From Spirochaetae bacterium HGW-Spirochaetae-5 (lineage in GTDB: Bacteria > Spirochaetota > UBA4802 > UBA5550), in the NCBI GenBank assembly GCA_002839285.1, contig PGXT01000019.1, positions 1 to 60,634 of the forward strand: 60,634 bases of DNA. The letters are read 5' to 3'. The position numbers were made by a program, and so were the translations under genes. A model generated the notes under the pieces. It was not told where the DNA came from and did not search any database. It was given only the letters and a program-made list of their open reading frames with translations. Below, in pieces: positions 1 to 60,634 of the stretch. Within the stretch, counting starts at the first letter, position 1. Every line of letters starts with the position of its first letter.

Positions 1-159
1 AAGATTCCCGACAGAACAGATTTTAAAACTTTTTTCGGCCGCGATGATGAGAGGCTTAAATACTGGAACGAAGTTATAAGTAAAAGTTCAATTGTTGGTG
101 CAGAGTTTATAGATGCCGTGTCGAGCGGAAAGATTAAAGATATAATTAAACCTTTTTAA
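1..159 (+). CDS. C-terminal end of an unidentified protein (truncated by the window edge)
   Basis: The frame is open from the first base to a TAA at 157-159, giving 52 residues that end in KDIIKPF. The piece is mixed charged and hydrophobic and looks like real coding sequence. I see no motif that names a family. A GC-rich hairpin follows nine bases after the stop, which supports this being a true gene end. The start and most of the protein lie outside the window. Confidence 0.6.
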   Translation, partial: KIPDRTDFKTFFGRDDERLKYWNEVISKSSIVGAEFIDAVSSGKIKDIIKPF

Positions 160-167
160 AACAGAAA

Positions 168-191
168 GGGCGGCGCTATCAAACGCCGCCC
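168..191 (+). terminator. GC-rich hairpin after the partial gene
   Basis: A perfect 8-bp stem, GGGCGGCG with CGCCGCCC, closes an 8-base loop just after the stop at 159. There is no T-run behind it, so it may be a weak terminator or an mRNA-stabilising hairpin. The rest of the gap to 417 shows no gene on either strand. Confidence 0.5.
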
Positions 192-361
192 TAGTGCTGA
201 ATCTTTATATCTCTCAATAACTGCTCATACTACTTAATCTTTACCGGCTTCATGAAGCGACATCTGTTGCCATCTGACCAATCATCCGGCAAAGCCCCCT
301 AACTCCTTTGAAACCTTGAAGATGATATTCTCTAAAGACAAATATATTTTAGTACCACCTT

Positions 362-401
362 CTTTTAAGCCCACCTCCGGGGGGTTTGGGGGGCTTAAAA
401 G
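362..401 (-). terminator. Hairpin downstream of the acyl-CoA ligase gene
   Basis: CTTTTAAGCCC (362-372) pairs perfectly with GGGCTTAAAAG (391-401), 17 bases past the minus-strand stop at 418. The loop is C-rich on the transcript and no T-run follows. The edge of this hairpin carries an ACCACC motif like the repeats near 21.1 kb and 33.0 kb, so it may be a decayed repeat used as a terminator. Confidence 0.4.
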
Positions 402-417
402 TTTTGAAGGCTGAACA

Positions 418-2256
418 TCAGTCTTTATACATTGAATCGATTACATCCTTAAACTTGGCTGAAACAACTTTTCTCTTAAGCTTAAAGGTCGGTGTAAGCT
501 CACCAGTCTCCTGTGCAAACTCATTTGCAAGAAGAGTAAACTTTTTAACCTGCTCAACCTGTCCAAGAGCAGCTGTTCTTGCATTTATTCTATCTCTGTA
601 AAGCTGAATAATTTCAGGCTTTTTGATAAGCTCTTCCCTTGAAGAGAATGTTATTCCATTCTTCTCGCAGTACGCTTCAAGCTGAATAAAGTTCGGAACA
701 ACAAGAGCAGACACATATTTAAGACCATCACCAATTGCAGCGGCCTGCTCAAAGAAGATATCCTCTTTAAGAAGTCCCTCAATCTGCTGAGGAGCAATAT
801 ATTTTCCGCCTGAAGTTTTGAACATATCTTTTAGCCTGTCGGTGATAACTACATAACCATCTTCGTCAATGTGCCCTATATCACCTGTTCTAACCCATCC
901 GTCTTCAGTGAAAAGATCCTTTGTAAGCTGAGGCTTGTTCCAGTATCCCGGAGTCTGACTGGGGCTCTTCGCCTGAATTTCACCCTCGGGGGATATCCTA
1001 ACCTGCATAAGAGGAACAACCGGTCCGCATGTGCCGAACTTGTTACGCTGAGGATTAGAAACGCTTATTACGAAACACTCTGTCATCCCATATCCCTGAA
1101 GTAAAAGGACTCCGCAGCTGAAGAAGAATTCACCGATTTCACCGGAGAATGCTGAACCTCCGCAGTTGTACACTTTGTTTCTTCCGCCGAATATGTTTCT
1201 TACTTTTTTAAGTACAAGTGTATCTGCAATTTTAAATTTAAATTTCAATCCGAAAGGTATTGGCTTCATCTCCTTCTTAAGATATGCAACTTCTTTACCT
1301 GTATTGATTGCCCATTTGAAAAGCTTCTGTTTCTTTTCGGGAGCCTGACTTACTCCATCCATTACTTTTCCGTAAACTTTTTCCCATAATCTTGGAACGC
1401 TGCACATATAATGAGGCTTAGACTCAAGAAGGAACTCGAGAAGGACTTCAGGTTTTGCTTCGTGACAATAATCAACACGTGCGTTACAGCAGAGGATAAA
1501 ATAACTCCATGCTCTTTCAAATACATGTGCAAGAGGGAGGAATGCAAGGTTTACATCTGATTCAACAATTGGAATATAGTATCCTGTTGCAAAAAGCATC
1601 GCAAGCCAATTCTTGTGAGTAAGCATTACACCTTTAGGCTCGCCCGTTGTACCTGATGTATAAATAAGTGTTGAGAGGTCTTCGCTTGTGGATGCGGCAA
1701 GTTTTTTCTCAAGCTCGCCCTTCTTCGAAGATTTTTTCCCCATTTCAATAAAATCTTTATATAGAATAACTTTGCTGTTATTTTTATCGTAATTAATTCT
1801 GTGATCGATAACTATAAGCTTCTCTATTTTTGTATCTTTCATAATAGCGACAGCTTTATCATAATGCTCCTGCTTTTCGACAAAGAGAATTCTTATTCCG
1901 CAGTCATTAACTATATATTTCAATTCTTCAGCAGAGTTTGACTGATAGATCGGAACAGAACATGCACGGATTGAAAAACATCCGAAATCCGCAACAGCCA
2001 GTTCGACTCTGTTGTTTGAAAAAATGCCTACGAATTCTCTCTCTTTAACTCCATACTCAAGAAGTCCAAGTGCACATGCATCAATAAGATCCACAAATTT
2101 TGCCCAGCTGAACTCCTCCCACTCTCCAAAAGCCTTATGTCTTACTGCAACTTTTTTGTTTCCGTATTTCTCGGCACGTTTGTGAACCATTTTACCAAGA
2201 TGATCATCTTTTGCCAGAAAATCCTGAAACTCTTTTTCATAATTGACATTACTCAT
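418..2256 (-). CDS. Long-chain fatty acid-CoA ligase (AMP-forming)
   Basis: Adenylate-forming enzyme that activates fatty acids to acyl-CoA through an acyl-AMP intermediate, for beta-oxidation or lipid remodelling. The 612-residue protein has the P-loop-like motif IYTSGTTGEPKG near residue 200, GYGMTECF near 390, the DGWVRTGD motif near 445 and the C-terminal GGKYIAPQQIE hinge region. This is the long-chain ACS/FadD15-like layout. The frame is open further upstream, but I chose the ATG at 2256 because TTGGAGG lies 8 bases ahead of it and the extra 37 residues have no family counterpart. It is transcribed alone, divergent from the AraC-type gene. Confidence 0.9.
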   Translation of the reverse strand: MSNVNYEKEFQDFLAKDDHLGKMVHKRAEKYGNKKVAVRHKAFGEWEEFSWAKFVDLIDACALGLLEYGVKEREFVGIFSNNRVELAVADFGCFSIRACSVPIYQSNSAEELKYIVNDCGIRILFVEKQEHYDKAVAIMKDTKIEKLIVIDHRINYDKNNSKVILYKDFIEMGKKSSKKGELEKKLAASTSEDLSTLIYTSGTTGEPKGVMLTHKNWLAMLFATGYYIPIVESDVNLAFLPLAHVFERAWSYFILCCNARVDYCHEAKPEVLLEFLLESKPHYMCSVPRLWEKVYGKVMDGVSQAPEKKQKLFKWAINTGKEVAYLKKEMKPIPFGLKFKFKIADTLVLKKVRNIFGGRNKVYNCGGSAFSGEIGEFFFSCGVLLLQGYGMTECFVISVSNPQRNKFGTCGPVVPLMQVRISPEGEIQAKSPSQTPGYWNKPQLTKDLFTEDGWVRTGDIGHIDEDGYVVITDRLKDMFKTSGGKYIAPQQIEGLLKEDIFFEQAAAIGDGLKYVSALVVPNFIQLEAYCEKNGITFSSREELIKKPEIIQLYRDRINARTAALGQVEQVKKFTLLANEFAQETGELTPTFKLKRKVVSAKFKDVIDSMYKD

Positions 2257-2512
2257 TAAGCAGCCTCCAATATGAACCCTTTTTATTTTGAACCGTCTGG
2301 AAGATTCTATCACATTAGAATAAAGCTGTCTTGCCGATTTATAACTTATAAAATCGTGGATTTTCATAAATTATAATTCTGAAAGTTTTCTGAACCTGTC
2401 TGAATCCTGATTTCGAGGATTAAAGGACTAACATGAATTGAAAAAGTCAACATCCCGCAATCATGAAAATCATGAAATCGTATAAATCAAAGTTCAAACA
2501 TGCAGTTAATGA

Positions 2513-2541
2513 TTGACAGTAATTTCATGTATTCATAGACT
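2513..2541 (+). promoter_or_regulatory. Candidate sigma-70 promoter for the AraC-type regulator
   Basis: TTGACA (2513-2518), 17 bases, then TAGACT (2536-2541), ending 23 bases before the ATG at 2565. The -35 box is perfect and the -10 box matches 4 of 6 positions. No clear Shine-Dalgarno is present, so translation from a short leader is possible. Confidence 0.4.
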
Positions 2542-2564
2542 TAAAAAAAAATGGTAAATAATTT

Positions 2565-3689
2565 ATGTCACATACGATTCTATATTTTATCATGTTTTTC
2601 GGACCGGCTTTTGCTCTTATTATCTCAATTGGGCTTATGGTCCAGGCAAAAAAGGATCTTATAGATTACCTTTTTGCACTCTCATTCTTCGGAATGTCGG
2701 TATGGATGTTTCAGATTGCGCTTTTCAGCACAGACATGATTAACAACTGGGAGTACGCCTGGTATCTCACATTTATTCCGGTTCCCCTTATCTATATTAT
2801 TCCGCCGATAATGGTTTTAAGATACAGATGGGTCCTCGCCAGTACCTTCAAACTGACAAGAATTCATATTTTCCTTATAATCCCTTCAATTATAGCATTC
2901 GGTATTTTGCTCTACTTCCCTTTTTCAGGACACGAAAAGATGTCCGGATATTATCCCGGACTCCCCATTATGAGTGAAAATTTTACAAGACTCCCGTTAT
3001 ACTTTAAAATCACATATATCACAGCAATTATTCCTAATCTTTACGTTTCGTTACTCATGACACCTGTTCTTATACAGATGCTTCCGGTATGGAGACGGGA
3101 CAGCAGCAACAGAATTTCCAAACCTGCACGGATGGGTTACATCTCGGCACTCTCTATAGTTGTTTCAAATATTATGTGTCTCATGGGGTATATATATTCT
3201 TTAGATCTTGTTATAATATCCCTGCTGCTTGCAAATGCCGCTACAATCTATGTATATCTTGTAACTCAGAGACACCCCGATTACCATAGACTTCTCAGAA
3301 GCGAAACACGAAAAGCCAATTACGAAAAATCAAGAATTTCAGGACTCGATGTCAATGTAATATGTACAAGGCTCCATGAACTCATGCGTGACGAAAAAGT
3401 TTTTGCCGACGAAGAGTTATCACTGCGCGATTTAGCAAGCGAACTTGGAATCAGCGCTCACCAGCTCTCGGAAATTCTTAACGAAAAAATAAAAAAGAAT
3501 TTCAATACATTTGTAAATGAATACAGAGTGGCCGAAGCAAAAGCAATGCTCGTAGATGAACCTCAGAGATCTATTCTGTCCGTGGGAATTGCAGTAGGAT
3601 TTAATTCAAATACGACATTCTGTACTGTATTTTCAAAAATTGCCGGAGAGTCACCAAGTCACTACAGAAAACAGAAGATTAACGTATAA
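2565..3689 (+). CDS. Membrane-anchored AraC-family transcriptional regulator
   Basis: A 374-residue protein. Roughly residues 1-245 form seven hydrophobic helices separated by short loops, and residues 265-370 form a double helix-turn-helix AraC DNA-binding domain (DLASELGISAHQLSEILNE, then SVGIAVGFNSNTTFCTVFSK and the closing SPSHYRK). This layout of a 7TM sensor-like half with a cytoplasmic AraC domain recurs in Leptospira and other environmental bacteria. The ligand is unknown; membrane position suggests it senses an envelope or lipophilic signal. Its neighbour across the divergent promoter region is a fatty acid-CoA ligase, so control of lipid metabolism is possible, but this is inference from position only. 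Confidence 0.85.
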   Translation: MSHTILYFIMFFGPAFALIISIGLMVQAKKDLIDYLFALSFFGMSVWMFQIALFSTDMINNWEYAWYLTFIPVPLIYIIPPIMVLRYRWVLASTFKLTRIHIFLIIPSIIAFGILLYFPFSGHEKMSGYYPGLPIMSENFTRLPLYFKITYITAIIPNLYVSLLMTPVLIQMLPVWRRDSSNRISKPARMGYISALSIVVSNIMCLMGYIYSLDLVIISLLLANAATIYVYLVTQRHPDYHRLLRSETRKANYEKSRISGLDVNVICTRLHELMRDEKVFADEELSLRDLASELGISAHQLSEILNEKIKKNFNTFVNEYRVAEAKAMLVDEPQRSILSVGIAVGFNSNTTFCTVFSKIAGESPSHYRKQKINV

Positions 3690-3714
3690 CGCATTAAAGA
3701 TGCCGGAAAAAGAT

Positions 3715-3801
3715 AACTGCTTAAAAACAGGTGGTAATTTATTTCCACTGCGCCTGTGGCGCGGCGAAGAGCAATTTTGCCGCTAGATTTTAAGAAGTTA
3801 C
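3715..3801. repeat. 87-bp dispersed repeat, family C, copy 1
   Basis: By hand alignment about 61 of 87 positions match the stretch at 55891-55977 without gaps. It starts AACTGCTTAAAAACAGG and ends AAGAAGTTAC. The middle carries GCGCC/GGCGC-type complementary blocks. It lies between a gene end (3689) and the start of the small membrane-protein gene (3841), whose ribosome-binding site lies further downstream. Confidence 0.6.
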
Positions 3802-3840
3802 TGGAAAAGGCATCAGATAATAAAAGAAAGGATAAAAGAA

Positions 3841-4080
3841 ATGAAAATAATAATCATGATAATTGTTGGTGTTTCAGCAGGGTATCTCTCGGGATTAATC
3901 TGGAAAGGAAGAGGATTCGGATTCATAGGGAATCTTCTTCTTGGGATTTGCGGAGCTTTAATTGGAGGATTCCTCTTTAATCTCGCAGGATTCAGAATGT
4001 ATGGTATTATCGCCCAGATTATCTCGGCACTTACAGGAGCTCTTCTTCTTCTCTGGCTGATCAGCCGAATAAAAAAGTAA
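3841..4080 (+). CDS. GlsB/YeaQ/YmgE-family small membrane protein
   Basis: A 79-residue protein of three hydrophobic helices with glycine-rich turns (GNLLLGICGALIGGFLF), matching the transglycosylase-associated/GlsB-YeaQ family, which is linked to general and envelope stress. Members are integral inner-membrane proteins of 75-90 residues with no known enzymatic activity. The ATG is preceded by AAAGGA at a usual distance. An overlapping frame starting at 3756 is a shadow. The gene stands alone and is closed by the hairpin at 4130-4160. Confidence 0.85.
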   Translation: MKIIIMIIVGVSAGYLSGLIWKGRGFGFIGNLLLGICGALIGGFLFNLAGFRMYGIIAQIISALTGALLLLWLISRIKK

Positions 4081-4129
4081 ATTAACGGAATAACACGGAA
4101 ACATCCCCACTAAATGTAAAAAAAGAAAT

Positions 4130-4160
4130 GGATTGTTTCAAAATCAGAGAGAAACAATCC
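4130..4160 (+). terminator. Terminator hairpin between convergent genes
   Basis: GGATTGTTTC (4130-4139) pairs perfectly with GAAACAATCC (4151-4160), followed by GTCTTTTCC on the plus strand. It sits between the end of the GlsB-like gene and the end of the minus-strand permease gene and could serve both. Confidence 0.6.
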
Positions 4161-4188
4161 GTCTTTTCCAAGTGTTAAAACCAGCTGT

Positions 4189-5385
4189 TTATTCAAATTT
4201 CAAGGCTTCAATAGGCTTAAGATTTGAGGCTTTCCGTGCGGGATAATATCCGAAAAAGACGCCTACGGCAGTAGAAAAAATAAAAGATAACAATACCGAA
4301 ATAAGAGAAAAAACAAAAACCCATTTGAGTGCAATTACAATAATAAGATACACCAACAGGCCAAGCATTATCCCTATGGCACCCCCTGCCGATGTAAGGG
4401 TCACGGCTTCAATTAAAAACTGAAAAAGAACATCCCTTCTCTTTGCACCGATTGCCATTCTAATCCCTATCTCCCTGGTACGCTCGGTTACCGAAACAAG
4501 CATAATGTTCATAATCCCGACACCGCCGACAAATAGAGAGATAGATGCAATACCGGCAAGCAGAAATGAAAGTGCTCTTGTTATATCCTCTGTCATTTTG
4601 AGTTTCTCTTTACTTGTTTTAATCCAGAAAGTGTCCTCTGAACCATCTCTTAAATTATGAACAGTTCTGATATATTTTATTATTTTACGTTCAGCATTTT
4701 CCAGCATACTCTCTTCTTTTGTTGAAAGTATAATCTCATTATAAATATCCCTTCTGCCGAAAAATCGGACGTTTGCAGTTGTATGGGGAACAATTATTTC
4801 ATTATCAAAATCATTCCCGGAAAAAGCAATACCTGCGGCATTAAGAACTCCAATCACCTGAAGCGGAACCCCGTTAAAAAGAATCTGCTCCCCTATTGGA
4901 TTCCGGTTTCCAAAAAGAACCTCTTTAGTGGTCAAGCCTATAATAACTACTTTAGCAAAAGAATTAATATCATCTTCGGTAAAAGATCTCCCCCTGATAA
5001 CATTCCGGCCTTTAATTTTAAGAAAATCATCATTAACACCCCACATTTTAGCACGAGTGCTATTTTCTCTATAATTCAAAAGCCCCCCCTTTTCAGGGAT
5101 ATAACATATGGGACTTACTCTATCTATTTCAAAAATTTCATTTTTTAAATTAATTAAATCATTAGTAGTTAATCTCTTTCCGAAGGGTTTCATTTCCAAT
5201 GATATCCCGTTTTCACCAAAATTAGCTACCTTATCTCTTACTTCAATCCTGGCGCTGCTTCCAAGTCCTATCATCAGAATTACAGATGAAACGCCTATGA
5301 TAATACCTATACTTGTCAGCAGAGACCTTAGCTTATTACGCCTTAGAGATCTGACAGCTGTTATAATCGCATTCTTTATATTCAT
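4189..5385 (-). CDS. ABC transporter permease, MacB/FtsX type, without a linked ATPase
   Basis: 398 residues with one N-terminal membrane helix (about 20-40), a large extracytoplasmic MacB-PCD-like domain (45-245), and a C-terminal FtsX domain with three helices containing GGVGIMNIMLVSVTERTREIG and KRRDVLFQFLIEA. These are hallmark motifs of MacB-type mechanotransmission permeases, which work with a LolD/MacB-type ATPase to move lipoproteins, peptides or drugs through the envelope. In most genomes the ATPase and a MacA-like adaptor are adjacent; here neither is, so this half depends on an ATPase encoded elsewhere. The start was chosen as the ATG closest to the first helix. Confidence 0.85.
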   Translation of the reverse strand: MNIKNAIITAVRSLRRNKLRSLLTSIGIIIGVSSVILMIGLGSSARIEVRDKVANFGENGISLEMKPFGKRLTTNDLINLKNEIFEIDRVSPICYIPEKGGLLNYRENSTRAKMWGVNDDFLKIKGRNVIRGRSFTEDDINSFAKVVIIGLTTKEVLFGNRNPIGEQILFNGVPLQVIGVLNAAGIAFSGNDFDNEIIVPHTTANVRFFGRRDIYNEIILSTKEESMLENAERKIIKYIRTVHNLRDGSEDTFWIKTSKEKLKMTEDITRALSFLLAGIASISLFVGGVGIMNIMLVSVTERTREIGIRMAIGAKRRDVLFQFLIEAVTLTSAGGAIGIMLGLLVYLIIVIALKWVFVFSLISVLLSFIFSTAVGVFFGYYPARKASNLKPIEALKFE

Positions 5386-5525
5386 AAAACCTTTAATTTA
5401 TATCTATAATTATTGTTAGTTTAATAAATCCGCGCGGGATTTTCAATATATTAAGTATGTTTAAATTGAATTTATCATGATGTAAAAAGTCAAGGAAATA
5501 AATTACATCAAGCATTTCAGAAATG

Positions 5526-5590
5526 GGTAGCGGTTTATTTTCGGGGGCACAGCGTTCCGCATACGCACCCCCGAAAATAATTTGCTGCCC
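5526..5590 (-). repeat. Family B palindromic repeat, copy 1
   Basis: A perfect 13-bp stem, TTATTTTCGGGGG (5535-5547) with CCCCCGAAAATAA (5568-5580), encloses about 20 bases. Read on the minus strand, the outer part GGCAGCAAATTATTTTC, the inner GGTGCGTATGC and the block CGCTGTGC match the larger element at 28693-28822 in the same order. The two copies differ mainly in how much hairpin sequence sits in the middle. Confidence 0.65.
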
Positions 5591-5645
5591 GGAAATGTAA
5601 CTGATACTTTATAAAAACCAATAATTTTTAGTGAAAAAAATTATA

Positions 5646-5674
5646 TATCCCCGCCGCCTTCGGCGGCGGGGATA
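5646..5674. other. Isolated 13-bp perfect hairpin with TTC loop
   Basis: TATCCCCGCCGCC (5646-5658), TTC loop, GGCGGCGGGGATA (5662-5674). Very stable, lacking a T-run on either side. The GCGGCGGGG core also occurs in the family A repeats at 11962 and 32826, so this may be a fragment of that family. It lies about 140 bases upstream of the gene at 5814. Confidence 0.5.
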
Positions 5675-5813
5675 ACAGAGCATTCCTACTTTAGAAAAAT
5701 TAAAAAATAATTACTATAAAAAAAGAAACTTATGATAAAATAATGTTGAAAAAAGATTCTAATTATTCAGTTATACTTAATTAGAGAAAGATATCTTTCG
5801 GGAGTAATTAAAA

Positions 5814-6647
5814 ATGGCCATATCAAAAGTGCAGAAAGCAGCCTACAATGACGACATAAAAGCAGTCAAACTTCAGTCTGATGAGCTTGAAAAGAAAATA
5901 AGGGATCTCTTTCAAAAAAAGAAAAGCAAACCTAATATCGAACCGTACTATAATATGGAGATTGCTACGTACCTGCTGAGCACAATTGAATTATATATGA
6001 AGATGAACGACCTTTCCGTAGCAATGCTTGGAATAAAGAATAATAAAAGTCTCGATGTAGCAAAGTCAAATTTTTCAAAAGTACTCCTTCTCCTTAAAGA
6101 GACTGTGGGAGATGAAGTCGAAAGGGATTCACTCAAAGAGAATGAAGAATATCTCCAGAAACTGGACAAACTGAATCCGCGTCAGATACTGGATTTTCTG
6201 ATCAGAGTCGATACAACCTTTTTTAACCTGAAAAACAATATGGGTGATGATTCCAAATGGAAATGGCTCTTTGTTGAACTTCAGGCCAAAATTGCCGTTA
6301 TAATAAGAAATTTCATAAATTTTTCAGATATATTGAAATATAGAGATCCAAGACAGCCTCATTTTCGCGACAGACATGAACATTTGGGTATGGCCAAAGA
6401 TGCTCTTGAAGAAGCTGCAAAACAGTATAGAACGAAGTACGAATTATCCTCCAAATCGAGAGAGGATTTAAAAAAATCCATAGAGATACTCGAAGCCTTA
6501 CGGAAAATTCATTTTACCCTTGGTGAGAGCAGCGAAGCGGATAAATTAAAAACTACTATAGATGCTGCTAAATTCACACTTGAAGCTGGAGACAAGAAGA
6601 AAGAGAGTGATGAAAAAAGCAAAACCAAGCCTCCTGTAAAAAAGTAA
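5814..6647 (+). CDS. Unidentified helical cytoplasmic protein
   Basis: 277 residues, predicted almost wholly helical and rich in lysine and glutamate, with no signal peptide or membrane segment. The last 25 residues are a lysine-rich tail (DKKKESDEKSKTKPPVKK). I do not recognise a family. GGGAG lies 9 bases ahead of the ATG, so the start is sound. It precedes the heat-shock operon by about 80 bases but is separated from it by that operon's own promoter, so a functional link is not implied. The evenly spaced hydrophobic positions suggest a helical repeat or TPR-like fold, which I infer and cannot show. Confidence 0.75.
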   Translation: MAISKVQKAAYNDDIKAVKLQSDELEKKIRDLFQKKKSKPNIEPYYNMEIATYLLSTIELYMKMNDLSVAMLGIKNNKSLDVAKSNFSKVLLLLKETVGDEVERDSLKENEEYLQKLDKLNPRQILDFLIRVDTTFFNLKNNMGDDSKWKWLFVELQAKIAVIIRNFINFSDILKYRDPRQPHFRDRHEHLGMAKDALEEAAKQYRTKYELSSKSREDLKKSIEILEALRKIHFTLGESSEADKLKTTIDAAKFTLEAGDKKKESDEKSKTKPPVKK

Positions 6648-6678
6648 TAAAACTTACTAAAAAAGTTTAAATTTTTCC

Positions 6679-6706
6679 TTGACGATTACAGATATAATAT
6701 TATATT
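6679..6706 (+). promoter_or_regulatory. Promoter of the hrcA-grpE-dnaK-dnaJ operon
   Basis: TTGACG (6679-6684), 16 bases, TATATT (6701-6706). The expected transcription start falls around 6712-6714, at the first arm of the CIRCE operator, which is the usual geometry for HrcA repression. Confidence 0.7.
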
Positions 6707-6711
6707 GTTTA

Positions 6712-6738
6712 TTAGCACTCAATAATCATGAGTGCTAA
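6712..6738 (+). promoter_or_regulatory. CIRCE operator (HrcA binding site)
   Basis: Perfect CIRCE: TTAGCACTC (6712-6720), nine-base spacer, GAGTGCTAA (6730-6738). HrcA dimers bind this inverted repeat and repress transcription until heat or misfolded protein titrates GroE away from HrcA. It lies directly at the operon start, so the operon including hrcA itself is autorepressed. Confidence 0.97.
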
Positions 6739-6763
6739 TAAACGGATGAGAAAAGGTATCACC

Positions 6764-7810
6764 TTGAAAAACGAAATGCAGCCGGATAGGAAACTTGATG
6801 AAAGAGAATCTGCGATTCTCAACGCTATCGTTTACGAATATATCCTCACGGGAAAACCTGTAGGATCGCGTTCTTTTGTGCATAAATACTCATTCTCCCT
6901 CTCTCCTGCTACGATGAGAAACATAATGTTTGACCTGGAGAGAATGAATTTCCTCATGCAGCCACATACATCATCGGGAAGGGTTCCGACCGACAAAGGG
7001 TACAGGTATTACGTGGATTCTCTCCTGGATAATTATAATTTTCATGAAATGGTTATTGATGAGAAGATTTTCCAGCGTGAAGTACAGCTGGACAAAATTT
7101 TTGAATCTGTTACCAAAATGCTCTCTATAACATCAAACTATGCCGGTGTAATGCTCTCACCCAGGCCGGACTTTACGGTTGTAAAACTAATTGAGCTGAT
7201 ACAGCTTGAAAGCAGCGAAGTTCTTTTAATAGCAATTACAAGAACAGGTATGATACTCACACGAAAAGTTGCAATTTCCGTGCGCGTCACGCAGGATGAA
7301 CTCTTTGAGTACTCTAAATTTCTCACGGGAGAACTCTGCGGATACTCACTGCACGATATAAAAGAGAGAATATTCGAAAATCTCCGCCTTGATAAACTAT
7401 TATCAAGTAATCGCGAACTGGCTCTCGACATAGCACAGATAGCATTTAATGAAACTACCGATTCAACAATCAATATAGACGGTATCGAAAACCTTCTCCG
7501 TATCCCCGAAATGGTTGAGGAGAAAAGACTAAACAGCCTGCTGAATATTATAGAGGAAAAGAACATCCTTAAAAACATCCTCGAAACACAGATCGAAAGT
7601 GACGGCGTCAAAATAATGATCGGTGAAGAGATTGAAAATGACAGAGTTACCGGATGCAGTCTGGTGGCATCATCGTACAAAATAGGAAACAAGCCAGTGG
7701 GAGCAATAGGTGTTTTCGGTCCCACACGGATGGATTATGAAAAAGTTGTACCTCTTGTAGACTACACAGGGAAAGCAGTATCGGGGCTTCTGACCAAGAT
7801 GTCCAAGTAA
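6764..7810 (+). CDS. hrcA: Heat-inducible transcription repressor HrcA
   Basis: Repressor of class I heat-shock genes. The N-terminal winged helix has the family pattern LDERESAILNAIVYEYI followed by TGKPVGSRSF and STSSGRVPTDKGYRYYVDSL-type residues (here TSSGRVPTDKGYRYYVD), with the GAF-like and dimerisation domains behind. The frame is open to an ATG at 6728, but that ATG lies inside the CIRCE element, close to the transcription start and without a ribosome-binding site. The TTG at 6764 has GAGAAAAGG 7 bases ahead and gives the usual length (348 residues), so I prefer it. First gene of the operon, 43 bases before grpE. Confidence 0.95.
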   Translation: MKNEMQPDRKLDERESAILNAIVYEYILTGKPVGSRSFVHKYSFSLSPATMRNIMFDLERMNFLMQPHTSSGRVPTDKGYRYYVDSLLDNYNFHEMVIDEKIFQREVQLDKIFESVTKMLSITSNYAGVMLSPRPDFTVVKLIELIQLESSEVLLIAITRTGMILTRKVAISVRVTQDELFEYSKFLTGELCGYSLHDIKERIFENLRLDKLLSSNRELALDIAQIAFNETTDSTINIDGIENLLRIPEMVEEKRLNSLLNIIEEKNILKNILETQIESDGVKIMIGEEIENDRVTGCSLVASSYKIGNKPVGAIGVFGPTRMDYEKVVPLVDYTGKAVSGLLTKMSK

Positions 7811-7853
7811 AAAATTTGAAGATTAAACAGTAATTTCAGGATGGAGAAGTAAA

Positions 7854-8474
7854 ATGGGTAACCAGGAAACAACAGCTAAAGAGAATAAAAACGGGGCTGA
7901 AAATAACGTAAACGAAACAGAGAACTGCTGTGAAGACGTTAAAGGCCTCGAAAATGAAATATCGAATCAGGACGAAGAGATCATCAGACTGAACAAAGAA
8001 GTTGATACTTTAAAAGATCTTCTTCAAAGAAGACAGGCTGATTTTGAAAATTTCAGAAAAAGAACTGCAAAGCTGCAGGAGGATTACAGAAAACTAGCTA
8101 TAAAAGATTTTGCTTTTGATATCATCAATGTAAACGATGATATCAGCCGTGCAATTGAAGCATCTGATAATCTTGCAGAAAAAGAGAGCGCAGACGCAAA
8201 AGATTCGTTTATAGAGGGGATAAAACTTGTATCAAAAAGAATTGAAGAGATTTTAAGCAAATACGGGATAGAAGAGATTGAAGCGGAAAATAAACCCTTT
8301 AATCCGAACTTTCACGAAGCGCTTGAAATTGAAAACAGCGAAAACCATACAGAGGAGACGGTAACAAAAGTTTACCAGAAAGGATTTAAACTGGATGAAC
8401 ACCTTGTAAGGAGCGCGAAGGTCAGAGTTTCAAAGCCGGCGCCTAAGAAAACAGAGAGCGCTGACGATAACTGA
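7854..8474 (+). CDS. grpE: Nucleotide exchange factor GrpE
   Basis: Co-chaperone that releases ADP from DnaK. The 206-residue protein has an acidic, poorly ordered N-terminus (1-40), the long paired helix (45-130, containing LKDLLQRRQADFENFRKR) and the C-terminal beta-wing domain with the conserved NPNFHEALE stretch and the VYQKGFKL motif near residue 175. GGAG precedes the ATG. It sits between hrcA and dnaK in the CIRCE-controlled operon. Confidence 0.96.
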   Translation: MGNQETTAKENKNGAENNVNETENCCEDVKGLENEISNQDEEIIRLNKEVDTLKDLLQRRQADFENFRKRTAKLQEDYRKLAIKDFAFDIINVNDDISRAIEASDNLAEKESADAKDSFIEGIKLVSKRIEEILSKYGIEEIEAENKPFNPNFHEALEIENSENHTEETVTKVYQKGFKLDEHLVRSAKVRVSKPAPKKTESADDN

Positions 8475-8555
8475 AAATCCTGCTGATTACACGATATTCA
8501 GCAGTTTTGTATAAAAATGATAAAAGAATAATATAATTTATAAGGAGTAAAGACT

Positions 8556-10481
8556 ATGAGTAAAATAATAGGAATAGATCTTGGAACCACCAATTCATGC
8601 GTATCTGTAATGTCAGGCGGGGAGCCCGTTGTAATCCAGAATGCCGAAGGACAGAGAACAACTCCGTCAATTGTGGCATATACAGATAAGGGTGAACGTC
8701 TTGTCGGACAGATTGCAAAGAATCAGATTATTACAAACCCTGAAAACACAATCCGTTCAGTAAAAAGATTCATGGGGAGAAAGTACAGCGAAGTAACCGG
8801 CGAAATATCCATGGTTGCATATAACGTAAAGGACGACAGCAAGGGCGGAGTTACAATCAATACCGTCTCAGGAGAGTTTACACCTCCTGAAATTTCAGCG
8901 AGAATACTTCAGAAAATGAAGCAGACTGCTGAAGATTTCCTTGGAGAGACCGTTACAAAAGCGGTAATCACGGTTCCTGCATACTTCAACGACTCACAGA
9001 GACAGGCAACAAAAGACGCGGGAAGAATTGCAGGACTTGAAGTAGAGCGGATCATAAACGAACCGACTGCCGCAGCTCTTGCATATGGACTCGATAAAGG
9101 TAAAAACAACGAGAAGATTGCTGTATATGACCTTGGCGGCGGTACTTTCGACGTATCTATACTCGAGCTTGGCGATGGAGTTTTTGAGGTTAAATCTACA
9201 AACGGTAATACACATCTGGGCGGAGATGACTTTGACCAGAGAATTATGGAATGGCTTATTGCAGAATTCAAAAAACAGACAGGAATTGACGTTTCAAAAG
9301 ATAAAATGGCTCTTCAGAGATTAAAAGAATCTGCTGAAAAAGCGAAAATTGAACTTTCAGGAAAAATGCAGACTGAGATTAATATTCCGTTCCTTACAGC
9401 TGACCAGAACGGACCGAAGCACCTTGTTACAACTCTTACCCGTGCAAAATTTGAGCAGCTTGTAGAGGATCTTGTAGAGTCTACAAAAATACCATGTATG
9501 AAAGCCCTTGAAGATGCGGGACTTACAGCAGGTGATATAGATGAGGTTATTCTCGTTGGAGGATCTACAAGGATACCTGCCGTTCAGGAACTTGTAAAAA
9601 GAGTATTCGCGAAAGAGCCTCACAAGGGAGTTAACCCCGACGAAGTTGTTGCTATCGGTGCAGCTATTCAGGGCGGAGTTCTTGCAGGAGATGTTCACGA
9701 TGTTCTTCTTCTTGACGTTACTCCTCTATCCCTTGGAATTGAAACTCTCGGCGGAGTTATGACAAAACTCATTGAAAGAAACACAACTATCCCTGCAAGA
9801 AAGAGCCAGACCTTCTCTACAGCAGCGGACAATCAGCCTGCCGTTTCAATCCATGTACTTCAGGGGGAGAGAGAACTTGCGGCACAGAACAGAACTCTTG
9901 GAAGATTCGATCTTTCAGACATCCCCCCTGCACCAAGGGGAGTACCTCAGATCGAAGTTACATTTGATATAGATGCAAATGGTATTGTACACGTTTCTGC
10001 GAAGGATCTGGGGACAGGAAAAGAGCAGAAAATAAAAATTGAATCTTCGAGCGGACTTTCAGAAGCTGACATCGAAAAGATGGTAAAAGAGGCTGAACTC
10101 CACGCTGACGAAGATAAAAAAGTTAAAGAAGTTATCGAAGCTAAAAATGAGTCCGACTCTCTGATCTATTCAATAGAAAAAATGATGAGAGATAACGAGG
10201 CGAAAATTGAGCCCGGCGAAAAAGATGCAATAAATGCAGCAATTTCAAAGCTCAAAACAGCCATGGAAGGGAGCAATGTTGAAGCTATCAGACTGGCAAA
10301 AACCGAACTTGAGCAGGCTTCACATCAGTTTGCACAGAGAATATACCAGGACGCATCCGCTCAGCAGCCGGGCGGAGCTGAAAACGCCGGTCCTGCAGCA
10401 GGTGATGACGCCGCAGATTCTGCAACAGGTAAAGATAAAGTTTATGACGCGGATTATGAAGTAGTTGACGAGGAGAAATAA
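8556..10481 (+). CDS. dnaK: Chaperone protein DnaK (Hsp70)
   Basis: ATP-driven chaperone, 641 residues. ATPase domain motifs are [11 protein letters not shown] at the start, the [13 protein letters not shown] phosphate loop near 195 and [14 protein letters not shown] near 335. The substrate-binding domain follows ([14 protein letters not shown] linker around 390), then the helical lid and a glycine/alanine-rich tail ending in YEVVDEEK, the usual bacterial DnaK C-terminus. GGAG precedes the ATG. It is 81 bases after grpE and part of the same operon. Confidence 0.99.
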
Positions 10482-10496
10482 TCCTTGTAAAATTGA

Positions 10497-10523
10497 GCCG
10501 CAGCCATATTTTCCGGCTGCGGC
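10497..10523 (+). terminator. Hairpin between dnaK and dnaJ
   Basis: GCCGCAGCC (10497-10505) pairs with GGCTGCGGC (10515-10523). No T-run follows, so it is more likely an mRNA-processing or stabilising hairpin that sets the DnaK to DnaJ ratio than a full stop. Confidence 0.55.
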
Positions 10524-10553
10524 ATTAAGCCTTTATAATGAGAGGGGATAAAA

Positions 10554-11651
10554 TTGGCAAAAAGAGATTATTACGAGGTTCTTGGCGTCATTAAGACAGC
10601 TTCTGACCAGGAGATAAAACAGGCATACAGGAAGCTCGCGCTGAAATATCACCCTGACAAGAACAAAGGAAATAAAGAATCGGAAGAGATGTTCAAAGAG
10701 GCTACTGAAGCATATGAAGTGCTCAGAGACCCGAAAAAACGCGCATCTTATGATAAATTCGGCCATGAAGGTGTGGGCGGATTCGATAATTTTGGAAAAG
10801 GAGCATACTCCGATTTTTCAGATATTTTCGGCAATGTTGACCTTGGTGATATATTTGAAGGATTTTTCGGTTCTTCCGGCGGAAGAGGGAGATCGCAAAG
10901 AACAAGACGCGGATCTGACCTCCAGTATGATATGACAATTACGCTGGAAGAGGCAGCCTCAGGGAGTGAAGTTCAGATAGAAATTCCCCGAAGTGAAGCC
11001 TGCGATACATGCGGAGGAACAGGCTCCTCTACAAAAACAAAACCGGCAGTATGCCCCACATGTAACGGAATGGGACAGGTGAGACAGACTCAGGGATTTT
11101 TCTCTATAACTCAGACATGCCCCAGATGCCGCGGTGAAGGGAAAATTGTTACGTCACCATGTAAAACATGTAACGGTTCAGGACTTACAAAGAAAAAGAG
11201 AACAATAACCGTCAAAATCCCGGCCGGAGTGGAATCGGGATCGAGATTAAAAATATCAGGTGAAGGTGAACAGGCTCCGAATGACGGAATAACCGGAGAT
11301 CTTTATGTTGTTCTTCATATTAAAAAACACCCGAACTTCGACAGACACGGAAATGACATACTCAGCGTAATTGATGTTTCATACCCCACAGTCTGTCTCG
11401 GCGGCGAAATTGAGGTTCCTACAATCTACGGCAATAAAGTCAAAATGAAGTTACCTCCGGGAACTGAAAATGGACAGGTTTTCCGCCTTAAAGGGAATGG
11501 TATACCCTACCTTGGTTCTTACGGTAAAGGGGATCAGCTGGTTAAGATAAATATTCAGGTTCCGAAGAAGTTATCATCGAGACAGAAAGAGCTTCTCAAA
11601 GAGTTTGCAAAGTTATCGGGTGATGGTCACGCGGGAGATGATTTTTATTGA
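10554..11651 (+). CDS. dnaJ: Chaperone protein DnaJ (Hsp40)
   Basis: Co-chaperone that delivers substrates to DnaK and stimulates its ATPase. 365 residues: J domain 1-70 with the HPD tripeptide (KYHPDKNKG), Gly/Phe region 72-125, four CxxCxGxG zinc repeats between about 145 and 215 ([32 protein letters not shown]), and the C-terminal peptide-binding domains. The start codon is TTG at 10554 behind GAGGGG; no ATG fits the conserved [11 protein letters not shown] start. Last gene of the operon. Confidence 0.98.
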
Positions 11652-11660
11652 GGCTAAGTC

Positions 11661-11738
11661 GGGGCGAAAAATCTTTCGCCCTATATTGTTAAGTGTGGAG
11701 TATTGTCATTAAAAAAGGGGGCGAAAGATTTTTCGCCC
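11661..11738 (+). repeat. Two mirror-image hairpins after dnaJ
   Basis: GGGCGAAAAATCTTTCGCCC-type hairpin at 11661-11681 and its reverse complement at 11717-11738. Each folds on itself (stem GGGCGAAA/TTTCGCCC), and the two can also pair with each other to form one longer stem. They lie between the dnaJ stop and the strong terminator at 11743. Confidence 0.6.
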
Positions 11739-11742
11739 TTAC

Positions 11743-11765
11743 AAACGCCCCTGACGGGGCGTTTT
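11743..11765 (+). terminator. Rho-independent terminator of the heat-shock operon
   Basis: AAACGCCCC, TGAC loop, GGGGCGTTTTC. Strong GC stem with T-run, about 90 bases after the dnaJ stop. From here to 12085 there is no gene; the gap holds the family A repeat at 11962-12057 in AT-rich sequence. Confidence 0.85.
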
Positions 11766-11961
11766 CTTATTGCATTTATAGATTTAAAAATATTTATTGT
11801 AATATTTTTAGTAAACCGCATAATAATGAATGTTCTTATCGGCTCAATTATACTATATCCAGCCATTCATGCATTTTATTTACGGTGAAGCAGAGTATCT
11901 GTTCATAGATTAAGCAAAACAACCTCATAAATGCCTTAATTATGAGTGTAAAATCTAAACT

Positions 11962-12057
11962 TGAGCAGCAATAAACCCCTCCTTCTTTAGCGGCGGGGAA
12001 ATAGTTAACAAATAAGTGCTGAATTTAATAAAATTACGCGACTTACTTATGAGTTAT
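11962..12057 (+). repeat. 96-bp dispersed repeat, family A, copy 1
   Basis: Aligns without gaps to the reverse complement of 32826-32921, with 74 of 96 positions identical by hand count. Invariant blocks are TGAGCA, ATAAACCCC, GCGGCGGGGAAA, AAGTGCTGAATT and TTATGAGTTA. The CCCC and GGGG blocks can pair. It ends 28 bases before the gene at 12086, so it probably lies in or next to that gene's promoter or leader. Confidence 0.75.
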
Positions 12058-12085
12058 ATAACAAAAAGTCTGACTGGAGAAAAAA

Positions 12086-12370
12086 ATGTTGCCAATAGTA
12101 GATTACGGAAGCATTGCAATAGTTGTCCCTAAAGTAACAGCCGTCGGGAGCACTGTTTCCGAGGATGGGAAACCCGGTTTTGAAGTATTTCTATCCGGGA
12201 TGGAAGAACCGATTGTAATCGGTTTCGATACAGAAGAGGAAGCACTTGAAGCACGTGAAGAACTTATTGCCATTATAGCGCAGTATCATTATGTAAAAGA
12301 GCTCGGTCCCGATTTTGAAATAACCGATCTTCTCGGTAAAAATGAAGACGATGACATTAATGAACATTAA
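12086..12370 (+). CDS. Small acidic protein of unknown function
   Basis: 94 residues, acidic, with no membrane segment. The first half reads as beta strands (VTAVGSTVSEDGKPGFEVFLSG) and the second as a long amphipathic helix (TEEEALEAREELIAIIAQY) with an acidic tail. I do not recognise the family. GGAG precedes the ATG. It is followed 46 bases later by tyrS, with tyrS's ribosome-binding site in the gap, so the two probably form a transcription unit. The overlapping minus-strand frames here are shadows. Confidence 0.75.
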   Translation: MLPIVDYGSIAIVVPKVTAVGSTVSEDGKPGFEVFLSGMEEPIVIGFDTEEEALEAREELIAIIAQYHYVKELGPDFEITDLLGKNEDDDINEH

Positions 12371-12416
12371 ATTTTTCTGAAAAATAAAGAAACGAACACT
12401 GAAGAAGGTGAATAAT

Positions 12417-13631
12417 ATGATAAAAAACGATTTTGAACTCCTCCAGAGAGGAACCGAGGAGATTATCCCGATAGACGAATTCAAAAAGAAACTTGAAAAG
12501 TCCGAGAAGGAAAACTCCCCTCTTACAATAAAAGCCGGATTTGACCCTACGGCACCGGATATTCACCTTGGACACGCTGTGTTGCTCCGTAAAATGAAGC
12601 ATTTTCAGGATATGGGACACCGGGTGGTATTTCTTATTGGTGATTTCACAGGAATGATCGGCGACCCCTCGGGAAAATCTGAAACAAGAAAAAGATTAAC
12701 ACGTGACGATGTTCTTGCTAATGCCGAAACCTATAAAAAACAGGTTTTTAAAATTCTTGATGAAAAGAAAACAGTAATAGAATTCAACTCCAGATGGCTG
12801 AGCCCGATGAATTTCGGCGATGTACTTGAACTTACAGCCAGATATAACGTTGCAAGAATGCTCGAGAGAGACGACTTCTCCAACAGATATAAAGCACAGA
12901 AACCGATCTCAATTCTTGAATTCATGTATCCGCTTGTACAGGGCTATGACTCGGTAGCGCTGAAAGCAGATGTCGAGCTGGGGGGGACAGACCAGAAATT
13001 CAATCTTCTTGTGGGTCGCGATCTTCAGAGAGAATACGGTCAGGAACCTCAGGCAATAATAACTGTACCGCTCCTGGTTGGTCTTGACGGCGTACAGAAA
13101 ATGAGTAAGTCACTTAACAACTACATAGGTATAAATGAGCATCCGAAAGAGATATTCGGTAAGACCATGTCTATAGCAGATGATATAATGTTCCGTTACT
13201 ATGAACTCGGAACAGATGTTCCCATGGATGAAGTGGAAAAACTTAAGCAGGACATGGAAGCAGGCACAGCACATCCGCGCGATATAAAGATAAGACTTGC
13301 GAAAGAGCTTTGTGCGCAATTTTACGATCAGAAAACTGCCGATGATGCTGAAGCGGAATTTTACAGAATTTTTGTAAATAAAGACACTCCGGACGAAATA
13401 CCTGAGTTTTCAATTGATAAGAGTGAGCTGAAAGACGATAAAATCTGGATAGTTAAAGTTATGACATTAACAGGTCTTGCAGCCTCAAACGGAGAAGCAA
13501 GAAGGCTTATTACAGGGGGAGGAGTTACATTTGAAAATGAAAAAATATCCGATCCTGATTTTGAATTATCGAAAACAGATGGTATTCTTAAAGTAGGAAA
13601 AAGAAAATTTGTAAAAATAATGTTTTCCTGA
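12417..13631 (+). CDS. tyrS: Tyrosyl-tRNA synthetase
   Basis: Class I synthetase that attaches tyrosine to tRNA-Tyr. 404 residues: the HIGH-equivalent HLGH at 50-53 in [16 protein letters not shown], the KMSKS loop ([10 protein letters not shown]) near 230, and a C-terminal S4-type RNA-binding domain ([17 protein letters not shown]) from about 345. The exact KMSKS and overall length fit the TyrS2/TyrZ branch better than the E. coli-type branch with KFGKT. A GTG at 12408 is in frame, but AAGGTG stands 6 bases ahead of the ATG at 12417, so I use that. Confidence 0.96.
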
Positions 13632-13665
13632 AAGAATTAAAAATAGTCAGATACACACGGCAATT

Positions 13666-13716
13666 TACTTCTCTTCCGGACAGAGGACGATAGAGAAGTA
13701 TTTATACCGGTTTTTA
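13666..13716 (+). terminator. Probable terminator after tyrS
   Basis: TACTTCTCT (13666-13674) pairs with AGAGAAGTA (13692-13700), followed by TTTATACCGGTTTTT. A 17-base loop makes it weaker than a classical terminator. Confidence 0.45.
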
Positions 13717-13756
13717 AAAAATAGCAAAAAATTATTGTAACCATAACAGGACAATC

Positions 13757-14329
13757 ATGTCACCTATAAATGATATAGAAATAATAAACAGAGTAATCGA
13801 AGGGGATAAAGAAGCATTCTCTCAGATTGTTCAGAAATACCAGAATATGGTGTTCAAATATGTTTATTATCAATTCAACAACTATGATGAAGCACTTGAT
13901 ATTACGCAGGACATATTTATAACTGTTATGGAAGCGTTACAATCATTCAGGCAGGAATCAAAGTTTTCAACGTGGCTTTACAGCATAATGGTAAACCATT
14001 GTAAAAACTACCGTAAAAAGATGAACAGGTACAGCACAGTTTCTCTAAAAGTCATGAAAGGTGAGGATGAGGTTGATCTTCAGCTTCAGGACTACAGAGA
14101 GAATCCTGAAGATAAAGTAGTAAATGAGGATTCCATCCGGATAATCAAAGAGGAGATTTCAAAGCTCCCCGAAGATTTTAAAGATATTCTTACTTTAAGG
14201 GATATTGACGGTTTATCATATAACGAAATTTCCGAAATACTTGATATTAACCTGTCAAATGTTAAGGTTAGAATTCATAGAGGACGAGAATACTTGAAAA
14301 ATCGATTACATGCCAGAGGTTTAATATGA
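13757..14329 (+). CDS. ECF-type RNA polymerase sigma factor
   Basis: 190 residues. Region 2 lies at about 25-95 (DITQDIFITVMEALQSFRQ, then FSTWLYSIMVNHCKNYRKK), and region 4 at about 130-185 (LPEDFKDILTLRDIDGLSYNEIS followed by NLSNVKVRIHRGREYLK). There is no region 3, as is typical for ECF/RpoE-like sigma factors that respond to envelope or oxidative signals. AGGAC precedes the ATG. It overlaps the next gene by ATGA, so the sigma factor and its partner are translationally coupled. Confidence 0.95.
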   Translation: MSPINDIEIINRVIEGDKEAFSQIVQKYQNMVFKYVYYQFNNYDEALDITQDIFITVMEALQSFRQESKFSTWLYSIMVNHCKNYRKKMNRYSTVSLKVMKGEDEVDLQLQDYRENPEDKVVNEDSIRIIKEEISKLPEDFKDILTLRDIDGLSYNEISEILDINLSNVKVRIHRGREYLKNRLHARGLI

Positions 14330-14991
14330 CACTTAAGCATCTGAAATTTGAAGAAATATCCGATCTTCTTGATAATGAACTCTCAGATCAGGAGAAAGAG
14401 CAGTGCCTTTCACATATCACTGTTTGTGAAGTATGCGGTCAGGAGTTTGATTCACTTTCAAAATGTCTCACCTTATTATCATCACTTAAGAATGAATGTA
14501 TTGTTATTCCCGACTTCTCAGAAAGAACGATAATGATATGCAGATCACGCGAAAAAAAGCGTTTATTCCTTAAAGCGGTTCCGGCTATCGCGGCTTCGGT
14601 AATTATAATTTTTGGTGCCGGTTTTATCCGTACCGGATTGTTTAATGAGTCAGGATCCTACGTCGCGGCAAATCTGACAGGTCATAATGAGACTCAAAAA
14701 ATAATTGAGACTGTAAGCAATTCAAATGGAAGGATAATCCAGATTACCCAGGCTTACATTGATGGCGAATTTGATAAAAATTCCGTTGCTGCAATCAAGA
14801 GAGTCCTTCAGAAAAACAAAATAAAACATGCATTTATTGTTAACTCAGGAATGCTTGTGAATCCGGCAGCTGGAAGAATGGAAGATGTGGGATTTACTCT
14901 GGGAAGTGCCTCTGTTTCATTGAATAATGATGAAAATCAGAACTACGCCTCAATTGAAAGCGACAAAGTAAGAATGAGGATATTCAAATAG
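14326..14991 (+). CDS. Anti-sigma factor with N-terminal zinc-finger domain
   Basis: Holds the upstream ECF sigma factor inactive. 221 residues: the cytoplasmic anti-sigma domain at 1-60 has the HxxxCxxC signature (HITVCEVC near residues 35-42) seen in ZAS/zf-HC2 proteins. A single membrane helix follows at about 84-105 (AVPAIAASVIIIFGAGFIRTG), then an extracytoplasmic domain of about 115 residues that I cannot name and that would receive the signal. The start overlaps the sigma gene by four bases. The 3' end overlaps the convergent hydrolase gene by eight bases. Confidence 0.88.
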   Translation: MTLKHLKFEEISDLLDNELSDQEKEQCLSHITVCEVCGQEFDSLSKCLTLLSSLKNECIVIPDFSERTIMICRSREKKRLFLKAVPAIAASVIIIFGAGFIRTGLFNESGSYVAANLTGHNETQKIIETVSNSNGRIIQITQAYIDGEFDKNSVAAIKRVLQKNKIKHAFIVNSGMLVNPAAGRMEDVGFTLGSASVSLNNDENQNYASIESDKVRMRIFK

Positions 14992-15631
14992 AGTGCATAA
15001 CAATCTCAAGAAATGTATCCGTATCATAAATAGCACCACCGCAGACCCCTCTCGAGGAGAAAAGAGAAGCCTCGTGAGTAACGTCATCATAATCCGTCTG
15101 AGCATCATGTATCTGATAGACCTCATACCCTCTTTCTGAAGCATCCCGGGCAGTTGTTTCTACACACTGACTTGTGGCAAGGCCGGTAAATACCAGAGAT
15201 GTAATATTAATAGATCTTAATACAGCATCAATGTCTGACGAAGAAAAAGGACTGAATGTGGTTTTATTTATAATAATATCACCAGCATCCGGTTTTAATT
15301 CATCGATAACATCCGCGTGAATTTCAGACGACAATGGATATACACCTGCAAACCCGGCGGTCACCCCATCCTCATAAGATTTTCTGAAAAAACGGTGGAG
15401 ATCACTTCGATCCGGATTACTGCCGCATAGTCTCAAATAAATAACAGGGAGTTTATGAATATTGAATGATTTTCGTATTTTTTTAATATTCGGGATTACA
15501 ATATTATATGCACGATCCCTGATATATGTAAGAGAACCCGGATACAGGGAATTGAAATATTCCGAATAAACCGAATTACTTTCCAGATAGTATTTCTGCA
15601 TATCAACAATTACAAGAGCAAGACCTTCCAT
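14984..15631 (-). CDS. Isochorismatase-family cysteine hydrolase
   Basis: 215 residues with the alpha/beta isochorismatase-like fold. The three catalytic positions are visible: Asp in LVIVDMQKYYLE near residue 10, Lys in INKTTFSPF near 120, and Cys in SQCVETTARDASERGYEV near 155. Relatives include nicotinamidases, N-carbamoylsarcosine amidases and ureidoacrylate hydrolases; the substrate cannot be told from sequence. Convergent with the anti-sigma gene, overlapping it by eight bases, so the two messages are antisense at their 3' ends. Confidence 0.85.
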   Translation of the reverse strand: MEGLALVIVDMQKYYLESNSVYSEYFNSLYPGSLTYIRDRAYNIVIPNIKKIRKSFNIHKLPVIYLRLCGSNPDRSDLHRFFRKSYEDGVTAGFAGVYPLSSEIHADVIDELKPDAGDIIINKTTFSPFSSSDIDAVLRSINITSLVFTGLATSQCVETTARDASERGYEVYQIHDAQTDYDDVTHEASLFSSRGVCGGAIYDTDTFLEIVMHSI

Positions 15632-15852
15632 ACCGGCACCACTATATTCCTTATTTTCAGGCGGGTCATTTTACTGATTTAACATACAATTCTGATGAAA
15701 AAAATTCCCGTAAAATTTCAAGATTTGAGATGTGACTTAGCTGTTTCTAAATTAAATTTTAATATGATTTTAAGCATTAGTCAATAATTTTTACTTGTAA
15801 TCATACCTGAGATAATAATTAATCAGGTTTATCCCAGAATATACAGAAGGTT

Positions 15853-17178
15853 ATGTCTATGTACACAGTGAATCTTATAGCAACATTTATAAGCACTATC
15901 CTTGTTTTGTTCACTGCTTTTTTTGTTCTATTTAAAAACAGAACTATCAAAAGCCAGGCATGGAACTTCTTTTTTATATATAATTTTATTGCTGCAGGTG
16001 TTCCCGGAAGCATTTTTCTAACCTACTATATGTATGATTCACCGGACCTGATTATTTACAGTAAATTAAGCCAGATTTTCACTCTGTTTTTCTCTGCTTC
16101 GGTTTTGAATTTGTCTCTCACCTATCCTGCAAAAAAGAAAAAAGTTCCTTTATATATTCCGTTTCTTGTAATAGTACCCGCTTTAGTTTTATCCGGACTC
16201 ATCTTCTTTACCGACCTGTCTATGAAAAGTGTAAGATTTGAAGACTGGAAACCTATACGTGAAGCGGGAATTCTTTATCCGATATATGGTGCAATATCAT
16301 TCCTCTATTTCGTAATCAGCTGGATTATCTTCCTGATTAACTATATTAAAACAAAAGTAGAAGCGTATAGACTTCAGATCCGATATGTCGTTCTCGGTAC
16401 ATCAGTATTTATAACTCTCACATATATCGGATCAATTTTCATGCCTCTTGCTTACAATAATTATACATTTTATGCAATTGCCCCTTCCAGTGTATCATTA
16501 GTTTCTACAATCACACTCTTTTATTCGGTTATCGCTTATAATATTATGGATATCAGAACTGCTATTCATAAGACTGCCATGTATTTTGTATTGAGCACAA
16601 CGGTCTTTATACCGATTTTTTTAATTATATATTCTACAGAGTATTTTAAAGATATAGTACACTTTCCTGCGGGAATTATCGCAGGCTCATCAGTAATCGC
16701 TTTTGTTCTCTTCGTTTACCTGTTTCAGCCAGGAATAGACAGGGCATTTAAAAGAAAAATTGCAGATATTGAATATCTTACAAACAGATACATACAGAAG
16801 GCTTCAAGATTAAAAACACTTGATGAGCTCATAGAGGCCAGCTCTCTGGAACTTTACCAGGGACTGGGACTCACAAGAGCTATATTTTTTATTTATGATG
16901 AAGATTCAAGGGGATTTAAAAAAAGTTTTGATACTTCCCAATCAGCAGATGAAAACATGATCATTGACAGGCATTTCCCTCTCATTATCTGGTTTGCCAG
17001 AAATCAGGAAATTCTCTCTCTTAACAGGGTTTACATGGATGATCAGTCTTTTAAACCGATAAGGGATGAAGTATCTAATTTTTTTAATAAATATGACATC
17101 AGCTCAATTCTGCCGCTCTACTATGAAAATAGAATTTACGGAATGCTTTGTCTCGGATATGAAATCTCTTACCCCTGA
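15853..17178 (+). CDS. Membrane sensor with GAF domain, N-terminal part of a split SpoIIE-type phosphatase
   Basis: 441 residues: about eight to nine membrane helices (1-290) resembling the histidine-kinase N-terminal 7TM region, a linker helix (VYLFQPGIDRAFKRK, IEYLTNRYIQKASRL), then a GAF domain (315-440, ending in YENRIYGMLCLGYEISYP). The GAF domain stops abruptly at TGA 17176-17178, where the family normally continues with a TPEE-type helix. That continuation, LTPDELQKLEEF, is present in the +1 frame. The ATG at 15853 and another at 15859 are both possible; AAGG sits better for the second. See the companion entry for the catalytic half. Confidence 0.8.
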   Translation: MSMYTVNLIATFISTILVLFTAFFVLFKNRTIKSQAWNFFFIYNFIAAGVPGSIFLTYYMYDSPDLIIYSKLSQIFTLFFSASVLNLSLTYPAKKKKVPLYIPFLVIVPALVLSGLIFFTDLSMKSVRFEDWKPIREAGILYPIYGAISFLYFVISWIIFLINYIKTKVEAYRLQIRYVVLGTSVFITLTYIGSIFMPLAYNNYTFYAIAPSSVSLVSTITLFYSVIAYNIMDIRTAIHKTAMYFVLSTTVFIPIFLIIYSTEYFKDIVHFPAGIIAGSSVIAFVLFVYLFQPGIDRAFKRKIADIEYLTNRYIQKASRLKTLDELIEASSLELYQGLGLTRAIFFIYDEDSRGFKKSFDTSQSADENMIIDRHFPLIIWFARNQEILSLNRVYMDDQSFKPIRDEVSNFFNKYDISSILPLYYENRIYGMLCLGYEISYP

Positions 17179-17998
17179 TGAACTTCAAAAACTTGAAGAA
17201 TTCAGAATAAGATCCAATGATTTTATGATTACAGCTCTTGCATATGATAAAGCAAAACAGGACCAGTTCATATCAAGAAGTTTAGGATTATCGGGGAGTA
17301 TACTTCACGCTTCTGCGGCTGATTCATTACCTCAGATGAAGAACATGAAATTCGGTTCACTCATTGCTCCTGGTTACTCAAGAGGTGTCGATTATTTCGA
17401 TTTTCTCCAACCCACCAAAAATACACTTGGGATTCTATTTACTGATGTATCAGGTCTTGGAATAAACAACGCTCTTTATTCAGTTCTCCTCAGGTCGGTT
17501 TTCCACTCATGCATAAACGAAGCGGCGTCCCCATACATAATAATAAAAAGAATCAACCTTGTGCTGCACGACTATACAAAAGGTAAAGGTGAGCTGGTAA
17601 CGGCATTTTATGCTTTTTTCGATACAGAAACCAAACGATTATTTTATTCAAATGCCGGATTTCCCCCTGCTGAGGTTTTCCGGATTGAAAGAAACGACTT
17701 CGATTCACTTGATACAGAAGGGTCTCCTCTTGGCTATAAGCTTAATGCTGAATTCGGACAGGGACGTACTGAATTAAAAAGCGGAGACATATGTGTTATA
17801 TACTCTAAATCATTTATAAATTCTAAAAATAGTGAAAATGAAAACTTCGGACTTTTGCGGTTAAGAAATATTGTAAAAGAGCATAAATCAAAGCTTCCGA
17901 CAGATATTGCAAAAAATTTAAAAACAGCATATGAAAATTTTATGGGAATAGCCCTTCAAGGCTCAGATATTACTCTTCTGGTAATTAAAATCACATAA
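17159..17998 (+). CDS. SpoIIE/PP2C-type serine phosphatase domain, C-terminal part of the split protein
   Basis: The frame is open from 17066, but coding similarity to the GAF-SpoIIE family begins near 17160 (KSLTPDELQKLEEF). The phosphatase domain follows with GYSRGVDYFDF, the metal-binding FTDVSGLGINNAL motif, NLVLHDYTKGKGELVTAFYAFFD, LFYSNAGFPPAEVFR and GSDITLLVIKI. Such enzymes dephosphorylate anti-anti-sigma factors in partner-switching pathways. There is no ribosome-binding site near the ATG at 17159, so on its own this half would be poorly translated. It most likely belongs to one protein with the upstream frame (natural frameshift, programmed slippage or assembly error). Confidence 0.75.
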   Translation: MKSLTPDELQKLEEFRIRSNDFMITALAYDKAKQDQFISRSLGLSGSILHASAADSLPQMKNMKFGSLIAPGYSRGVDYFDFLQPTKNTLGILFTDVSGLGINNALYSVLLRSVFHSCINEAASPYIIIKRINLVLHDYTKGKGELVTAFYAFFDTETKRLFYSNAGFPPAEVFRIERNDFDSLDTEGSPLGYKLNAEFGQGRTELKSGDICVIYSKSFINSKNSENENFGLLRLRNIVKEHKSKLPTDIAKNLKTAYENFMGIALQGSDITLLVIKIT

Positions 17999-18000
17999 TT

Positions 18001-18028
18001 TGTTAAAAAATTGTTGTTTTTTTTAACA
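18001..18028 (+). terminator. AT-rich hairpin after the phosphatase gene
   Basis: TGTTAAAAAA pairs with TTTTTTAACA across an 8-base loop, starting two bases after the stop. All A-T apart from one G-C pair, so weak, but the position suits an intrinsic terminator. Confidence 0.4.
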
Positions 18029-18133
18029 TAAATTTGACATTTTATCGATTGTTGATTACTTATTAAAACAGATTTGAAGAAGTGTTTCAATTAGACCATT
18101 TTTTGAAGCACGTAATATTCAGGAGGATTCCCG

Positions 18134-18481
18134 ATGGGAAACAAAAATGATAGGGCAATGATGCCTGAATTGACAGATGAGATTTCATTATGTAATGAAC
18201 TATTTTCAAAATGCTGTCATGATGAACTGAGAGAAATTGATAAACACGAGATTATTGTTAAAATCTGTCAGATAATTGGTTCAACACCGGAAAATTTATG
18301 CAAAGCAGAGGAAGTATTTAATACCATTAAATACGACATAACTAAATATACTATGCATCATGAATACTGTTCTGAAACAAGAAATCAGGTTAAGCCTAAA
18401 TTCTTATTATGGCTCGACAGCAAAGCTGAACCGAAAAAAGCCAGAGAGCTCTCAAATTTTCTTGATAAGTATCTGAAATAA
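18134..18481 (+). CDS. Unidentified 115-residue protein
   Basis: A soluble, helical protein with six cysteines and several histidines (LFSKCCHDE, MHHEYCSETRN). I do not recognise a family; the Cys/His content could mean metal binding. AGGAGG stands 8 bases ahead of the ATG, one of the best ribosome-binding sites in the window, and TTGACA at 18034 may be its -35 box. Its stop is followed within eight bases by the truncated QueH-Smr frame, so the upstream part of that gene may have been lost when this gene arrived or when DNA between them was deleted. Confidence 0.7.
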   Translation: MGNKNDRAMMPELTDEISLCNELFSKCCHDELREIDKHEIIVKICQIIGSTPENLCKAEEVFNTIKYDITKYTMHHEYCSETRNQVKPKFLLWLDSKAEPKKARELSNFLDKYLK

Positions 18482-18488
18482 AGAGTGA

Positions 18489-19244
18489 CTGCAAAAAAAT
18501 TATTACAGGATACGGTATACCGAACTGGAAACATTCAGCAGGCTTAAGGGGTTCCAGCTTATTACAGAAGTTCCCGACACAAAACAGTGGGTTAAAGATA
18601 TTAAAGATTTAAGATATCATGGAGAGGGTTCGGAGCGCTGTTGGAAGTGTTACGAAATAAGACTGGAAAATGCTTTTAAAAAAGCTGCTGAAATGAATTT
18701 TGATATTGTAGCAACTTCCCTATCTATATCTCCCCATAAAAATGCCTCAAAAATCAATGAGATCGGTGAAAGGCTCTCAAAGCTATATGGTATAGCATTT
18801 TACTCTGCTGATTTTAAAAAAAATGACGGTGTAAAAAAGTCAGTAGAGATTTCAAAGATGAACAATTTCTACAGACAGAATTATTGCGGATGTATATATT
18901 CAAAACTTGAAAAGGATAGTAAAAGTCCCTGGTCTGAAAAAGCGAGAGATTTCAGATTAAAAAATTTAGTCTCGCTGAACAATGATATTGATCTATATGA
19001 TATTTTAAACGGGAAAGAGATAGATCTTCACCATTTCCACCCGTCGGATACAGCTATGCTGATAGAGAATTTTCTTGAAAACGCAGTAAACAATAAATAT
19101 AAAACTGTAAAGATTATTCACGGGAAAGGGAGATCTGTAAAGAAAAAACAGATCCATGAAATTCTCAAAAGTCACCCCTCGGTGATAATTTTTCATGACG
19201 ATTCATCAAACTGGGGTTCTACAATAGTAACACTACAGGTATAA
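18489..19244 (+). pseudogene. 5'-truncated QueH (epoxyqueuosine reductase) fused to an Smr domain
   Basis: The frame opens after a TGA at 18486-18488 and has no ATG, GTG or TTG before 18693. From about 18520 it matches QueH (DUF208): TELETFSRLKGF, then the RCWKCYEIRLE cysteine motif at 18633-18665, SISPHKNASKINEIG, and YRQNYCGCIYS. The N-terminal CCxPC segment, which supplies iron-sulfur cluster ligands in QueH, is absent. The last 80 residues are an Smr domain (IDLHHFHPSD, KIIHGKGRSVKKK, ending WGSTIVTL). The ATG at 18693 would start after the RCxxC motif, leaving a protein without most cluster ligands. An expressed Smr-only product is possible. Confidence 0.7.
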
Positions 19245-19247
19245 TTT

Positions 19248-21020
19248 CTAAAATTTTATACCTGCAGGGACAAAATGCCACTTCCCCTTGCCGTCAAAAG
19301 AGTAAAGCTTTAATTCAATAATCTCGCCCGCTTTAAAAGTCATTTTACCTGAATCGCCGCTCTCTAACTCAAGAATGTTATCATTCCTTTCAAGCTTCCC
19401 TCCTGCAGCTTTTTGAATATCCTCACTATAAACTTTAATTTCAAGTTTAGGTGAATCTAGAAGAACATACATCCGTGTCTCCTTCATTCCAAGTATAGTG
19501 CCGGTATGAACCGGCCTTTGGTCAGGTTCAAGATCGAGTTCTCTGTTGAAAACTGAATGAAGTAACAGATCATTTACAAAACGGTCTATGGATTTTTGTG
19601 TTTCTTTTGCTCTGTTAGCCGAATTTATTATCTGCTCCCTTATCAGGAGTTCATCTTCATCACTATCCGGTTTTTCAATCCCAAGTTTTTCAAGCAATTC
19701 TCTATGTGAGTAAATTCCGACTATTTCTCTCATAGGAGATGAAAATCGGCCGTACAGGTCAACCTTCAGTGCAAAGTGCCCGCCGGGATTTTCCGAGAAG
19801 AAGGATCTCTGATTGGTAATTAAAATCTGCCGTTCAATTGTTTCTGTAATTCTTTTTTCATTTCCGGTTCGCGGAAGACGGGAAAGATATTCGCTGGGAG
19901 TCTCCTCCCCCCTCTTCCAGATCCAGCATTCGTTCAGTGAATGTATCTGTACTATTGAATTAATCACCCTCTCCAATCTATGGAGACTGGATTCATCGGG
20001 GGCTTCGTGAACTCTGAAAACCGGATGTATATGAAGATCGTTCCCGTTACCCTCAGGTGCAAGCATAGCTGCTCCGGCCATATTGCAGAGAAGTGATATC
20101 TGTTCGTTCCATCTCCCTGTATCATCCCTTGTGCTATCGGTAAAAACAAAACTATTCCCATCTTCACTTATGCTTATCAGATTTTCAAACCGGTCAAAAT
20201 TTATTACGCCTCTCATCTCCCCATTACGGACAAGAATTCTTCCCGCATCCTGAAGCGCAATAAGAGAAGATGCGTACTCCATTTTATTAAGCACACTGTT
20301 CTCCAGGGAATTATAAAAATCCTGAACACCGGAATAGGAAAGTTTTGCCCTGCTTAAAATTCTCCCCCTGATGACTTCGCGTGAAACTATCCCGCCGTCA
20401 ACATCAATCTGAATTTTAAAAACCAGGGCTCTTCTGGGAACATTTTCATTAAGGGATATAATCCCCTCGGACAACTCACGAGGGAGCATGGGAACAGAAA
20501 AACCGGGGAGATAGTAACTTGCTCCGCGGCGGAGACTCTCCTTAAACAGAGCCGAACCCGGTTTAACATAATATGAAGCATCGGCAATGGCGTAATATAT
20601 AGTATAACCGGTGATATTTTTTTCTACATACAGAGCCTGGTCGAGATCTTTTGAACCGTCATTATCAATTGTAACGAAAGGGAGTGCGGAGTAATCAGTA
20701 AGCAGCGGATCATCAATACCGGGATTTTCTGTAATTATTTCAACTTCTCTTAATACATCTTTTGAAAAAAAAGGGTGTATCCCGGTCCTCTCAAACTCAA
20801 GAAAATATCTGTTGAGAATAGAATTTTTTTTATAGAGAGTAAAACCGGATAGGGGAATATTCTGCCTTTTTATAAAAACGATATCCCCTTCGCATATCTC
20901 CTCTGTTTTTAGATCAGATAAAGATATCATCTCTTCTCCAAACATGCTCCGGAGAATCAGATTTCCCCCCTTTCTGACACAGTGCAACACTGAAAATACG
21001 CTGTTATTTGATAAATTCAT
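19248..21020 (-). CDS. RNase II/RNase R-family exoribonuclease (RNB domain)
   Basis: 3'-5' hydrolytic exoribonuclease family for mRNA and structured RNA turnover. 590 residues. An N-terminal OB-like part precedes the RNB catalytic domain, whose Asp cluster is visible as FVTIDNDGSKDLDQAL near 140, with YYAIADASYYVKPGSALFKESLRRGASYYLPG and PRELSEGIISLNENVPRRAL. The C-terminus is a short S1-like beta domain. It is shorter than RNase R and lacks a lysine-rich tail, so RNase II-like is the better guess. Start taken as ATG 21020 with GGAACG ahead; a longer frame to 21077 has no support. Convergent with the QueH-Smr remnant, three bases apart. Confidence 0.85.
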   Translation of the reverse strand: MNLSNNSVFSVLHCVRKGGNLILRSMFGEEMISLSDLKTEEICEGDIVFIKRQNIPLSGFTLYKKNSILNRYFLEFERTGIHPFFSKDVLREVEIITENPGIDDPLLTDYSALPFVTIDNDGSKDLDQALYVEKNITGYTIYYAIADASYYVKPGSALFKESLRRGASYYLPGFSVPMLPRELSEGIISLNENVPRRALVFKIQIDVDGGIVSREVIRGRILSRAKLSYSGVQDFYNSLENSVLNKMEYASSLIALQDAGRILVRNGEMRGVINFDRFENLISISEDGNSFVFTDSTRDDTGRWNEQISLLCNMAGAAMLAPEGNGNDLHIHPVFRVHEAPDESSLHRLERVINSIVQIHSLNECWIWKRGEETPSEYLSRLPRTGNEKRITETIERQILITNQRSFFSENPGGHFALKVDLYGRFSSPMREIVGIYSHRELLEKLGIEKPDSDEDELLIREQIINSANRAKETQKSIDRFVNDLLLHSVFNRELDLEPDQRPVHTGTILGMKETRMYVLLDSPKLEIKVYSEDIQKAAGGKLERNDNILELESGDSGKMTFKAGEIIELKLYSFDGKGKWHFVPAGIKF

Positions 21021-21104
21021 AATCGTTCCGGTTTTTAATTTGATGATCTTAAAATCAATATTTAAATATATCAACAACTTTTAATGTTGAATTCTTAACA
21101 TATT

Positions 21105-21247
21105 GTAAGTATCCATTTTTTAGTGGTAATAATGATAATCACACCACCTAAGCCCCCGCACCCCCGGAGGGGGCAATGACTTTGCTTTACCAACGACCGG
21201 GATGCGGGGGCTTGATTAGTATTCACCACCGGGTTTTGAGCAGTTAC
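21105..21247 (-). repeat. Repeat with family C termini and a GC-rich core, copy 3
   Basis: Read on the minus strand it begins GTAACTGCTCAAAACCCGG, TGGTGAATACTAATC and ends with a GGTGG-rich stretch and ACCACTAAAAAAT, matching both ends of 32916-33021. The middle differs: AAGCCCCCGCA (21150-21160) pairs perfectly with TGCGGGGGCTT (21203-21213), with a CCCCC/GGGGG mini-hairpin next to it. It fills most of the gap between the RNB nuclease gene start and the xanthine phosphoribosyltransferase gene. Confidence 0.65.
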
Positions 21248-21365
21248 AACATATTTTGGCAGTAATTTAAAACTAATTTTAAGAATTGACATTAATAATC
21301 AGTATAATATTTTAGTGAAGTCCGATTCCGGAAACCCGTATAATTATAAAATGCAGTGGTGATCA

Positions 21366-21935
21366 ATGGAACTTCTTAAAAAAAGAATTTTAAAAGATGG
21401 CGAAATAATCACTGACCGGATTTTAAAGGTTGATTCTTTCCTGAATCATCAGATAGACCCCTATCTGATAGAAGAAATATCATCTGCCTTCACTTACAGA
21501 TTTTCAGATCAAATATTTAATAAAATACTTACCGTTGAATCTTCGGGTATTGCTCCTGCAGTAATGACAGGTTTTAAACTCTCAATCCCTGTAGTTTTCG
21601 CAAAAAAGAATAAACCTTCAACAATGATTGAAAACGCTTTTACAGCTACGGTACATTCATATACGAAGAATAGTGATTACGAAATATCGGTCTCTTCAAA
21701 ATTCATTAAGAAAGGGGACCGCATATTAATCATTGATGATTTTCTTGCGAACGGCAGCGCCGCGCGTGCTCTTATCAGTATTGCAGAACAGGGTGGAGCG
21801 AAAGTCGGCGGCATAGGAATTGTAATAGAAAAAAGTTTTCAAAATGGCGGAAAACTCCTTAGAGAGATGGGTTACAGAATAGAGTCCCTTGCAAGAATTG
21901 AAAGCATGTCGGGAAATAAGATTCAATTCATATAA
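21366..21935 (+). CDS. xpt: Xanthine phosphoribosyltransferase
   Basis: Purine salvage: xanthine plus PRPP to XMP. 189 residues, the family's usual size, with MELLKKRILKDGEII at the start, the flexible loop and KKNKPSTM, and the PRPP-binding motif DRILIIDDFLANGSAARAL near 118-136. TTGACA at 21286 with TATTTT 16 bases later may be the promoter. I saw no purine riboswitch pattern upstream. It stands just ahead of a BMP-type ABC uptake system whose relatives import nucleosides, so the two form a plausible purine acquisition and salvage module. Confidence 0.9.
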   Translation: MELLKKRILKDGEIITDRILKVDSFLNHQIDPYLIEEISSAFTYRFSDQIFNKILTVESSGIAPAVMTGFKLSIPVVFAKKNKPSTMIENAFTATVHSYTKNSDYEISVSSKFIKKGDRILIIDDFLANGSAARALISIAEQGGAKVGGIGIVIEKSFQNGGKLLREMGYRIESLARIESMSGNKIQFI

Positions 21936-21998
21936 AGCCGGAAATTACACCTGAATTAAAAACTGAAGACTGCTGCACACATATTAAGTGCGCCGGTG

Positions 21999-22033
21999 AG
22001 AGAGTTACACGAATCAGGTTCTTGTAACTCTCT
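21999..22033 (+). terminator. Strong hairpin between xpt and the BMP lipoprotein gene
   Basis: AGAGAGTTACA (21999-22009) pairs perfectly with TGTAACTCTCT (22023-22033) around a 13-base loop. No T-run follows. It could be a terminator for xpt or part of the leader of the lipoprotein gene. Confidence 0.5.
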
Positions 22034-22063
22034 GACTGTTCTGATGAAAAGGATGTAAAATGA

Positions 22064-22077
22064 ACAGTTTAAACTGT
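22064..22077. promoter_or_regulatory. Perfect 14-bp palindrome upstream of the BMP lipoprotein gene
   Basis: ACAGTTTAAACTGT, 43 bases before the ATG at 22121. The position and perfect symmetry suit an operator for a dimeric repressor. It also lies inside a seven-codon reading frame (ATG 22060, behind AAGGATG), so a leader-peptide role is an alternative. Confidence 0.4.
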
Positions 22078-22120
22078 ACTTAAAAAATTTGCGAATAAAA
22101 AAAGTAGAGGGTAAGATTAC

Positions 22121-23212
22121 ATGAAAAAGTTAACATTATTTTCAGTTCTTGTTTTGTCTGCATTGATAGCATTCAGCGGCTGCGGAAAAAAAGATAAAAC
22201 AACAATTGACGGGAAAGAAGTAGTTATGGGTTTTATTTATGTAGGACCTATAGGTGACGGCGGCTGGACTTATGCGCATGAACAGGGTCGAAAAGCAGTT
22301 GAGAAAGAGACTGGAATCAGAACAATATTCAAAGAGACTGTTCCTGAAGGCGCAGAAGTTAAAGATGTAATCAGAAGCATGATTGATCAGGGCGCGACCA
22401 TTATAGCTGCAACAAGTTTCGGATATATGGATTACGTTGCAGAAATTGCTAAAGAATTCCCTGCGATTAAGTTTCTCCACTGTTCCGGATATAAAATGGG
22501 TGAGAACCTCTCCACATATTTCGGAAGAATTGAGCAGCCGAGATATCTATCAGGTATTGTGGCAGGCATGAAAACAAAAACCAACAAAATCGGTTATGTA
22601 GCTGCTTTTGAAATACCTGAAGTCGTAAGGGGTATAAACGCATTTACACTTGGTGTAAGATCAGTTAATCCGAAAGCTGAAGTTCATGTAAGATGGACAC
22701 ATACATGGTACGATCCGGCTAAAGAGAAAGAGGCTGCAAAGGCGCTTCTTGATGAAAAATGTGACGTCATAGCTCAGCATCAGGATACAGCCGGTCCTCA
22801 GCAGGCTGCAGAAGAACGTGGAATGTTTTCAGTTGGTTACAACTCTGACATGGCAAAGATGGCTCCAAAAGCATACATGACAGCTCCGGTATGGAACTGG
22901 GGTCCGTATTATGTTGGTGAAGTTAAAAAAGTTCTGGCGGGTACATGGAAAGCCAGTGATTACTGGGGCGGCATGAAAGATGATATAGTTCAGCTTGCAC
23001 CTATTACAGCAAATGCTCCTGACGGCGCCGAAGCAAAAGTGAATGATATTAAAAAGAAAATTCTTGATGGAACTTTTGATGTTTTCGCCGGTCCGATTAA
23101 AGACCAGAAAGGCACAGTAAAAGTTCCTGCAGGTTCGGCTCTTGCGGATAAAGATCAGCTTTCATGCGACTGGTTCGTTGAAGGTGTAGTTGGAAAAACA
23201 AAAGGTAAGTAA
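22121..23212 (+). CDS. BMP/PnrA-family substrate-binding lipoprotein of an ABC transporter
   Basis: Periplasmic or surface-anchored ligand-binding protein of the basic membrane protein family, whose studied members (PnrA, BmpA-like) bind purine nucleosides. 363 residues with a lipoprotein signal: positively charged start, hydrophobic core and lipobox LIAFSGCG with the acylated Cys near residue 21. The mature part carries the family pattern YVGPIGDGGWTYAHEQGRK, the aromatic residues that stack the base, and GYNSDMAKMAPKAYMTAPVWNWG. A strong terminator at 23274 separates it from the transporter genes, which would give excess binding protein. Confidence 0.93.
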   Translation: MKKLTLFSVLVLSALIAFSGCGKKDKTTIDGKEVVMGFIYVGPIGDGGWTYAHEQGRKAVEKETGIRTIFKETVPEGAEVKDVIRSMIDQGATIIAATSFGYMDYVAEIAKEFPAIKFLHCSGYKMGENLSTYFGRIEQPRYLSGIVAGMKTKTNKIGYVAAFEIPEVVRGINAFTLGVRSVNPKAEVHVRWTHTWYDPAKEKEAAKALLDEKCDVIAQHQDTAGPQQAAEERGMFSVGYNSDMAKMAPKAYMTAPVWNWGPYYVGEVKKVLAGTWKASDYWGGMKDDIVQLAPITANAPDGAEAKVNDIKKKILDGTFDVFAGPIKDQKGTVKVPAGSALADKDQLSCDWFVEGVVGKTKGK

Positions 23213-23273
23213 TAATCATCACAGGTTTTAAAAGGGACTTCCCCCTTGACCTGTTAATTACCATGAAATATAG

Positions 23274-23310
23274 AAAACCGGCGAAAATAAATTTTTTCGC
23301 CGGTTTTTTT
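23274..23310 (+). terminator. Rho-independent terminator between binding protein and ATPase genes
   Basis: AAAACCGGCGAAAA (23274-23287) pairs perfectly with TTTTCGCCGGTTTT (23294-23307), running into further Ts. An additional hairpin (ACAGGT with ACCTGT, 23221-23254) lies just ahead. Partial read-through would let the downstream transporter genes be made at a lower level. Confidence 0.85.
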
Positions 23311-23404
23311 ATTTACAATATGCACAAAGATAAAATCCTGTTTACTATCACTAAAAAATCTTATAGAAGAGGCAACCACCATTAACGGCAAGACAGCAGT
23401 AAAA

Positions 23405-24889
23405 ATGGTTAATATCTCAAAATCTTTCGGCGAGATAAAGGCCAATGATAATATAACATTCAGTGTTAACTATGGCGAAATATATGCATTACTTGGTGAA
23501 AACGGAGCCGGAAAGAGTACACTGGTGAACATGCTATCCGGGGTTTATACTCCGGATTCCGGGGAAATCTATGTACATGACAAAAAACTCAGGTTTTCAT
23601 CCCCGGGAGATTCCATCGGTTCAGGTATAGGAATGATTCATCAGCACTTTAAGCTTATAGAAATTATGACTGCCGCAGAGAATATAATTATCGGACAGAA
23701 ACGTTCATTTATTATTCACCGTAAAAAACTGAAAAAAACAATTAATTCCATCTCTGAAAAATACGGATTTAAAACTGATCCTGATAAATATATTTACGAC
23801 ATGTCCGTGGGAGAGAAACAGAGCGTCGAGATTCTCAAAGTTCTCTACCGCGGAGCGGACATTCTGATCCTTGACGAACCGACAGCAGTACTGACTCCGC
23901 AGGAGACAGAGAAGCTTTTTACAATACTAAAAAAGATGAAAGAACAGGGATGTGCCGTTATAATCATTACTCACAAGCTCCATGAGGTTATGGAGATAAG
24001 CGACCGGGTTACGGTTCTCCGCCGCGGTGAAGTTGCGGGAACTGTAAACACCAGTGAAACCAATCCGAAGGAATTAACGGCTATGATGGTCGGCAAAGCT
24101 GTTGACCTGTCAATTGACCGCCCGGCCATTTTGAAAGATGAAGTAATGCTCGAAGTTAAAGATTTGTCGCTGATTGACCGTGACGGGATTAAAAAGCTTA
24201 ATAGAGTATCTTTTAATGTTAAAGCCGGAGAGATACTTGGTATCGCCGGTGTTGCAGGGAGCGGACAGAAAGAGCTTTGTGAAAGCATACAGGGCCTTGA
24301 ACGGCGGAAGCGCGGAGAGATTTTATTCAGAGGAGAGGATATAGCGCGTCTTACTCCCCGTGCAATTTTTGAAAGAGGATTGCGTATCAGTTTTATTCCG
24401 GAAGACCGCCTGGGCATGGGACTTGTACCGACTATGAATATAGTCGATAATGTTATAATGAAAGATTACTATTTACAGAAGAGTCTTTTCCTTGACAGAG
24501 AACCGGCGAGGGAGAGAGCGGAACATATTGTAAAGATGCTGAATGTACATACACCTGGAATATATCATCCGGTAAACCAGCTTTCCGGCGGTAATATACA
24601 GAAAGTTCTGCTGGGCAGAGAGATCGACGCCAACCCGGACTTTCTTGTAACCGCATATCCGACAAGGGGACTCGACATAGGTTCATCACATCTTATTTAT
24701 GACGAGCTTAACAGACAGAAGATGAAGGGTGTCGGAGTAATTTATGTAGGAGAAGATCTTAATGTTCTTCTAAGTCTCTGCGACAGAATAATGGTACTCT
24801 TTGAAGGGAGAGTAATCGGAACAGTGGATGCCTCCACTGCTACAAAAGAGGATATAGGATTTATGATGCTTGGAGGTAAAGAATGTTAA
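23405..24889 (+). CDS. ABC transporter ATP-binding protein with two nucleotide-binding domains (nucleoside uptake type)
   Basis: Energises the uptake system of the neighbouring BMP lipoprotein and permeases. 494 residues in two halves, as in the simple-sugar/nucleoside (RbsA/NupO-like) group. The first has Walker A GENGAGKST, signature MSVGEKQSVEIL and Walker B ILILDEPTAVLT. The second has a weakened Walker A (GVAGSGQKE), signature LSGGNIQKVLLGREI and FLVTAYPTRGLDIGS, in which the usual catalytic Glu is not evident. The ATG at 23405 has no ribosome-binding site; an in-frame ATT at 23381 has AGAGG 8 bases ahead and would add eight residues. The stop overlaps the next gene. Confidence 0.92.
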   Translation: MVNISKSFGEIKANDNITFSVNYGEIYALLGENGAGKSTLVNMLSGVYTPDSGEIYVHDKKLRFSSPGDSIGSGIGMIHQHFKLIEIMTAAENIIIGQKRSFIIHRKKLKKTINSISEKYGFKTDPDKYIYDMSVGEKQSVEILKVLYRGADILILDEPTAVLTPQETEKLFTILKKMKEQGCAVIIITHKLHEVMEISDRVTVLRRGEVAGTVNTSETNPKELTAMMVGKAVDLSIDRPAILKDEVMLEVKDLSLIDRDGIKKLNRVSFNVKAGEILGIAGVAGSGQKELCESIQGLERRKRGEILFRGEDIARLTPRAIFERGLRISFIPEDRLGMGLVPTMNIVDNVIMKDYYLQKSLFLDREPARERAEHIVKMLNVHTPGIYHPVNQLSGGNIQKVLLGREIDANPDFLVTAYPTRGLDIGSSHLIYDELNRQKMKGVGVIYVGEDLNVLLSLCDRIMVLFEGRVIGTVDASTATKEDIGFMMLGGKEC

Positions 24890-25953
24890 GAATGTCCGCA
24901 AGAACAGACTGCTCCAGAAATGAAGCAGTCATAATCAGAACATCCGCTATTCTGCTGGCACTCAGCGCCGTTGCGGTTTTTATAATGCTGCTGGGACACA
25001 ACCCCTTATCAGTTTATCTGTCAATGATCGAGGGCGCCTTCGGATCAGGTTACCGTATAACAGAAACTATACGAAAGGCGATACCGCTGATAGTTGCCTC
25101 CCTTGGAATATCACTGGCTTTCCGTCTCAAATTCTGGAATATTGGGGCCGAGGGACAGATAATGATGGGAGCATTCGGTGCGACTTTCTTTGCTCTGAAT
25201 TTCCAGAATCTCCCATCTGTCATACTGCTCCCATTAATGGGACTCGCGTCAATAATATGCGGAGGGATATGGGGAGCTATACCAGCATACTTTCGCGCGA
25301 AATTCCGCACAAACGAAACAATATTTACACTTATGATGAATTATATAGCTCTCAAGTGGCTGACCTACCTTCAGTACGGCCCATGGAAAGATCCCGGCGC
25401 ACTCGGTTTTCCTAAAATTCCCGGTTTTACTGAAAATGCTGTACTCCCTGCTTTTTTCGGTCTTCATATCGGCTGGATAATTGCAGTTTTACTTATTGTT
25501 ATTATGCATATATTCGTTAACCATACAAAACGGGGTTACGAAATAAACGTCGTGGGTGAGAGCGAAAACACCGGCCGTTACGCGGGAATGAATGTTAAGT
25601 TCATTATCATATATACAATTTTTCTTTCCGGCGGATTATGTGGACTTGCCGGTATGATAGAAGCATCTGGTGTAAACAAAACATTGTCGGTAGAGATAAC
25701 ACGCGGTGTGGGATATACTGCGATTATAACCAGCTGGCTCTCATCACTCCGCGCGCCGGTTATTGCAATAGTATGTATACTCTTTGCAGCAATGATACAG
25801 GGGGGAACATTTATCCAGATGGCATTCCAGATACCTCAATCGGCGGCACAGATACTCCAGGGGATGATATTATTCTTTGTACTGGGGAGTGAGTTTTTTA
25901 TTAAGTATAAAATCTCAATAATTAATGATAATAAAGCGGAGGCGAATCAGTAA
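24883..25953 (+). CDS. ABC transporter permease, nucleoside/simple-sugar type (first)
   Basis: 356 residues, about nine to ten membrane helices, with the BPD_transp_2 pattern (SLAFRLKFWNIGAEGQI, ETIFTLMMNYIALKWLTYL, and YEINVVGESENTGRYAGMN). This is the longer of the two permeases of the BMP-linked system. Starts by overlapping the ATPase stop by seven bases behind GGAGG, so it is translationally coupled. Its stop shares one base with the next start. Confidence 0.92.
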   Translation: MLRMSARTDCSRNEAVIIRTSAILLALSAVAVFIMLLGHNPLSVYLSMIEGAFGSGYRITETIRKAIPLIVASLGISLAFRLKFWNIGAEGQIMMGAFGATFFALNFQNLPSVILLPLMGLASIICGGIWGAIPAYFRAKFRTNETIFTLMMNYIALKWLTYLQYGPWKDPGALGFPKIPGFTENAVLPAFFGLHIGWIIAVLLIVIMHIFVNHTKRGYEINVVGESENTGRYAGMNVKFIIIYTIFLSGGLCGLAGMIEASGVNKTLSVEITRGVGYTAIITSWLSSLRAPVIAIVCILFAAMIQGGTFIQMAFQIPQSAAQILQGMILFFVLGSEFFIKYKISIINDNKAEANQ

Positions 25954-26882
25954 TGGATATATCATTTTTCGCAGCTGCAGTTGTTGCAGGGACACCACTT
26001 CTCTACGCTATTCTCGGCGAGCTTATAACGGAAAAATCGGGACAGCTCAATCTGGGAGTGGAAGGGATGATGCTCATGGGTGCTGTCATCGGCTTTAAGA
26101 TGGCTATAATTACAGGTAATCCTTATCTTGCTCTACTTGGTGCAATGGCTGCTGGAGGATTTGGAGCTATTATTTACGCGGTACTCACTGTAACATTCAG
26201 GGCTAATCAGGTTGTATCGGGTTTGACATTAACAATATTCGGCACCGGCTTTGCAAGCTTCATGGGACAGGGCCTCATGGGAGAAATTGTTCCACCGGAC
26301 ATGAAGCTTTTCTTTGCCGATTTCAAAATTCCCTTTCTTGGTGATATCCCGATTCTAGGACAGATATTTTTCAACCAGGGAATACTGGTTTATTCAGGAT
26401 ACCTGCTTACAATCATTGCGGGATTATACATTTACAGGACTCAGATCGGCCTTAACCTCCGTGCTGTTGGTGAAAATACAGCTGCTGCTGATGCTGCAGG
26501 AATACACGTCTCATTATATAAATATGTTCACGTAATAATCGGCGGAGTACTCTGCGGTCTGGCCGGAGCATATCTTTCTCTTGTATACATCCCCTCATGG
26601 CAGGAGAATGTAACAGCCGGAAGAGGCTGGATTGCCGTAGCACTTGTAATATTCTGCAAATGGAATCCCTATAGAGTAATGATGGGAGCTTTCCTGTTCG
26701 GAGGACTGGATATCATCGGATTCAGAATACAGAAATTTGATATTCATATCTCCCAGTATATTATAGATCTGCTTCCATACATTGTAACTATAGTAATACT
26801 TATACTTGTTTCGGTCAGAAAATCACACTCAGGATCTGCACCTGCAAGTCTGGGAGTTTCATACTTCAGAGAAGAGAGATAA
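25953..26882 (+). CDS. ABC transporter permease, nucleoside/simple-sugar type (second)
   Basis: 309 residues, about eight membrane helices, with ILGELITEKSGQLNLGVEGMM near the start and GLNLRAVGENTAAADAAGI in the cytoplasmic coupling loop, both family hallmarks of the shorter permease partner. The ATG overlaps the preceding TAA by one base (TAATG). Last core gene of the transporter, followed after 10 bases by a small DMT-type membrane protein. Confidence 0.92.
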   Translation: MDISFFAAAVVAGTPLLYAILGELITEKSGQLNLGVEGMMLMGAVIGFKMAIITGNPYLALLGAMAAGGFGAIIYAVLTVTFRANQVVSGLTLTIFGTGFASFMGQGLMGEIVPPDMKLFFADFKIPFLGDIPILGQIFFNQGILVYSGYLLTIIAGLYIYRTQIGLNLRAVGENTAAADAAGIHVSLYKYVHVIIGGVLCGLAGAYLSLVYIPSWQENVTAGRGWIAVALVIFCKWNPYRVMMGAFLFGGLDIIGFRIQKFDIHISQYIIDLLPYIVTIVILILVSVRKSHSGSAPASLGVSYFREER

Positions 26883-26892
26883 AAATAAAATA

Positions 26893-27345
26893 ATGGTAAA
26901 ATACTTTTTAATATATCTAGTTATGGCATTCATTGCGGGAGCAACGGTTCCGCTTCAGGCCGGGATCAATTCAAGGTTAAGCTTTTTCAGCGGATCCCCC
27001 GTTATGGCTTCAATAATTTCGTTCCTTACCGGGAGTGTAACTCTTATTGTATTCGCGCTGATATCAAGAACTCCCCTCCCCGCTGCAGGAGCATTTGCCG
27101 GAGCGCCATGGTGGATCTGGACTGGCGGAATTTTCGGTGCTTTCTATGTGGCATCATGCGTAATACTTGCAAACAAAGTCGGGGCTGTATCTATGCTTGC
27201 ACTTATAATGGCCGGGCAGATGATAACATCACTGATACTGGACCATTACGGACTTGCAGGATACAAAGTCCAGCCTGTAAACTTATACAAGATTGCCGGA
27301 ATTCTTCTGATAATTTCAGGAGTTTTCCTTATACGATTCTCCTGA
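26893..27345 (+). CDS. DMT-superfamily small membrane transporter (DUF606/YdcZ type)
   Basis: 150 residues, five hydrophobic helices, with the family pattern AGATVPLQAGINSRLSFF at the start and ALIMAGQMITSLILDHYGL near the end. These half-size members of the drug/metabolite transporter group probably dimerise; their substrates are unknown. The frame is open further upstream inside the permease gene, but the ATG at 26893 fits the family start. It follows the nucleoside permease by 10 bases, so it may export or import a related compound; that is inference from position. Confidence 0.82.
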   Translation: MVKYFLIYLVMAFIAGATVPLQAGINSRLSFFSGSPVMASIISFLTGSVTLIVFALISRTPLPAAGAFAGAPWWIWTGGIFGAFYVASCVILANKVGAVSMLALIMAGQMITSLILDHYGLAGYKVQPVNLYKIAGILLIISGVFLIRFS

Positions 27346-27352
27346 GGTTTTT

Positions 27353-28231
27353 ATGAGATACGAAGGTAATATTTTCAGACCATTCAGCGAGGCAGACAGT
27401 TATCTGCTTCAGTGCACCGTGGGATGTTCTCATAACAAATGTACATTCTGCGGGATGTATAAAGATAAAAAATACAAAGTCAGATCCCTCGAAGATATAA
27501 AAGAGGATATCAGACTGGCGAAGGCGCATTATGGAGATCTTGAAAAAGTTTTTCTCTGCGATGGTGACGCAATTGATATCAATACAGATATACTTCTTGA
27601 AATACTGGCAGAGCTTAAAAAAACGTTCCCGTCACTCCGCCATGTTGGGACATATGTCGGTCCCGGAAGCGTCCTGAGGAAAAGCATGTCGGAACTAACT
27701 GCACTCAGAGCAGCAGGACTGGCTAAAGCATATCTTGGAGTTGAAACGGGTGACGACAGATTACTTCGCGAAATCAATAAAGGTGTCGGTTACGATGAAA
27801 TGCTTCAGGCAGGACTTAACTTAAACAATGCCGGATTCAATCTATCATCAATGGTGCTTCTTGGGCTTGCCGGTAAAGGTGAACGATCCAGGGAACATGC
27901 CCTGGCCACTGCAAAAATTACAAACGAAATGAAGCCTAAATATCTCGCAGCGTTAACAGTCACACCGGTTCCGGGAACAATACTTTTCAACCAGATGCAG
28001 AGAGGTGAATTTCAATTACTTGATCCCTTTGAAACTCTTGAAGAGATGAAAATTATTTTTGAAAATATAACAATCGATGATTTAAAATTCGTAGGAGTAC
28101 ACGCTTCAAACTACCTTCCTGTGAACGGGACTCTTCAGCGCGACAAACAGAAGATGCTCGATACAGTAAATCATGTACTCGAAACAAGAGATGAAAGACT
28201 TATAAAATCCGATAAAATGAGAGGATTGTAA
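27353..28231 (+). CDS. Radical SAM protein (COG1032-like, Cx4CxxC variant)
   Basis: 292 residues. The cluster motif near residues 25-33 reads GCSHNKCTFCGMY, a CxxxxCxxC spacing seen in a group often misnamed coproporphyrinogen oxidase. After it come the SAM-binding strands (VFLCDGDAIDI, YVGPGSVLRK, LAKAYLGVETGDDRLL) and VTPVPGTILFNQM. No B12-binding domain is present. The reaction is unknown. GAGG lies 5 bases ahead of the ATG, directly after the stop of the DMT-type gene, so the two are co-transcribed. Confidence 0.85.
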   Translation: MRYEGNIFRPFSEADSYLLQCTVGCSHNKCTFCGMYKDKKYKVRSLEDIKEDIRLAKAHYGDLEKVFLCDGDAIDINTDILLEILAELKKTFPSLRHVGTYVGPGSVLRKSMSELTALRAAGLAKAYLGVETGDDRLLREINKGVGYDEMLQAGLNLNNAGFNLSSMVLLGLAGKGERSREHALATAKITNEMKPKYLAALTVTPVPGTILFNQMQRGEFQLLDPFETLEEMKIIFENITIDDLKFVGVHASNYLPVNGTLQRDKQKMLDTVNHVLETRDERLIKSDKMRGL

Positions 28232-28235
28232 AACT

Positions 28236-28589
28236 CTACCTGTCAAGAAGACCGGCGTAATAGGGAACTTTTTTAATTACAATCTCTTCGCCGGTACTTT
28301 TAAGTTTAATAAAATCTTCAGTGAGTTCAAACTCTTCATCAACAGGACTATATCTGCAGTAAGTAGTTTCGTTTTTAACAGGAAATTTTTCATCAAAGGC
28401 ATTCTCAAAGAAAACCTTCAGTTCATTCAGTTTAATAGAATACTGACGCGGAGTGCCGACCATCATCACAAGTTTCGTTGCAGGTGATTTATCACCGTTT
28501 CTGGTTTCAAGAAGTATGGCGACTTTACCATTATTTTTGGCAGCAATCGCCTCATACTCTTTAATCCCCTTCGCTCTGAAAAATCCCAT
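28236..28589 (-). CDS. Unidentified 117-residue protein
   Basis: A soluble alpha/beta protein; no signal peptide or membrane helix, and no motif that I can name. Alternating strands (GKVAILLETRNG, TKLVMMVGTPRQY, EEIVIKKVPYYAG) suggest a small sheet domain. AAGGGG lies 8 bases ahead of the ATG, which supports the start. It is convergent with the radical SAM gene, four bases from it. Confidence 0.7.
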   Translation of the reverse strand: MGFFRAKGIKEYEAIAAKNNGKVAILLETRNGDKSPATKLVMMVGTPRQYSIKLNELKVFFENAFDEKFPVKNETTYCRYSPVDEEFELTEDFIKLKSTGEEIVIKKVPYYAGLLDR

Positions 28590-28912
28590 TGAAATGCCCC
28601 TTTGATACAGATAAATTATGATTTGATGAACAGAATAAGTTTTGCTGTTTTTTTAACAACAAAAAAATTTTAGAAAGTGTATTTGATTATCTGGCAGCCA
28701 ATTATTTTCAGCGGTGCGTATGCTTCGCATACGCTAAGAATGGGGAATTACCGTCGTTGTCCCCGTAATTCCCCATTCCAGCACAGCGCGAAGCGCTGTG
28801 CTCGCAAAAATAAATTGCTGCCGGATAACTTAAAAAAAATTGATAATCTGTAAAATTTCATCTTTTTTTTAAAAAATTTTTAAAAGCTACAACTTTCCAT
28901 CGTATATATATT
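28590..28912. other. 323-bp gap between divergent genes, filled by a palindromic repeat
   Basis: No gene. The family B repeat at 28693-28822 occupies the middle; the flanks are AT-rich and would hold promoters for both neighbours. I cannot assign boxes. Confidence 0.5.
28693..28822 (+). repeat. Family B nested palindrome, copy 2 (three hairpins in an outer stem)
   Basis: The outer arms GGCAGCCAATTATTTT (28693-28708) and AAAATAAATTGCTGCC (28807-28822) are near-complementary. Inside them stand three perfect hairpins in a row: GCGTATGC-TTC-GCATACGC (28716-28734); GAATGGGGAATTAC with GTAATTCCCCATTC (28738-28778, 13-base loop); and AGCACAGCGC-GAA-GCGCTGTGCT (28780-28802). The shorter copy at 5526-5590 keeps the outer arms and parts of the first and third hairpins. 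No open frame crosses it. Confidence 0.8.
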
Positions 28913-30250
28913 ATGAGCAATTTAAATCCACAGCAACTCGCCGCATCAAAACCAGACAGCGGAATAAACCTTGTAATTGCCGGTGCAGGTACCGGTAAAA
29001 CAAGCACAATGATCACAAAAATTAAGAATATACTCGAACATTCTATAGTAAGACATGACCAGATTCTGATTCTTACATTCAGCAAAAAAGCCGCTGGTGA
29101 AATTAAAGAAAGATTATCCGGAAAATTAAAGATTGAATGCGAGCCAGGTTTTGCCGGAACATTCCACTCCTTCTCGCTCAAACTTCTTAAAGATCACAAA
29201 GATGAGTACCTTAAACACCGGAAGATAGACTCCTTCCCTGCGGTTATCGGGAAAGATGAAAAAGAGAGTATAATGAAAGAACTGATAATGGAGAAGCCTG
29301 AAAGATTTCTGGGACTCCCGGCAAATACTGTAATCAAACTGGCAGAAAATATAGATCATCTCGACAATAAAATACTTCTTAAACTGAAATCCGGTCCACT
29401 CTTCGATGAAATCACTGCCATTATAAATAAATTTGAAAACTATAAAAAAGATAAACTCCTCATTGAGTTTGAAGATATGATAAATCACACCGCTGAACTT
29501 CTCGAAACATATCCTCATGTGAGGGAAAGAGTAACATCAAAGTACAGATATATATTTGTAGATGAGTTCCAGGATACGTCAGAAAATAATTTCCGCCTGC
29601 TTTCTCTTCTCATACCGGAAAGCAGCAGAAATCTGTTCATGGTTGGTGATGACTTTCAGAGTATTTATAAATTCCGCCACAGCCGTGTTGAATTCATTAT
29701 CAACGCAGAAAAATTTTTCCCCGGAATTTCAATTCACAAATTAACAATCAATTACAGATCACATAAAGAGATTATTAAAATATCAAACCGCTTCATCAAC
29801 CTTAATAAATTCAGAACATCAAAAAAAATAACATCCCACAACGGGAAAGGGGGGAAAGTCAGATTTTACAATATTGACGATATGGAAAACGAAGCCCAGG
29901 TCCTGATTAAAATTATCAGTAAAGTCCCGGAAAATTTTACCATTGCCGTTCTATACCGTAATAATTACCAGGGTGTGTTTCTGAAAAGTAAAATAGAATC
30001 TGATAATTCCGGAAGAAAAGTTGAATTCATGACAATGCACGGATCAAAAGGTCTTGAATTTGATGCAGTAATTATTGCAGGAATATCGGATAAAATCATA
30101 CCGGATAGAACATCAGATCTGGAAGAGGAACGGCGGCTTTTCTATGTAGCGTTAACAAGGGCAAAAAAAGAACTCCATCTATTATATTACAGAAACGGAA
30201 CCGATGAACTGCCGCGATTCATAAAGGAGACAGGCTATAAAAAAAATTAA
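28913..30250 (+). CDS. Compact UvrD/Rep-family DNA helicase
   Basis: SF1A 3'-5' helicase/translocase, 445 residues, against roughly 650-750 for UvrD, Rep or PcrA. Motifs in order: Q-like LNPQQLAAS, motif I AGAGTGKTS, Ia ILTFSKKAAGEIKER, Ib GTFHSFSLKLLK, II IFVDEFQDTSEN, III FMVGDDFQSIYKFR, IV ITINYRSHKE-like (LTINYRSHKEI), V FMTMHGSKGLEFDAVII, VI ERRLFYVALTRAKKEL. All catalytic motifs are present, so the loss is in the accessory 1B and 2B subdomains. The ATG follows an AT-rich leader without a good ribosome-binding site. Encoded alone. Confidence 0.9.
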   Translation: MSNLNPQQLAASKPDSGINLVIAGAGTGKTSTMITKIKNILEHSIVRHDQILILTFSKKAAGEIKERLSGKLKIECEPGFAGTFHSFSLKLLKDHKDEYLKHRKIDSFPAVIGKDEKESIMKELIMEKPERFLGLPANTVIKLAENIDHLDNKILLKLKSGPLFDEITAIINKFENYKKDKLLIEFEDMINHTAELLETYPHVRERVTSKYRYIFVDEFQDTSENNFRLLSLLIPESSRNLFMVGDDFQSIYKFRHSRVEFIINAEKFFPGISIHKLTINYRSHKEIIKISNRFINLNKFRTSKKITSHNGKGGKVRFYNIDDMENEAQVLIKIISKVPENFTIAVLYRNNYQGVFLKSKIESDNSGRKVEFMTMHGSKGLEFDAVIIAGISDKIIPDRTSDLEEERRLFYVALTRAKKELHLLYYRNGTDELPRFIKETGYKKN

Positions 30251-30288
30251 ATTCCGCCTATCCCCTGATAATCAGTTTTAAACCACAC

Positions 30289-30450
30289 TCACGCGACAGC
30301 ATCGATAGTCTTTCCTTTGCTTTCATCAACGGAACGCTCTCTTTCCGGTTCACGAGTCTGATCTGTCGGTATCTGCTCATTCTTTGGAGTGTATTCCGGT
30401 GAAAATTGTGTTGTAACGATATCCGAGCCTGAAATATTCTGAACAGCCAT
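30289..30450 (-). CDS. Very small protein (53 residues), third of a tiny-gene cluster
   Basis: MAVQNISGSD at the start and GKTIDAVA at the end, hydrophilic, with a proline/glutamate/arginine-rich middle; probably unstructured. TTGGAGG stands 8 bases ahead of the ATG at 30450, a strong reason to accept a frame this short. I do not recognise the family. It lies 48 bases after the 66-residue membrane-protein gene on the same strand. Confidence 0.65.
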   Translation of the reverse strand: MAVQNISGSDIVTTQFSPEYTPKNEQIPTDQTREPERERSVDESKGKTIDAVA

Positions 30451-30498
30451 AATACACCTCCAATTTACTTAAATAATATAACTATAATTGATTTTAAA

Positions 30499-30699
30499 TC
30501 AAATAAAAATTTTAAAAATATGTTTAACCATGGATGTAACAATAACGGAGAATACGGCGGAGACAGCAATAATTTCTATATCCCACAACTTAGCAGAAGG
30601 ATTCCGCCTCTGCATAAATCGCAATACAACTCTTGATATAATTGCGAATGATACCAGGAACACCACGGCCTTGAATAATATCATAAAAAAATCGTTCAT
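30499..30699 (-). CDS. Small membrane protein (66 residues), second of a tiny-gene cluster
   Basis: Two hydrophobic helices (about 5-25 and 42-62) separated by a basic loop (RFMQRRNPSAK), so a hairpin membrane protein with the loop probably cytoplasmic. GGGAAG lies ahead of the ATG. The start overlaps the stop of the upstream 59-residue frame by ATGA (30696-30699), which indicates translational coupling. No family recognised. Confidence 0.65.
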   Translation of the reverse strand: MNDFFMILFKAVVFLVSFAIISRVVLRFMQRRNPSAKLWDIEIIAVSAVFSVIVTSMVKHIFKIFI

Positions 30700-30875
30700 A
30701 ATCTTCCCAGTAAAAAATCCAGCTGATCTTTACAGCAGTCATGGTTCCTTATCAGTGACTTCTCAATCTCTCTCTTCAAAAATCGTATACGCAAAGCAGT
30801 GGAGCTGATTTCTTTCATGAAGAGATCATCCGTTGAATCTGATATGTCATTTATAATATTTAGCTCACCGGGCAT
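30696..30875 (-). CDS. Small helical protein (59 residues), first of a tiny-gene cluster
   Basis: Starts MPGELNIINDISD and ends DQLDFLLGRL. Charged and helical, with a possible coiled coil (TALRIRFLKREIEKSL) and two adjacent cysteines. The ribosome-binding site is poor (GAGAG about 14 bases ahead). The main support is the ATGA overlap with the next gene and an upstream stop 27 bases ahead that limits the frame. A plus-strand frame over the same DNA looks less protein-like. Confidence 0.5.
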   Translation of the reverse strand: MPGELNIINDISDSTDDLFMKEISSTALRIRFLKREIEKSLIRNHDCCKDQLDFLLGRL

Positions 30876-31213
30876 AATTGCATTCAGCTCTCTGAGGTTT
30901 TACTACTCTATCATAGAATAAAAATTTAAGTCAAGGAATTAAAGACTCTTTTTCTCAATAACTTTAAAATAATATAAAAAAACAAAAAACAGTTGACCTG
31001 TATGAACTTTGTTGCATACCATTAGTCAGCTATTTAAAAATTCATAAGCGGTCTCAAAATTTTTAATTCCATGGAAATTAAAGTAATAATTTCTGAACTT
31101 TTTTAAAATAAAAAATAATCTATTCTCTCCACCAATGAGGGATAGCAATTTATTTTGCATTAAAAAATATGTTAAAGAATCAGCATTGAAATAAACAACT
31201 CCCGGAGAAAACA
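30876..31213. other. 338-bp AT-rich gap
   Basis: Between the divergent tiny-gene cluster and the FabK-like gene. Very AT-rich with A and T runs. A 64-codon minus-strand frame (31026-31220) starts with TTG and overlaps the next gene; I do not accept it. No repeat or RNA gene recognised. Confidence 0.4.
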
Positions 31214-32107
31214 ATGACAAACCTAAATGAAATGCTTCAGACTAAATACCCGATAATTCAGGGACCGATTGGCGCAATGAACAGTCCGGAACTTATTGCT
31301 GCAATCAGCAATGCCGGAGGATTCGGTATGCTCGCCTTAGGATTCTCTTCAAACATAGAGGAAATCAAGCGTCTTATCCTTGAAGTCAAAAAACTCACGG
31401 ACAAACCATTCGGCGCGAATATAATGATCATCAATCCTCTCAATGAACAGATTCTCCCGCTCCTTGCCGAATCGGGAATTAAAACTGTAACAACATCAGT
31501 GGGATTCCCCGGAAAGATATATCCTCTGCTCCACGACCTGGGCATGAAGGGACTCCATGTACTACTCTCAGTAAAGCACGCAGTCAGTGCAGAAAAAGCC
31601 GGCGCTGACGGAATTATTGCCGCCGGTGCCGAAGCGGGCGGATTACGCTCAACGGGATCTGAATCATCAACAATGGTTCTTGTTCCCATGATTGCAGACA
31701 GTGTAAATATTCCTGTTATCGCGGCAGGAGGAATAGCCGATTCAAGAGGCTACAGAGCAGCTCTCGCACTTGGAGCACAGGGTGTACAGATTGGAACAAG
31801 ATTCCTCGCATGCACCGAGAGCCCGGCTCAGCAGAGATGGAAGGACCAGATAGTAAACTGTGAAGATGGAGGGACTGACCTTCTCCCCGTTGATTATCTT
31901 ATGATGAGAGCAATCATAACACCCGAATTAAGAGAGAGACTCAACTCTCCGGACTTCGACATAAAAAAAGAATTCAAACTTGCAAATGCTTCCAAAGCAT
32001 GGGAATCAGCCGACTTCGACCTTGTTCCTGCAGGTGCCGGTCAGGTGAGCGCTCTGATACATGATATCAAACCGGTCAAAGACATAATAGATGAGATGGT
32101 CAGATAA
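31214..32107 (+). CDS. FMN-dependent FabK/nitronate monooxygenase-family protein
   Basis: TIM-barrel flavoenzyme, 297 residues. The family pattern is clear: TKYPIIQGPIGAM at the start, AISNAGGFGMLALG, FGANIMI, GADGIIAAGAEAGG near 140, IPVIAAGGIADSRGYRAALALGAQGVQIGTRFL near 175-205. Relatives are enoyl-ACP reductase II (FabK) and nitronate monooxygenases. In both, the EAGGH or ESGGH motif supplies a histidine; here it reads EAGGL, so the usual catalytic residue is missing and the reaction may differ. CGGAG precedes the ATG. Followed after five bases by the AlkD-like gene. Confidence 0.85.
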   Translation: MTNLNEMLQTKYPIIQGPIGAMNSPELIAAISNAGGFGMLALGFSSNIEEIKRLILEVKKLTDKPFGANIMIINPLNEQILPLLAESGIKTVTTSVGFPGKIYPLLHDLGMKGLHVLLSVKHAVSAEKAGADGIIAAGAEAGGLRSTGSESSTMVLVPMIADSVNIPVIAAGGIADSRGYRAALALGAQGVQIGTRFLACTESPAQQRWKDQIVNCEDGGTDLLPVDYLMMRAIITPELRERLNSPDFDIKKEFKLANASKAWESADFDLVPAGAGQVSALIHDIKPVKDIIDEMVR

Positions 32108-32112
32108 AACTG

Positions 32113-32814
32113 ATGTACAATGCTGAAACTATAAAAAATGAATTAAATAAAATTGCCGACAAAGAAAAAGCAATACACCTGTCACGTTTCTTCAAGACAG
32201 GTAAAGGGGAGTATGGAGAGGGGGATGTATTTATCGGTATACAGGTTCCCCATCAGCGGAAAATTGCTAAACAATTTCCGGTTGCCGATCTCTCCGAAAT
32301 AGAAAAACTTATCGATGATCCGGTACATGAATTCAGGCTCACAGCTCTCCTTCTTCTCATAGAGCTGTACAAAAAAGCTGGTGAAGAAGAACAGAAGAAT
32401 ATAGTTAATTTCTACCTGAAGAAATCTTCCAGAATAAATAACTGGGATCTTGTTGATTTGTCAGCACCGCAGATAATCGGACACTTTTATTACAGCCGAA
32501 AGAGAGACAAATTATACCAGCTTGTTAAAAGCAGCAGCCTATGGGAACAGAGAATAGCCGTTGTAAGCACATACTATTTCATAAAGAAAAGCGATTTTAA
32601 TGAAATTCTGGCTTTTTCAGAGATGCTTCTTGAACATAAACACGATCTTATACATAAAGCTTCAGGCTGGATGCTGCGGGAGGCAGGAAAAATGGATCTG
32701 AATGTCCTGAGAGGTTTTCTTGATAAACATCACAAAGTCATGCCTAGAACTATGCTGAGATATTCCATTGAAAAACTTGATAAGTCAGAGAGACTTAAAT
32801 ACATGCTAAAATAA
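32113..32814 (+). CDS. AlkD-like DNA alkylation repair protein (HEAT-repeat glycosylase fold)
   Basis: 233 residues composed of paired helices, the ALK-repeat fold. Family pattern: FFKTGKGEYGEGDVFIGIQVPHQRKIAK near 25-52, NNWDLVDLSAPQIIGHF near 112-128, LWEQRIAVVSTYYFIKK, and LIHKASGWMLREAGK with the closing MPRTMLRYSIEKL. AlkD excises N3- and N7-alkylated purines. The Trp-Asp pair typical of the active site (NWDLVD, WEQRIA) is visible. Five bases after the FabK-like gene, thus probably one transcript. Confidence 0.87.
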   Translation: MYNAETIKNELNKIADKEKAIHLSRFFKTGKGEYGEGDVFIGIQVPHQRKIAKQFPVADLSEIEKLIDDPVHEFRLTALLLLIELYKKAGEEEQKNIVNFYLKKSSRINNWDLVDLSAPQIIGHFYYSRKRDKLYQLVKSSSLWEQRIAVVSTYYFIKKSDFNEILAFSEMLLEHKHDLIHKASGWMLREAGKMDLNVLRGFLDKHHKVMPRTMLRYSIEKLDKSERLKYMLK

Positions 32815-32825
32815 TGTTCTAATTT

Positions 32826-32921
32826 GTAACTCATAAATAAGTCACTTGATTTTACTGAATTCAGCACTTTCTTATCAATTGTTTCCCCGCCGCCAAATGC
32901 GCCGGGGTTTATGATTGCTCA
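32826..32921 (-). repeat. 96-bp dispersed repeat, family A, copy 2
   Basis: Reverse-strand copy of the element at 11962-12057, same length, 74 of 96 positions identical. Here the central hairpin is stronger: CCCCGCCGC with GCGCCGGGG. It begins 11 bases after the AlkD-like stop and joins directly to the family C element, sharing its TGCTCA end. Confidence 0.75.
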
Positions 32922-33021
32922 TAAACTGGTGGTAAATACTAATCTTCATCGAGCAAGCTCCCATACCACGAAGGGTGCGAGGGTGGAGTGAATATTATCA
33001 CCACAAAAAATAAGCAGTTAC
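32916..33021 (+). repeat. Repeat with family C termini, copy 4
   Basis: Begins TGCTCATAAACTGGTGG, TAAATACTAATC and ends ACCACAAAAAATAAGCAGTTAC. Both ends match the inverted copy at 21105-21247; the first end also matches the end of 55891-55977. The core is different from each of those. Together with the family A copy it fills the gap before the small gene at 33114. Confidence 0.65.
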
Positions 33022-33113
33022 TTTAATTTTTCAGTATTATTACGAATTAATATTGACATTAATACATGAAATGATAAAAATAATTAAATTTAAGATTCTC
33101 AAAGGGGTACTTA

Positions 33114-33293
33114 ATGGATAAGGCAATCATAGATTTCATGAGAGAATATCATCTTCTCGTTAGAAACACCATCGTAATCGCCAGCATAATAATTGCATTC
33201 GTATCAGTCTCTGGCTGTATCAGATTCGGTATCGCTATTTTTAGAAGAAAAAAAGGAACTTATCCCCCTGCAACAAGCCAGATGGAACACTAA
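33114..33293 (+). CDS. Small single-span membrane protein (59 residues)
   Basis: MDKAIIDFMREYH at the start, then one hydrophobic helix (about 18-38), then a basic RRKKG stretch and a short polar tail, so N-outside or N-inside with a cytoplasmic basic stop. AAAGGGG stands 7 bases ahead of the ATG, and TTGACA at 33053 may be the -35 box. No family recognised. It ends 22 bases before the peptidase gene, so they probably form one transcript. Confidence 0.7.
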   Translation: MDKAIIDFMREYHLLVRNTIVIASIIIAFVSVSGCIRFGIAIFRRKKGTYPPATSQMEH

Positions 33294-33315
33294 TTCCGGT
33301 TTGTCAAGGGCAGAT

Positions 33316-34083
33316 TTGTTAAGAAAATTAATTACATTAACATTTTTGATCACAATCATTTCAATTTTAAGAATAAATGTGATCAGTAAAGAAACAGGAA
33401 TCCAGGCGATTCCTGTTTTTGATTATGTAACCGGCCGTTTTGATCCATCCAAACATGAAGATTTTATCAATATAAAAAAAACACCAATCCCATGTTCCGG
33501 AGATATGTATCTGCGCAAGGAAACAGCTAAAGCGTGGCAGATCCTTATTAACGATTTTAAAAAAGAACACCCGAAAATTAAAATTATTATTCAGAGCGCA
33601 ACACGGAATTACAACTCCCAGAAATCAATATGGGAAGGGAAATGGAACGGCAAAAGACCAACAACAGGAATAAAAGATATTACGAAAATCACCGATCCGC
33701 TAATAAGGGCTCTCCGGATTCTTGATTACTCATCCATGCCCGGAACATCGCGTCACCACTGGGGAACAGACTTTGACATAAATACTCTCAATAACGCCTA
33801 TTACTCAAATGGCGACGGTAAAATTATATATCAGTGGCTCAAAAAAAACGCGGCAAATTACGGCTTTGGTCAACCCTACACAGAGGGACGCGAAACCGGA
33901 TACAACGAGGAGAAATGGCACTGGTCGTACCTCCCCCTTTCAGCACAATATTTAAATGACTGGAACAGAGTTTACAAAGACAATCCCGATCAATTTACAC
34001 GTGCCGGTCTTTTCTCAGGATCCGATAAAGCAGGACATCTTTCACCCGAATATGTAAACTCGATAAATCCGGAATGTAAATGA
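33316..34083 (+). CDS. VanY/M15-family D-alanyl-D-alanine carboxypeptidase-like zinc peptidase
   Basis: Envelope enzyme that trims peptidoglycan stem peptides. About 255 residues: a basic N-terminus with one hydrophobic segment (signal or anchor), then the VanY-like fold with IQSATRNYNSQKSIWEGKW, the zinc ligands in GTSRHHWGTDFDI near 145-157 and the second histidine in EKWHWSYLP near 205. The frame is open to 33193, but the part before 33300 overlaps the small membrane-protein gene. I favour TTG at 33316 behind AAGGG. Its stop overlaps the next start by ATGA. Confidence 0.85.
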   Translation: MLRKLITLTFLITIISILRINVISKETGIQAIPVFDYVTGRFDPSKHEDFINIKKTPIPCSGDMYLRKETAKAWQILINDFKKEHPKIKIIIQSATRNYNSQKSIWEGKWNGKRPTTGIKDITKITDPLIRALRILDYSSMPGTSRHHWGTDFDINTLNNAYYSNGDGKIIYQWLKKNAANYGFGQPYTEGRETGYNEEKWHWSYLPLSAQYLNDWNRVYKDNPDQFTRAGLFSGSDKAGHLSPEYVNSINPECK

Positions 34084-35660
34084 AAATTTTCGCTGTTTAC
34101 CTTTGCGACTACAAAGACCGCAATGACTACTACCTCTCTCTTATGCCTTACGGAATAACCACCATAGCTGCATATCTTGAACAGGAGGGTCATGAAGTTA
34201 CTCTTGCCAATTTTTCATCATACGGCTATTTAAAAGCTGTAGAATTGACTATAGCCGGCAAACCCTATGCAGTTGCTGTTTCAATATTTTCATTTAACAG
34301 AACAGAATCCTTCAAGTATATACGCGAATTAAAAAGAAGAGATAAAAATATTGTAGTAGTGGCAGGAGGGCAGCACCCGACATTTCTTGCTGATCAGATA
34401 ATATCTCACTATCCCGAAATCGATTTTCTGGTCAAGGGAGAGGGGGAATATTCCATAAAGCAACTTGCAGATAAATCATTCAGACATGATGAAAAAATTG
34501 TTTCATCTGAAAGAATTACGAATCTCGATACTATACGATTTCCCTCACTTTTTAACGGTAAAACAATAGGTGTAAACCCGAATGAGCAGTTCAAATATAT
34601 TATAACTTCCCGGGGATGCCCATCGAACTGCACATATTGCTCCTCTCCAAATTTCTGGAATAAAAAAGTAACTTACCGGAGTCCGGAAAACATTGTAAAC
34701 GAACTCAAACATATTAATGAAAAGTTCGGCATTATCTATTTTTCAATAAGAGACGACAATTTTACCCTCAATAAAAAACGTGTACTGGAATTCTGCCGTC
34801 TGCTTGATGAAAGCAGATTATACATGATGTGGAATTGCCAGGCAAGAGTCGACACAATCGATGAAGAGATGCTCACAGCCATGAAAAAATCGGGACTTGA
34901 GCATATTCAATTCGGAGTGGAATCGGGTTCCGAAAAAATACTTAAAATTTATGACAAACATATAACTCCTGAGAAAATCAGAAAAGCATCCGCCATTACC
35001 CGCAAAGTCGGAGTATACCTGTCTTTCTATTTAATGACGGGGATGACTGGAGAAACAACTGACGATATCGAAGATACAAAAAAACTTGTTCAGCAGACCA
35101 AACCCCATGACGTTATAGTTTCACCAGTAGCATATTACCCAGGTACAAAAATTTATACTACTTCCATGAAAAAGGGTAATATCAGCGACAACATCTGGTT
35201 TAATTCCGAGGAGAACGGTCTCTACCTCAATAAACAGAGTACTAATGACAGAAATATAGATTTCCAGATACATCGCCAGTTAACAGGTGATAACTGCTGG
35301 ATGAATTATATCATAGAAGGTGACCATTATTCCGCCAAATCAGATATTAAAAAAGCATCATTACAATATCTTAAACTGATTGAAAATTATCCCGACAATA
35401 TCTGGGGATATCTCAGAATGGCTGAAGTTTTATCAGCAGAATCAGATATCCGTGCAATAGAATATTTCGTTAAAGCAACAGAATTGGTTCCTTCATATTA
35501 CGGTTCATGGATGAGACTGGCTCAGATAGAATACTTATCCGGTAAGATTTCCAGGGCTAAAACTTCTATATCGAAAGCTTTAAAACTTAATCCCTTTGAA
35601 CCGGAAATAAGCAGACTCGCAGGTTTAATAAACAATAAAAATGATATAAAATCCCTTTGA
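34080..35660 (+). CDS. B12-binding radical SAM protein with C-terminal TPR repeats
   Basis: 526 residues in three parts. Residues 1-150 form a cobalamin-binding-like Rossmann domain (ISFNRTESFKYI-type strand pattern, GGQHPTFLADQI, and DFLVKGEGEYSIKQLA). A radical SAM barrel follows, with RGCPSNCTYCSSP (CxxxCxxC) near 180 and QFGVESGSEKIL. Residues 400-520 are helical TPR-like repeats (EVLSAESDIRAIEYFVKAT, AQIEYLSGKISRAKTSISKAL). The first two parts are the common COG1032 design used for methyl transfers and other difficult carbon chemistry; the TPR tail suggests binding to a partner protein. Coupled to the peptidase gene by ATGA overlap. Confidence 0.88.
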   Translation: MKIFAVYLCDYKDRNDYYLSLMPYGITTIAAYLEQEGHEVTLANFSSYGYLKAVELTIAGKPYAVAVSIFSFNRTESFKYIRELKRRDKNIVVVAGGQHPTFLADQIISHYPEIDFLVKGEGEYSIKQLADKSFRHDEKIVSSERITNLDTIRFPSLFNGKTIGVNPNEQFKYIITSRGCPSNCTYCSSPNFWNKKVTYRSPENIVNELKHINEKFGIIYFSIRDDNFTLNKKRVLEFCRLLDESRLYMMWNCQARVDTIDEEMLTAMKKSGLEHIQFGVESGSEKILKIYDKHITPEKIRKASAITRKVGVYLSFYLMTGMTGETTDDIEDTKKLVQQTKPHDVIVSPVAYYPGTKIYTTSMKKGNISDNIWFNSEENGLYLNKQSTNDRNIDFQIHRQLTGDNCWMNYIIEGDHYSAKSDIKKASLQYLKLIENYPDNIWGYLRMAEVLSAESDIRAIEYFVKATELVPSYYGSWMRLAQIEYLSGKISRAKTSISKALKLNPFEPEISRLAGLINNKNDIKSL

Positions 35661-35698
35661 CTGCTCCTCTATTTAATTAAAACAATACTATTTTAACC

Positions 35699-35728
35699 TT
35701 GACTGCATTTATATATATGAATTATTAT
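35699..35728 (+). promoter_or_regulatory. Candidate promoter of the yggS-proC-M23-lnt gene group
   Basis: TTGACT (35699-35704), 18 bases, TATTAT (35723-35728). An imperfect palindrome GTGATTTTAATTATAATCAC lies just downstream and could be an operator. Confidence 0.35.
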
Positions 35729-35897
35729 ATTCATGTACCACATGTGATTTTAATTATAATCACTTCTATTACTTATTTTTTCTGAAGTAAACAAAACTCT
35801 ATTATCCCTGCCTCCGAAGTTTGCAAGGATATATAATTATTCATTTCTGCTTAAGATGAAAAACAAAACACTATTTAATACTGACTTGATTAATAAT

Positions 35898-36584
35898 ATG
35901 ACGATAATTGATAACTATAAAAGAATAAAAAACGAAGTAATTGAAACCGCTCTGAAATGCGGACGCAATCCCGATGATATAAAAATAATATCTGTATCAA
36001 AAACTTTTGCAGTGGAAAAAATTCAGGAAGCGGTTAACTCCGGAATAAAAATTTTTGGTGAAAGCAAAGTTCAGGAGGCTTATTCAAAATTTCCGCTTGT
36101 AACCGGCAACTATGAACTGCACATGATTGGACATCTTCAATCAAATAAATCCCGCGAAGCTGTCGATATGTTCGATGTAATACATTCAATAGATAAGGTC
36201 TCAACTGCTTCAAAGCTGAATTCCGAAGCTGAAAAAAAAGGCAAAATTCAAAGAATTTATCTACAACTTAAAACAACTGATGAGATCAATAAGCATGGTG
36301 CTGATTCCGGTGAAATTATAACAATAGCCGAAACAATTTGCACCATGAAAAATATTAAAATTGAAGGATTAATGTCAATAGGTCCCAATACAACAGATCC
36401 CCTGCTTATTCAAAAATCATTTATCGAAACAGCTCAAACACTCGATATTTTAAACAGAAACCTCAAACTTAATCTTACCGGATTATCCATGGGGATGTCG
36501 GGAGATTTCAAAATAGCCGTACAGGAAGGGGCAACTATACTAAGAATAGGCTCGGCAATTTTCGGAGACAGGAATTATATATGA
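35898..36584 (+). CDS. Pyridoxal phosphate homeostasis protein, YggS/PROSC family
   Basis: PLP-binding TIM-barrel protein that buffers vitamin B6; no enzymatic activity is known. About 228 residues. The PLP lysine is in IISVSKTF near 36, followed by FGESKVQEAYSKF, LHMIGHLQSNKSREAV, IEGLMSIGPNT and LSMGMSGDFKIAVQEGATILRIGSAIFG. An earlier ATG at 35856 would add 14 residues; neither start has a clear ribosome-binding site, and the family usually begins close to the later one. Overlaps proC by ATGA, a very common gene pair. Confidence 0.92.
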   Translation: MTIIDNYKRIKNEVIETALKCGRNPDDIKIISVSKTFAVEKIQEAVNSGIKIFGESKVQEAYSKFPLVTGNYELHMIGHLQSNKSREAVDMFDVIHSIDKVSTASKLNSEAEKKGKIQRIYLQLKTTDEINKHGADSGEIITIAETICTMKNIKIEGLMSIGPNTTDPLLIQKSFIETAQTLDILNRNLKLNLTGLSMGMSGDFKIAVQEGATILRIGSAIFGDRNYI

Positions 36585-37384
36585 AAACAGATAAAAAACA
36601 GATTGGCATTATCGGAACAGGCAATATGGGCGGCGCAATAATCAGGGGTATCACCGCCGCAAAATTAAATACAGATATTAAAATATACGATACAGATAAA
36701 TCAAAAATTAGCCCCTTCATCTCTGATACAGGTGTTACTGCCGCTGATACAATTGAAGAGCTTATCGCATTATCAGATATTATCATTCTGGCAGTTAAGC
36801 CTGACACTATAATAAAGGTTTCATCTTTGTTGAAAAATTTCAGCGGAGTAATCATTTCAATTGCTGCCGGGATATCTATAAACTCTATATCAAAGACTGC
36901 CGGAGATGATAAAAAAATCGTCCGTGCAATGCCTAATACTCCGGTTACAACGGGCTGCGGGATGACAGTACTTTCACACTCCTCCAATATAACCACAGAT
37001 GAAATTCAATATGTCAGATCTATTTTCTCATCAATCGGTGAAGTTCTTATTATGGAAGAAAAACATATGAATGCTGTTACAGCTATCTCCGGGAGCGGAC
37101 CAGCCTATATTTTCACATTTATCCAGGCCATGGCAGATGCCGGAGTCAAACTCGGTATTCCAAGGGCGGAATCACTTATACTTGCCGGTCAGACTATTTT
37201 AGGTTCAGCAAAAATGTTTCTTGACAAAAAAGAAAATCCTATAATGCTTAGAGATAAAGTTACTTCTCCAGGCGGGACAACTATAGCAGCATTACACATT
37301 CTGGAAAAAGCCGGTTTTAGCGGCATAATAATTGATGCGATTGAGACTGCCGCAAATAGAGCAAAGGAGCTGGATAAACCCTGA
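36581..37384 (+). CDS. proC: Pyrroline-5-carboxylate reductase
   Basis: Last step of proline synthesis: NAD(P)H-dependent reduction of pyrroline-5-carboxylate. 267 residues. The dinucleotide-binding motif IGIIGTGNMGGAIIRG is at 8-23, VKPDTI near 76, VRAMPNTPV near 115, and the signature near 225-245 (LRDKVTSPGGTTIAAL). Full length for the family. Starts inside the yggS stop and ends on the start of the M23 gene (TGATG). Confidence 0.96.
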   Translation: MKTDKKQIGIIGTGNMGGAIIRGITAAKLNTDIKIYDTDKSKISPFISDTGVTAADTIEELIALSDIIILAVKPDTIIKVSSLLKNFSGVIISIAAGISINSISKTAGDDKKIVRAMPNTPVTTGCGMTVLSHSSNITTDEIQYVRSIFSSIGEVLIMEEKHMNAVTAISGSGPAYIFTFIQAMADAGVKLGIPRAESLILAGQTILGSAKMFLDKKENPIMLRDKVTSPGGTTIAALHILEKAGFSGIIIDAIETAANRAKELDKP

Positions 37385-38352
37385 TGAAAATGCCAACAAT
37401 ATACCAGCTCAATCAGATAAAGCATGCTCTTATATTTACACTAATATCCCTTTTTCTGATAGTTTTAAGCGGCAATATAATATCTTTCTTCTTTACAAAA
37501 AAAATAAATATCAATCCTGAAGCATACATTCTTAAAGATGGCTTTCCAATATTCACATCTGAAACAGATTACATTGAATTCATAAAAAATTATCCCTTCA
37601 ATCCTGGTGTTGAGCTTACAATTTATAAAGCATCTCCTGGTGAAACACTCTGGTCATTACGGAAAAAATTTAACATCACTATTGATACGCTAATATCGGC
37701 CAATCCTCACCTGAAAGGTCTCGATCTATCTGAAAATAAAACAATTATAATACCCTCTAAAAACGGAGCCCTCTTTACGTTCGATGACTATCGCGACGTA
37801 GGAAGAATGCATTCAATAATGGGGGGGGAGAATGAGATTCTTGGTGATTACAGGCCTAAAATATTCCGCATAATATCACCAGACGATATACGCCTTGTTT
37901 TCTTTGAAAATGAAAAACCTCTTGTAGTAAACAATGATATACAGAAAATTTACACTTATAAAATGACATTTGCCGATCCTCTTGATTCAGGTCTTTATAC
38001 TTCCATGTATGGAGACAGGGTTAATCCTATATATGGTGAAAATATAGAATTTCATAATGGTGTTGATATAGCAATAAGAAATGGCACTCCTATAAAAAGT
38101 GTCAGAAGCGGACTTGTTTTTTTCGCCGGTTGGCGTGAAGGTTTCGGTTATACTGTTATAATACAACATGAAGACGGCTACGGCACTTTCTATGCACACT
38201 GTTCAAAGCTATTTGTAAAACAGGGGGAATGGGTAAACCAGGGTGATAAGATTGCTGCAGTCGGCTCCACCGGAAGATCAACAGGCTCCCATCTTCATTA
38301 TACCGTTATACGTCACGGGAAACTTTTAAATCCGTTTAAATTTTTATGGTAA
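37384..38352 (+). CDS. LysM-M23 zinc metallopeptidase (peptidoglycan endopeptidase or division activator)
   Basis: 322 residues. One N-terminal membrane helix (about 14-35), a LysM domain (about 75-120, ASPGETLWSLRKKFNITIDTL followed by NKTIIIPS), and a C-terminal M23 domain with metal ligands in FHNGVDIAI near 223 and SHLHYTVIRHG near 303. All M23 zinc ligands appear intact, so it should be a true endopeptidase and not an EnvC-type inactive activator. Coupled to proC (one-base overlap) and four bases ahead of lnt. Confidence 0.9.
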   Translation: MKMPTIYQLNQIKHALIFTLISLFLIVLSGNIISFFFTKKININPEAYILKDGFPIFTSETDYIEFIKNYPFNPGVELTIYKASPGETLWSLRKKFNITIDTLISANPHLKGLDLSENKTIIIPSKNGALFTFDDYRDVGRMHSIMGGENEILGDYRPKIFRIISPDDIRLVFFENEKPLVVNNDIQKIYTYKMTFADPLDSGLYTSMYGDRVNPIYGENIEFHNGVDIAIRNGTPIKSVRSGLVFFAGWREGFGYTVIIQHEDGYGTFYAHCSKLFVKQGEWVNQGDKIAAVGSTGRSTGSHLHYTVIRHGKLLNPFKFLW

Positions 38353-38356
38353 CCCG

Positions 38357-39841
38357 ATGGGTTTGTTCTTAACCCTGATATCTGCAATATTCTATTATTT
38401 TTCTTTCCCGCCTCACACCCAGGGTTATTCAGCGTTTATTTCACTAACACCATTTCTTTTTGCTCTATCAAAAGCAAATACTTTCAAAAAATCAGTCTTA
38501 CTTGGCATGTTCTGGGGTTTAGTTATTTCAATTATACTATCCGTTCCTCTTTACAATGCACTTGTAACAGAATATGATTTAAGTATATTTTTTTCATCAT
38601 TACTAATAATAATTTCAGTTTATATACCCTATGCTGTTATTTATGGTATTTTCGGAATTTCATATAGATATTTCTTTATCAGAAATACCGTATATATTCC
38701 GGTAATCTCAGCCTCTCTATGGATGCTTATAGACTACGTGATGACAATAACACCAGTGTTCTTACCATGGAGTTTTTACGGTTACTCACAGACCTTTACA
38801 CCCTTCATACAAGTAGCAGATATTACCGGAATATATGGAGTTACATTTTTTATTATTTTAATAAACTCTGCTTTATGTTCTATCTTTTTTTACAGAAAAA
38901 GATATTTAAAAACAAATATCCTTATAATTATTTTAATCACCTGTTCTTTAACACTGTATGGTTATAACCGTAAAGATGATATTTCCGGAATAATAAATTC
39001 ATCAAATAATAAAACAATAAAAGCATCGGTCATTCAGGGAAATTTCAATTCCAATGAAAAATGGAATTCTAAAAATACTGCAGCTATCCTCAATACTTAC
39101 ATTAACATGAGCAAACAGGTCATAGACGAATCTGATATAATCGTCTGGCCTGAAACAGTACTCAATTCAAATGATAAAGATAATCTAAGTGTTATAACAG
39201 GCTTATCCTCTGTTTTAAAAGATAATCAGTTATTCATAGCTGGAGCCACAAGGAATGATTCAAACAGCCGGACTTTCAATTCGATATTAACAGCCGATAA
39301 AAACGGTCTATGCTATATTTATGACAAAAAAATACTCTTCCCTTTTACTGAAACGTCATTTGCCGGATTATCTTCAGGTAAATTTATGGACTCTCCCGCA
39401 ATATTTAATCCGGGAATAATCAGGCCGGTGTATAAGTCCGGTTTAATTGACATTGGATATACTATCTGTTTTGAATCGATATACCCGGAGTACGTCAGAA
39501 GAATAAAAAACTCCGGAGCCTTAGTGCTCATTAATACATCGAACGACTCATGGTTCGGAAATACATACGAGCCGTTTATGCATATGTATTCAAGTATAGT
39601 ACGTGGAATTGAAAACAGAATATATGTTATCCGTTCATCAAACAGCGGGATATCGGCAATTATCTCTCCAGATGGAGAGATAATAAAGTCCCTCGATTTA
39701 AATGTAAGAGACAGAATAACAGCATCCATAAAACCGGTCAAAATCGTATCTTTTTATTCTAAAACCGGGGATTGGATCGTCATTACTGCTGTAGCAATAA
39801 TAATGGGTTTTTTAATTTTTAATATAAGAAATACCGAATAG
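38357..39841 (+). CDS. lnt: Apolipoprotein N-acyltransferase
   Basis: Adds the third acyl chain to the N-terminal cysteine of lipoproteins in the inner membrane; its presence implies a Gram-negative-type lipoprotein pathway. 494 residues: about seven membrane helices (1-205), then a nitrilase-like domain. The catalytic triad is visible as Glu in IVWPETVLNS near 267, Lys in YDKKILFPFTE near 328, and Cys in IGYTICFESIYPE near 376. The start sits four bases after the M23 stop without a separate promoter. Convergent with the lipase foldase gene, two bases apart. Confidence 0.93.
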   Translation: MGLFLTLISAIFYYFSFPPHTQGYSAFISLTPFLFALSKANTFKKSVLLGMFWGLVISIILSVPLYNALVTEYDLSIFFSSLLIIISVYIPYAVIYGIFGISYRYFFIRNTVYIPVISASLWMLIDYVMTITPVFLPWSFYGYSQTFTPFIQVADITGIYGVTFFIILINSALCSIFFYRKRYLKTNILIIILITCSLTLYGYNRKDDISGIINSSNNKTIKASVIQGNFNSNEKWNSKNTAAILNTYINMSKQVIDESDIIVWPETVLNSNDKDNLSVITGLSSVLKDNQLFIAGATRNDSNSRTFNSILTADKNGLCYIYDKKILFPFTETSFAGLSSGKFMDSPAIFNPGIIRPVYKSGLIDIGYTICFESIYPEYVRRIKNSGALVLINTSNDSWFGNTYEPFMHMYSSIVRGIENRIYVIRSSNSGISAIISPDGEIIKSLDLNVRDRITASIKPVKIVSFYSKTGDWIVITAVAIIMGFLIFNIRNTE

Positions 39842-39843
39842 GA

Positions 39844-40863
39844 TCAGTCTTTATTATATTTGTTAATCAATTCTTTTTTACCTGCTTCCATATCAAGCCT
39901 TCTACGGAATGAATCTGCTTCTTCTCCGAAAGTGTTATTCTGAAGTTTAAATATCATATCCTGTTTTTCTTTATCACTTAATTCACTATTATTTTCAATA
40001 TCACTATAAGCAGACATATATGACAGCTCTTTCTGCTTTTCAGCATCCATCAGGTTGTCCACTTCTTCAAGTCTTTGTACAATTTCGGGAGAAAAAACTT
40101 CTTCACGAAATTCTTTTATTCTCGATGCTTTATCATTCTCACTCATTTCACTCAAATCTTTTGAATAGGCCTCAATCTTTTCAGTATATCGGGTATAGGG
40201 CTTTCTATTATTTTCTATATCATCAGCATCTTTTCCCCACATCTCAGCATTAAGCTTCCTTATTTTTTCCTCTTTTTCTTTTCCATAAAGAGCCGGATCA
40301 TTGATTATCCCTGCCCGTCTGATAGGATACTCCTGAGATTTCAGAGAAGCCCCGAAAATAATATCGGCATTTTTTTCTCCAAACATTTCAACCTGCATTT
40401 TTCTCATCTTTAAAAGAATTCCAAGAAAATCTTCGGTAGTATTTAAATCTTTCATATTGTTAAGCTCGGAAGCAAGTCTGTTTTCATATTCAAGAAATAC
40501 TTTGTATATTTCTAACAATTTATCAGCTCTCTCACTATCCATCGAGTCATAAAGATATTTCCGTACCGCTTCCAGATGCTGATCATAATTCATCTCTTTG
40601 AAAGTTTCCTGAAGAAATTTGAAAAATTTAAGTGTATATTTATTTACCAGATTATCTTTGAAATATTCCCGGTTTTTCGTATCATTAAAATCAACTTTTT
40701 TTAAATAATCACGAACATCAGAATAACTCAGTTCCTCAGAACCTCCGGAAATATAATCCGTATCATCCGATGAAAAAATATTAGTAACCACATTAATTAC
40801 TATAACAACCATAAGTATAATCACAGTAAAAGTTAACAAATTTTTCTTAGACAGCTTAAACAT
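39844..40863 (-). CDS. Lipase-specific foldase (steric chaperone, LifO/LipB-like)
   Basis: 339 residues: one N-terminal membrane helix (about 10-30), a variable linker, then a long highly charged helical region like the lipase chaperones that wrap around their lipase in the periplasm. The conserved foldase signature near 60-80 is recognisable but diverged (KNREYFKDNLVNKYTLKFF in place of the RxxFDYFLSAxGE form). Repeated RKLNAEMWG and RRAGIIND-type stretches match the helical mini-domains. Position right behind a lipase gene is the strongest evidence. A GTG at 40872 is possible; I chose ATG 40863. Confidence 0.8.
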   Translation of the reverse strand: MFKLSKKNLLTFTVIILMVVIVINVVTNIFSSDDTDYISGGSEELSYSDVRDYLKKVDFNDTKNREYFKDNLVNKYTLKFFKFLQETFKEMNYDQHLEAVRKYLYDSMDSERADKLLEIYKVFLEYENRLASELNNMKDLNTTEDFLGILLKMRKMQVEMFGEKNADIIFGASLKSQEYPIRRAGIINDPALYGKEKEEKIRKLNAEMWGKDADDIENNRKPYTRYTEKIEAYSKDLSEMSENDKASRIKEFREEVFSPEIVQRLEEVDNLMDAEKQKELSYMSAYSDIENNSELSDKEKQDMIFKLQNNTFGEEADSFRRRLDMEAGKKELINKYNKD

Positions 40864-40885
40864 ATACCCCACTCCCGTAAATAAA

Positions 40886-40918
40886 ATCAGGCTGCATAAT
40901 TGCAGCCTGATATTTTTT
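40886..40918 (-). terminator. Hairpin between lipase and foldase genes
   Basis: ATCAGGCTGCA (40886-40896), TAAT loop, TGCAGCCTGAT (40901-40911): a perfect 11-bp stem. T-rich sequence flanks both sides, so it could act in either direction. On the minus strand it lies after the lipase stop and ahead of the foldase start, where partial termination would make lipase mRNA exceed foldase mRNA. Confidence 0.75.
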
Positions 40919-40940
40919 AAATAATTATGTGTACGATGTA

Positions 40941-41828
40941 TTAAAAACCTTTATTCTTCAAATCACTTACCATGTCAATATAAAACTGTGGTGCATCAAA
41001 ACCAGGAGTTATTCCAAAAAACTGATTAACTATATTCAAATGGTCTACTCCACCTGCCCACCATGCTCCTTCAATAACTCCTCTAAATGTACCCCATTTC
41101 GCAGAATTAACAGATACTAAACCATCATTATCACCTTCATAATAAAGAGCTATTAACCAGGGAATTTCAAGAATAAGACTATTTGAAACATACTTAATTT
41201 TCGAAGTATAGCTCTGATAGTATAATCCTGCAATATTCGGACAATTTTTATTAAAAGTATTCTGCATGTACGGTCTTGTCATCTCAAGACCATTATCAAG
41301 TGAATTCGGGTTTTTATCACCGAATATAAATGTATAAACTACATCCATTGTAGCTCCGACAAGGGCCCAACCCTGGCTAGGTACAATTTTAAAGACCATA
41401 TCAGCAACTGAACTTCCTCTATGAGGACCGGAAAGACCTGTATATGAAGCGACTTTCCCTGATAATCCAAGATTTGTAATGGCATATCTTGTATAAATAG
41501 TACCATGAGAATGGCCAATTATATTAGCTTTAGCTTTACCTGAAATCGCCAGAATATCTAAAAATTGACGTTTGAATGATGCAGCTTTATTAGCTGTACT
41601 ATCCATTCCGTTAACTGACGTTATATATACATCCGCTCCCTCATCTTCAAGAGCATCTTCTATTCCCCACCAATAATCTACAATATTTACTATTTTAGCC
41701 TGTGCACCCATTCCATGGGCAAGGACAACCGGAAACTTTGTATCACATTTAGGAGTGCTGCCCGAAGCAAACACCAGGGACGGGATTAATAATATAGAAA
41801 AGATAACCGCATAAATTTTAAAATTCAT
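40941..41828 (-). CDS. Secreted triacylglycerol lipase, foldase-dependent type (family I)
   Basis: 295 residues with a Sec signal peptide (MNFKIYAVIFSILLIPSLVFASG). Alpha/beta hydrolase motifs: FPVVLAHGMGAQ (oxyanion region) near 33, the nucleophile in IGHSHGTIYTRYA near 106, TGLSGPHRGSSVAD, and the catalytic histidine in GVDHLNIVNQFFG near 275, a stretch shared with Pseudomonas and Burkholderia lipases. Those lipases need a dedicated membrane foldase, which is the next gene. GGAGG precedes the ATG. Confidence 0.9.
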   Translation of the reverse strand: MNFKIYAVIFSILLIPSLVFASGSTPKCDTKFPVVLAHGMGAQAKIVNIVDYWWGIEDALEDEGADVYITSVNGMDSTANKAASFKRQFLDILAISGKAKANIIGHSHGTIYTRYAITNLGLSGKVASYTGLSGPHRGSSVADMVFKIVPSQGWALVGATMDVVYTFIFGDKNPNSLDNGLEMTRPYMQNTFNKNCPNIAGLYYQSYTSKIKYVSNSLILEIPWLIALYYEGDNDGLVSVNSAKWGTFRGVIEGAWWAGGVDHLNIVNQFFGITPGFDAPQFYIDMVSDLKNKGF

Positions 41829-42046
41829 AATATCCTCCTGAACTCTATCATAAATACAGCATAATTATTTTGCGAACAATGTCAACAAAAAACCGTCCAG
41901 CTGGTCCGAAAAGTTAAAAATTCAAACTATTTAGAGCAAATCTCAAATTTATGTCCGATCTTATGCGTTTTTAATATAATATTTTTAAGAAGATCCAATG
42001 AAATCAAGCGGAGAGTTATGGCCGGAATAAAAAAAAATCAGACAAA

Positions 42047-42850
42047 TCACTGCATAGTTTTATCAATAACAACTCTAAAACCATAATAGGGACTTCGAGC
42101 AGTAGGACATCTCCTGAATCTGAATTCTCTGGATTTCTGAATATTTTCACTTAAAAGCGATCCGCCTCGAAGAGTTTTATAAATATTCCCGAAATCTCGA
42201 TTAGACACACTAGCATCATACCCATCATACCAATCCATAGTCCATTCCCAGAGTAGGCCCAATTGATATTCTGAATTTTCAATATTAAATTTTAGGGCTT
42301 CAATAAAATCAATATCTGATTTTACTTTAGAATTGGTATCCAAATACAAATTTTTCATAGATGGAAGACCTGCAAAATTTCCTAATATTTCCCACTCATA
42401 CTCATGCGGCAACCTTACTTCCTCACCGGTTTCAAAACTTAACCATCTGGTATATTCAAACGCATCGTTCCAGGTCACCTGCATAACTGGAAAGTTTTCA
42501 TCATAAAAACCAGAGGAAAGAGTATTCTCAATAATAAAAGGTGTTTTCCATGAAACATTTTTCTCTTTCTGCCATTTAGTATTCCAGACCCAACCCCACC
42601 CTTCCTTTTCAGATTCAGTAACGTAAGATGTGGCCCTGATGAATTTTTCAAATTCGGCAGCAGTTATTAGCTTTTTTTTAATACAAAATTGGTTATACTG
42701 AATTTTCTTAAGAGGGGATGATGCAGCTATAAACTCCTTTTTTATCTTACGGCCATCAATCATTGAAACTATACTATCTACCGAGGCCGGATCAATGCCT
42801 AAATCAAAATATCCACCGGGAAAGGAGATGTAATCATCCAACTCAAACAT
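42047..42850 (-). CDS. Formylglycine-generating-enzyme-fold (SUMF1/DUF323) protein, third gene of operon
   Basis: 267 residues, no signal peptide. FGE-sulfatase fold: FCIKKKLITAAEFEKF near 55-70, FPVMQVTWNDAFEYTRWLSFETGEEVRLPHEYEWEILGN near 120-158, LWEWTMDWYDGY near 200, and TLRGGSLLSENIQ with YYGFRVVID at the end. In true FGEs two cysteines near the RGGS motif bind copper and the substrate; here only one (FRRCPTARS) is evident. With no sulfatase nearby, a binding or regulatory role is more likely than sulfatase maturation. Four bases after the GAF protein gene. Confidence 0.8.
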   Translation of the reverse strand: MFELDDYISFPGGYFDLGIDPASVDSIVSMIDGRKIKKEFIAASSPLKKIQYNQFCIKKKLITAAEFEKFIRATSYVTESEKEGWGWVWNTKWQKEKNVSWKTPFIIENTLSSGFYDENFPVMQVTWNDAFEYTRWLSFETGEEVRLPHEYEWEILGNFAGLPSMKNLYLDTNSKVKSDIDFIEALKFNIENSEYQLGLLWEWTMDWYDGYDASVSNRDFGNIYKTLRGGSLLSENIQKSREFRFRRCPTARSPYYGFRVVIDKTMQ

Positions 42851-42853
42851 GTA

Positions 42854-44797
42854 CTATTCTAATACTTCCAATATCGTGAACAGATCTTTCCCATCTTCAG
42901 GAAAAACAGAATTCAAAGATGTGATAAGAAGTTTAAAATCGCTGCTGCTGTATTTTTCGATGACTTCATTTTTTACAGTATTAGCAAGCATCATTGAATA
43001 TTTCTTTTCTTTTCCAGGCAGAACAACTAGAAACTTGCTTCTATCAATCCTTGCTGAAAAATCGCCATGGCTTAATCTAGACTTTATAATTTCAGCAATC
43101 TGCATGTAAAGTTTTTCAAGTTCAATACGTCCGAATCGTTCATAAAATCGTTTATAATTCTTAACGCTAAACATCACAAGACTCATGGGAATATTTAAAT
43201 CTCTTGCATGCTGCATTTCATTTTCAATTTTTTCATAAAACATCGAGATTAAATCACTCGATCTATTCAATTCCGGATCAATTTCGTACATCCGATGAAG
43301 ATACGGGAACAAAAATCTATTTATTTTCTGAATACGTATATCTATATCAACTATATCTACTGCAGGATTTATTTTAAATATTGTTATAAATCCTGAAAGC
43401 TGTCCTGAAATAATAAATGGATAGGCGATAAATAATTCCATTTTTACAATTCTATTTCTTCCAAAAGTATCGATTATAACATTCGATTCATTAAAATTCT
43501 CAAGTATAATTGAAGACTTTTTATTTATAAGAAATGAAACCAGACGATTATCTTTTTTAATTTTAAAGCCGGAATCTGAAAAACCGAGAATATTGTCAGG
43601 TTCATTATACGCTGGATAATAATCTCCATCAACCTGATTCCTGACAAATAGAGTATAGCATTCAAGACCAAGAGAATAAAAATTTTTCTGTATAACCTCT
43701 TCCAGATCACCCAAAGATGTAACATTCAGAATAGAATCCTGAAAAAATTCCACATCAGATAAGATTTCTTTTTCAATTCTTAAGGCGTAAAGTTCTGTGC
43801 TGGTTTTCTCATATTTAAATAATGATTCAAGAATGGATGAACTGATATCAGAAAGAGCCTGCAGAAATTCAATTTCCATATCAGTAAAATCTTCAGAATT
43901 TATTTTTTCACCTACCAGAATGACACCCGCAAGTTTATCATTCTTTATAAGCGGTGTTAAAATCCGTGCATCTACAGATGTAAACTTATAATAGTCATCT
44001 CTCAAATTGTTATCATTTTTGATATCTTCAATATCAAGCACACCTTTATATGTACTTAAAATTTCAAGAATTCCTTCACTAATAACCCAATGTATATCAC
44101 TGTCTGAAATTTTAATACCATGAGTGTCTGTAATAACCCATTTTACCTCATCATCTACAGAAGGAGCAACAATAGAAACGGAGGACACACCCAGCTGACC
44201 CATAATAGAAAACAAAATAGTTGAATATACATCTTCTACAGTATCTGCTTTTATAAACTCTTTCTGAATTTCAAAGAGAGTGCCATAATCGTTAAATTCA
44301 GGAATCTCAAAATTATTAACCTCCTGAGTTACAGTATTCTCAACAATTTCAGTTTCAGGAGCATCACTGTTTTTAACATATTTTATATCCGATTTTTCAA
44401 TATCAATAACATCTTCTACATAATTTTTTACCGGTTCAATTTCATATTCTGAAAACTCAGTTACAGGTGGAATAACAGATTTACGTGTTTTAAAATCATC
44501 ATGTTTCGAGTCATCTGAATAATAAGAACTTTCATCAAATAGAAGAATTTCTTCTTCCTCCTGATGAATTTCATGAACAGCTATATCTCTTTCTTCTGTG
44601 GCGTTTATTTCTTCAAGCAGATCAGCATTTAAATGCAGTAAAGGCTCTTCGGTATGATCAAGTTCTATAATATCGACTTTTTCCACATTAAGAGATTTTT
44701 CGGTTTCAGCAGGACCCTTTATCCGATCGATTAATGTAGTTTTCCCGGTATCATTTATCTTCTGTTTATATTGTAACGCACGTTCAAGTAGACCCAT
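42854..44797 (-). CDS. GAF-domain protein with a degenerate C-terminal GGDEF-like domain, second gene of operon
   Basis: 647 residues, apparently soluble. Residues 1-180 are acidic low-complexity sequence. A GAF domain follows (about 185-325: FIKADTVEDVYSTILFSIMGQLGVSSVSIV, DARILTPLIKNDKLAGVILVGEK), then a second GAF-like region (340-500), and last a domain with the diguanylate cyclase framework (515-645: MSLVMFSVKNYKRFYERFG, DFSARIDRSKFLVVLPG). The GGDEF signature is replaced by IDRSKF, so it should not make c-di-GMP. Likely a sensor or scaffold. Starts two bases after the acidic protein's stop. Confidence 0.78.
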   Translation of the reverse strand: MGLLERALQYKQKINDTGKTTLIDRIKGPAETEKSLNVEKVDIIELDHTEEPLLHLNADLLEEINATEERDIAVHEIHQEEEEILLFDESSYYSDDSKHDDFKTRKSVIPPVTEFSEYEIEPVKNYVEDVIDIEKSDIKYVKNSDAPETEIVENTVTQEVNNFEIPEFNDYGTLFEIQKEFIKADTVEDVYSTILFSIMGQLGVSSVSIVAPSVDDEVKWVITDTHGIKISDSDIHWVISEGILEILSTYKGVLDIEDIKNDNNLRDDYYKFTSVDARILTPLIKNDKLAGVILVGEKINSEDFTDMEIEFLQALSDISSSILESLFKYEKTSTELYALRIEKEILSDVEFFQDSILNVTSLGDLEEVIQKNFYSLGLECYTLFVRNQVDGDYYPAYNEPDNILGFSDSGFKIKKDNRLVSFLINKKSSIILENFNESNVIIDTFGRNRIVKMELFIAYPFIISGQLSGFITIFKINPAVDIVDIDIRIQKINRFLFPYLHRMYEIDPELNRSSDLISMFYEKIENEMQHARDLNIPMSLVMFSVKNYKRFYERFGRIELEKLYMQIAEIIKSRLSHGDFSARIDRSKFLVVLPGKEKKYSMMLANTVKNEVIEKYSSSDFKLLITSLNSVFPEDGKDLFTILEVLE

Positions 44798-44799
44798 TT

Positions 44800-46590
44800 C
44801 TAAACACCAATCTCTTTTAGTACTTTTGAATAAAGATCAAAATATTCAGATTCAGCAAATTTGCGGATTACTTCTTCAGGTAATTTCTCAAACAAACCAT
44901 CAAGATAGGACAGCAATTTTATAAGATTTTCATGTTTATCAGGGAATTCAGAAACAAGTTCAAATAATTTCTCTTTATCTTCTAAAATTATAATTTTATC
45001 GGTTATATCAGGTAATTCATCAACGGATGGCGTTACATCTTTAGTCAAAACTTTTTCAATTGCATCTTCGGGTTTATAATTGAAATCTCTAAATAGAATC
45101 TCCTCTATTTCAGCAATATCCTCTTCGAACACTATTGCATTAGCTGAGGAGATATCCTCTTCAATAGATTTTTTCTCATCTTCAGAAATACTATTTTCAC
45201 TTTTAGTAAAATAGTTCAGATTCTTTGTCCCGGAGTAATTGCTTCTAAAAAAATCAATTTCCGGCTTAATAAAATCAATTTCATTATCCAGATCAAATTT
45301 TTTGTAGTAATCACCGAAAAGCTTATCTTCTATATATTCTTTCTCGTCAGGTATAAGACCCAATATTTCAGAAATTTCACTCTGAATCAATGAATCTTCA
45401 GACTCAAAATAATCATCTATTTCATGAATATATTTTGTAAAATCATCACGAATTATTGCATTCTCTATAAACTCAAAATCAGAATCGTTATAAAAAACTT
45501 CTTCTTTGAAAACAGTATCAAATTTTTCAGAACTGTATAAAGTATAATCTTCGAGAATATAACTGGAATACTCCCCCTCTTTTGCAGTAATTTCAAGAAG
45601 TTCCATTTTGCCGTCTGCAACTTCAATCATTTTAACAAGACGCTCAGTTAAAAGATCTTCATTATACGAAACAGTATCTTCCTGTATTTTTTTATTCAAA
45701 AACTGATCATCTGCGAATCTGCATTTTGAGTCTGCATCTGTTTCACTATATTTTTCTAAAGCTTTCTCATCAATTTTTGCAAAAGCCGCATCATTTAATA
45801 TTGAAAACAGCTGAGCATCCAGTGTCTCTTCATTAATTTTTATACTGAATAGTTTTTTCGCATCCGGAATAGCATCATTAGATTCGGGAATAAACTCAAT
45901 TGTATCTAAACGAATGATTTCATCAATTCCTGCAGAACTGTCTGTGAAAAGAGTATCCTCATCAGTTAACTTATCATCCAATGAAACATCATTCTTTTGA
46001 CTCTGAATAGCAAATTCCTTATTGCCGGATTTAGAAAAAGTTTTATCTATTGCTAAATCTTCAACTTCTGAATCTTCAACTTCTGAATCTTCAATTGATG
46101 AATCCTCAGTTATCGATTTTTCAATTAATAAATCTTCACTACCGGAATTTTTATTTGAAAGATCAGTATTTACAATAAAATCATTTAATTGTTCTTTTTT
46201 ATCAGAATGAGTTTCAGTTACTGAGGAATAATCATTTTCAATTGAAATTTCGGATAAAATTAACGGTTCTGATTCGACATTGGAAGCTTTGGTCTCAATA
46301 AAAACGTCATTTAAAACTATATTTTTAGAAGTGACTGGCGATTCCGTTTCCTGTCTGTAATTTTTAACTGGAACCAGTTCGAAATCCTCTAAACCATCGA
46401 TAAGATCTGCTTCACTTAAGAATAATACCTCTTCACTGGCTATCTTCTCTGCTTCAATCAGATCAATTTTACCGAGAATTGACATATCAAATTTAGCAGA
46501 AGCATCCGGTTTTCTTGAATCAACAGCTTCGCCGCTCGTCATAATTGAAGACGATTTGTTGTTTATAATTTTTTTATCAGCAGAATCCAT
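44800..46590 (-). CDS. Large acidic repetitive protein, first gene of operon
   Basis: 596 residues with no signal peptide or membrane helix. Aspartate, glutamate, serine and isoleucine dominate; lysines are fewer. Short acidic repeats occur (SEVEDSEVED at about 162-171, encoded by 15-bp tandem units). Only the first 30 and last 60 residues look ordered (LFELVSEFPDKHENLIKLLSYLDGLFEKL). The composition of the next protein's N-terminus is similar, so the two may share an origin or interact. No family recognised. First in a three-gene operon with two-base and three-base spacings. Confidence 0.7.
   Translation of the reverse strand: MDSADKKIINNKSSSIMTSGEAVDSRKPDASAKFDMSILGKIDLIEAEKIASEEVLFLSEADLIDGLEDFELVPVKNYRQETESPVTSKNIVLNDVFIETKASNVESEPLILSEISIENDYSSVTETHSDKKEQLNDFIVNTDLSNKNSGSEDLLIEKSITEDSSIEDSEVEDSEVEDLAIDKTFSKSGNKEFAIQSQKNDVSLDDKLTDEDTLFTDSSAGIDEIIRLDTIEFIPESNDAIPDAKKLFSIKINEETLDAQLFSILNDAAFAKIDEKALEKYSETDADSKCRFADDQFLNKKIQEDTVSYNEDLLTERLVKMIEVADGKMELLEITAKEGEYSSYILEDYTLYSSEKFDTVFKEEVFYNDSDFEFIENAIIRDDFTKYIHEIDDYFESEDSLIQSEISEILGLIPDEKEYIEDKLFGDYYKKFDLDNEIDFIKPEIDFFRSNYSGTKNLNYFTKSENSISEDEKKSIEEDISSANAIVFEEDIAEIEEILFRDFNYKPEDAIEKVLTKDVTPSVDELPDITDKIIILEDKEKLFELVSEFPDKHENLIKLLSYLDGLFEKLPEEVIRKFAESEYFDLYSKVLKEIGV
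46056..46115 (-). repeat. Four tandem 15-bp units inside the acidic-protein gene
   Basis: Units start at 46056, 46071, 46086 and 46101. The first two are identical (AATCTTCAACTTCTG on the plus strand), the third and fourth diverge. Each encodes five residues of the SEVED/SSIED type on the minus strand. The length keeps the frame, so copy-number change would vary the protein without disrupting it. Confidence 0.8.
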
Positions 46591-46692
46591 AATTATTCAT
46601 CACTTTGTATTTTTAGCTCTATTACTGTCTTAATAAAAGAATTAATAAGAAATGCAATTATTTAATTATCGGCATATTAAGCAATTATAAAT

Positions 46693-46726
46693 AAAAAAAG
46701 GAATGCCGTAAAGCATTCCTTTTTTT
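46693..46726 (-). terminator. Rho-independent terminator of the ATP synthase operon
   Basis: AAAAAAAGGAATGC, six-base loop, GCATTCCTTTTTTT, 24 bases beyond the atpC stop. The A- and T-tracts on both sides would make it work in both directions, but the genes ending here are on the minus strand. Confidence 0.85.
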
Positions 46727-46749
46727 ATTTAATAAATATATTCTAACTA

Positions 46750-47154
46750 CTATCTTCTAGCAACTTTGAGTCTGACCTTTAATCTGTCCTTTTCAAGTTT
46801 CAGAATAAACTTATCCTCTGAATACTGAGGCATTTCATTCATCTGATTATCCAGATCTTTCATCTTCAAATCGAGTTCTGAAGCGCTAAGGTCACTTTTC
46901 TTAAAAGCTTTTTCTGCAAGTATAATGAGTTTATTATTCTTAATCTCTACAACACCACCTTCAACAACAAGGTAATCGACACTTTTGGGATTATTAAGTC
47001 TAATCTCTCCGATACCAAGTCTTGAAATAAGAGGTGAATGCCCATAAAGAAAACCCATCTCTCCGTCATGCGCCTGAACAACAGCAAATCCTACTTCGCC
47101 TTCATAAATAAGTCTTTCCGGAGTTAATATGCTGCAATTTATTACACGTTCCAT
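46750..47154 (-). CDS. atpC: F1 ATP synthase epsilon subunit
   Basis: Central-stalk subunit and intrinsic inhibitor. 134 residues: an N-terminal beta-sandwich (CSILTPERLIYEGEV, GEMGFLYGHSPLISRLGIG, VEGGVVEIKNNKLIILAEKA) and a C-terminal helical hairpin (LDLKMKDLDNQMN, RLKVRLKVA). Last gene of the operon, two bases after atpD. Confidence 0.95.
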   Translation of the reverse strand: MERVINCSILTPERLIYEGEVGFAVVQAHDGEMGFLYGHSPLISRLGIGEIRLNNPKSVDYLVVEGGVVEIKNNKLIILAEKAFKKSDLSASELDLKMKDLDNQMNEMPQYSEDKFILKLEKDRLKVRLKVARR

Positions 47155-47156
47155 TA

Positions 47157-49491
<2,335 letters not shown>

Positions 49492-49509
49492 AATTCAATC
49501 CTCGACTAT

Positions 49510-51583
<2,074 letters not shown>

Positions 51584-51625
51584 GTTGTTTACCTTTCTCT
51601 TTCTTTTATTAGTCAGAACAGTTCA

Positions 51626-52135
51626 TTACTGAACTGTCCTGACTTTATTAAGAGTCTCTTCTACAAGAGCTTTCTGATCATTAGGATTCAGGTTCTTATT
51701 GATAATCTTAGCAGCAATATCAGTTGAAAGATTAACAATCTCTGCTTTAATTTCACCAAGAGCCCTATCTTTAGCCAGACTGATCTCTTTTCTGGCTCTA
51801 TCTGCCAACATCTCAGCATCGGCTCCAGCTTTTTCAATGATGTCATTTTTCAGCTTTTCCGCTTCGGCTCTACTATCTGCAATAAATTTTGCAGCTTCAT
51901 TCCTTGCGTTATCCATCATTATTTTATGCTGTGCCAGAAGCTTTTCAGCTTCCTGTCTTGATCTGTCAGCATTTTCAATATCACCGCGTACCTTTTCCGC
52001 TCTAGCGTCAAGCGCCTCAACAAGAGGTTTCCAGGCAGCTTTCCAGAGGATCAATAATAACACGATAAATGTTATTATTGTCCAAAGAAGAAGGCCTGGT
52101 TCAACCTTTAGTAAACCTTCCTGTATAACTTCCAT
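51626..52135 (-). CDS. atpF: ATP synthase b subunit
   Basis: Peripheral-stalk rod. 169 residues: one membrane helix (about 14-32, LLLWTIITFIVLLLILWKAAW) with the typical KAAWKPLVEALDAR junction, then a long charged coiled-coil helix rich in Ala, Glu and Lys. A single b gene is present, so b should form a homodimer. The ribosome-binding site is weak. Confidence 0.95.
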   Translation of the reverse strand: MEVIQEGLLKVEPGLLLWTIITFIVLLLILWKAAWKPLVEALDARAEKVRGDIENADRSRQEAEKLLAQHKIMMDNARNEAAKFIADSRAEAEKLKNDIIEKAGADAEMLADRARKEISLAKDRALGEIKAEIVNLSTDIAAKIINKNLNPNDQKALVEETLNKVRTVQ

Positions 52136-52163
52136 AACTCAATACCAATAGCTACCAGAACTA

Positions 52164-52469
52164 CTATTTAGCAGCTTCTGGAGTTTTTACAGTTTCTACT
52201 GCTGGTACAGCTGCTTTTTCAGCTACTGGAGCAACTTTTGGAGCCTGAGTTGCAAGCATAAAAGTAACAACAAGCGCGAAGAATGTGAAACCTTCGATAA
52301 GAGCAGCAGCAATAATCATCGCTGTTCTTAAATCACCACTTACTTCAGGCTGACGAGCCATCCCTTCTAGAGCACCAGCGGCAAGTCTACCAATACCAAG
52401 CGCAGCACCAACAACGATAAGACCAGCTCCTAAACCAGCTGCAAGATACGACATTCCTAAATATTCCAT
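52164..52469 (-). CDS. atpE: ATP synthase c subunit with an extended C-terminus
   Basis: Rotor ring subunit. 101 residues, longer than the usual 70-90. TM1 is GLGAGLIVVGAALGIGRLAAG, the loop ARQPEV, and TM2 carries the ion-binding Glu in AALIEGFTFFALVV. TM1 lacks the Gln, and TM2 the Ser or Thr after Glu, of sodium-type rings, so proton coupling is expected. After TM2 come about 25 extra residues rich in Ala, Pro, Val and Lys (APKVAPVAEKAAV), ending at the membrane exit. GGAGG 6 bases ahead fixes the ATG at 52469. Confidence 0.95.
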   Translation of the reverse strand: MEYLGMSYLAAGLGAGLIVVGAALGIGRLAAGALEGMARQPEVSGDLRTAMIIAAALIEGFTFFALVVTFMLATQAPKVAPVAEKAAVPAVETVKTPEAAK

Positions 52470-52565
52470 CAAATTCCTCCTGAAAAATTAGTGTTTTTTG
52501 AAATTTAATTAACTAAATTAAATTTAATTAACAAATCTTATATCTCCCCTGTACTTTATACAGGT

Positions 52566-53534
52566 TTAATGAGCATGTACAGATGAACCAATAAACATTG
52601 CCGACAGTGACGTAAAGATATATGCCTGAATAAAAGCAACAAGCAATTCCAGCATATAAATGATCAACGAAAGTGATACAGAACCGACTCCGACGAGATA
52701 ACTCTGAAACATCATAACAAGATAAATGAAGATAATTATTACAATGTGACCCGCCGTCATATTTGCAAAAAGTCGGACAGTAAGAGCAAAGGGTTTAATT
52801 ATCATCCCCATAACCTCAATCGGCCATAAAAGAAAGTACATCAAGAAAGGAACTCCCTTAGGAACAATACCTGTAAAAATCCATAGAGGCCCCTGCATAA
52901 TTGTGCCGATAGCGAACATCCCGAAAAGAGTAAAGAGAGCCATACCTCCTGTAACTGCAAGGTTACCGGTTGATGTTGCCAACCCTGGAATAAGACCAAG
53001 ATAATTAGCAAAAAGAATAAAGAAAAATACGCTTAGAAAATACGGCATTGCTTTTTTTGCGTATCCATGCTCGAAATTCGGTTCAACAATATCATCATGA
53101 ACAAAACCGATTAAAGCTTCCCACATGTTAACCCATCTTGAACTGGATCCCATTGGGGATTTTTTGATTTTTCTTGCTAAAGGGATGAAAACCAATGCAC
53201 AAAGAAATAATGCCAGCCAGAGCATTAAAACCCACTTCGTAATTCTTAAATCAAATATACCGAATAATTTAATCGGAGTTGCTTCGATAATCTCATAAGG
53301 ATGACCATGAAGACATTCCGTAACTGCAGAACCTTCAGAGTGAAATCCTAGAAAAGTATTTAATTTAAAAATCATGTTTCCAAAAAGTTGAGAAATGCCA
53401 TGTGGATTAACAAAATAATGAAAAGGCTTGTCTGTTACGTGTGAGATTACAATGTCATACATAGAATCTTCACCACAGGCTGTATTACCTGCTGATGTAA
53501 CGAAGGAGTTAACGAATTGAACAAAACGAACCAT
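52566..53534 (-). CDS. atpB: ATP synthase a subunit with a long N-terminal region
   Basis: Stator membrane subunit forming the ion half-channels. 322 residues. The first TM segment (KWVLMLWLALFLCALVFIPLA) does not start until about residue 95; the extracytoplasmic leader before it is longer than in E. coli and has two cysteines. The key arginine is in KPFALTVRLFANMTAGHIV near 245, with the final helix ELLVAFIQAYIFTSLSAMFI. GAGGT lies 9 bases ahead of the ATG. A 309-base gap separates it from the AtpZ-like gene. Confidence 0.95.
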   Translation of the reverse strand: MVRFVQFVNSFVTSAGNTACGEDSMYDIVISHVTDKPFHYFVNPHGISQLFGNMIFKLNTFLGFHSEGSAVTECLHGHPYEIIEATPIKLFGIFDLRITKWVLMLWLALFLCALVFIPLARKIKKSPMGSSSRWVNMWEALIGFVHDDIVEPNFEHGYAKKAMPYFLSVFFFILFANYLGLIPGLATSTGNLAVTGGMALFTLFGMFAIGTIMQGPLWIFTGIVPKGVPFLMYFLLWPIEVMGMIIKPFALTVRLFANMTAGHIVIIIFIYLVMMFQSYLVGVGSVSLSLIIYMLELLVAFIQAYIFTSLSAMFIGSSVHAH

Positions 53535-53843
53535 ACGGATTTAACCTCATTTTGTATATATATTTATTTACGTTGCAAGACACCGCCGCGATGCAGCAAT
53601 ATCTATTACTATCTTGTACAATATATATAATCCATTGCGGATTAACCGGCTATTACGACTTTTTATTTATTTTATGTGATACTTTTTGACAGAAATTCAA
53701 AGTTAGAATTTCGTTCGTTTAGTTAATAAACAAACGTAAATATTTTGTAAATCTTTTTTTTACTTTATAAAAATTTTTTTAAAATAAACTCCGTTTTATT
53801 CCCAATTTGTACAGTTGCTGGAGCCATCATGTGAAAAGCAGCG
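53535..53843. other. 309-bp gap in the ATP synthase cluster
   Basis: Between the AtpZ-like gene and atpB. No acceptable gene; a 21-codon minus-strand frame (53765-53830) has no ribosome-binding site. Very AT-rich, with T- and A-runs, and probably holds a second promoter for atpB onward. Many clusters keep a second AtpI-type gene at this position; here it is absent. Confidence 0.45.
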
Positions 53844-54119
53844 CTAATTCCATTTAATTCTTTTTTTCTCAGTTTTTTCATCACCACTACCACCCGCATC
53901 TTTTTTATCATTAACCTGAAGATCCTTCAGAAGATGATAAAAACCTAAAACCATCCCCGAAGCTGTCCCGATAACAAGAAAAAGGGGTGATTTATCAAAA
54001 TATAAATCAAGCCTGTGCCCTCCATAAACAAATACCAGCATTGTAATGGCAAGCTGCAGCCCGATTGTTATATTTGCAAAAACAACCTGACCGGAATTTT
54101 TTTTATTACTCACATTCAA
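53844..54119 (-). CDS. AtpZ/AtpI-family ATP synthase assembly protein
   Basis: 91 residues: two membrane helices (about 15-38 and 47-66) joined by the family loop GGHRLDLYFDKSPLFLVIG, followed by a charged tail. Family members help c-ring assembly or magnesium/calcium handling and stand at the front of atp operons, as here. GAGGAG lies 6-7 bases ahead of the ATG. Confidence 0.85.
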   Translation of the reverse strand: MNVSNKKNSGQVVFANITIGLQLAITMLVFVYGGHRLDLYFDKSPLFLVIGTASGMVLGFYHLLKDLQVNDKKDAGGSGDEKTEKKRIKWN

Positions 54120-54518
54120 CTCCTCTGAAATCTTTAAACATTTTGTATGTGTAATAAAGAATTAATCAAGAAATATTATTATTTTTCTGTAATTACCTGA
54201 CATATATTAAATATCTTTATTTATTCCTTAACGTATCGTATTTGAAAATCTTCTATTAACTTCGACGATTCAGGTGTGGAGGTATGTAATATTGATACTA
54301 AAATATATGTTCTGGAATTATTACAGATAAATTATAAAAATCCGATTCATTCAAAAAAATTTAATGAGTATTCTAGATTTTGCAGCACATTGACTACTTC
54401 AGCACCTCTTACTGGTTATTTCTGAATCAGTTTTAAAATTAATTTACAGAAGCTAATGATATAGGAACTCACTGACGATAATTATCTGGTAAGCAACTGC
54501 GTAATATAGGGGAGTGAT
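54120..54518. other. 399-bp gap between divergent genes
   Basis: AT-rich, no repeat found. A 49-codon plus-strand frame from GTG 54276 to TGA 54425 reads as plausible protein but lacks a ribosome-binding site, so I do not call it. The promoter of the atp operon (minus) and of the HicB-like gene (plus) should be here. Confidence 0.4.
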
Positions 54519-54770
54519 ATGAATATTTCAATTAAACTCATAGATAACGGGTCGGAATATATAGCAAATTGTCCGGAACTTGACATTAACTGTTACGGAT
54601 CAGATCGAAATGAGGCGCTAAGAAGAATCAGAGATGTTATCAGTTTTTATATAAACTCGGCAAAAGAACTTGGAATCACAATTAACCCTCTGAAAGATAT
54701 ATCTTTCGAAGGGGTAGAAGTAAACCTCTTAACAAGTCAGACTTTACAGAACAATAATTTAATTAATTAA
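54519..54770 (+). CDS. Orphan HicB-like protein (UPF0150 fold)
   Basis: 83 residues with the HicB/UPF0150 domain pattern: ISIKLIDNGSEYIANCPELDINCYGSDRNEALRRI-type sequence (strand, strand, helix) and a second helix INSAKELG. HicB proteins are antitoxins of HicAB modules; many carry a DNA-binding tail, which this one lacks (the tail is polar and short). No HicA-like gene (small, double-stranded-RNA-binding fold) stands on either side, so it is an orphan antitoxin or has another role. GGGGAG is 6 bases ahead of the ATG. Confidence 0.75.
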   Translation: MNISIKLIDNGSEYIANCPELDINCYGSDRNEALRRIRDVISFYINSAKELGITINPLKDISFEGVEVNLLTSQTLQNNNLIN

Positions 54771-54810
54771 ATACCTTCATTAAAAATTAAAAAACTTTAA
54801 ATAATTTCAT

Positions 54811-54837
54811 CTCTCGTTTTGTTGAGAGCTTTTTTTA
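54811..54837 (+). terminator. Weak terminator after the HicB-like gene
   Basis: CTCTC (54811-54815) pairs with GAGAG (54824-54828), followed by C and seven Ts. Short stem but a good T-run, 40 bases past the stop. Confidence 0.5.
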
Positions 54838-54843
54838 AGATGT

Positions 54844-54899
54844 AGAGAATTATATTTTATAATTCTCTAATAAGGAATGAAAATATTTCATTCCTTATT
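54844..54899 (-). terminator. Two adjacent perfect hairpins at the folE2 3' end
   Basis: AATAAGGAATGAAA with TTTCATTCCTTATT (54869-54899), which includes the last folE2 codons and its stop, and directly next to it AGAGAATTATA-TTT-TATAATTCTCT (54844-54868). Stems of 14 and 11 bp without mismatches. Neither has a pure T-run on the minus strand. Confidence 0.6.
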
Positions 54900-55682
54900 T
54901 TCTTTCAAACTCATGCAGATCTGGGCATAAGCTGAATGATTATGAATGGATTCCATATTCTCAGATTCAACAGAAAACCATAAAACACCTTTAGTCTGAA
55001 TCAATTTCTCAGCTGCAATTCGAACTATATCCTCTACAAAAACAGGATTTTCATAAGATTTTTCTGTTATATACTTTTCATCTTCTCTTTTTAAAATTGA
55101 ATAAATCTCAGAACTTGCAGAACTTTCAGCAATTGCAATAATATCTTCTATCCATATCTTTTCTTTTGCTTCGATCTGCATTGTTATTATCGATCTCTGA
55201 TTATGCGCTCCGAAAGCACTAATCTCTTTTGAACAGGGGCATAGAGATAGAACCGGCACCTTTACCTCAATCATATAGTAGTCAACATCCGAGTTAGCTA
55301 TAAGCCGGCATGTATACTCCATTTTAGCTTTTTCACCGGATACAGGAGCTGATTTGGTTATAAAATAAGGGAACTCAATTTCAAAGTGAGCTGTTTCAGA
55401 ATCAAGCTGGGTTCTCATCTCTTCAAGTATCTCTCTGATATTTTTTGTAGAAATTCCATTCCGATACCGGTTAAGGATCTCTACAAAACGGCTCATATGT
55501 GTGCCTCGAAACTGATGAGGTAGATTTACATACATATTAACTTTAGCAACTGTATGCTGACTCCCCTCGTCCTTGTCGAGTACAACAACCGGATATTTAA
55601 TGTCTTTTACTCCAACTTTATCGATAGGAAGCTTCCTGTGATCCGGCTCAGATTGTATATCTCTCAATTGATTTGTTTTCAT
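54888..55682 (-). CDS. folE2: GTP cyclohydrolase FolE2 (type IB)
   Basis: Converts GTP to dihydroneopterin triphosphate for folate (and queuosine) synthesis, as the zinc-independent alternative to FolE. 264 residues: KVGVKDIKYPVVVLDKD near 22-38, LPHQFRGTHMSRFVE near 54-68, the catalytic Cys region VLSLCPCSKEIS near 146-157, and FGAHNQRSIITMQ. The last codons form part of a hairpin. It is single, with a 450-base upstream gap. Confidence 0.93.
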   Translation of the reverse strand: MKTNQLRDIQSEPDHRKLPIDKVGVKDIKYPVVVLDKDEGSQHTVAKVNMYVNLPHQFRGTHMSRFVEILNRYRNGISTKNIREILEEMRTQLDSETAHFEIEFPYFITKSAPVSGEKAKMEYTCRLIANSDVDYYMIEVKVPVLSLCPCSKEISAFGAHNQRSIITMQIEAKEKIWIEDIIAIAESSASSEIYSILKREDEKYITEKSYENPVFVEDIVRIAAEKLIQTKGVLWFSVESENMESIHNHSAYAQICMSLKENKE

Positions 55683-56134
55683 AGTTTTATCCTGTAATTT
55701 TACTCATTGTTAATTCCAAAAATATATTTCAGTGTAAAAATAGATAATCACATGTCTCCGCTGACACTGATGGAGAGGATATTAGTTTTTTACAAAAGAA
55801 TTCAGGAATTATTACTGATTATAACTACAAAATTTTACAGATACAATACCTAGTCAACTAAAACAACAATTATTTTACATCTAAAAATGGAACTGCTCAA
55901 AAACCGGAAGTATTTTAACTTCGCCGCACCACGAGCGCGGCAGAGATCAATTTCGCCACCAGTTTATGAGCAGATACAAAAACTTGCAAGAAACCCGCAA
56001 AATGGCGGGAAAATTGTTCTCATCAGAGCCTACAGCAAGGTTAAAAATAATACCATCGGTTTCAGAGCAGTTACCTGAAAATAAGAAAGTCGGATTCATT
56101 ATCGGATGAAATATGTATTTTTACAATTAAGATC
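55683..56134. other. 452-bp gap with a family C repeat
   Basis: No gene. A 63-codon plus-strand frame (55887-56078) is only the repeat read through and is not accepted. The left part is AT-rich and should hold the folE2 promoter. The repeat covers 55891-55977; after it comes a small hairpin-like stretch with ACCCGCAAAATGGCGGG (55995-56011). Confidence 0.5.
55891..55977. repeat. 87-bp dispersed repeat, family C, copy 2
   Basis: Same orientation and length as 3715-3801, about 61 of 87 positions identical. It starts AACTGCTCAAAAACCGG and ends CCAGTTTATGAGCAGATAC; the two ends are imperfect inverted repeats of each other. The core carries GCCGC/GCGGC complementary blocks. Confidence 0.65.
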
Positions 56135-56893
56135 TTACTCAGCAGTTAATATAATTGAACCGGTCTTTGTTACAGCAAGAGTATGTTCAAATTGAGCCGA
56201 TAATTTATTGTCACTTGTAATAGATGTCCATCCATCTTCCTGGACAACAAGCTCGTCAGAACCCTGATTTACAATAGGCTCAACGGTAAGAACCATGCCT
56301 GGGCGGAGCATAGTCCCCTTCCCCCGTTCTCCGTAATTAGGAATTACCGGAGCCTCATGAAGTGCAAAACCTACTCCATGGCCGGTAAAATTTTTTACAA
56401 CAGAATATCCGTATTCCCGGACGCAGTTTTCAACTGCAAATCCAATATCACCGGTGAACTTTTCCGGTTCAATTTCAGTTATCCCTCTCTGCATTGTTTC
56501 ATATGCCGCGTTAACAAGACGCTCAGCATCAGGGGTAACCTCGCCTATTTTGAAAGTGAAACAGGAATCAGCAAAATAACCATTCATAACCGTTCCTGTA
56601 TCTATCTTTACAAGATCTCCACTGGAAACCTTAATTTTTTTTGCAGGAAGCCCATGGGAAGCGACATTATTAATAGATATACATGAAGCAAACGAATACC
56701 CGCGCACAGTTTTAAATGCAGGCCTCGCCTTACTCTTCATTATATAATCATCTATAAAAGTATCAAGCTCCCAGGTAGACATCCCTGCAATATCCATTGA
56801 ATCTATAATCTTAAATAACCTGAATATTATAACACCGCTCTCTTTAATGCGCTTTATATCATCTTCAGTTTTCAAGCGGACTACACGATTCAT
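56135..56893 (-). CDS. map: Methionine aminopeptidase, type I
   Basis: Removes the initiator methionine. 252 residues; metal ligands in VKIDTGTVMNGYFADSCFTF (two Asp near 95 and 106), TGHGVGFALHEAP (His near 169), VLTVEPIV (Glu near 202) and AQFEHTLAVT (Glu near 234). The pattern SINNVASHGLP near 75 is the usual start of the substrate site. Located 29 bases after recA on the same strand, so probably co-transcribed. Confidence 0.95.
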   Translation of the reverse strand: MNRVVRLKTEDDIKRIKESGVIIFRLFKIIDSMDIAGMSTWELDTFIDDYIMKSKARPAFKTVRGYSFASCISINNVASHGLPAKKIKVSSGDLVKIDTGTVMNGYFADSCFTFKIGEVTPDAERLVNAAYETMQRGITEIEPEKFTGDIGFAVENCVREYGYSVVKNFTGHGVGFALHEAPVIPNYGERGKGTMLRPGMVLTVEPIVNQGSDELVVQEDGWTSITSDNKLSAQFEHTLAVTKTGSIILTAE

Positions 56894-56922
56894 TCTTTAT
56901 ATTCCAGAATATCCTTTCTTTA

Positions 56923-58068
56923 TTACTCTACCGCTGCTTCAGTTACAGCATTAATAACTGCTGCGGGTTTAACCGCATCAGGCTTTGATACAGTTTCAGT
57001 TTTAGCAGATGGCGCCTTAGCTATTTCAGCCGGTTTTTCTGTAACGGCAGTATTATCTGTTAAGCCCGCTTCTTTTTTTATCTTTGCTTCGATCTCTTTG
57101 TTAATTGACGGATTATCTCTAAGATATTTTCGGACATTTTCACGCCCCTGCCCTATTCTATCCTCTCCGTAAGAGTACCATGTCCCTGCTTTATTGATTA
57201 TATCATATTTCACAGCAAGATCAAGGACTCCCCCTTCACGTGAAATCCCGGCATCATACATTATATCAAATTCAGCCTGTTTAAAAGGAGGAGCTACTTT
57301 ATTTTTTACAACCTTGACTCTAACTCTGCTGCCGATTGAGTCATCGCCATTTTTTAAAGTCTCAATTCTCCTGATATCAAGTCGTACTGAAGAATAAAAC
57401 TTCAGAGCGTTCCCTCCAGTTGTTGTTTCAGGAGAACCGAACATAACTCCAATTTTCATACGGATCTGATTTATAAAAATTACACAGGTATTAGACTTTG
57501 CGATAACACCTGTGAGTTTTCTCAAGGCCTGGCTCATCAATCTTGCCTGAAGCCCCATATGTGAATCTCCCATATCTCCATCAATCTCTGCTTTAGGCAC
57601 AAGAGCTGCAACGGAATCTATTACTATTACATCAAGCGCTCCTGACCTGACAAGAGCTTCAACAATTTCAAGAGCTTCCTCTCCTGTATCAGGCTGTGAC
57701 ACCAGCATATCTTCAGTTTTAACTCCAAGCCGTGCGGCATAAGCAGGATCAAGTGCATGTTCAGCATCAATAAAAGCTACTGACCCGCCGGTTTTCTGTG
57801 CCTCGGCTATGATATGAAGAGTCATTGTTGTTTTTCCCGATGATTCAGGACCGTAAATTTCTACAACTCTCCCTCTCGGCACCCCGCCCACTCCAAGGGC
57901 TATATCAAGTTCAAGTGAACCGGTTGAAATAGCCGGTATCTGGGCCTTGGCAGGATTATCTCCAAGCCTCATTATAGATCCTTTCCCGAACTGTTTTTCA
58001 ATTTGAAGCATTGCCGCGTCTAATGCCTGATTTTTAACGTTAAGTTCTTTCTGACTCTGAACACTCAT
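56923..58068 (-). CDS. recA: Recombinase RecA
   Basis: DNA strand exchange and SOS co-protease. 381 residues: [10 protein letters not shown] near 29-38, Walker [10 protein letters not shown] near 67-75, Walker B and [18 protein letters not shown] near 140-155, loop regions with [10 protein letters not shown] and [19 protein letters not shown]. The last 45 residues are an alanine/proline/valine/lysine-rich tail that differs from the usual acidic tail. GAGGT lies 6 bases ahead of the ATG. I did not find a recognisable SOS box upstream. Confidence 0.98.
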
Positions 58069-58488
58069 AATTACCTCTTATTTTTTAAACAGATATTTTA
58101 AATTCATGCAGCTGCTTCATAAAATACATAATTAAAATTTTTCAGCAGATACACAATAATATATACGATGGAATTAAAATTATTTTAAAATAATTTTTTA
58201 TTCATATTCATTTTATATTATAATTGCTCACTAATTTTGCAATTAAATATTAGCAACCCGCAACAATTGTTTTAAGCTATATTTATGTATAGTATTTAAT
58301 CGGTAATTTTGTCAAGAATATTACTATATTTTTGTGTGGTATTAATTTATTTTATTAATTATCAGCAGAAATTAAATGAAAGATTTAATCAGACTCTGCT
58401 GACTATTTACTCAATCTGTTCTGTTACTTTGAAGTAAATAGTCAGCACAAATAAATTTAAAAATTTTTGATAATTCACCCGTAAGGAG
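58069..58488. other. 420-bp gap between recA and the Na/Pi cotransporter gene
   Basis: No gene. AT-rich. It contains an inverted repeat TAATTGC, 11 bases, GCAATTA (58221-58245) that could be an operator upstream of recA, and a perfect 14-bp hairpin at 58398-58446 beyond the end of the cotransporter gene. The recA promoter should lie between 58069 and about 58300. Confidence 0.5.
58398..58446 (-). terminator. Hairpin downstream of the Na/Pi cotransporter gene
   Basis: GCTGACTATTTACT (58398-58411) pairs perfectly with AGTAAATAGTCAGC (58433-58446), loop 21 bases. It lies 42 bases beyond the cotransporter stop. There is no T-run, so termination is not certain. Confidence 0.45.
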
Positions 58489-60171
58489 TTATTTATCACC
58501 AATTACTGCTTCTGCTACATTAAGTATATGATCTCTGATTCTCCTGTAACCGTTAAGCATATTCATGTAACTCACGCTCATTAGCGGATCGACTTTTTTT
58601 GCAGAGAGTCTCTGCAGATGCTTTGTTCGAAGTTCTCTAAAATGATGGGTTATTGATTTACCCTCTGAATAAACATATGAAATATCCGGTTTAGTATTAT
58701 ATTTTATTGAATTATTAATAAGTTTAAAATACTCTGTTATATGATCGTGAAGCTCCGTGATCTCCTTCTTTTTTTCTTCATTCAGCTTTAATGAATTATC
58801 CCGGAGCTTTAAGAGAAGTTTCATTATATTAGCAATGTAATCACTCATAGACTCATATTCATCGGCAATTCTCAACTGACCTTGTGCTTCAATTATCTGA
58901 TTATGCGGCAGATCCATAGAAATTATATCTACCAGAAAAGTAGATATCTCCTTCTGCATAATATCAAGATCCTCCTCTTTTTTAAAAACAGATTTTATGC
59001 TCTTTTCATTATCGAAACCTTCAATAATTACACATTTGAGATCTTCCATCATCTCGATAACTATATTTCCCATATTAATAATTTCACGCCTTGCCTGTTC
59101 TATGACAATAACCGGAGTACTTAACATTCGTATATCCAGTTTGGTAAATTTTATATGCCCTTCTGCAGGACTGTCAGGGGCTATTTTTTCAAGAAACCTT
59201 GCAAGATGATTAACAAATGGAAAATGCAAAATAACGTTTATGACGTTAAACATAGTATGAGCAATAGCAATCCCCTGAATAATAAAGGGAAACGATTCAA
59301 CTCCATTCACAATCCGGATAGTATTGGGGTCCTGCCCCATTATCACAGGAATTACTTTAAGAAAAAAAGGAAAAAGTGGAAGCACCCATACCAGACCAAT
59401 AACTTTAATTAATGTATGAGCATATGCAGCTCTTTTGGCATTTGCAGATGCACCGAGTGATGCAAGCAGTGCTGTTACCGTTGTCCCGACATTCATACCC
59501 ATTACAAGAGCAACGGATGTATCAAAAGTCATAATACCGGTAGAAGCCATTCCCATTACAATACCGACAGAAGCAGAAGAAGACTGAACAATACCGGTTA
59601 TCAAAGCACCTGTCATTGCACATGCAATAAGACCGGAAAAAGTATCCGGTTTGTAGACAAGAAAAAGATTAAGAAAAGCCTCTACGTCTTTTAATGGCTT
59701 GAACCCCAATTTCATCAGTTCCAGCCCAAAAAAAACCATACCTATCCCCATAAGCATCATGGCAAGATATCGTGTATTATCCTTTCTTGAAAAAAGATAT
59801 ATTATTCCAAATACTCCTATTATGGGGAGACCGAATTCTCCGATATTCAGAACAAGAATCCAGCCGGTAACTGTTGTACCGATATCAGCACCAAGTATAA
59901 CTCCGATAGCCTGCACGAGAGTCATAACGCCAGAGTTAACAAATCCGACCACCATAACTGAAGTTGCAGAACTAGACTGAATTAAAGCTGTAACTGAAAA
60001 ACCCACTCCTACAGCCATAAGACGGTTATTAGTAACAGCACTTATAAGCTGACGGAGCTTACTCCCTGCAACAGCCTGAATTCCGGCAGACATGTAATTC
60101 ATACCGAGAAGAAAAATTGCTAACCCGCCAATGACTTTAAAAATAATGCTTATAATCAGAGATGATTCCAT
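58489..60171 (-). CDS. Na/Pi cotransporter family protein (NptA-like) with PhoU-type tail
   Basis: 560 residues. The membrane half (1-320) has the two inverted QSSSA repeats of this family, TALIQSSSATSVMVVGF near 62-78 and GIVQSSSASVGIVMG near 193-207, with GADIGTTVTGW and GMNVGTTVTALLA. The cytoplasmic half (340-555) is helical and resembles PhoU (EQARREIINMGNIVIEMMEDL, RIADEYESMSDYIANIMKLL). Family members import phosphate with sodium, and the PhoU-like part probably controls activity. Single gene. Confidence 0.92.
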   Translation of the reverse strand: MESSLIISIIFKVIGGLAIFLLGMNYMSAGIQAVAGSKLRQLISAVTNNRLMAVGVGFSVTALIQSSSATSVMVVGFVNSGVMTLVQAIGVILGADIGTTVTGWILVLNIGEFGLPIIGVFGIIYLFSRKDNTRYLAMMLMGIGMVFFGLELMKLGFKPLKDVEAFLNLFLVYKPDTFSGLIACAMTGALITGIVQSSSASVGIVMGMASTGIMTFDTSVALVMGMNVGTTVTALLASLGASANAKRAAYAHTLIKVIGLVWVLPLFPFFLKVIPVIMGQDPNTIRIVNGVESFPFIIQGIAIAHTMFNVINVILHFPFVNHLARFLEKIAPDSPAEGHIKFTKLDIRMLSTPVIVIEQARREIINMGNIVIEMMEDLKCVIIEGFDNEKSIKSVFKKEEDLDIMQKEISTFLVDIISMDLPHNQIIEAQGQLRIADEYESMSDYIANIMKLLLKLRDNSLKLNEEKKKEITELHDHITEYFKLINNSIKYNTKPDISYVYSEGKSITHHFRELRTKHLQRLSAKKVDPLMSVSYMNMLNGYRRIRDHILNVAEAVIGDK

Positions 60172-60519
60172 TATTATACACCTATAAAAATTTGATTTTC
60201 TTCTAAAATTACTACCTTAATAAACACAATTGTCATGGCTCATTTTCATACCACTTGTCAAGAACCTAATAAATTATATTTAATAATGAAATTTAAACTG
60301 ATATTTTCCTTAAAATTGATATGTCTGCTTTTAATTAACACTTTTTCCTATTTTTAACAAATTCGAAGAATACCAGAGTAGAGTGCGTAAATAATCCGCT
60401 ACTACGAGATTCAGCCAGAGATATCCTATCGTCACAGATACTCAAGTTAAAAAAACAACCTTCTCAACCCCAATCCGTGAAATCCGCTTAATCCGTGATT
60501 CAGACAAAAAAAGAGCATG
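60172..60519. other. 348-bp gap between the cotransporter gene and the 23S rRNA end
   Basis: No gene on either strand and nothing resembling a 5S rRNA or tRNA. AT-rich on the left, where the cotransporter promoter should lie. Near the right end three direct 9-base units begin with AATCCG (60472, 60481, 60490). Confidence 0.5.
60472..60498 (+). repeat. Three tandem 9-base units
   Basis: AATCCGTGA, AATCCGCTT, AATCCGTGA, followed by TTCAG. Similar ATCCGTG-type runs are seen between genes in many environmental bacteria. It lies just beyond the 23S terminator. Confidence 0.6.
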
Positions 60520-60553
60520 AAAAAACCCGAAGGGGAATCCCTTCGGGTTTTTT
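60520..60553 (-). terminator. Rho-independent terminator directly after 23S rRNA
   Basis: AAAAAACCCGAAGGG, GAAT loop, CCCTTCGGGTTTTTT: a 9-bp GC-rich stem with A- and T-tracts. On the minus strand it begins about seven bases after the 23S 3' end. Confidence 0.92.
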
Positions 60554-60559
60554 ATAATA

Positions 60560-60634
60560 TGGTCAAGCCTCACGACTGATTAGTAATGGTGAGCTGAAAA
60601 CATTTCTGTTCTTACACTTCCATCCTATCGACCT
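60560..60634 (-). rRNA. 23S ribosomal RNA, 3' end (truncated by the window edge)
   Basis: The reverse complement reads GATAGGATGGAAGTGTAAG, then CACCATTACTAATCAGTCG, then TGAGGCTTGACC. These match the conserved end of bacterial 23S rRNA, whose last bases (GTGAGGCTTAACC in E. coli) pair with the 5' end in helix 1. About 75 bases are inside the window; the rest lies to the right. Confidence 0.93.

Follow-up and report, generated by a model that had tools for sequence, protein, structure and literature searches.

Three closely spaced genes on one strand of a spirochaete contig raise the question of whether they form a single system and, if they do, what that system is for. A sequence-only reading of the window (the whole 60,634-nucleotide stretch of DNA that was analysed) had proposed a joint, undescribed system made of an acidic protein, a GAF/degenerate-GGDEF protein and an FGE-fold protein. 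The three open reading frames and their spacings were found exactly as that reading gave them, with 2 bases between the acidic and GAF genes and 3 bases between the GAF and FGE genes. The locus is laid out as follows:

46750 to 47154, minus strand: atpC (ATP synthase epsilon), context outside the module, assigned by synteny; the upstream neighbour in loci of the window's order and of the Leptospirales
46690 to 46729, minus strand: terminator-like hairpin with a T-run between atpC and gene 1 (-20.4 kcal/mol, z -6.6 by direct folding)
44800 to 46590, minus strand: gene 1, open reading frame for an acidic, mostly disordered protein of 596 aa, core of the module; in the neighbourhoods examined, its orthologue immediately precedes the GAF gene
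44803 to 45027, minus strand: C-terminal helical module of the acidic protein, its last 75 residues, used as the family marker (alignment, 61% mean column identity)
42854 to 44797, minus strand: gene 2, soluble GAF-GAF-degenerate GGDEF protein of 647 aa, core of the module (Pfam GAF and GGDEF; AlphaFold mean pLDDT 76; orthologues throughout the order)
42047 to 42850, minus strand: FGE-like single-domain protein of 267 aa, a family-specific passenger outside the core pair (PF03781, 2.3e-29)

The start of gene 1 lies about 160 bases from atpC, and because the strong terminator-like hairpin parts the trio from that gene, the three genes are probably carried on a transcript of their own. A promoter and terminator scan of the locus returned promoter-like sites at chance level and missed this hairpin, which was seen by direct folding. 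Elsewhere in the window, at 39844-41828 on the minus strand, a lipase-like alpha/beta hydrolase gene lies beside a gene for a lipase chaperone (PF03280, 'Proteobacterial lipase chaperone', 3e-26), here in a spirochaete, and these two genes are kept together in the closest relatives (L022, L023, L202).

Gene order in other spirochaetes had been set beforehand as the comparison on which the proposal of a joint system would stand or fall. The first two genes came through it, since across the phylum they stand in the same order. Within the window's order the GAF protein was found in the relatives searched (two fragmented genomes gave weak matches alone, probably to paralogues), and in the neighbourhoods from this order (L021-L055) the acidic gene is directly upstream of the GAF gene, mostly within 5 bases. 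The C-terminal module of the acidic protein was detected in 288 of 393 Spirochaetota genomes and in 146 of 168 genera, almost always as a single copy per genome, and when a large named genome collection was scanned with it the records returned were those of Spirochaetota together with a few MAGs titled only 'bacterium'. The partner is directly downstream of the acidic gene in 31 of 37 assessable families, usually 0-20 bases away (f1-f8, f11, f13-f16, f20, f22, f24, f25, f27, f29, f30, f32, f34-f36, f38, f41, f46, f55-f57 and f59), as tallied by hand from one locus per family plus named loci, with f10 and f28 outside the 37. No adjacent partner was seen in the neighbourhoods of six families (f9, f18, f37, f43, f50, f58); the f55 partner appears to be split into two open reading frames, and no partner was seen in other members of f14, f15 and f30. 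The pair is inherited side by side across the phylum, and the system is one of two genes, acidic and GAF, and not of three.

The product of gene 1 is acidic and largely disordered, as had been supposed, with a net charge of -88, 25.5% Asp+Glu and an AlphaFold mean pLDDT of 52 (327 of 596 residues below 50), and it also contains conserved modules. Pfam and NCBIfam searches gave no family match, comparison with PDB sequences gave no match below 0.35, and Foldseek, queried with this low-confidence model, returned nothing significant (best E 0.54). Within the window's order an N-terminal stretch is kept (IGxIDLxEAExIAxEDILxLxExDLIExLE), and the C-terminal module ends in LLKYLDGLFEKLPExxIxKFAxSEYFDLYxKVLNELG; in the window's genome the module had a single significant match. 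The idea that the only role of this module is to bind the N-terminal peptide of the partner is not supported, since in a treponeme-type group the module is kept with no partner beside it. Short forms of the acidic protein (about 200-270 aa) without an adjacent partner occur in L119, L121, L127-L129, L134, L137-L139 and L159, and in L138, from the treponeme-type group, the short form is encoded near a PBP1A gene.

The product of gene 2 is modelled as a helix (residues 3-16), a disordered stretch (26-168) and three folded domains, and the following parts were delimited:

44696 to 44797, minus strand: N-terminal peptide MGLLERALQYKQKINDTGKTTLIDRIKGPAETE, residues 1-34 (75% mean column identity, 22 orthologues)
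43883 to 44290, minus strand: GAF domain 1, residues 170-305 (Pfam GAF 8.5e-5 at 188-317, AlphaFold model, Foldseek matches to tandem-GAF proteins and a phytochrome cyclase)
43358 to 43714, minus strand: second GAF-like domain, residues 362-480, with no Pfam match in the window protein (secondary structure and confidence of the AlphaFold model, tandem-GAF matches in Foldseek)
42857 to 43243, minus strand: degenerate GGDEF domain, residues 519-647, with DRSKF at 585-589 replacing GGDEF (Pfam GGDEF 1.4e-10; residue table of 31 orthologues)

The overall fold is like that of phytochrome-type GAF-GGDEF cyclases and tandem-GAF proteins (Foldseek, PDB 5llw E 5.6e-17 and 1mc0 E 2.4e-12), but identity to these is only 11-12%, there is no catalytic site, and gene 2 adds a disordered acidic N-terminal part and the conserved N-terminal peptide. 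Between families, whole gene 2 proteins share only about 30-35% identity, compared with 75% for their first 34 residues. The peptide had no other strong match in 20 genomes, which argues against a general targeting tag, and its helix is not supported as a membrane-targeting amphipathic helix, its hydrophobic moment being not above that of shuffles (p 0.10-0.73). Partners across the phylum start with MGLLxKA, mostly as MG(L/F/M)xxKA, and the GLLxKA-type motif was counted 79 times in 75 partner proteins against 0.6 expected from shuffles, some proteins having 2-6 copies. Two to six such motifs stand in tandem in the N-terminal part of the partners in L144, L146, L150, L153, L154 and L178.

The genes that follow the pair vary by lineage and are often of a motility type. 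In its proposal of a joint system the sequence-only reading had included neither these flagellar contexts nor the C-terminal module, the MGLLxKA N-terminus and the second GAF-like domain. In four families (f22, f38, f41, f46) the pair is followed by an uncharacterised gene of about 340 aa and then by fliM, which was assigned by a FliM match of 1.6e-83 in L149 and by near-identical N-termini in the others. FapA follows the pair in f14 and f20 (Pfam) and in f29 and f36 (by sequence start), and MptE/Maf-like genes follow it in f24 and f27 (Pfam), with an HSxYDP-type signature of such genes, a sequence signature only, in f9, f43, f55, f56 and f57; neither FapA nor MptE-like domains are confined to motility. 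In f15, Brachyspira-like to judge by its gene content, a FliL-FliM-FliY cluster is preceded by a very large acidic open reading frame with a weak match to the module (2e-5).

Several of these neighbours have features of their own. The gene of about 340 aa between the partner and fliM (L149:2748-3812, L156:1230-2282, L157:1377-2420, L161:1163-2176, L168:1678-2682) has a shared ending, W.(I/V)(T/S)G.....L, and its L149 copy has no Pfam match. At L166:5093-8142 and L155:64-3172 the pair is directly followed by two MptE/Maf-like genes in a row (PF01973; in L155 the second was assigned from its signature only), which suggests a connection with the glycosylation of a protein of the flagellum or the cell surface. 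The acidic open reading frame upstream of FliL-FliM-FliY in L203 (Brachyspira-like, G139) has about 3,025 codons.

Presence of the module was then compared with presence of FliM. The marker occurs in 272 of 297 FliM-bearing genomes and in 16 of 60 without FliM, f39 excluded (odds ratio 30), in a table compiled by hand whose statistics ignore relatedness and in which the losses amount to few independent events. All 36 sampled genomes of the aflagellate family f49, presumably non-helical Sphaerochaetaceae from their gene content, and three genomes of f45 have neither the marker nor FliM, and an rpoB control was found in 43 of the 44 genomes lacking both. A real counter-example is f39, presumably Borreliaceae on the same kind of evidence, where FliM is present and the marker absent in 36 of 36 sampled genomes.

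A further possible connection to the flagellar motor comes from the acidic protein. The N-terminal peptide of FliM (LSQxEIDxLL) binds CheY-P. Outside the window's order the acidic protein contains repeats, PIALSDDELDNIL, that resemble this peptide and match its pattern (ALSKDELDNILS vs ILSQDEIDQLLT), and an LSxDELDNIL motif is found in many other lineages; in the four families described above, fliM lies in the same gene cluster as the pair. Unlike FliM/FliN, the acidic protein carries up to 12 copies of the FliM-like repeat in one disordered protein and has no switch-protein domains. The repeat pattern, written after the repeats had been seen, was found at 143 places in 89 acidic proteins, compared with 2.2 in shuffles. 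A profile built independently from six FliM/FliY N-termini (threshold 24) gave 169 matches per 100,000 residues in acidic proteins against 3.3 in other proteins (about 50-fold), and 76 matches against 1.3 in composition-preserving shuffles, counts that include many copies from one lineage or one protein that are not independent. A profile trained on the repeats ranked FliM N-termini within the top few per cent of proteins, but their scores did not exceed the maximum reached by shuffles; the scan with the FliM/FliY profile gives the clearer result. LSxxEL is a common helix-capping pattern, so convergence is possible.

The sequence likeness is weak or lost in the window's order. Only 7 of 31 proteins there exceeded the 95th percentile of shuffles, compared with 39 of 57 elsewhere, and the best FliM-like segment of the window protein (SLIQSEISEILG, from residue 400) scored just below that percentile. 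The window's copy has largely lost the repeats.

Because the pair is conserved, often lies beside flagellar genes and is missing in lineages without flagella, a spirochaete-specific and probably motility-related control module is indicated. Our preferred reading, to which we give a probability of roughly 45%, is that the two genes encode an undescribed, phylum-specific scaffold-sensor pair that would serve the control of periplasmic flagella, with the repeats capturing a response regulator. Gene 1 would supply a multivalent docking scaffold in the cytoplasm, with gene 2 as its sensor or adaptor; a small ligand would be bound by the GAF domains, and the dead GGDEF fold, whose basic surface is conserved, would be a binding part and not an enzyme. 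The assignment to periplasmic flagella is suggested by the gene context, the phylogenetic profile and the resemblance between the motifs. The acidic repeats may capture a regulator such as CheY-P in the manner of the FliM N-terminal peptide, the GAF partner tuning the capture. Against a role in motility stand the f39 counter-example, the weak FliM-like motif in the window's order and the ATP synthase neighbour there. A fully specified version, in which a FliM-N-like array of up to 12 peptides gated by the GAF/dead-GGDEF partner would capture CheY-P or another regulator and so shape the switch signal to motors at both cell ends, is distinctly unlikely as it stands.

Other explanations fit parts of the same evidence. 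The pair could be a general organiser of the cell envelope, pole or cytoskeleton in long helical cells, an acidic hub with an adaptor whose link to flagella would be indirect. The partnerless short acidic protein beside the PBP1A gene in the treponeme-type group, the FapA-type beta-solenoid neighbours and the absence from f49, if its identity is as presumed from gene content, are consistent with such a role, whereas a more specific link to the motor or switch is suggested by fliM and FliL-FliM-FliY lying beside the pair in separate families and by the FliM-like repeats; we regard an organiser as possible, although on the unlikely side.

In most of the window's order and in the Leptospirales (f11, f34) the pair comes directly after atpC, a position that suggests instead a sensor of energy or cell state tied to the F-type ATP synthase: its GAF domains would detect a nucleotide or metabolite, and its acidic protein would dock at or regulate the ATPase. 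GAF folds often bind cyclic nucleotides, as is generally known of the family. However, the hairpin separates the window's pair from atpC, many families have no ATP synthase gene beside the pair (including f14, f20, f22, f24, f36 and f41) and the marker tracks FliM, which makes a role at the ATP synthase quite unlikely.

The residues of the GGDEF domain bear on a third explanation. Its degeneracy, described before from the IDRSKF site, is borne out by the loss of catalytic residues in all 31 aligned orthologues. At the positions of the GG(D/E)EF signature these proteins mostly have DR(N/H/S)K, the metal-binding D-x-D positions (the D-x-D-x-F-K segment) read S-I-K-N-x-K, and at the I-site RxxD, five residues before the signature, Asp579 is kept and the Arg position is Ser in 25 of 31. 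With the signature, the metal-binding Asp and the I-site Arg missing, an active diguanylate cyclase or I-site receptor is rejected on the residues. It is still conceivable, but very improbable, that the protein remains a receptor for c-di-GMP or GTP and the pair a conventional c-di-GMP effector: the GGDEF fold is kept and a positively charged DR(N/S)K...LPGK(D/E)KK surface is common to most of the 31 orthologues, but the A-site is lost, the I-site arginine is not at the expected alignment position, and in several families the partners, which carry GAF and GGDEF domains where Pfam detects them, have no Pfam-detectable GGDEF domain.

The third gene of the trio has a separate history. Most of its open reading frame is covered by an FGE-type domain, as in FGE/EgtB/SUMF-like proteins. 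As had been noticed from the window alone, only one of the two copper-site cysteines of FGE is present (C248, invariant in 15 orthologues, with no second conserved Cys). Unlike EgtB, the protein has no additional N-terminal iron-binding domain, and the curated EgtB equivalog scored 67 bits against a cut-off of 360, matching over the C-terminal part of the model only. The accompanying remark that there is no sulfatase is true near the locus and not genome-wide, three sulfatase-family open reading frames being present. Orthologues were found in 28 of 39 relatives, but linkage to the pair was seen in 15 loci, all in the window's family (f1). In 12 genomes from other families of the order the orthologues (E below 1e-85) lie away from the pair among other neighbours, G013 of the window's own family has the pair and no FGE match, and elsewhere in the phylum no FGE match was found beside the pair in the neighbourhoods examined. 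The FGE gene is a local passenger of one family, not part of the core. A three-protein complex with the FGE-like protein as an essential binding part, for which the 3-base gap, the linkage within one family and the spread of orthologues among relatives could be cited, is accordingly rejected as a three-gene system because those orthologues are unlinked outside the window's family, and we consider it scarcely credible; to this extent the earlier proposal of a joint system did not hold, while for the acidic and GAF genes it did.

A very probable counterpart of the pair can be named in Leptospira. In L. interrogans, atpA is LIC_11241 and atpD is LIC_11243 (PMC5553009). LIC_11246 is annotated as a 'conserved hypothetical protein' (PMC2387172), and PMC12943098 describes LIC_11247, which 99% of isolates carry, as a GGDEF protein that lacks catalytic residues and lists it as a candidate c-di-GMP-related protein. 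The Leptospiraceae loci have the order atpC, an open reading frame of about 100 aa, the acidic protein, the GAF/GGDEF protein and MBOAT. LIC_11247 is four loci after atpD, as gene 2 is in the Leptospiraceae loci examined here, and shares a GGDEF domain without catalytic residues; by gene position it is very probably the orthologue of gene 2. Because order and content fit the f11 loci, LIC_11246/LIC_11247 are very probably the pair. For LIC_11247, the passages of PMC12943098 that were consulted mention no pairing with the acidic protein and no MGLLxKA peptide. Our literature search found no paper on the pair. To our knowledge it matches no described system. What appears to be new is the acidic family and the pair as a system; the general kind of its GAF/dead-GGDEF half is already known.

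Spirochaetes swim with internal flagella, and the motors at both ends need coordination over a long cell. A review (PMC7225975) argues that diffusion of CheY-P looks too slow for this, and lists the signalling between motors at two distant cell ends as unsolved. The FliM-like repeats on a spirochaete-specific pair give the question of motor coordination specific genes, very probably including LIC_11246/LIC_11247. The Borreliaceae seem to be without the pair, and therefore it cannot be a universal answer to that question. A gene pair conserved side by side in most of a phylum makes a strong candidate for biology that defines a lineage, and should the reading as a motility module fail, its two genes would still have clear priority among those of unknown function.
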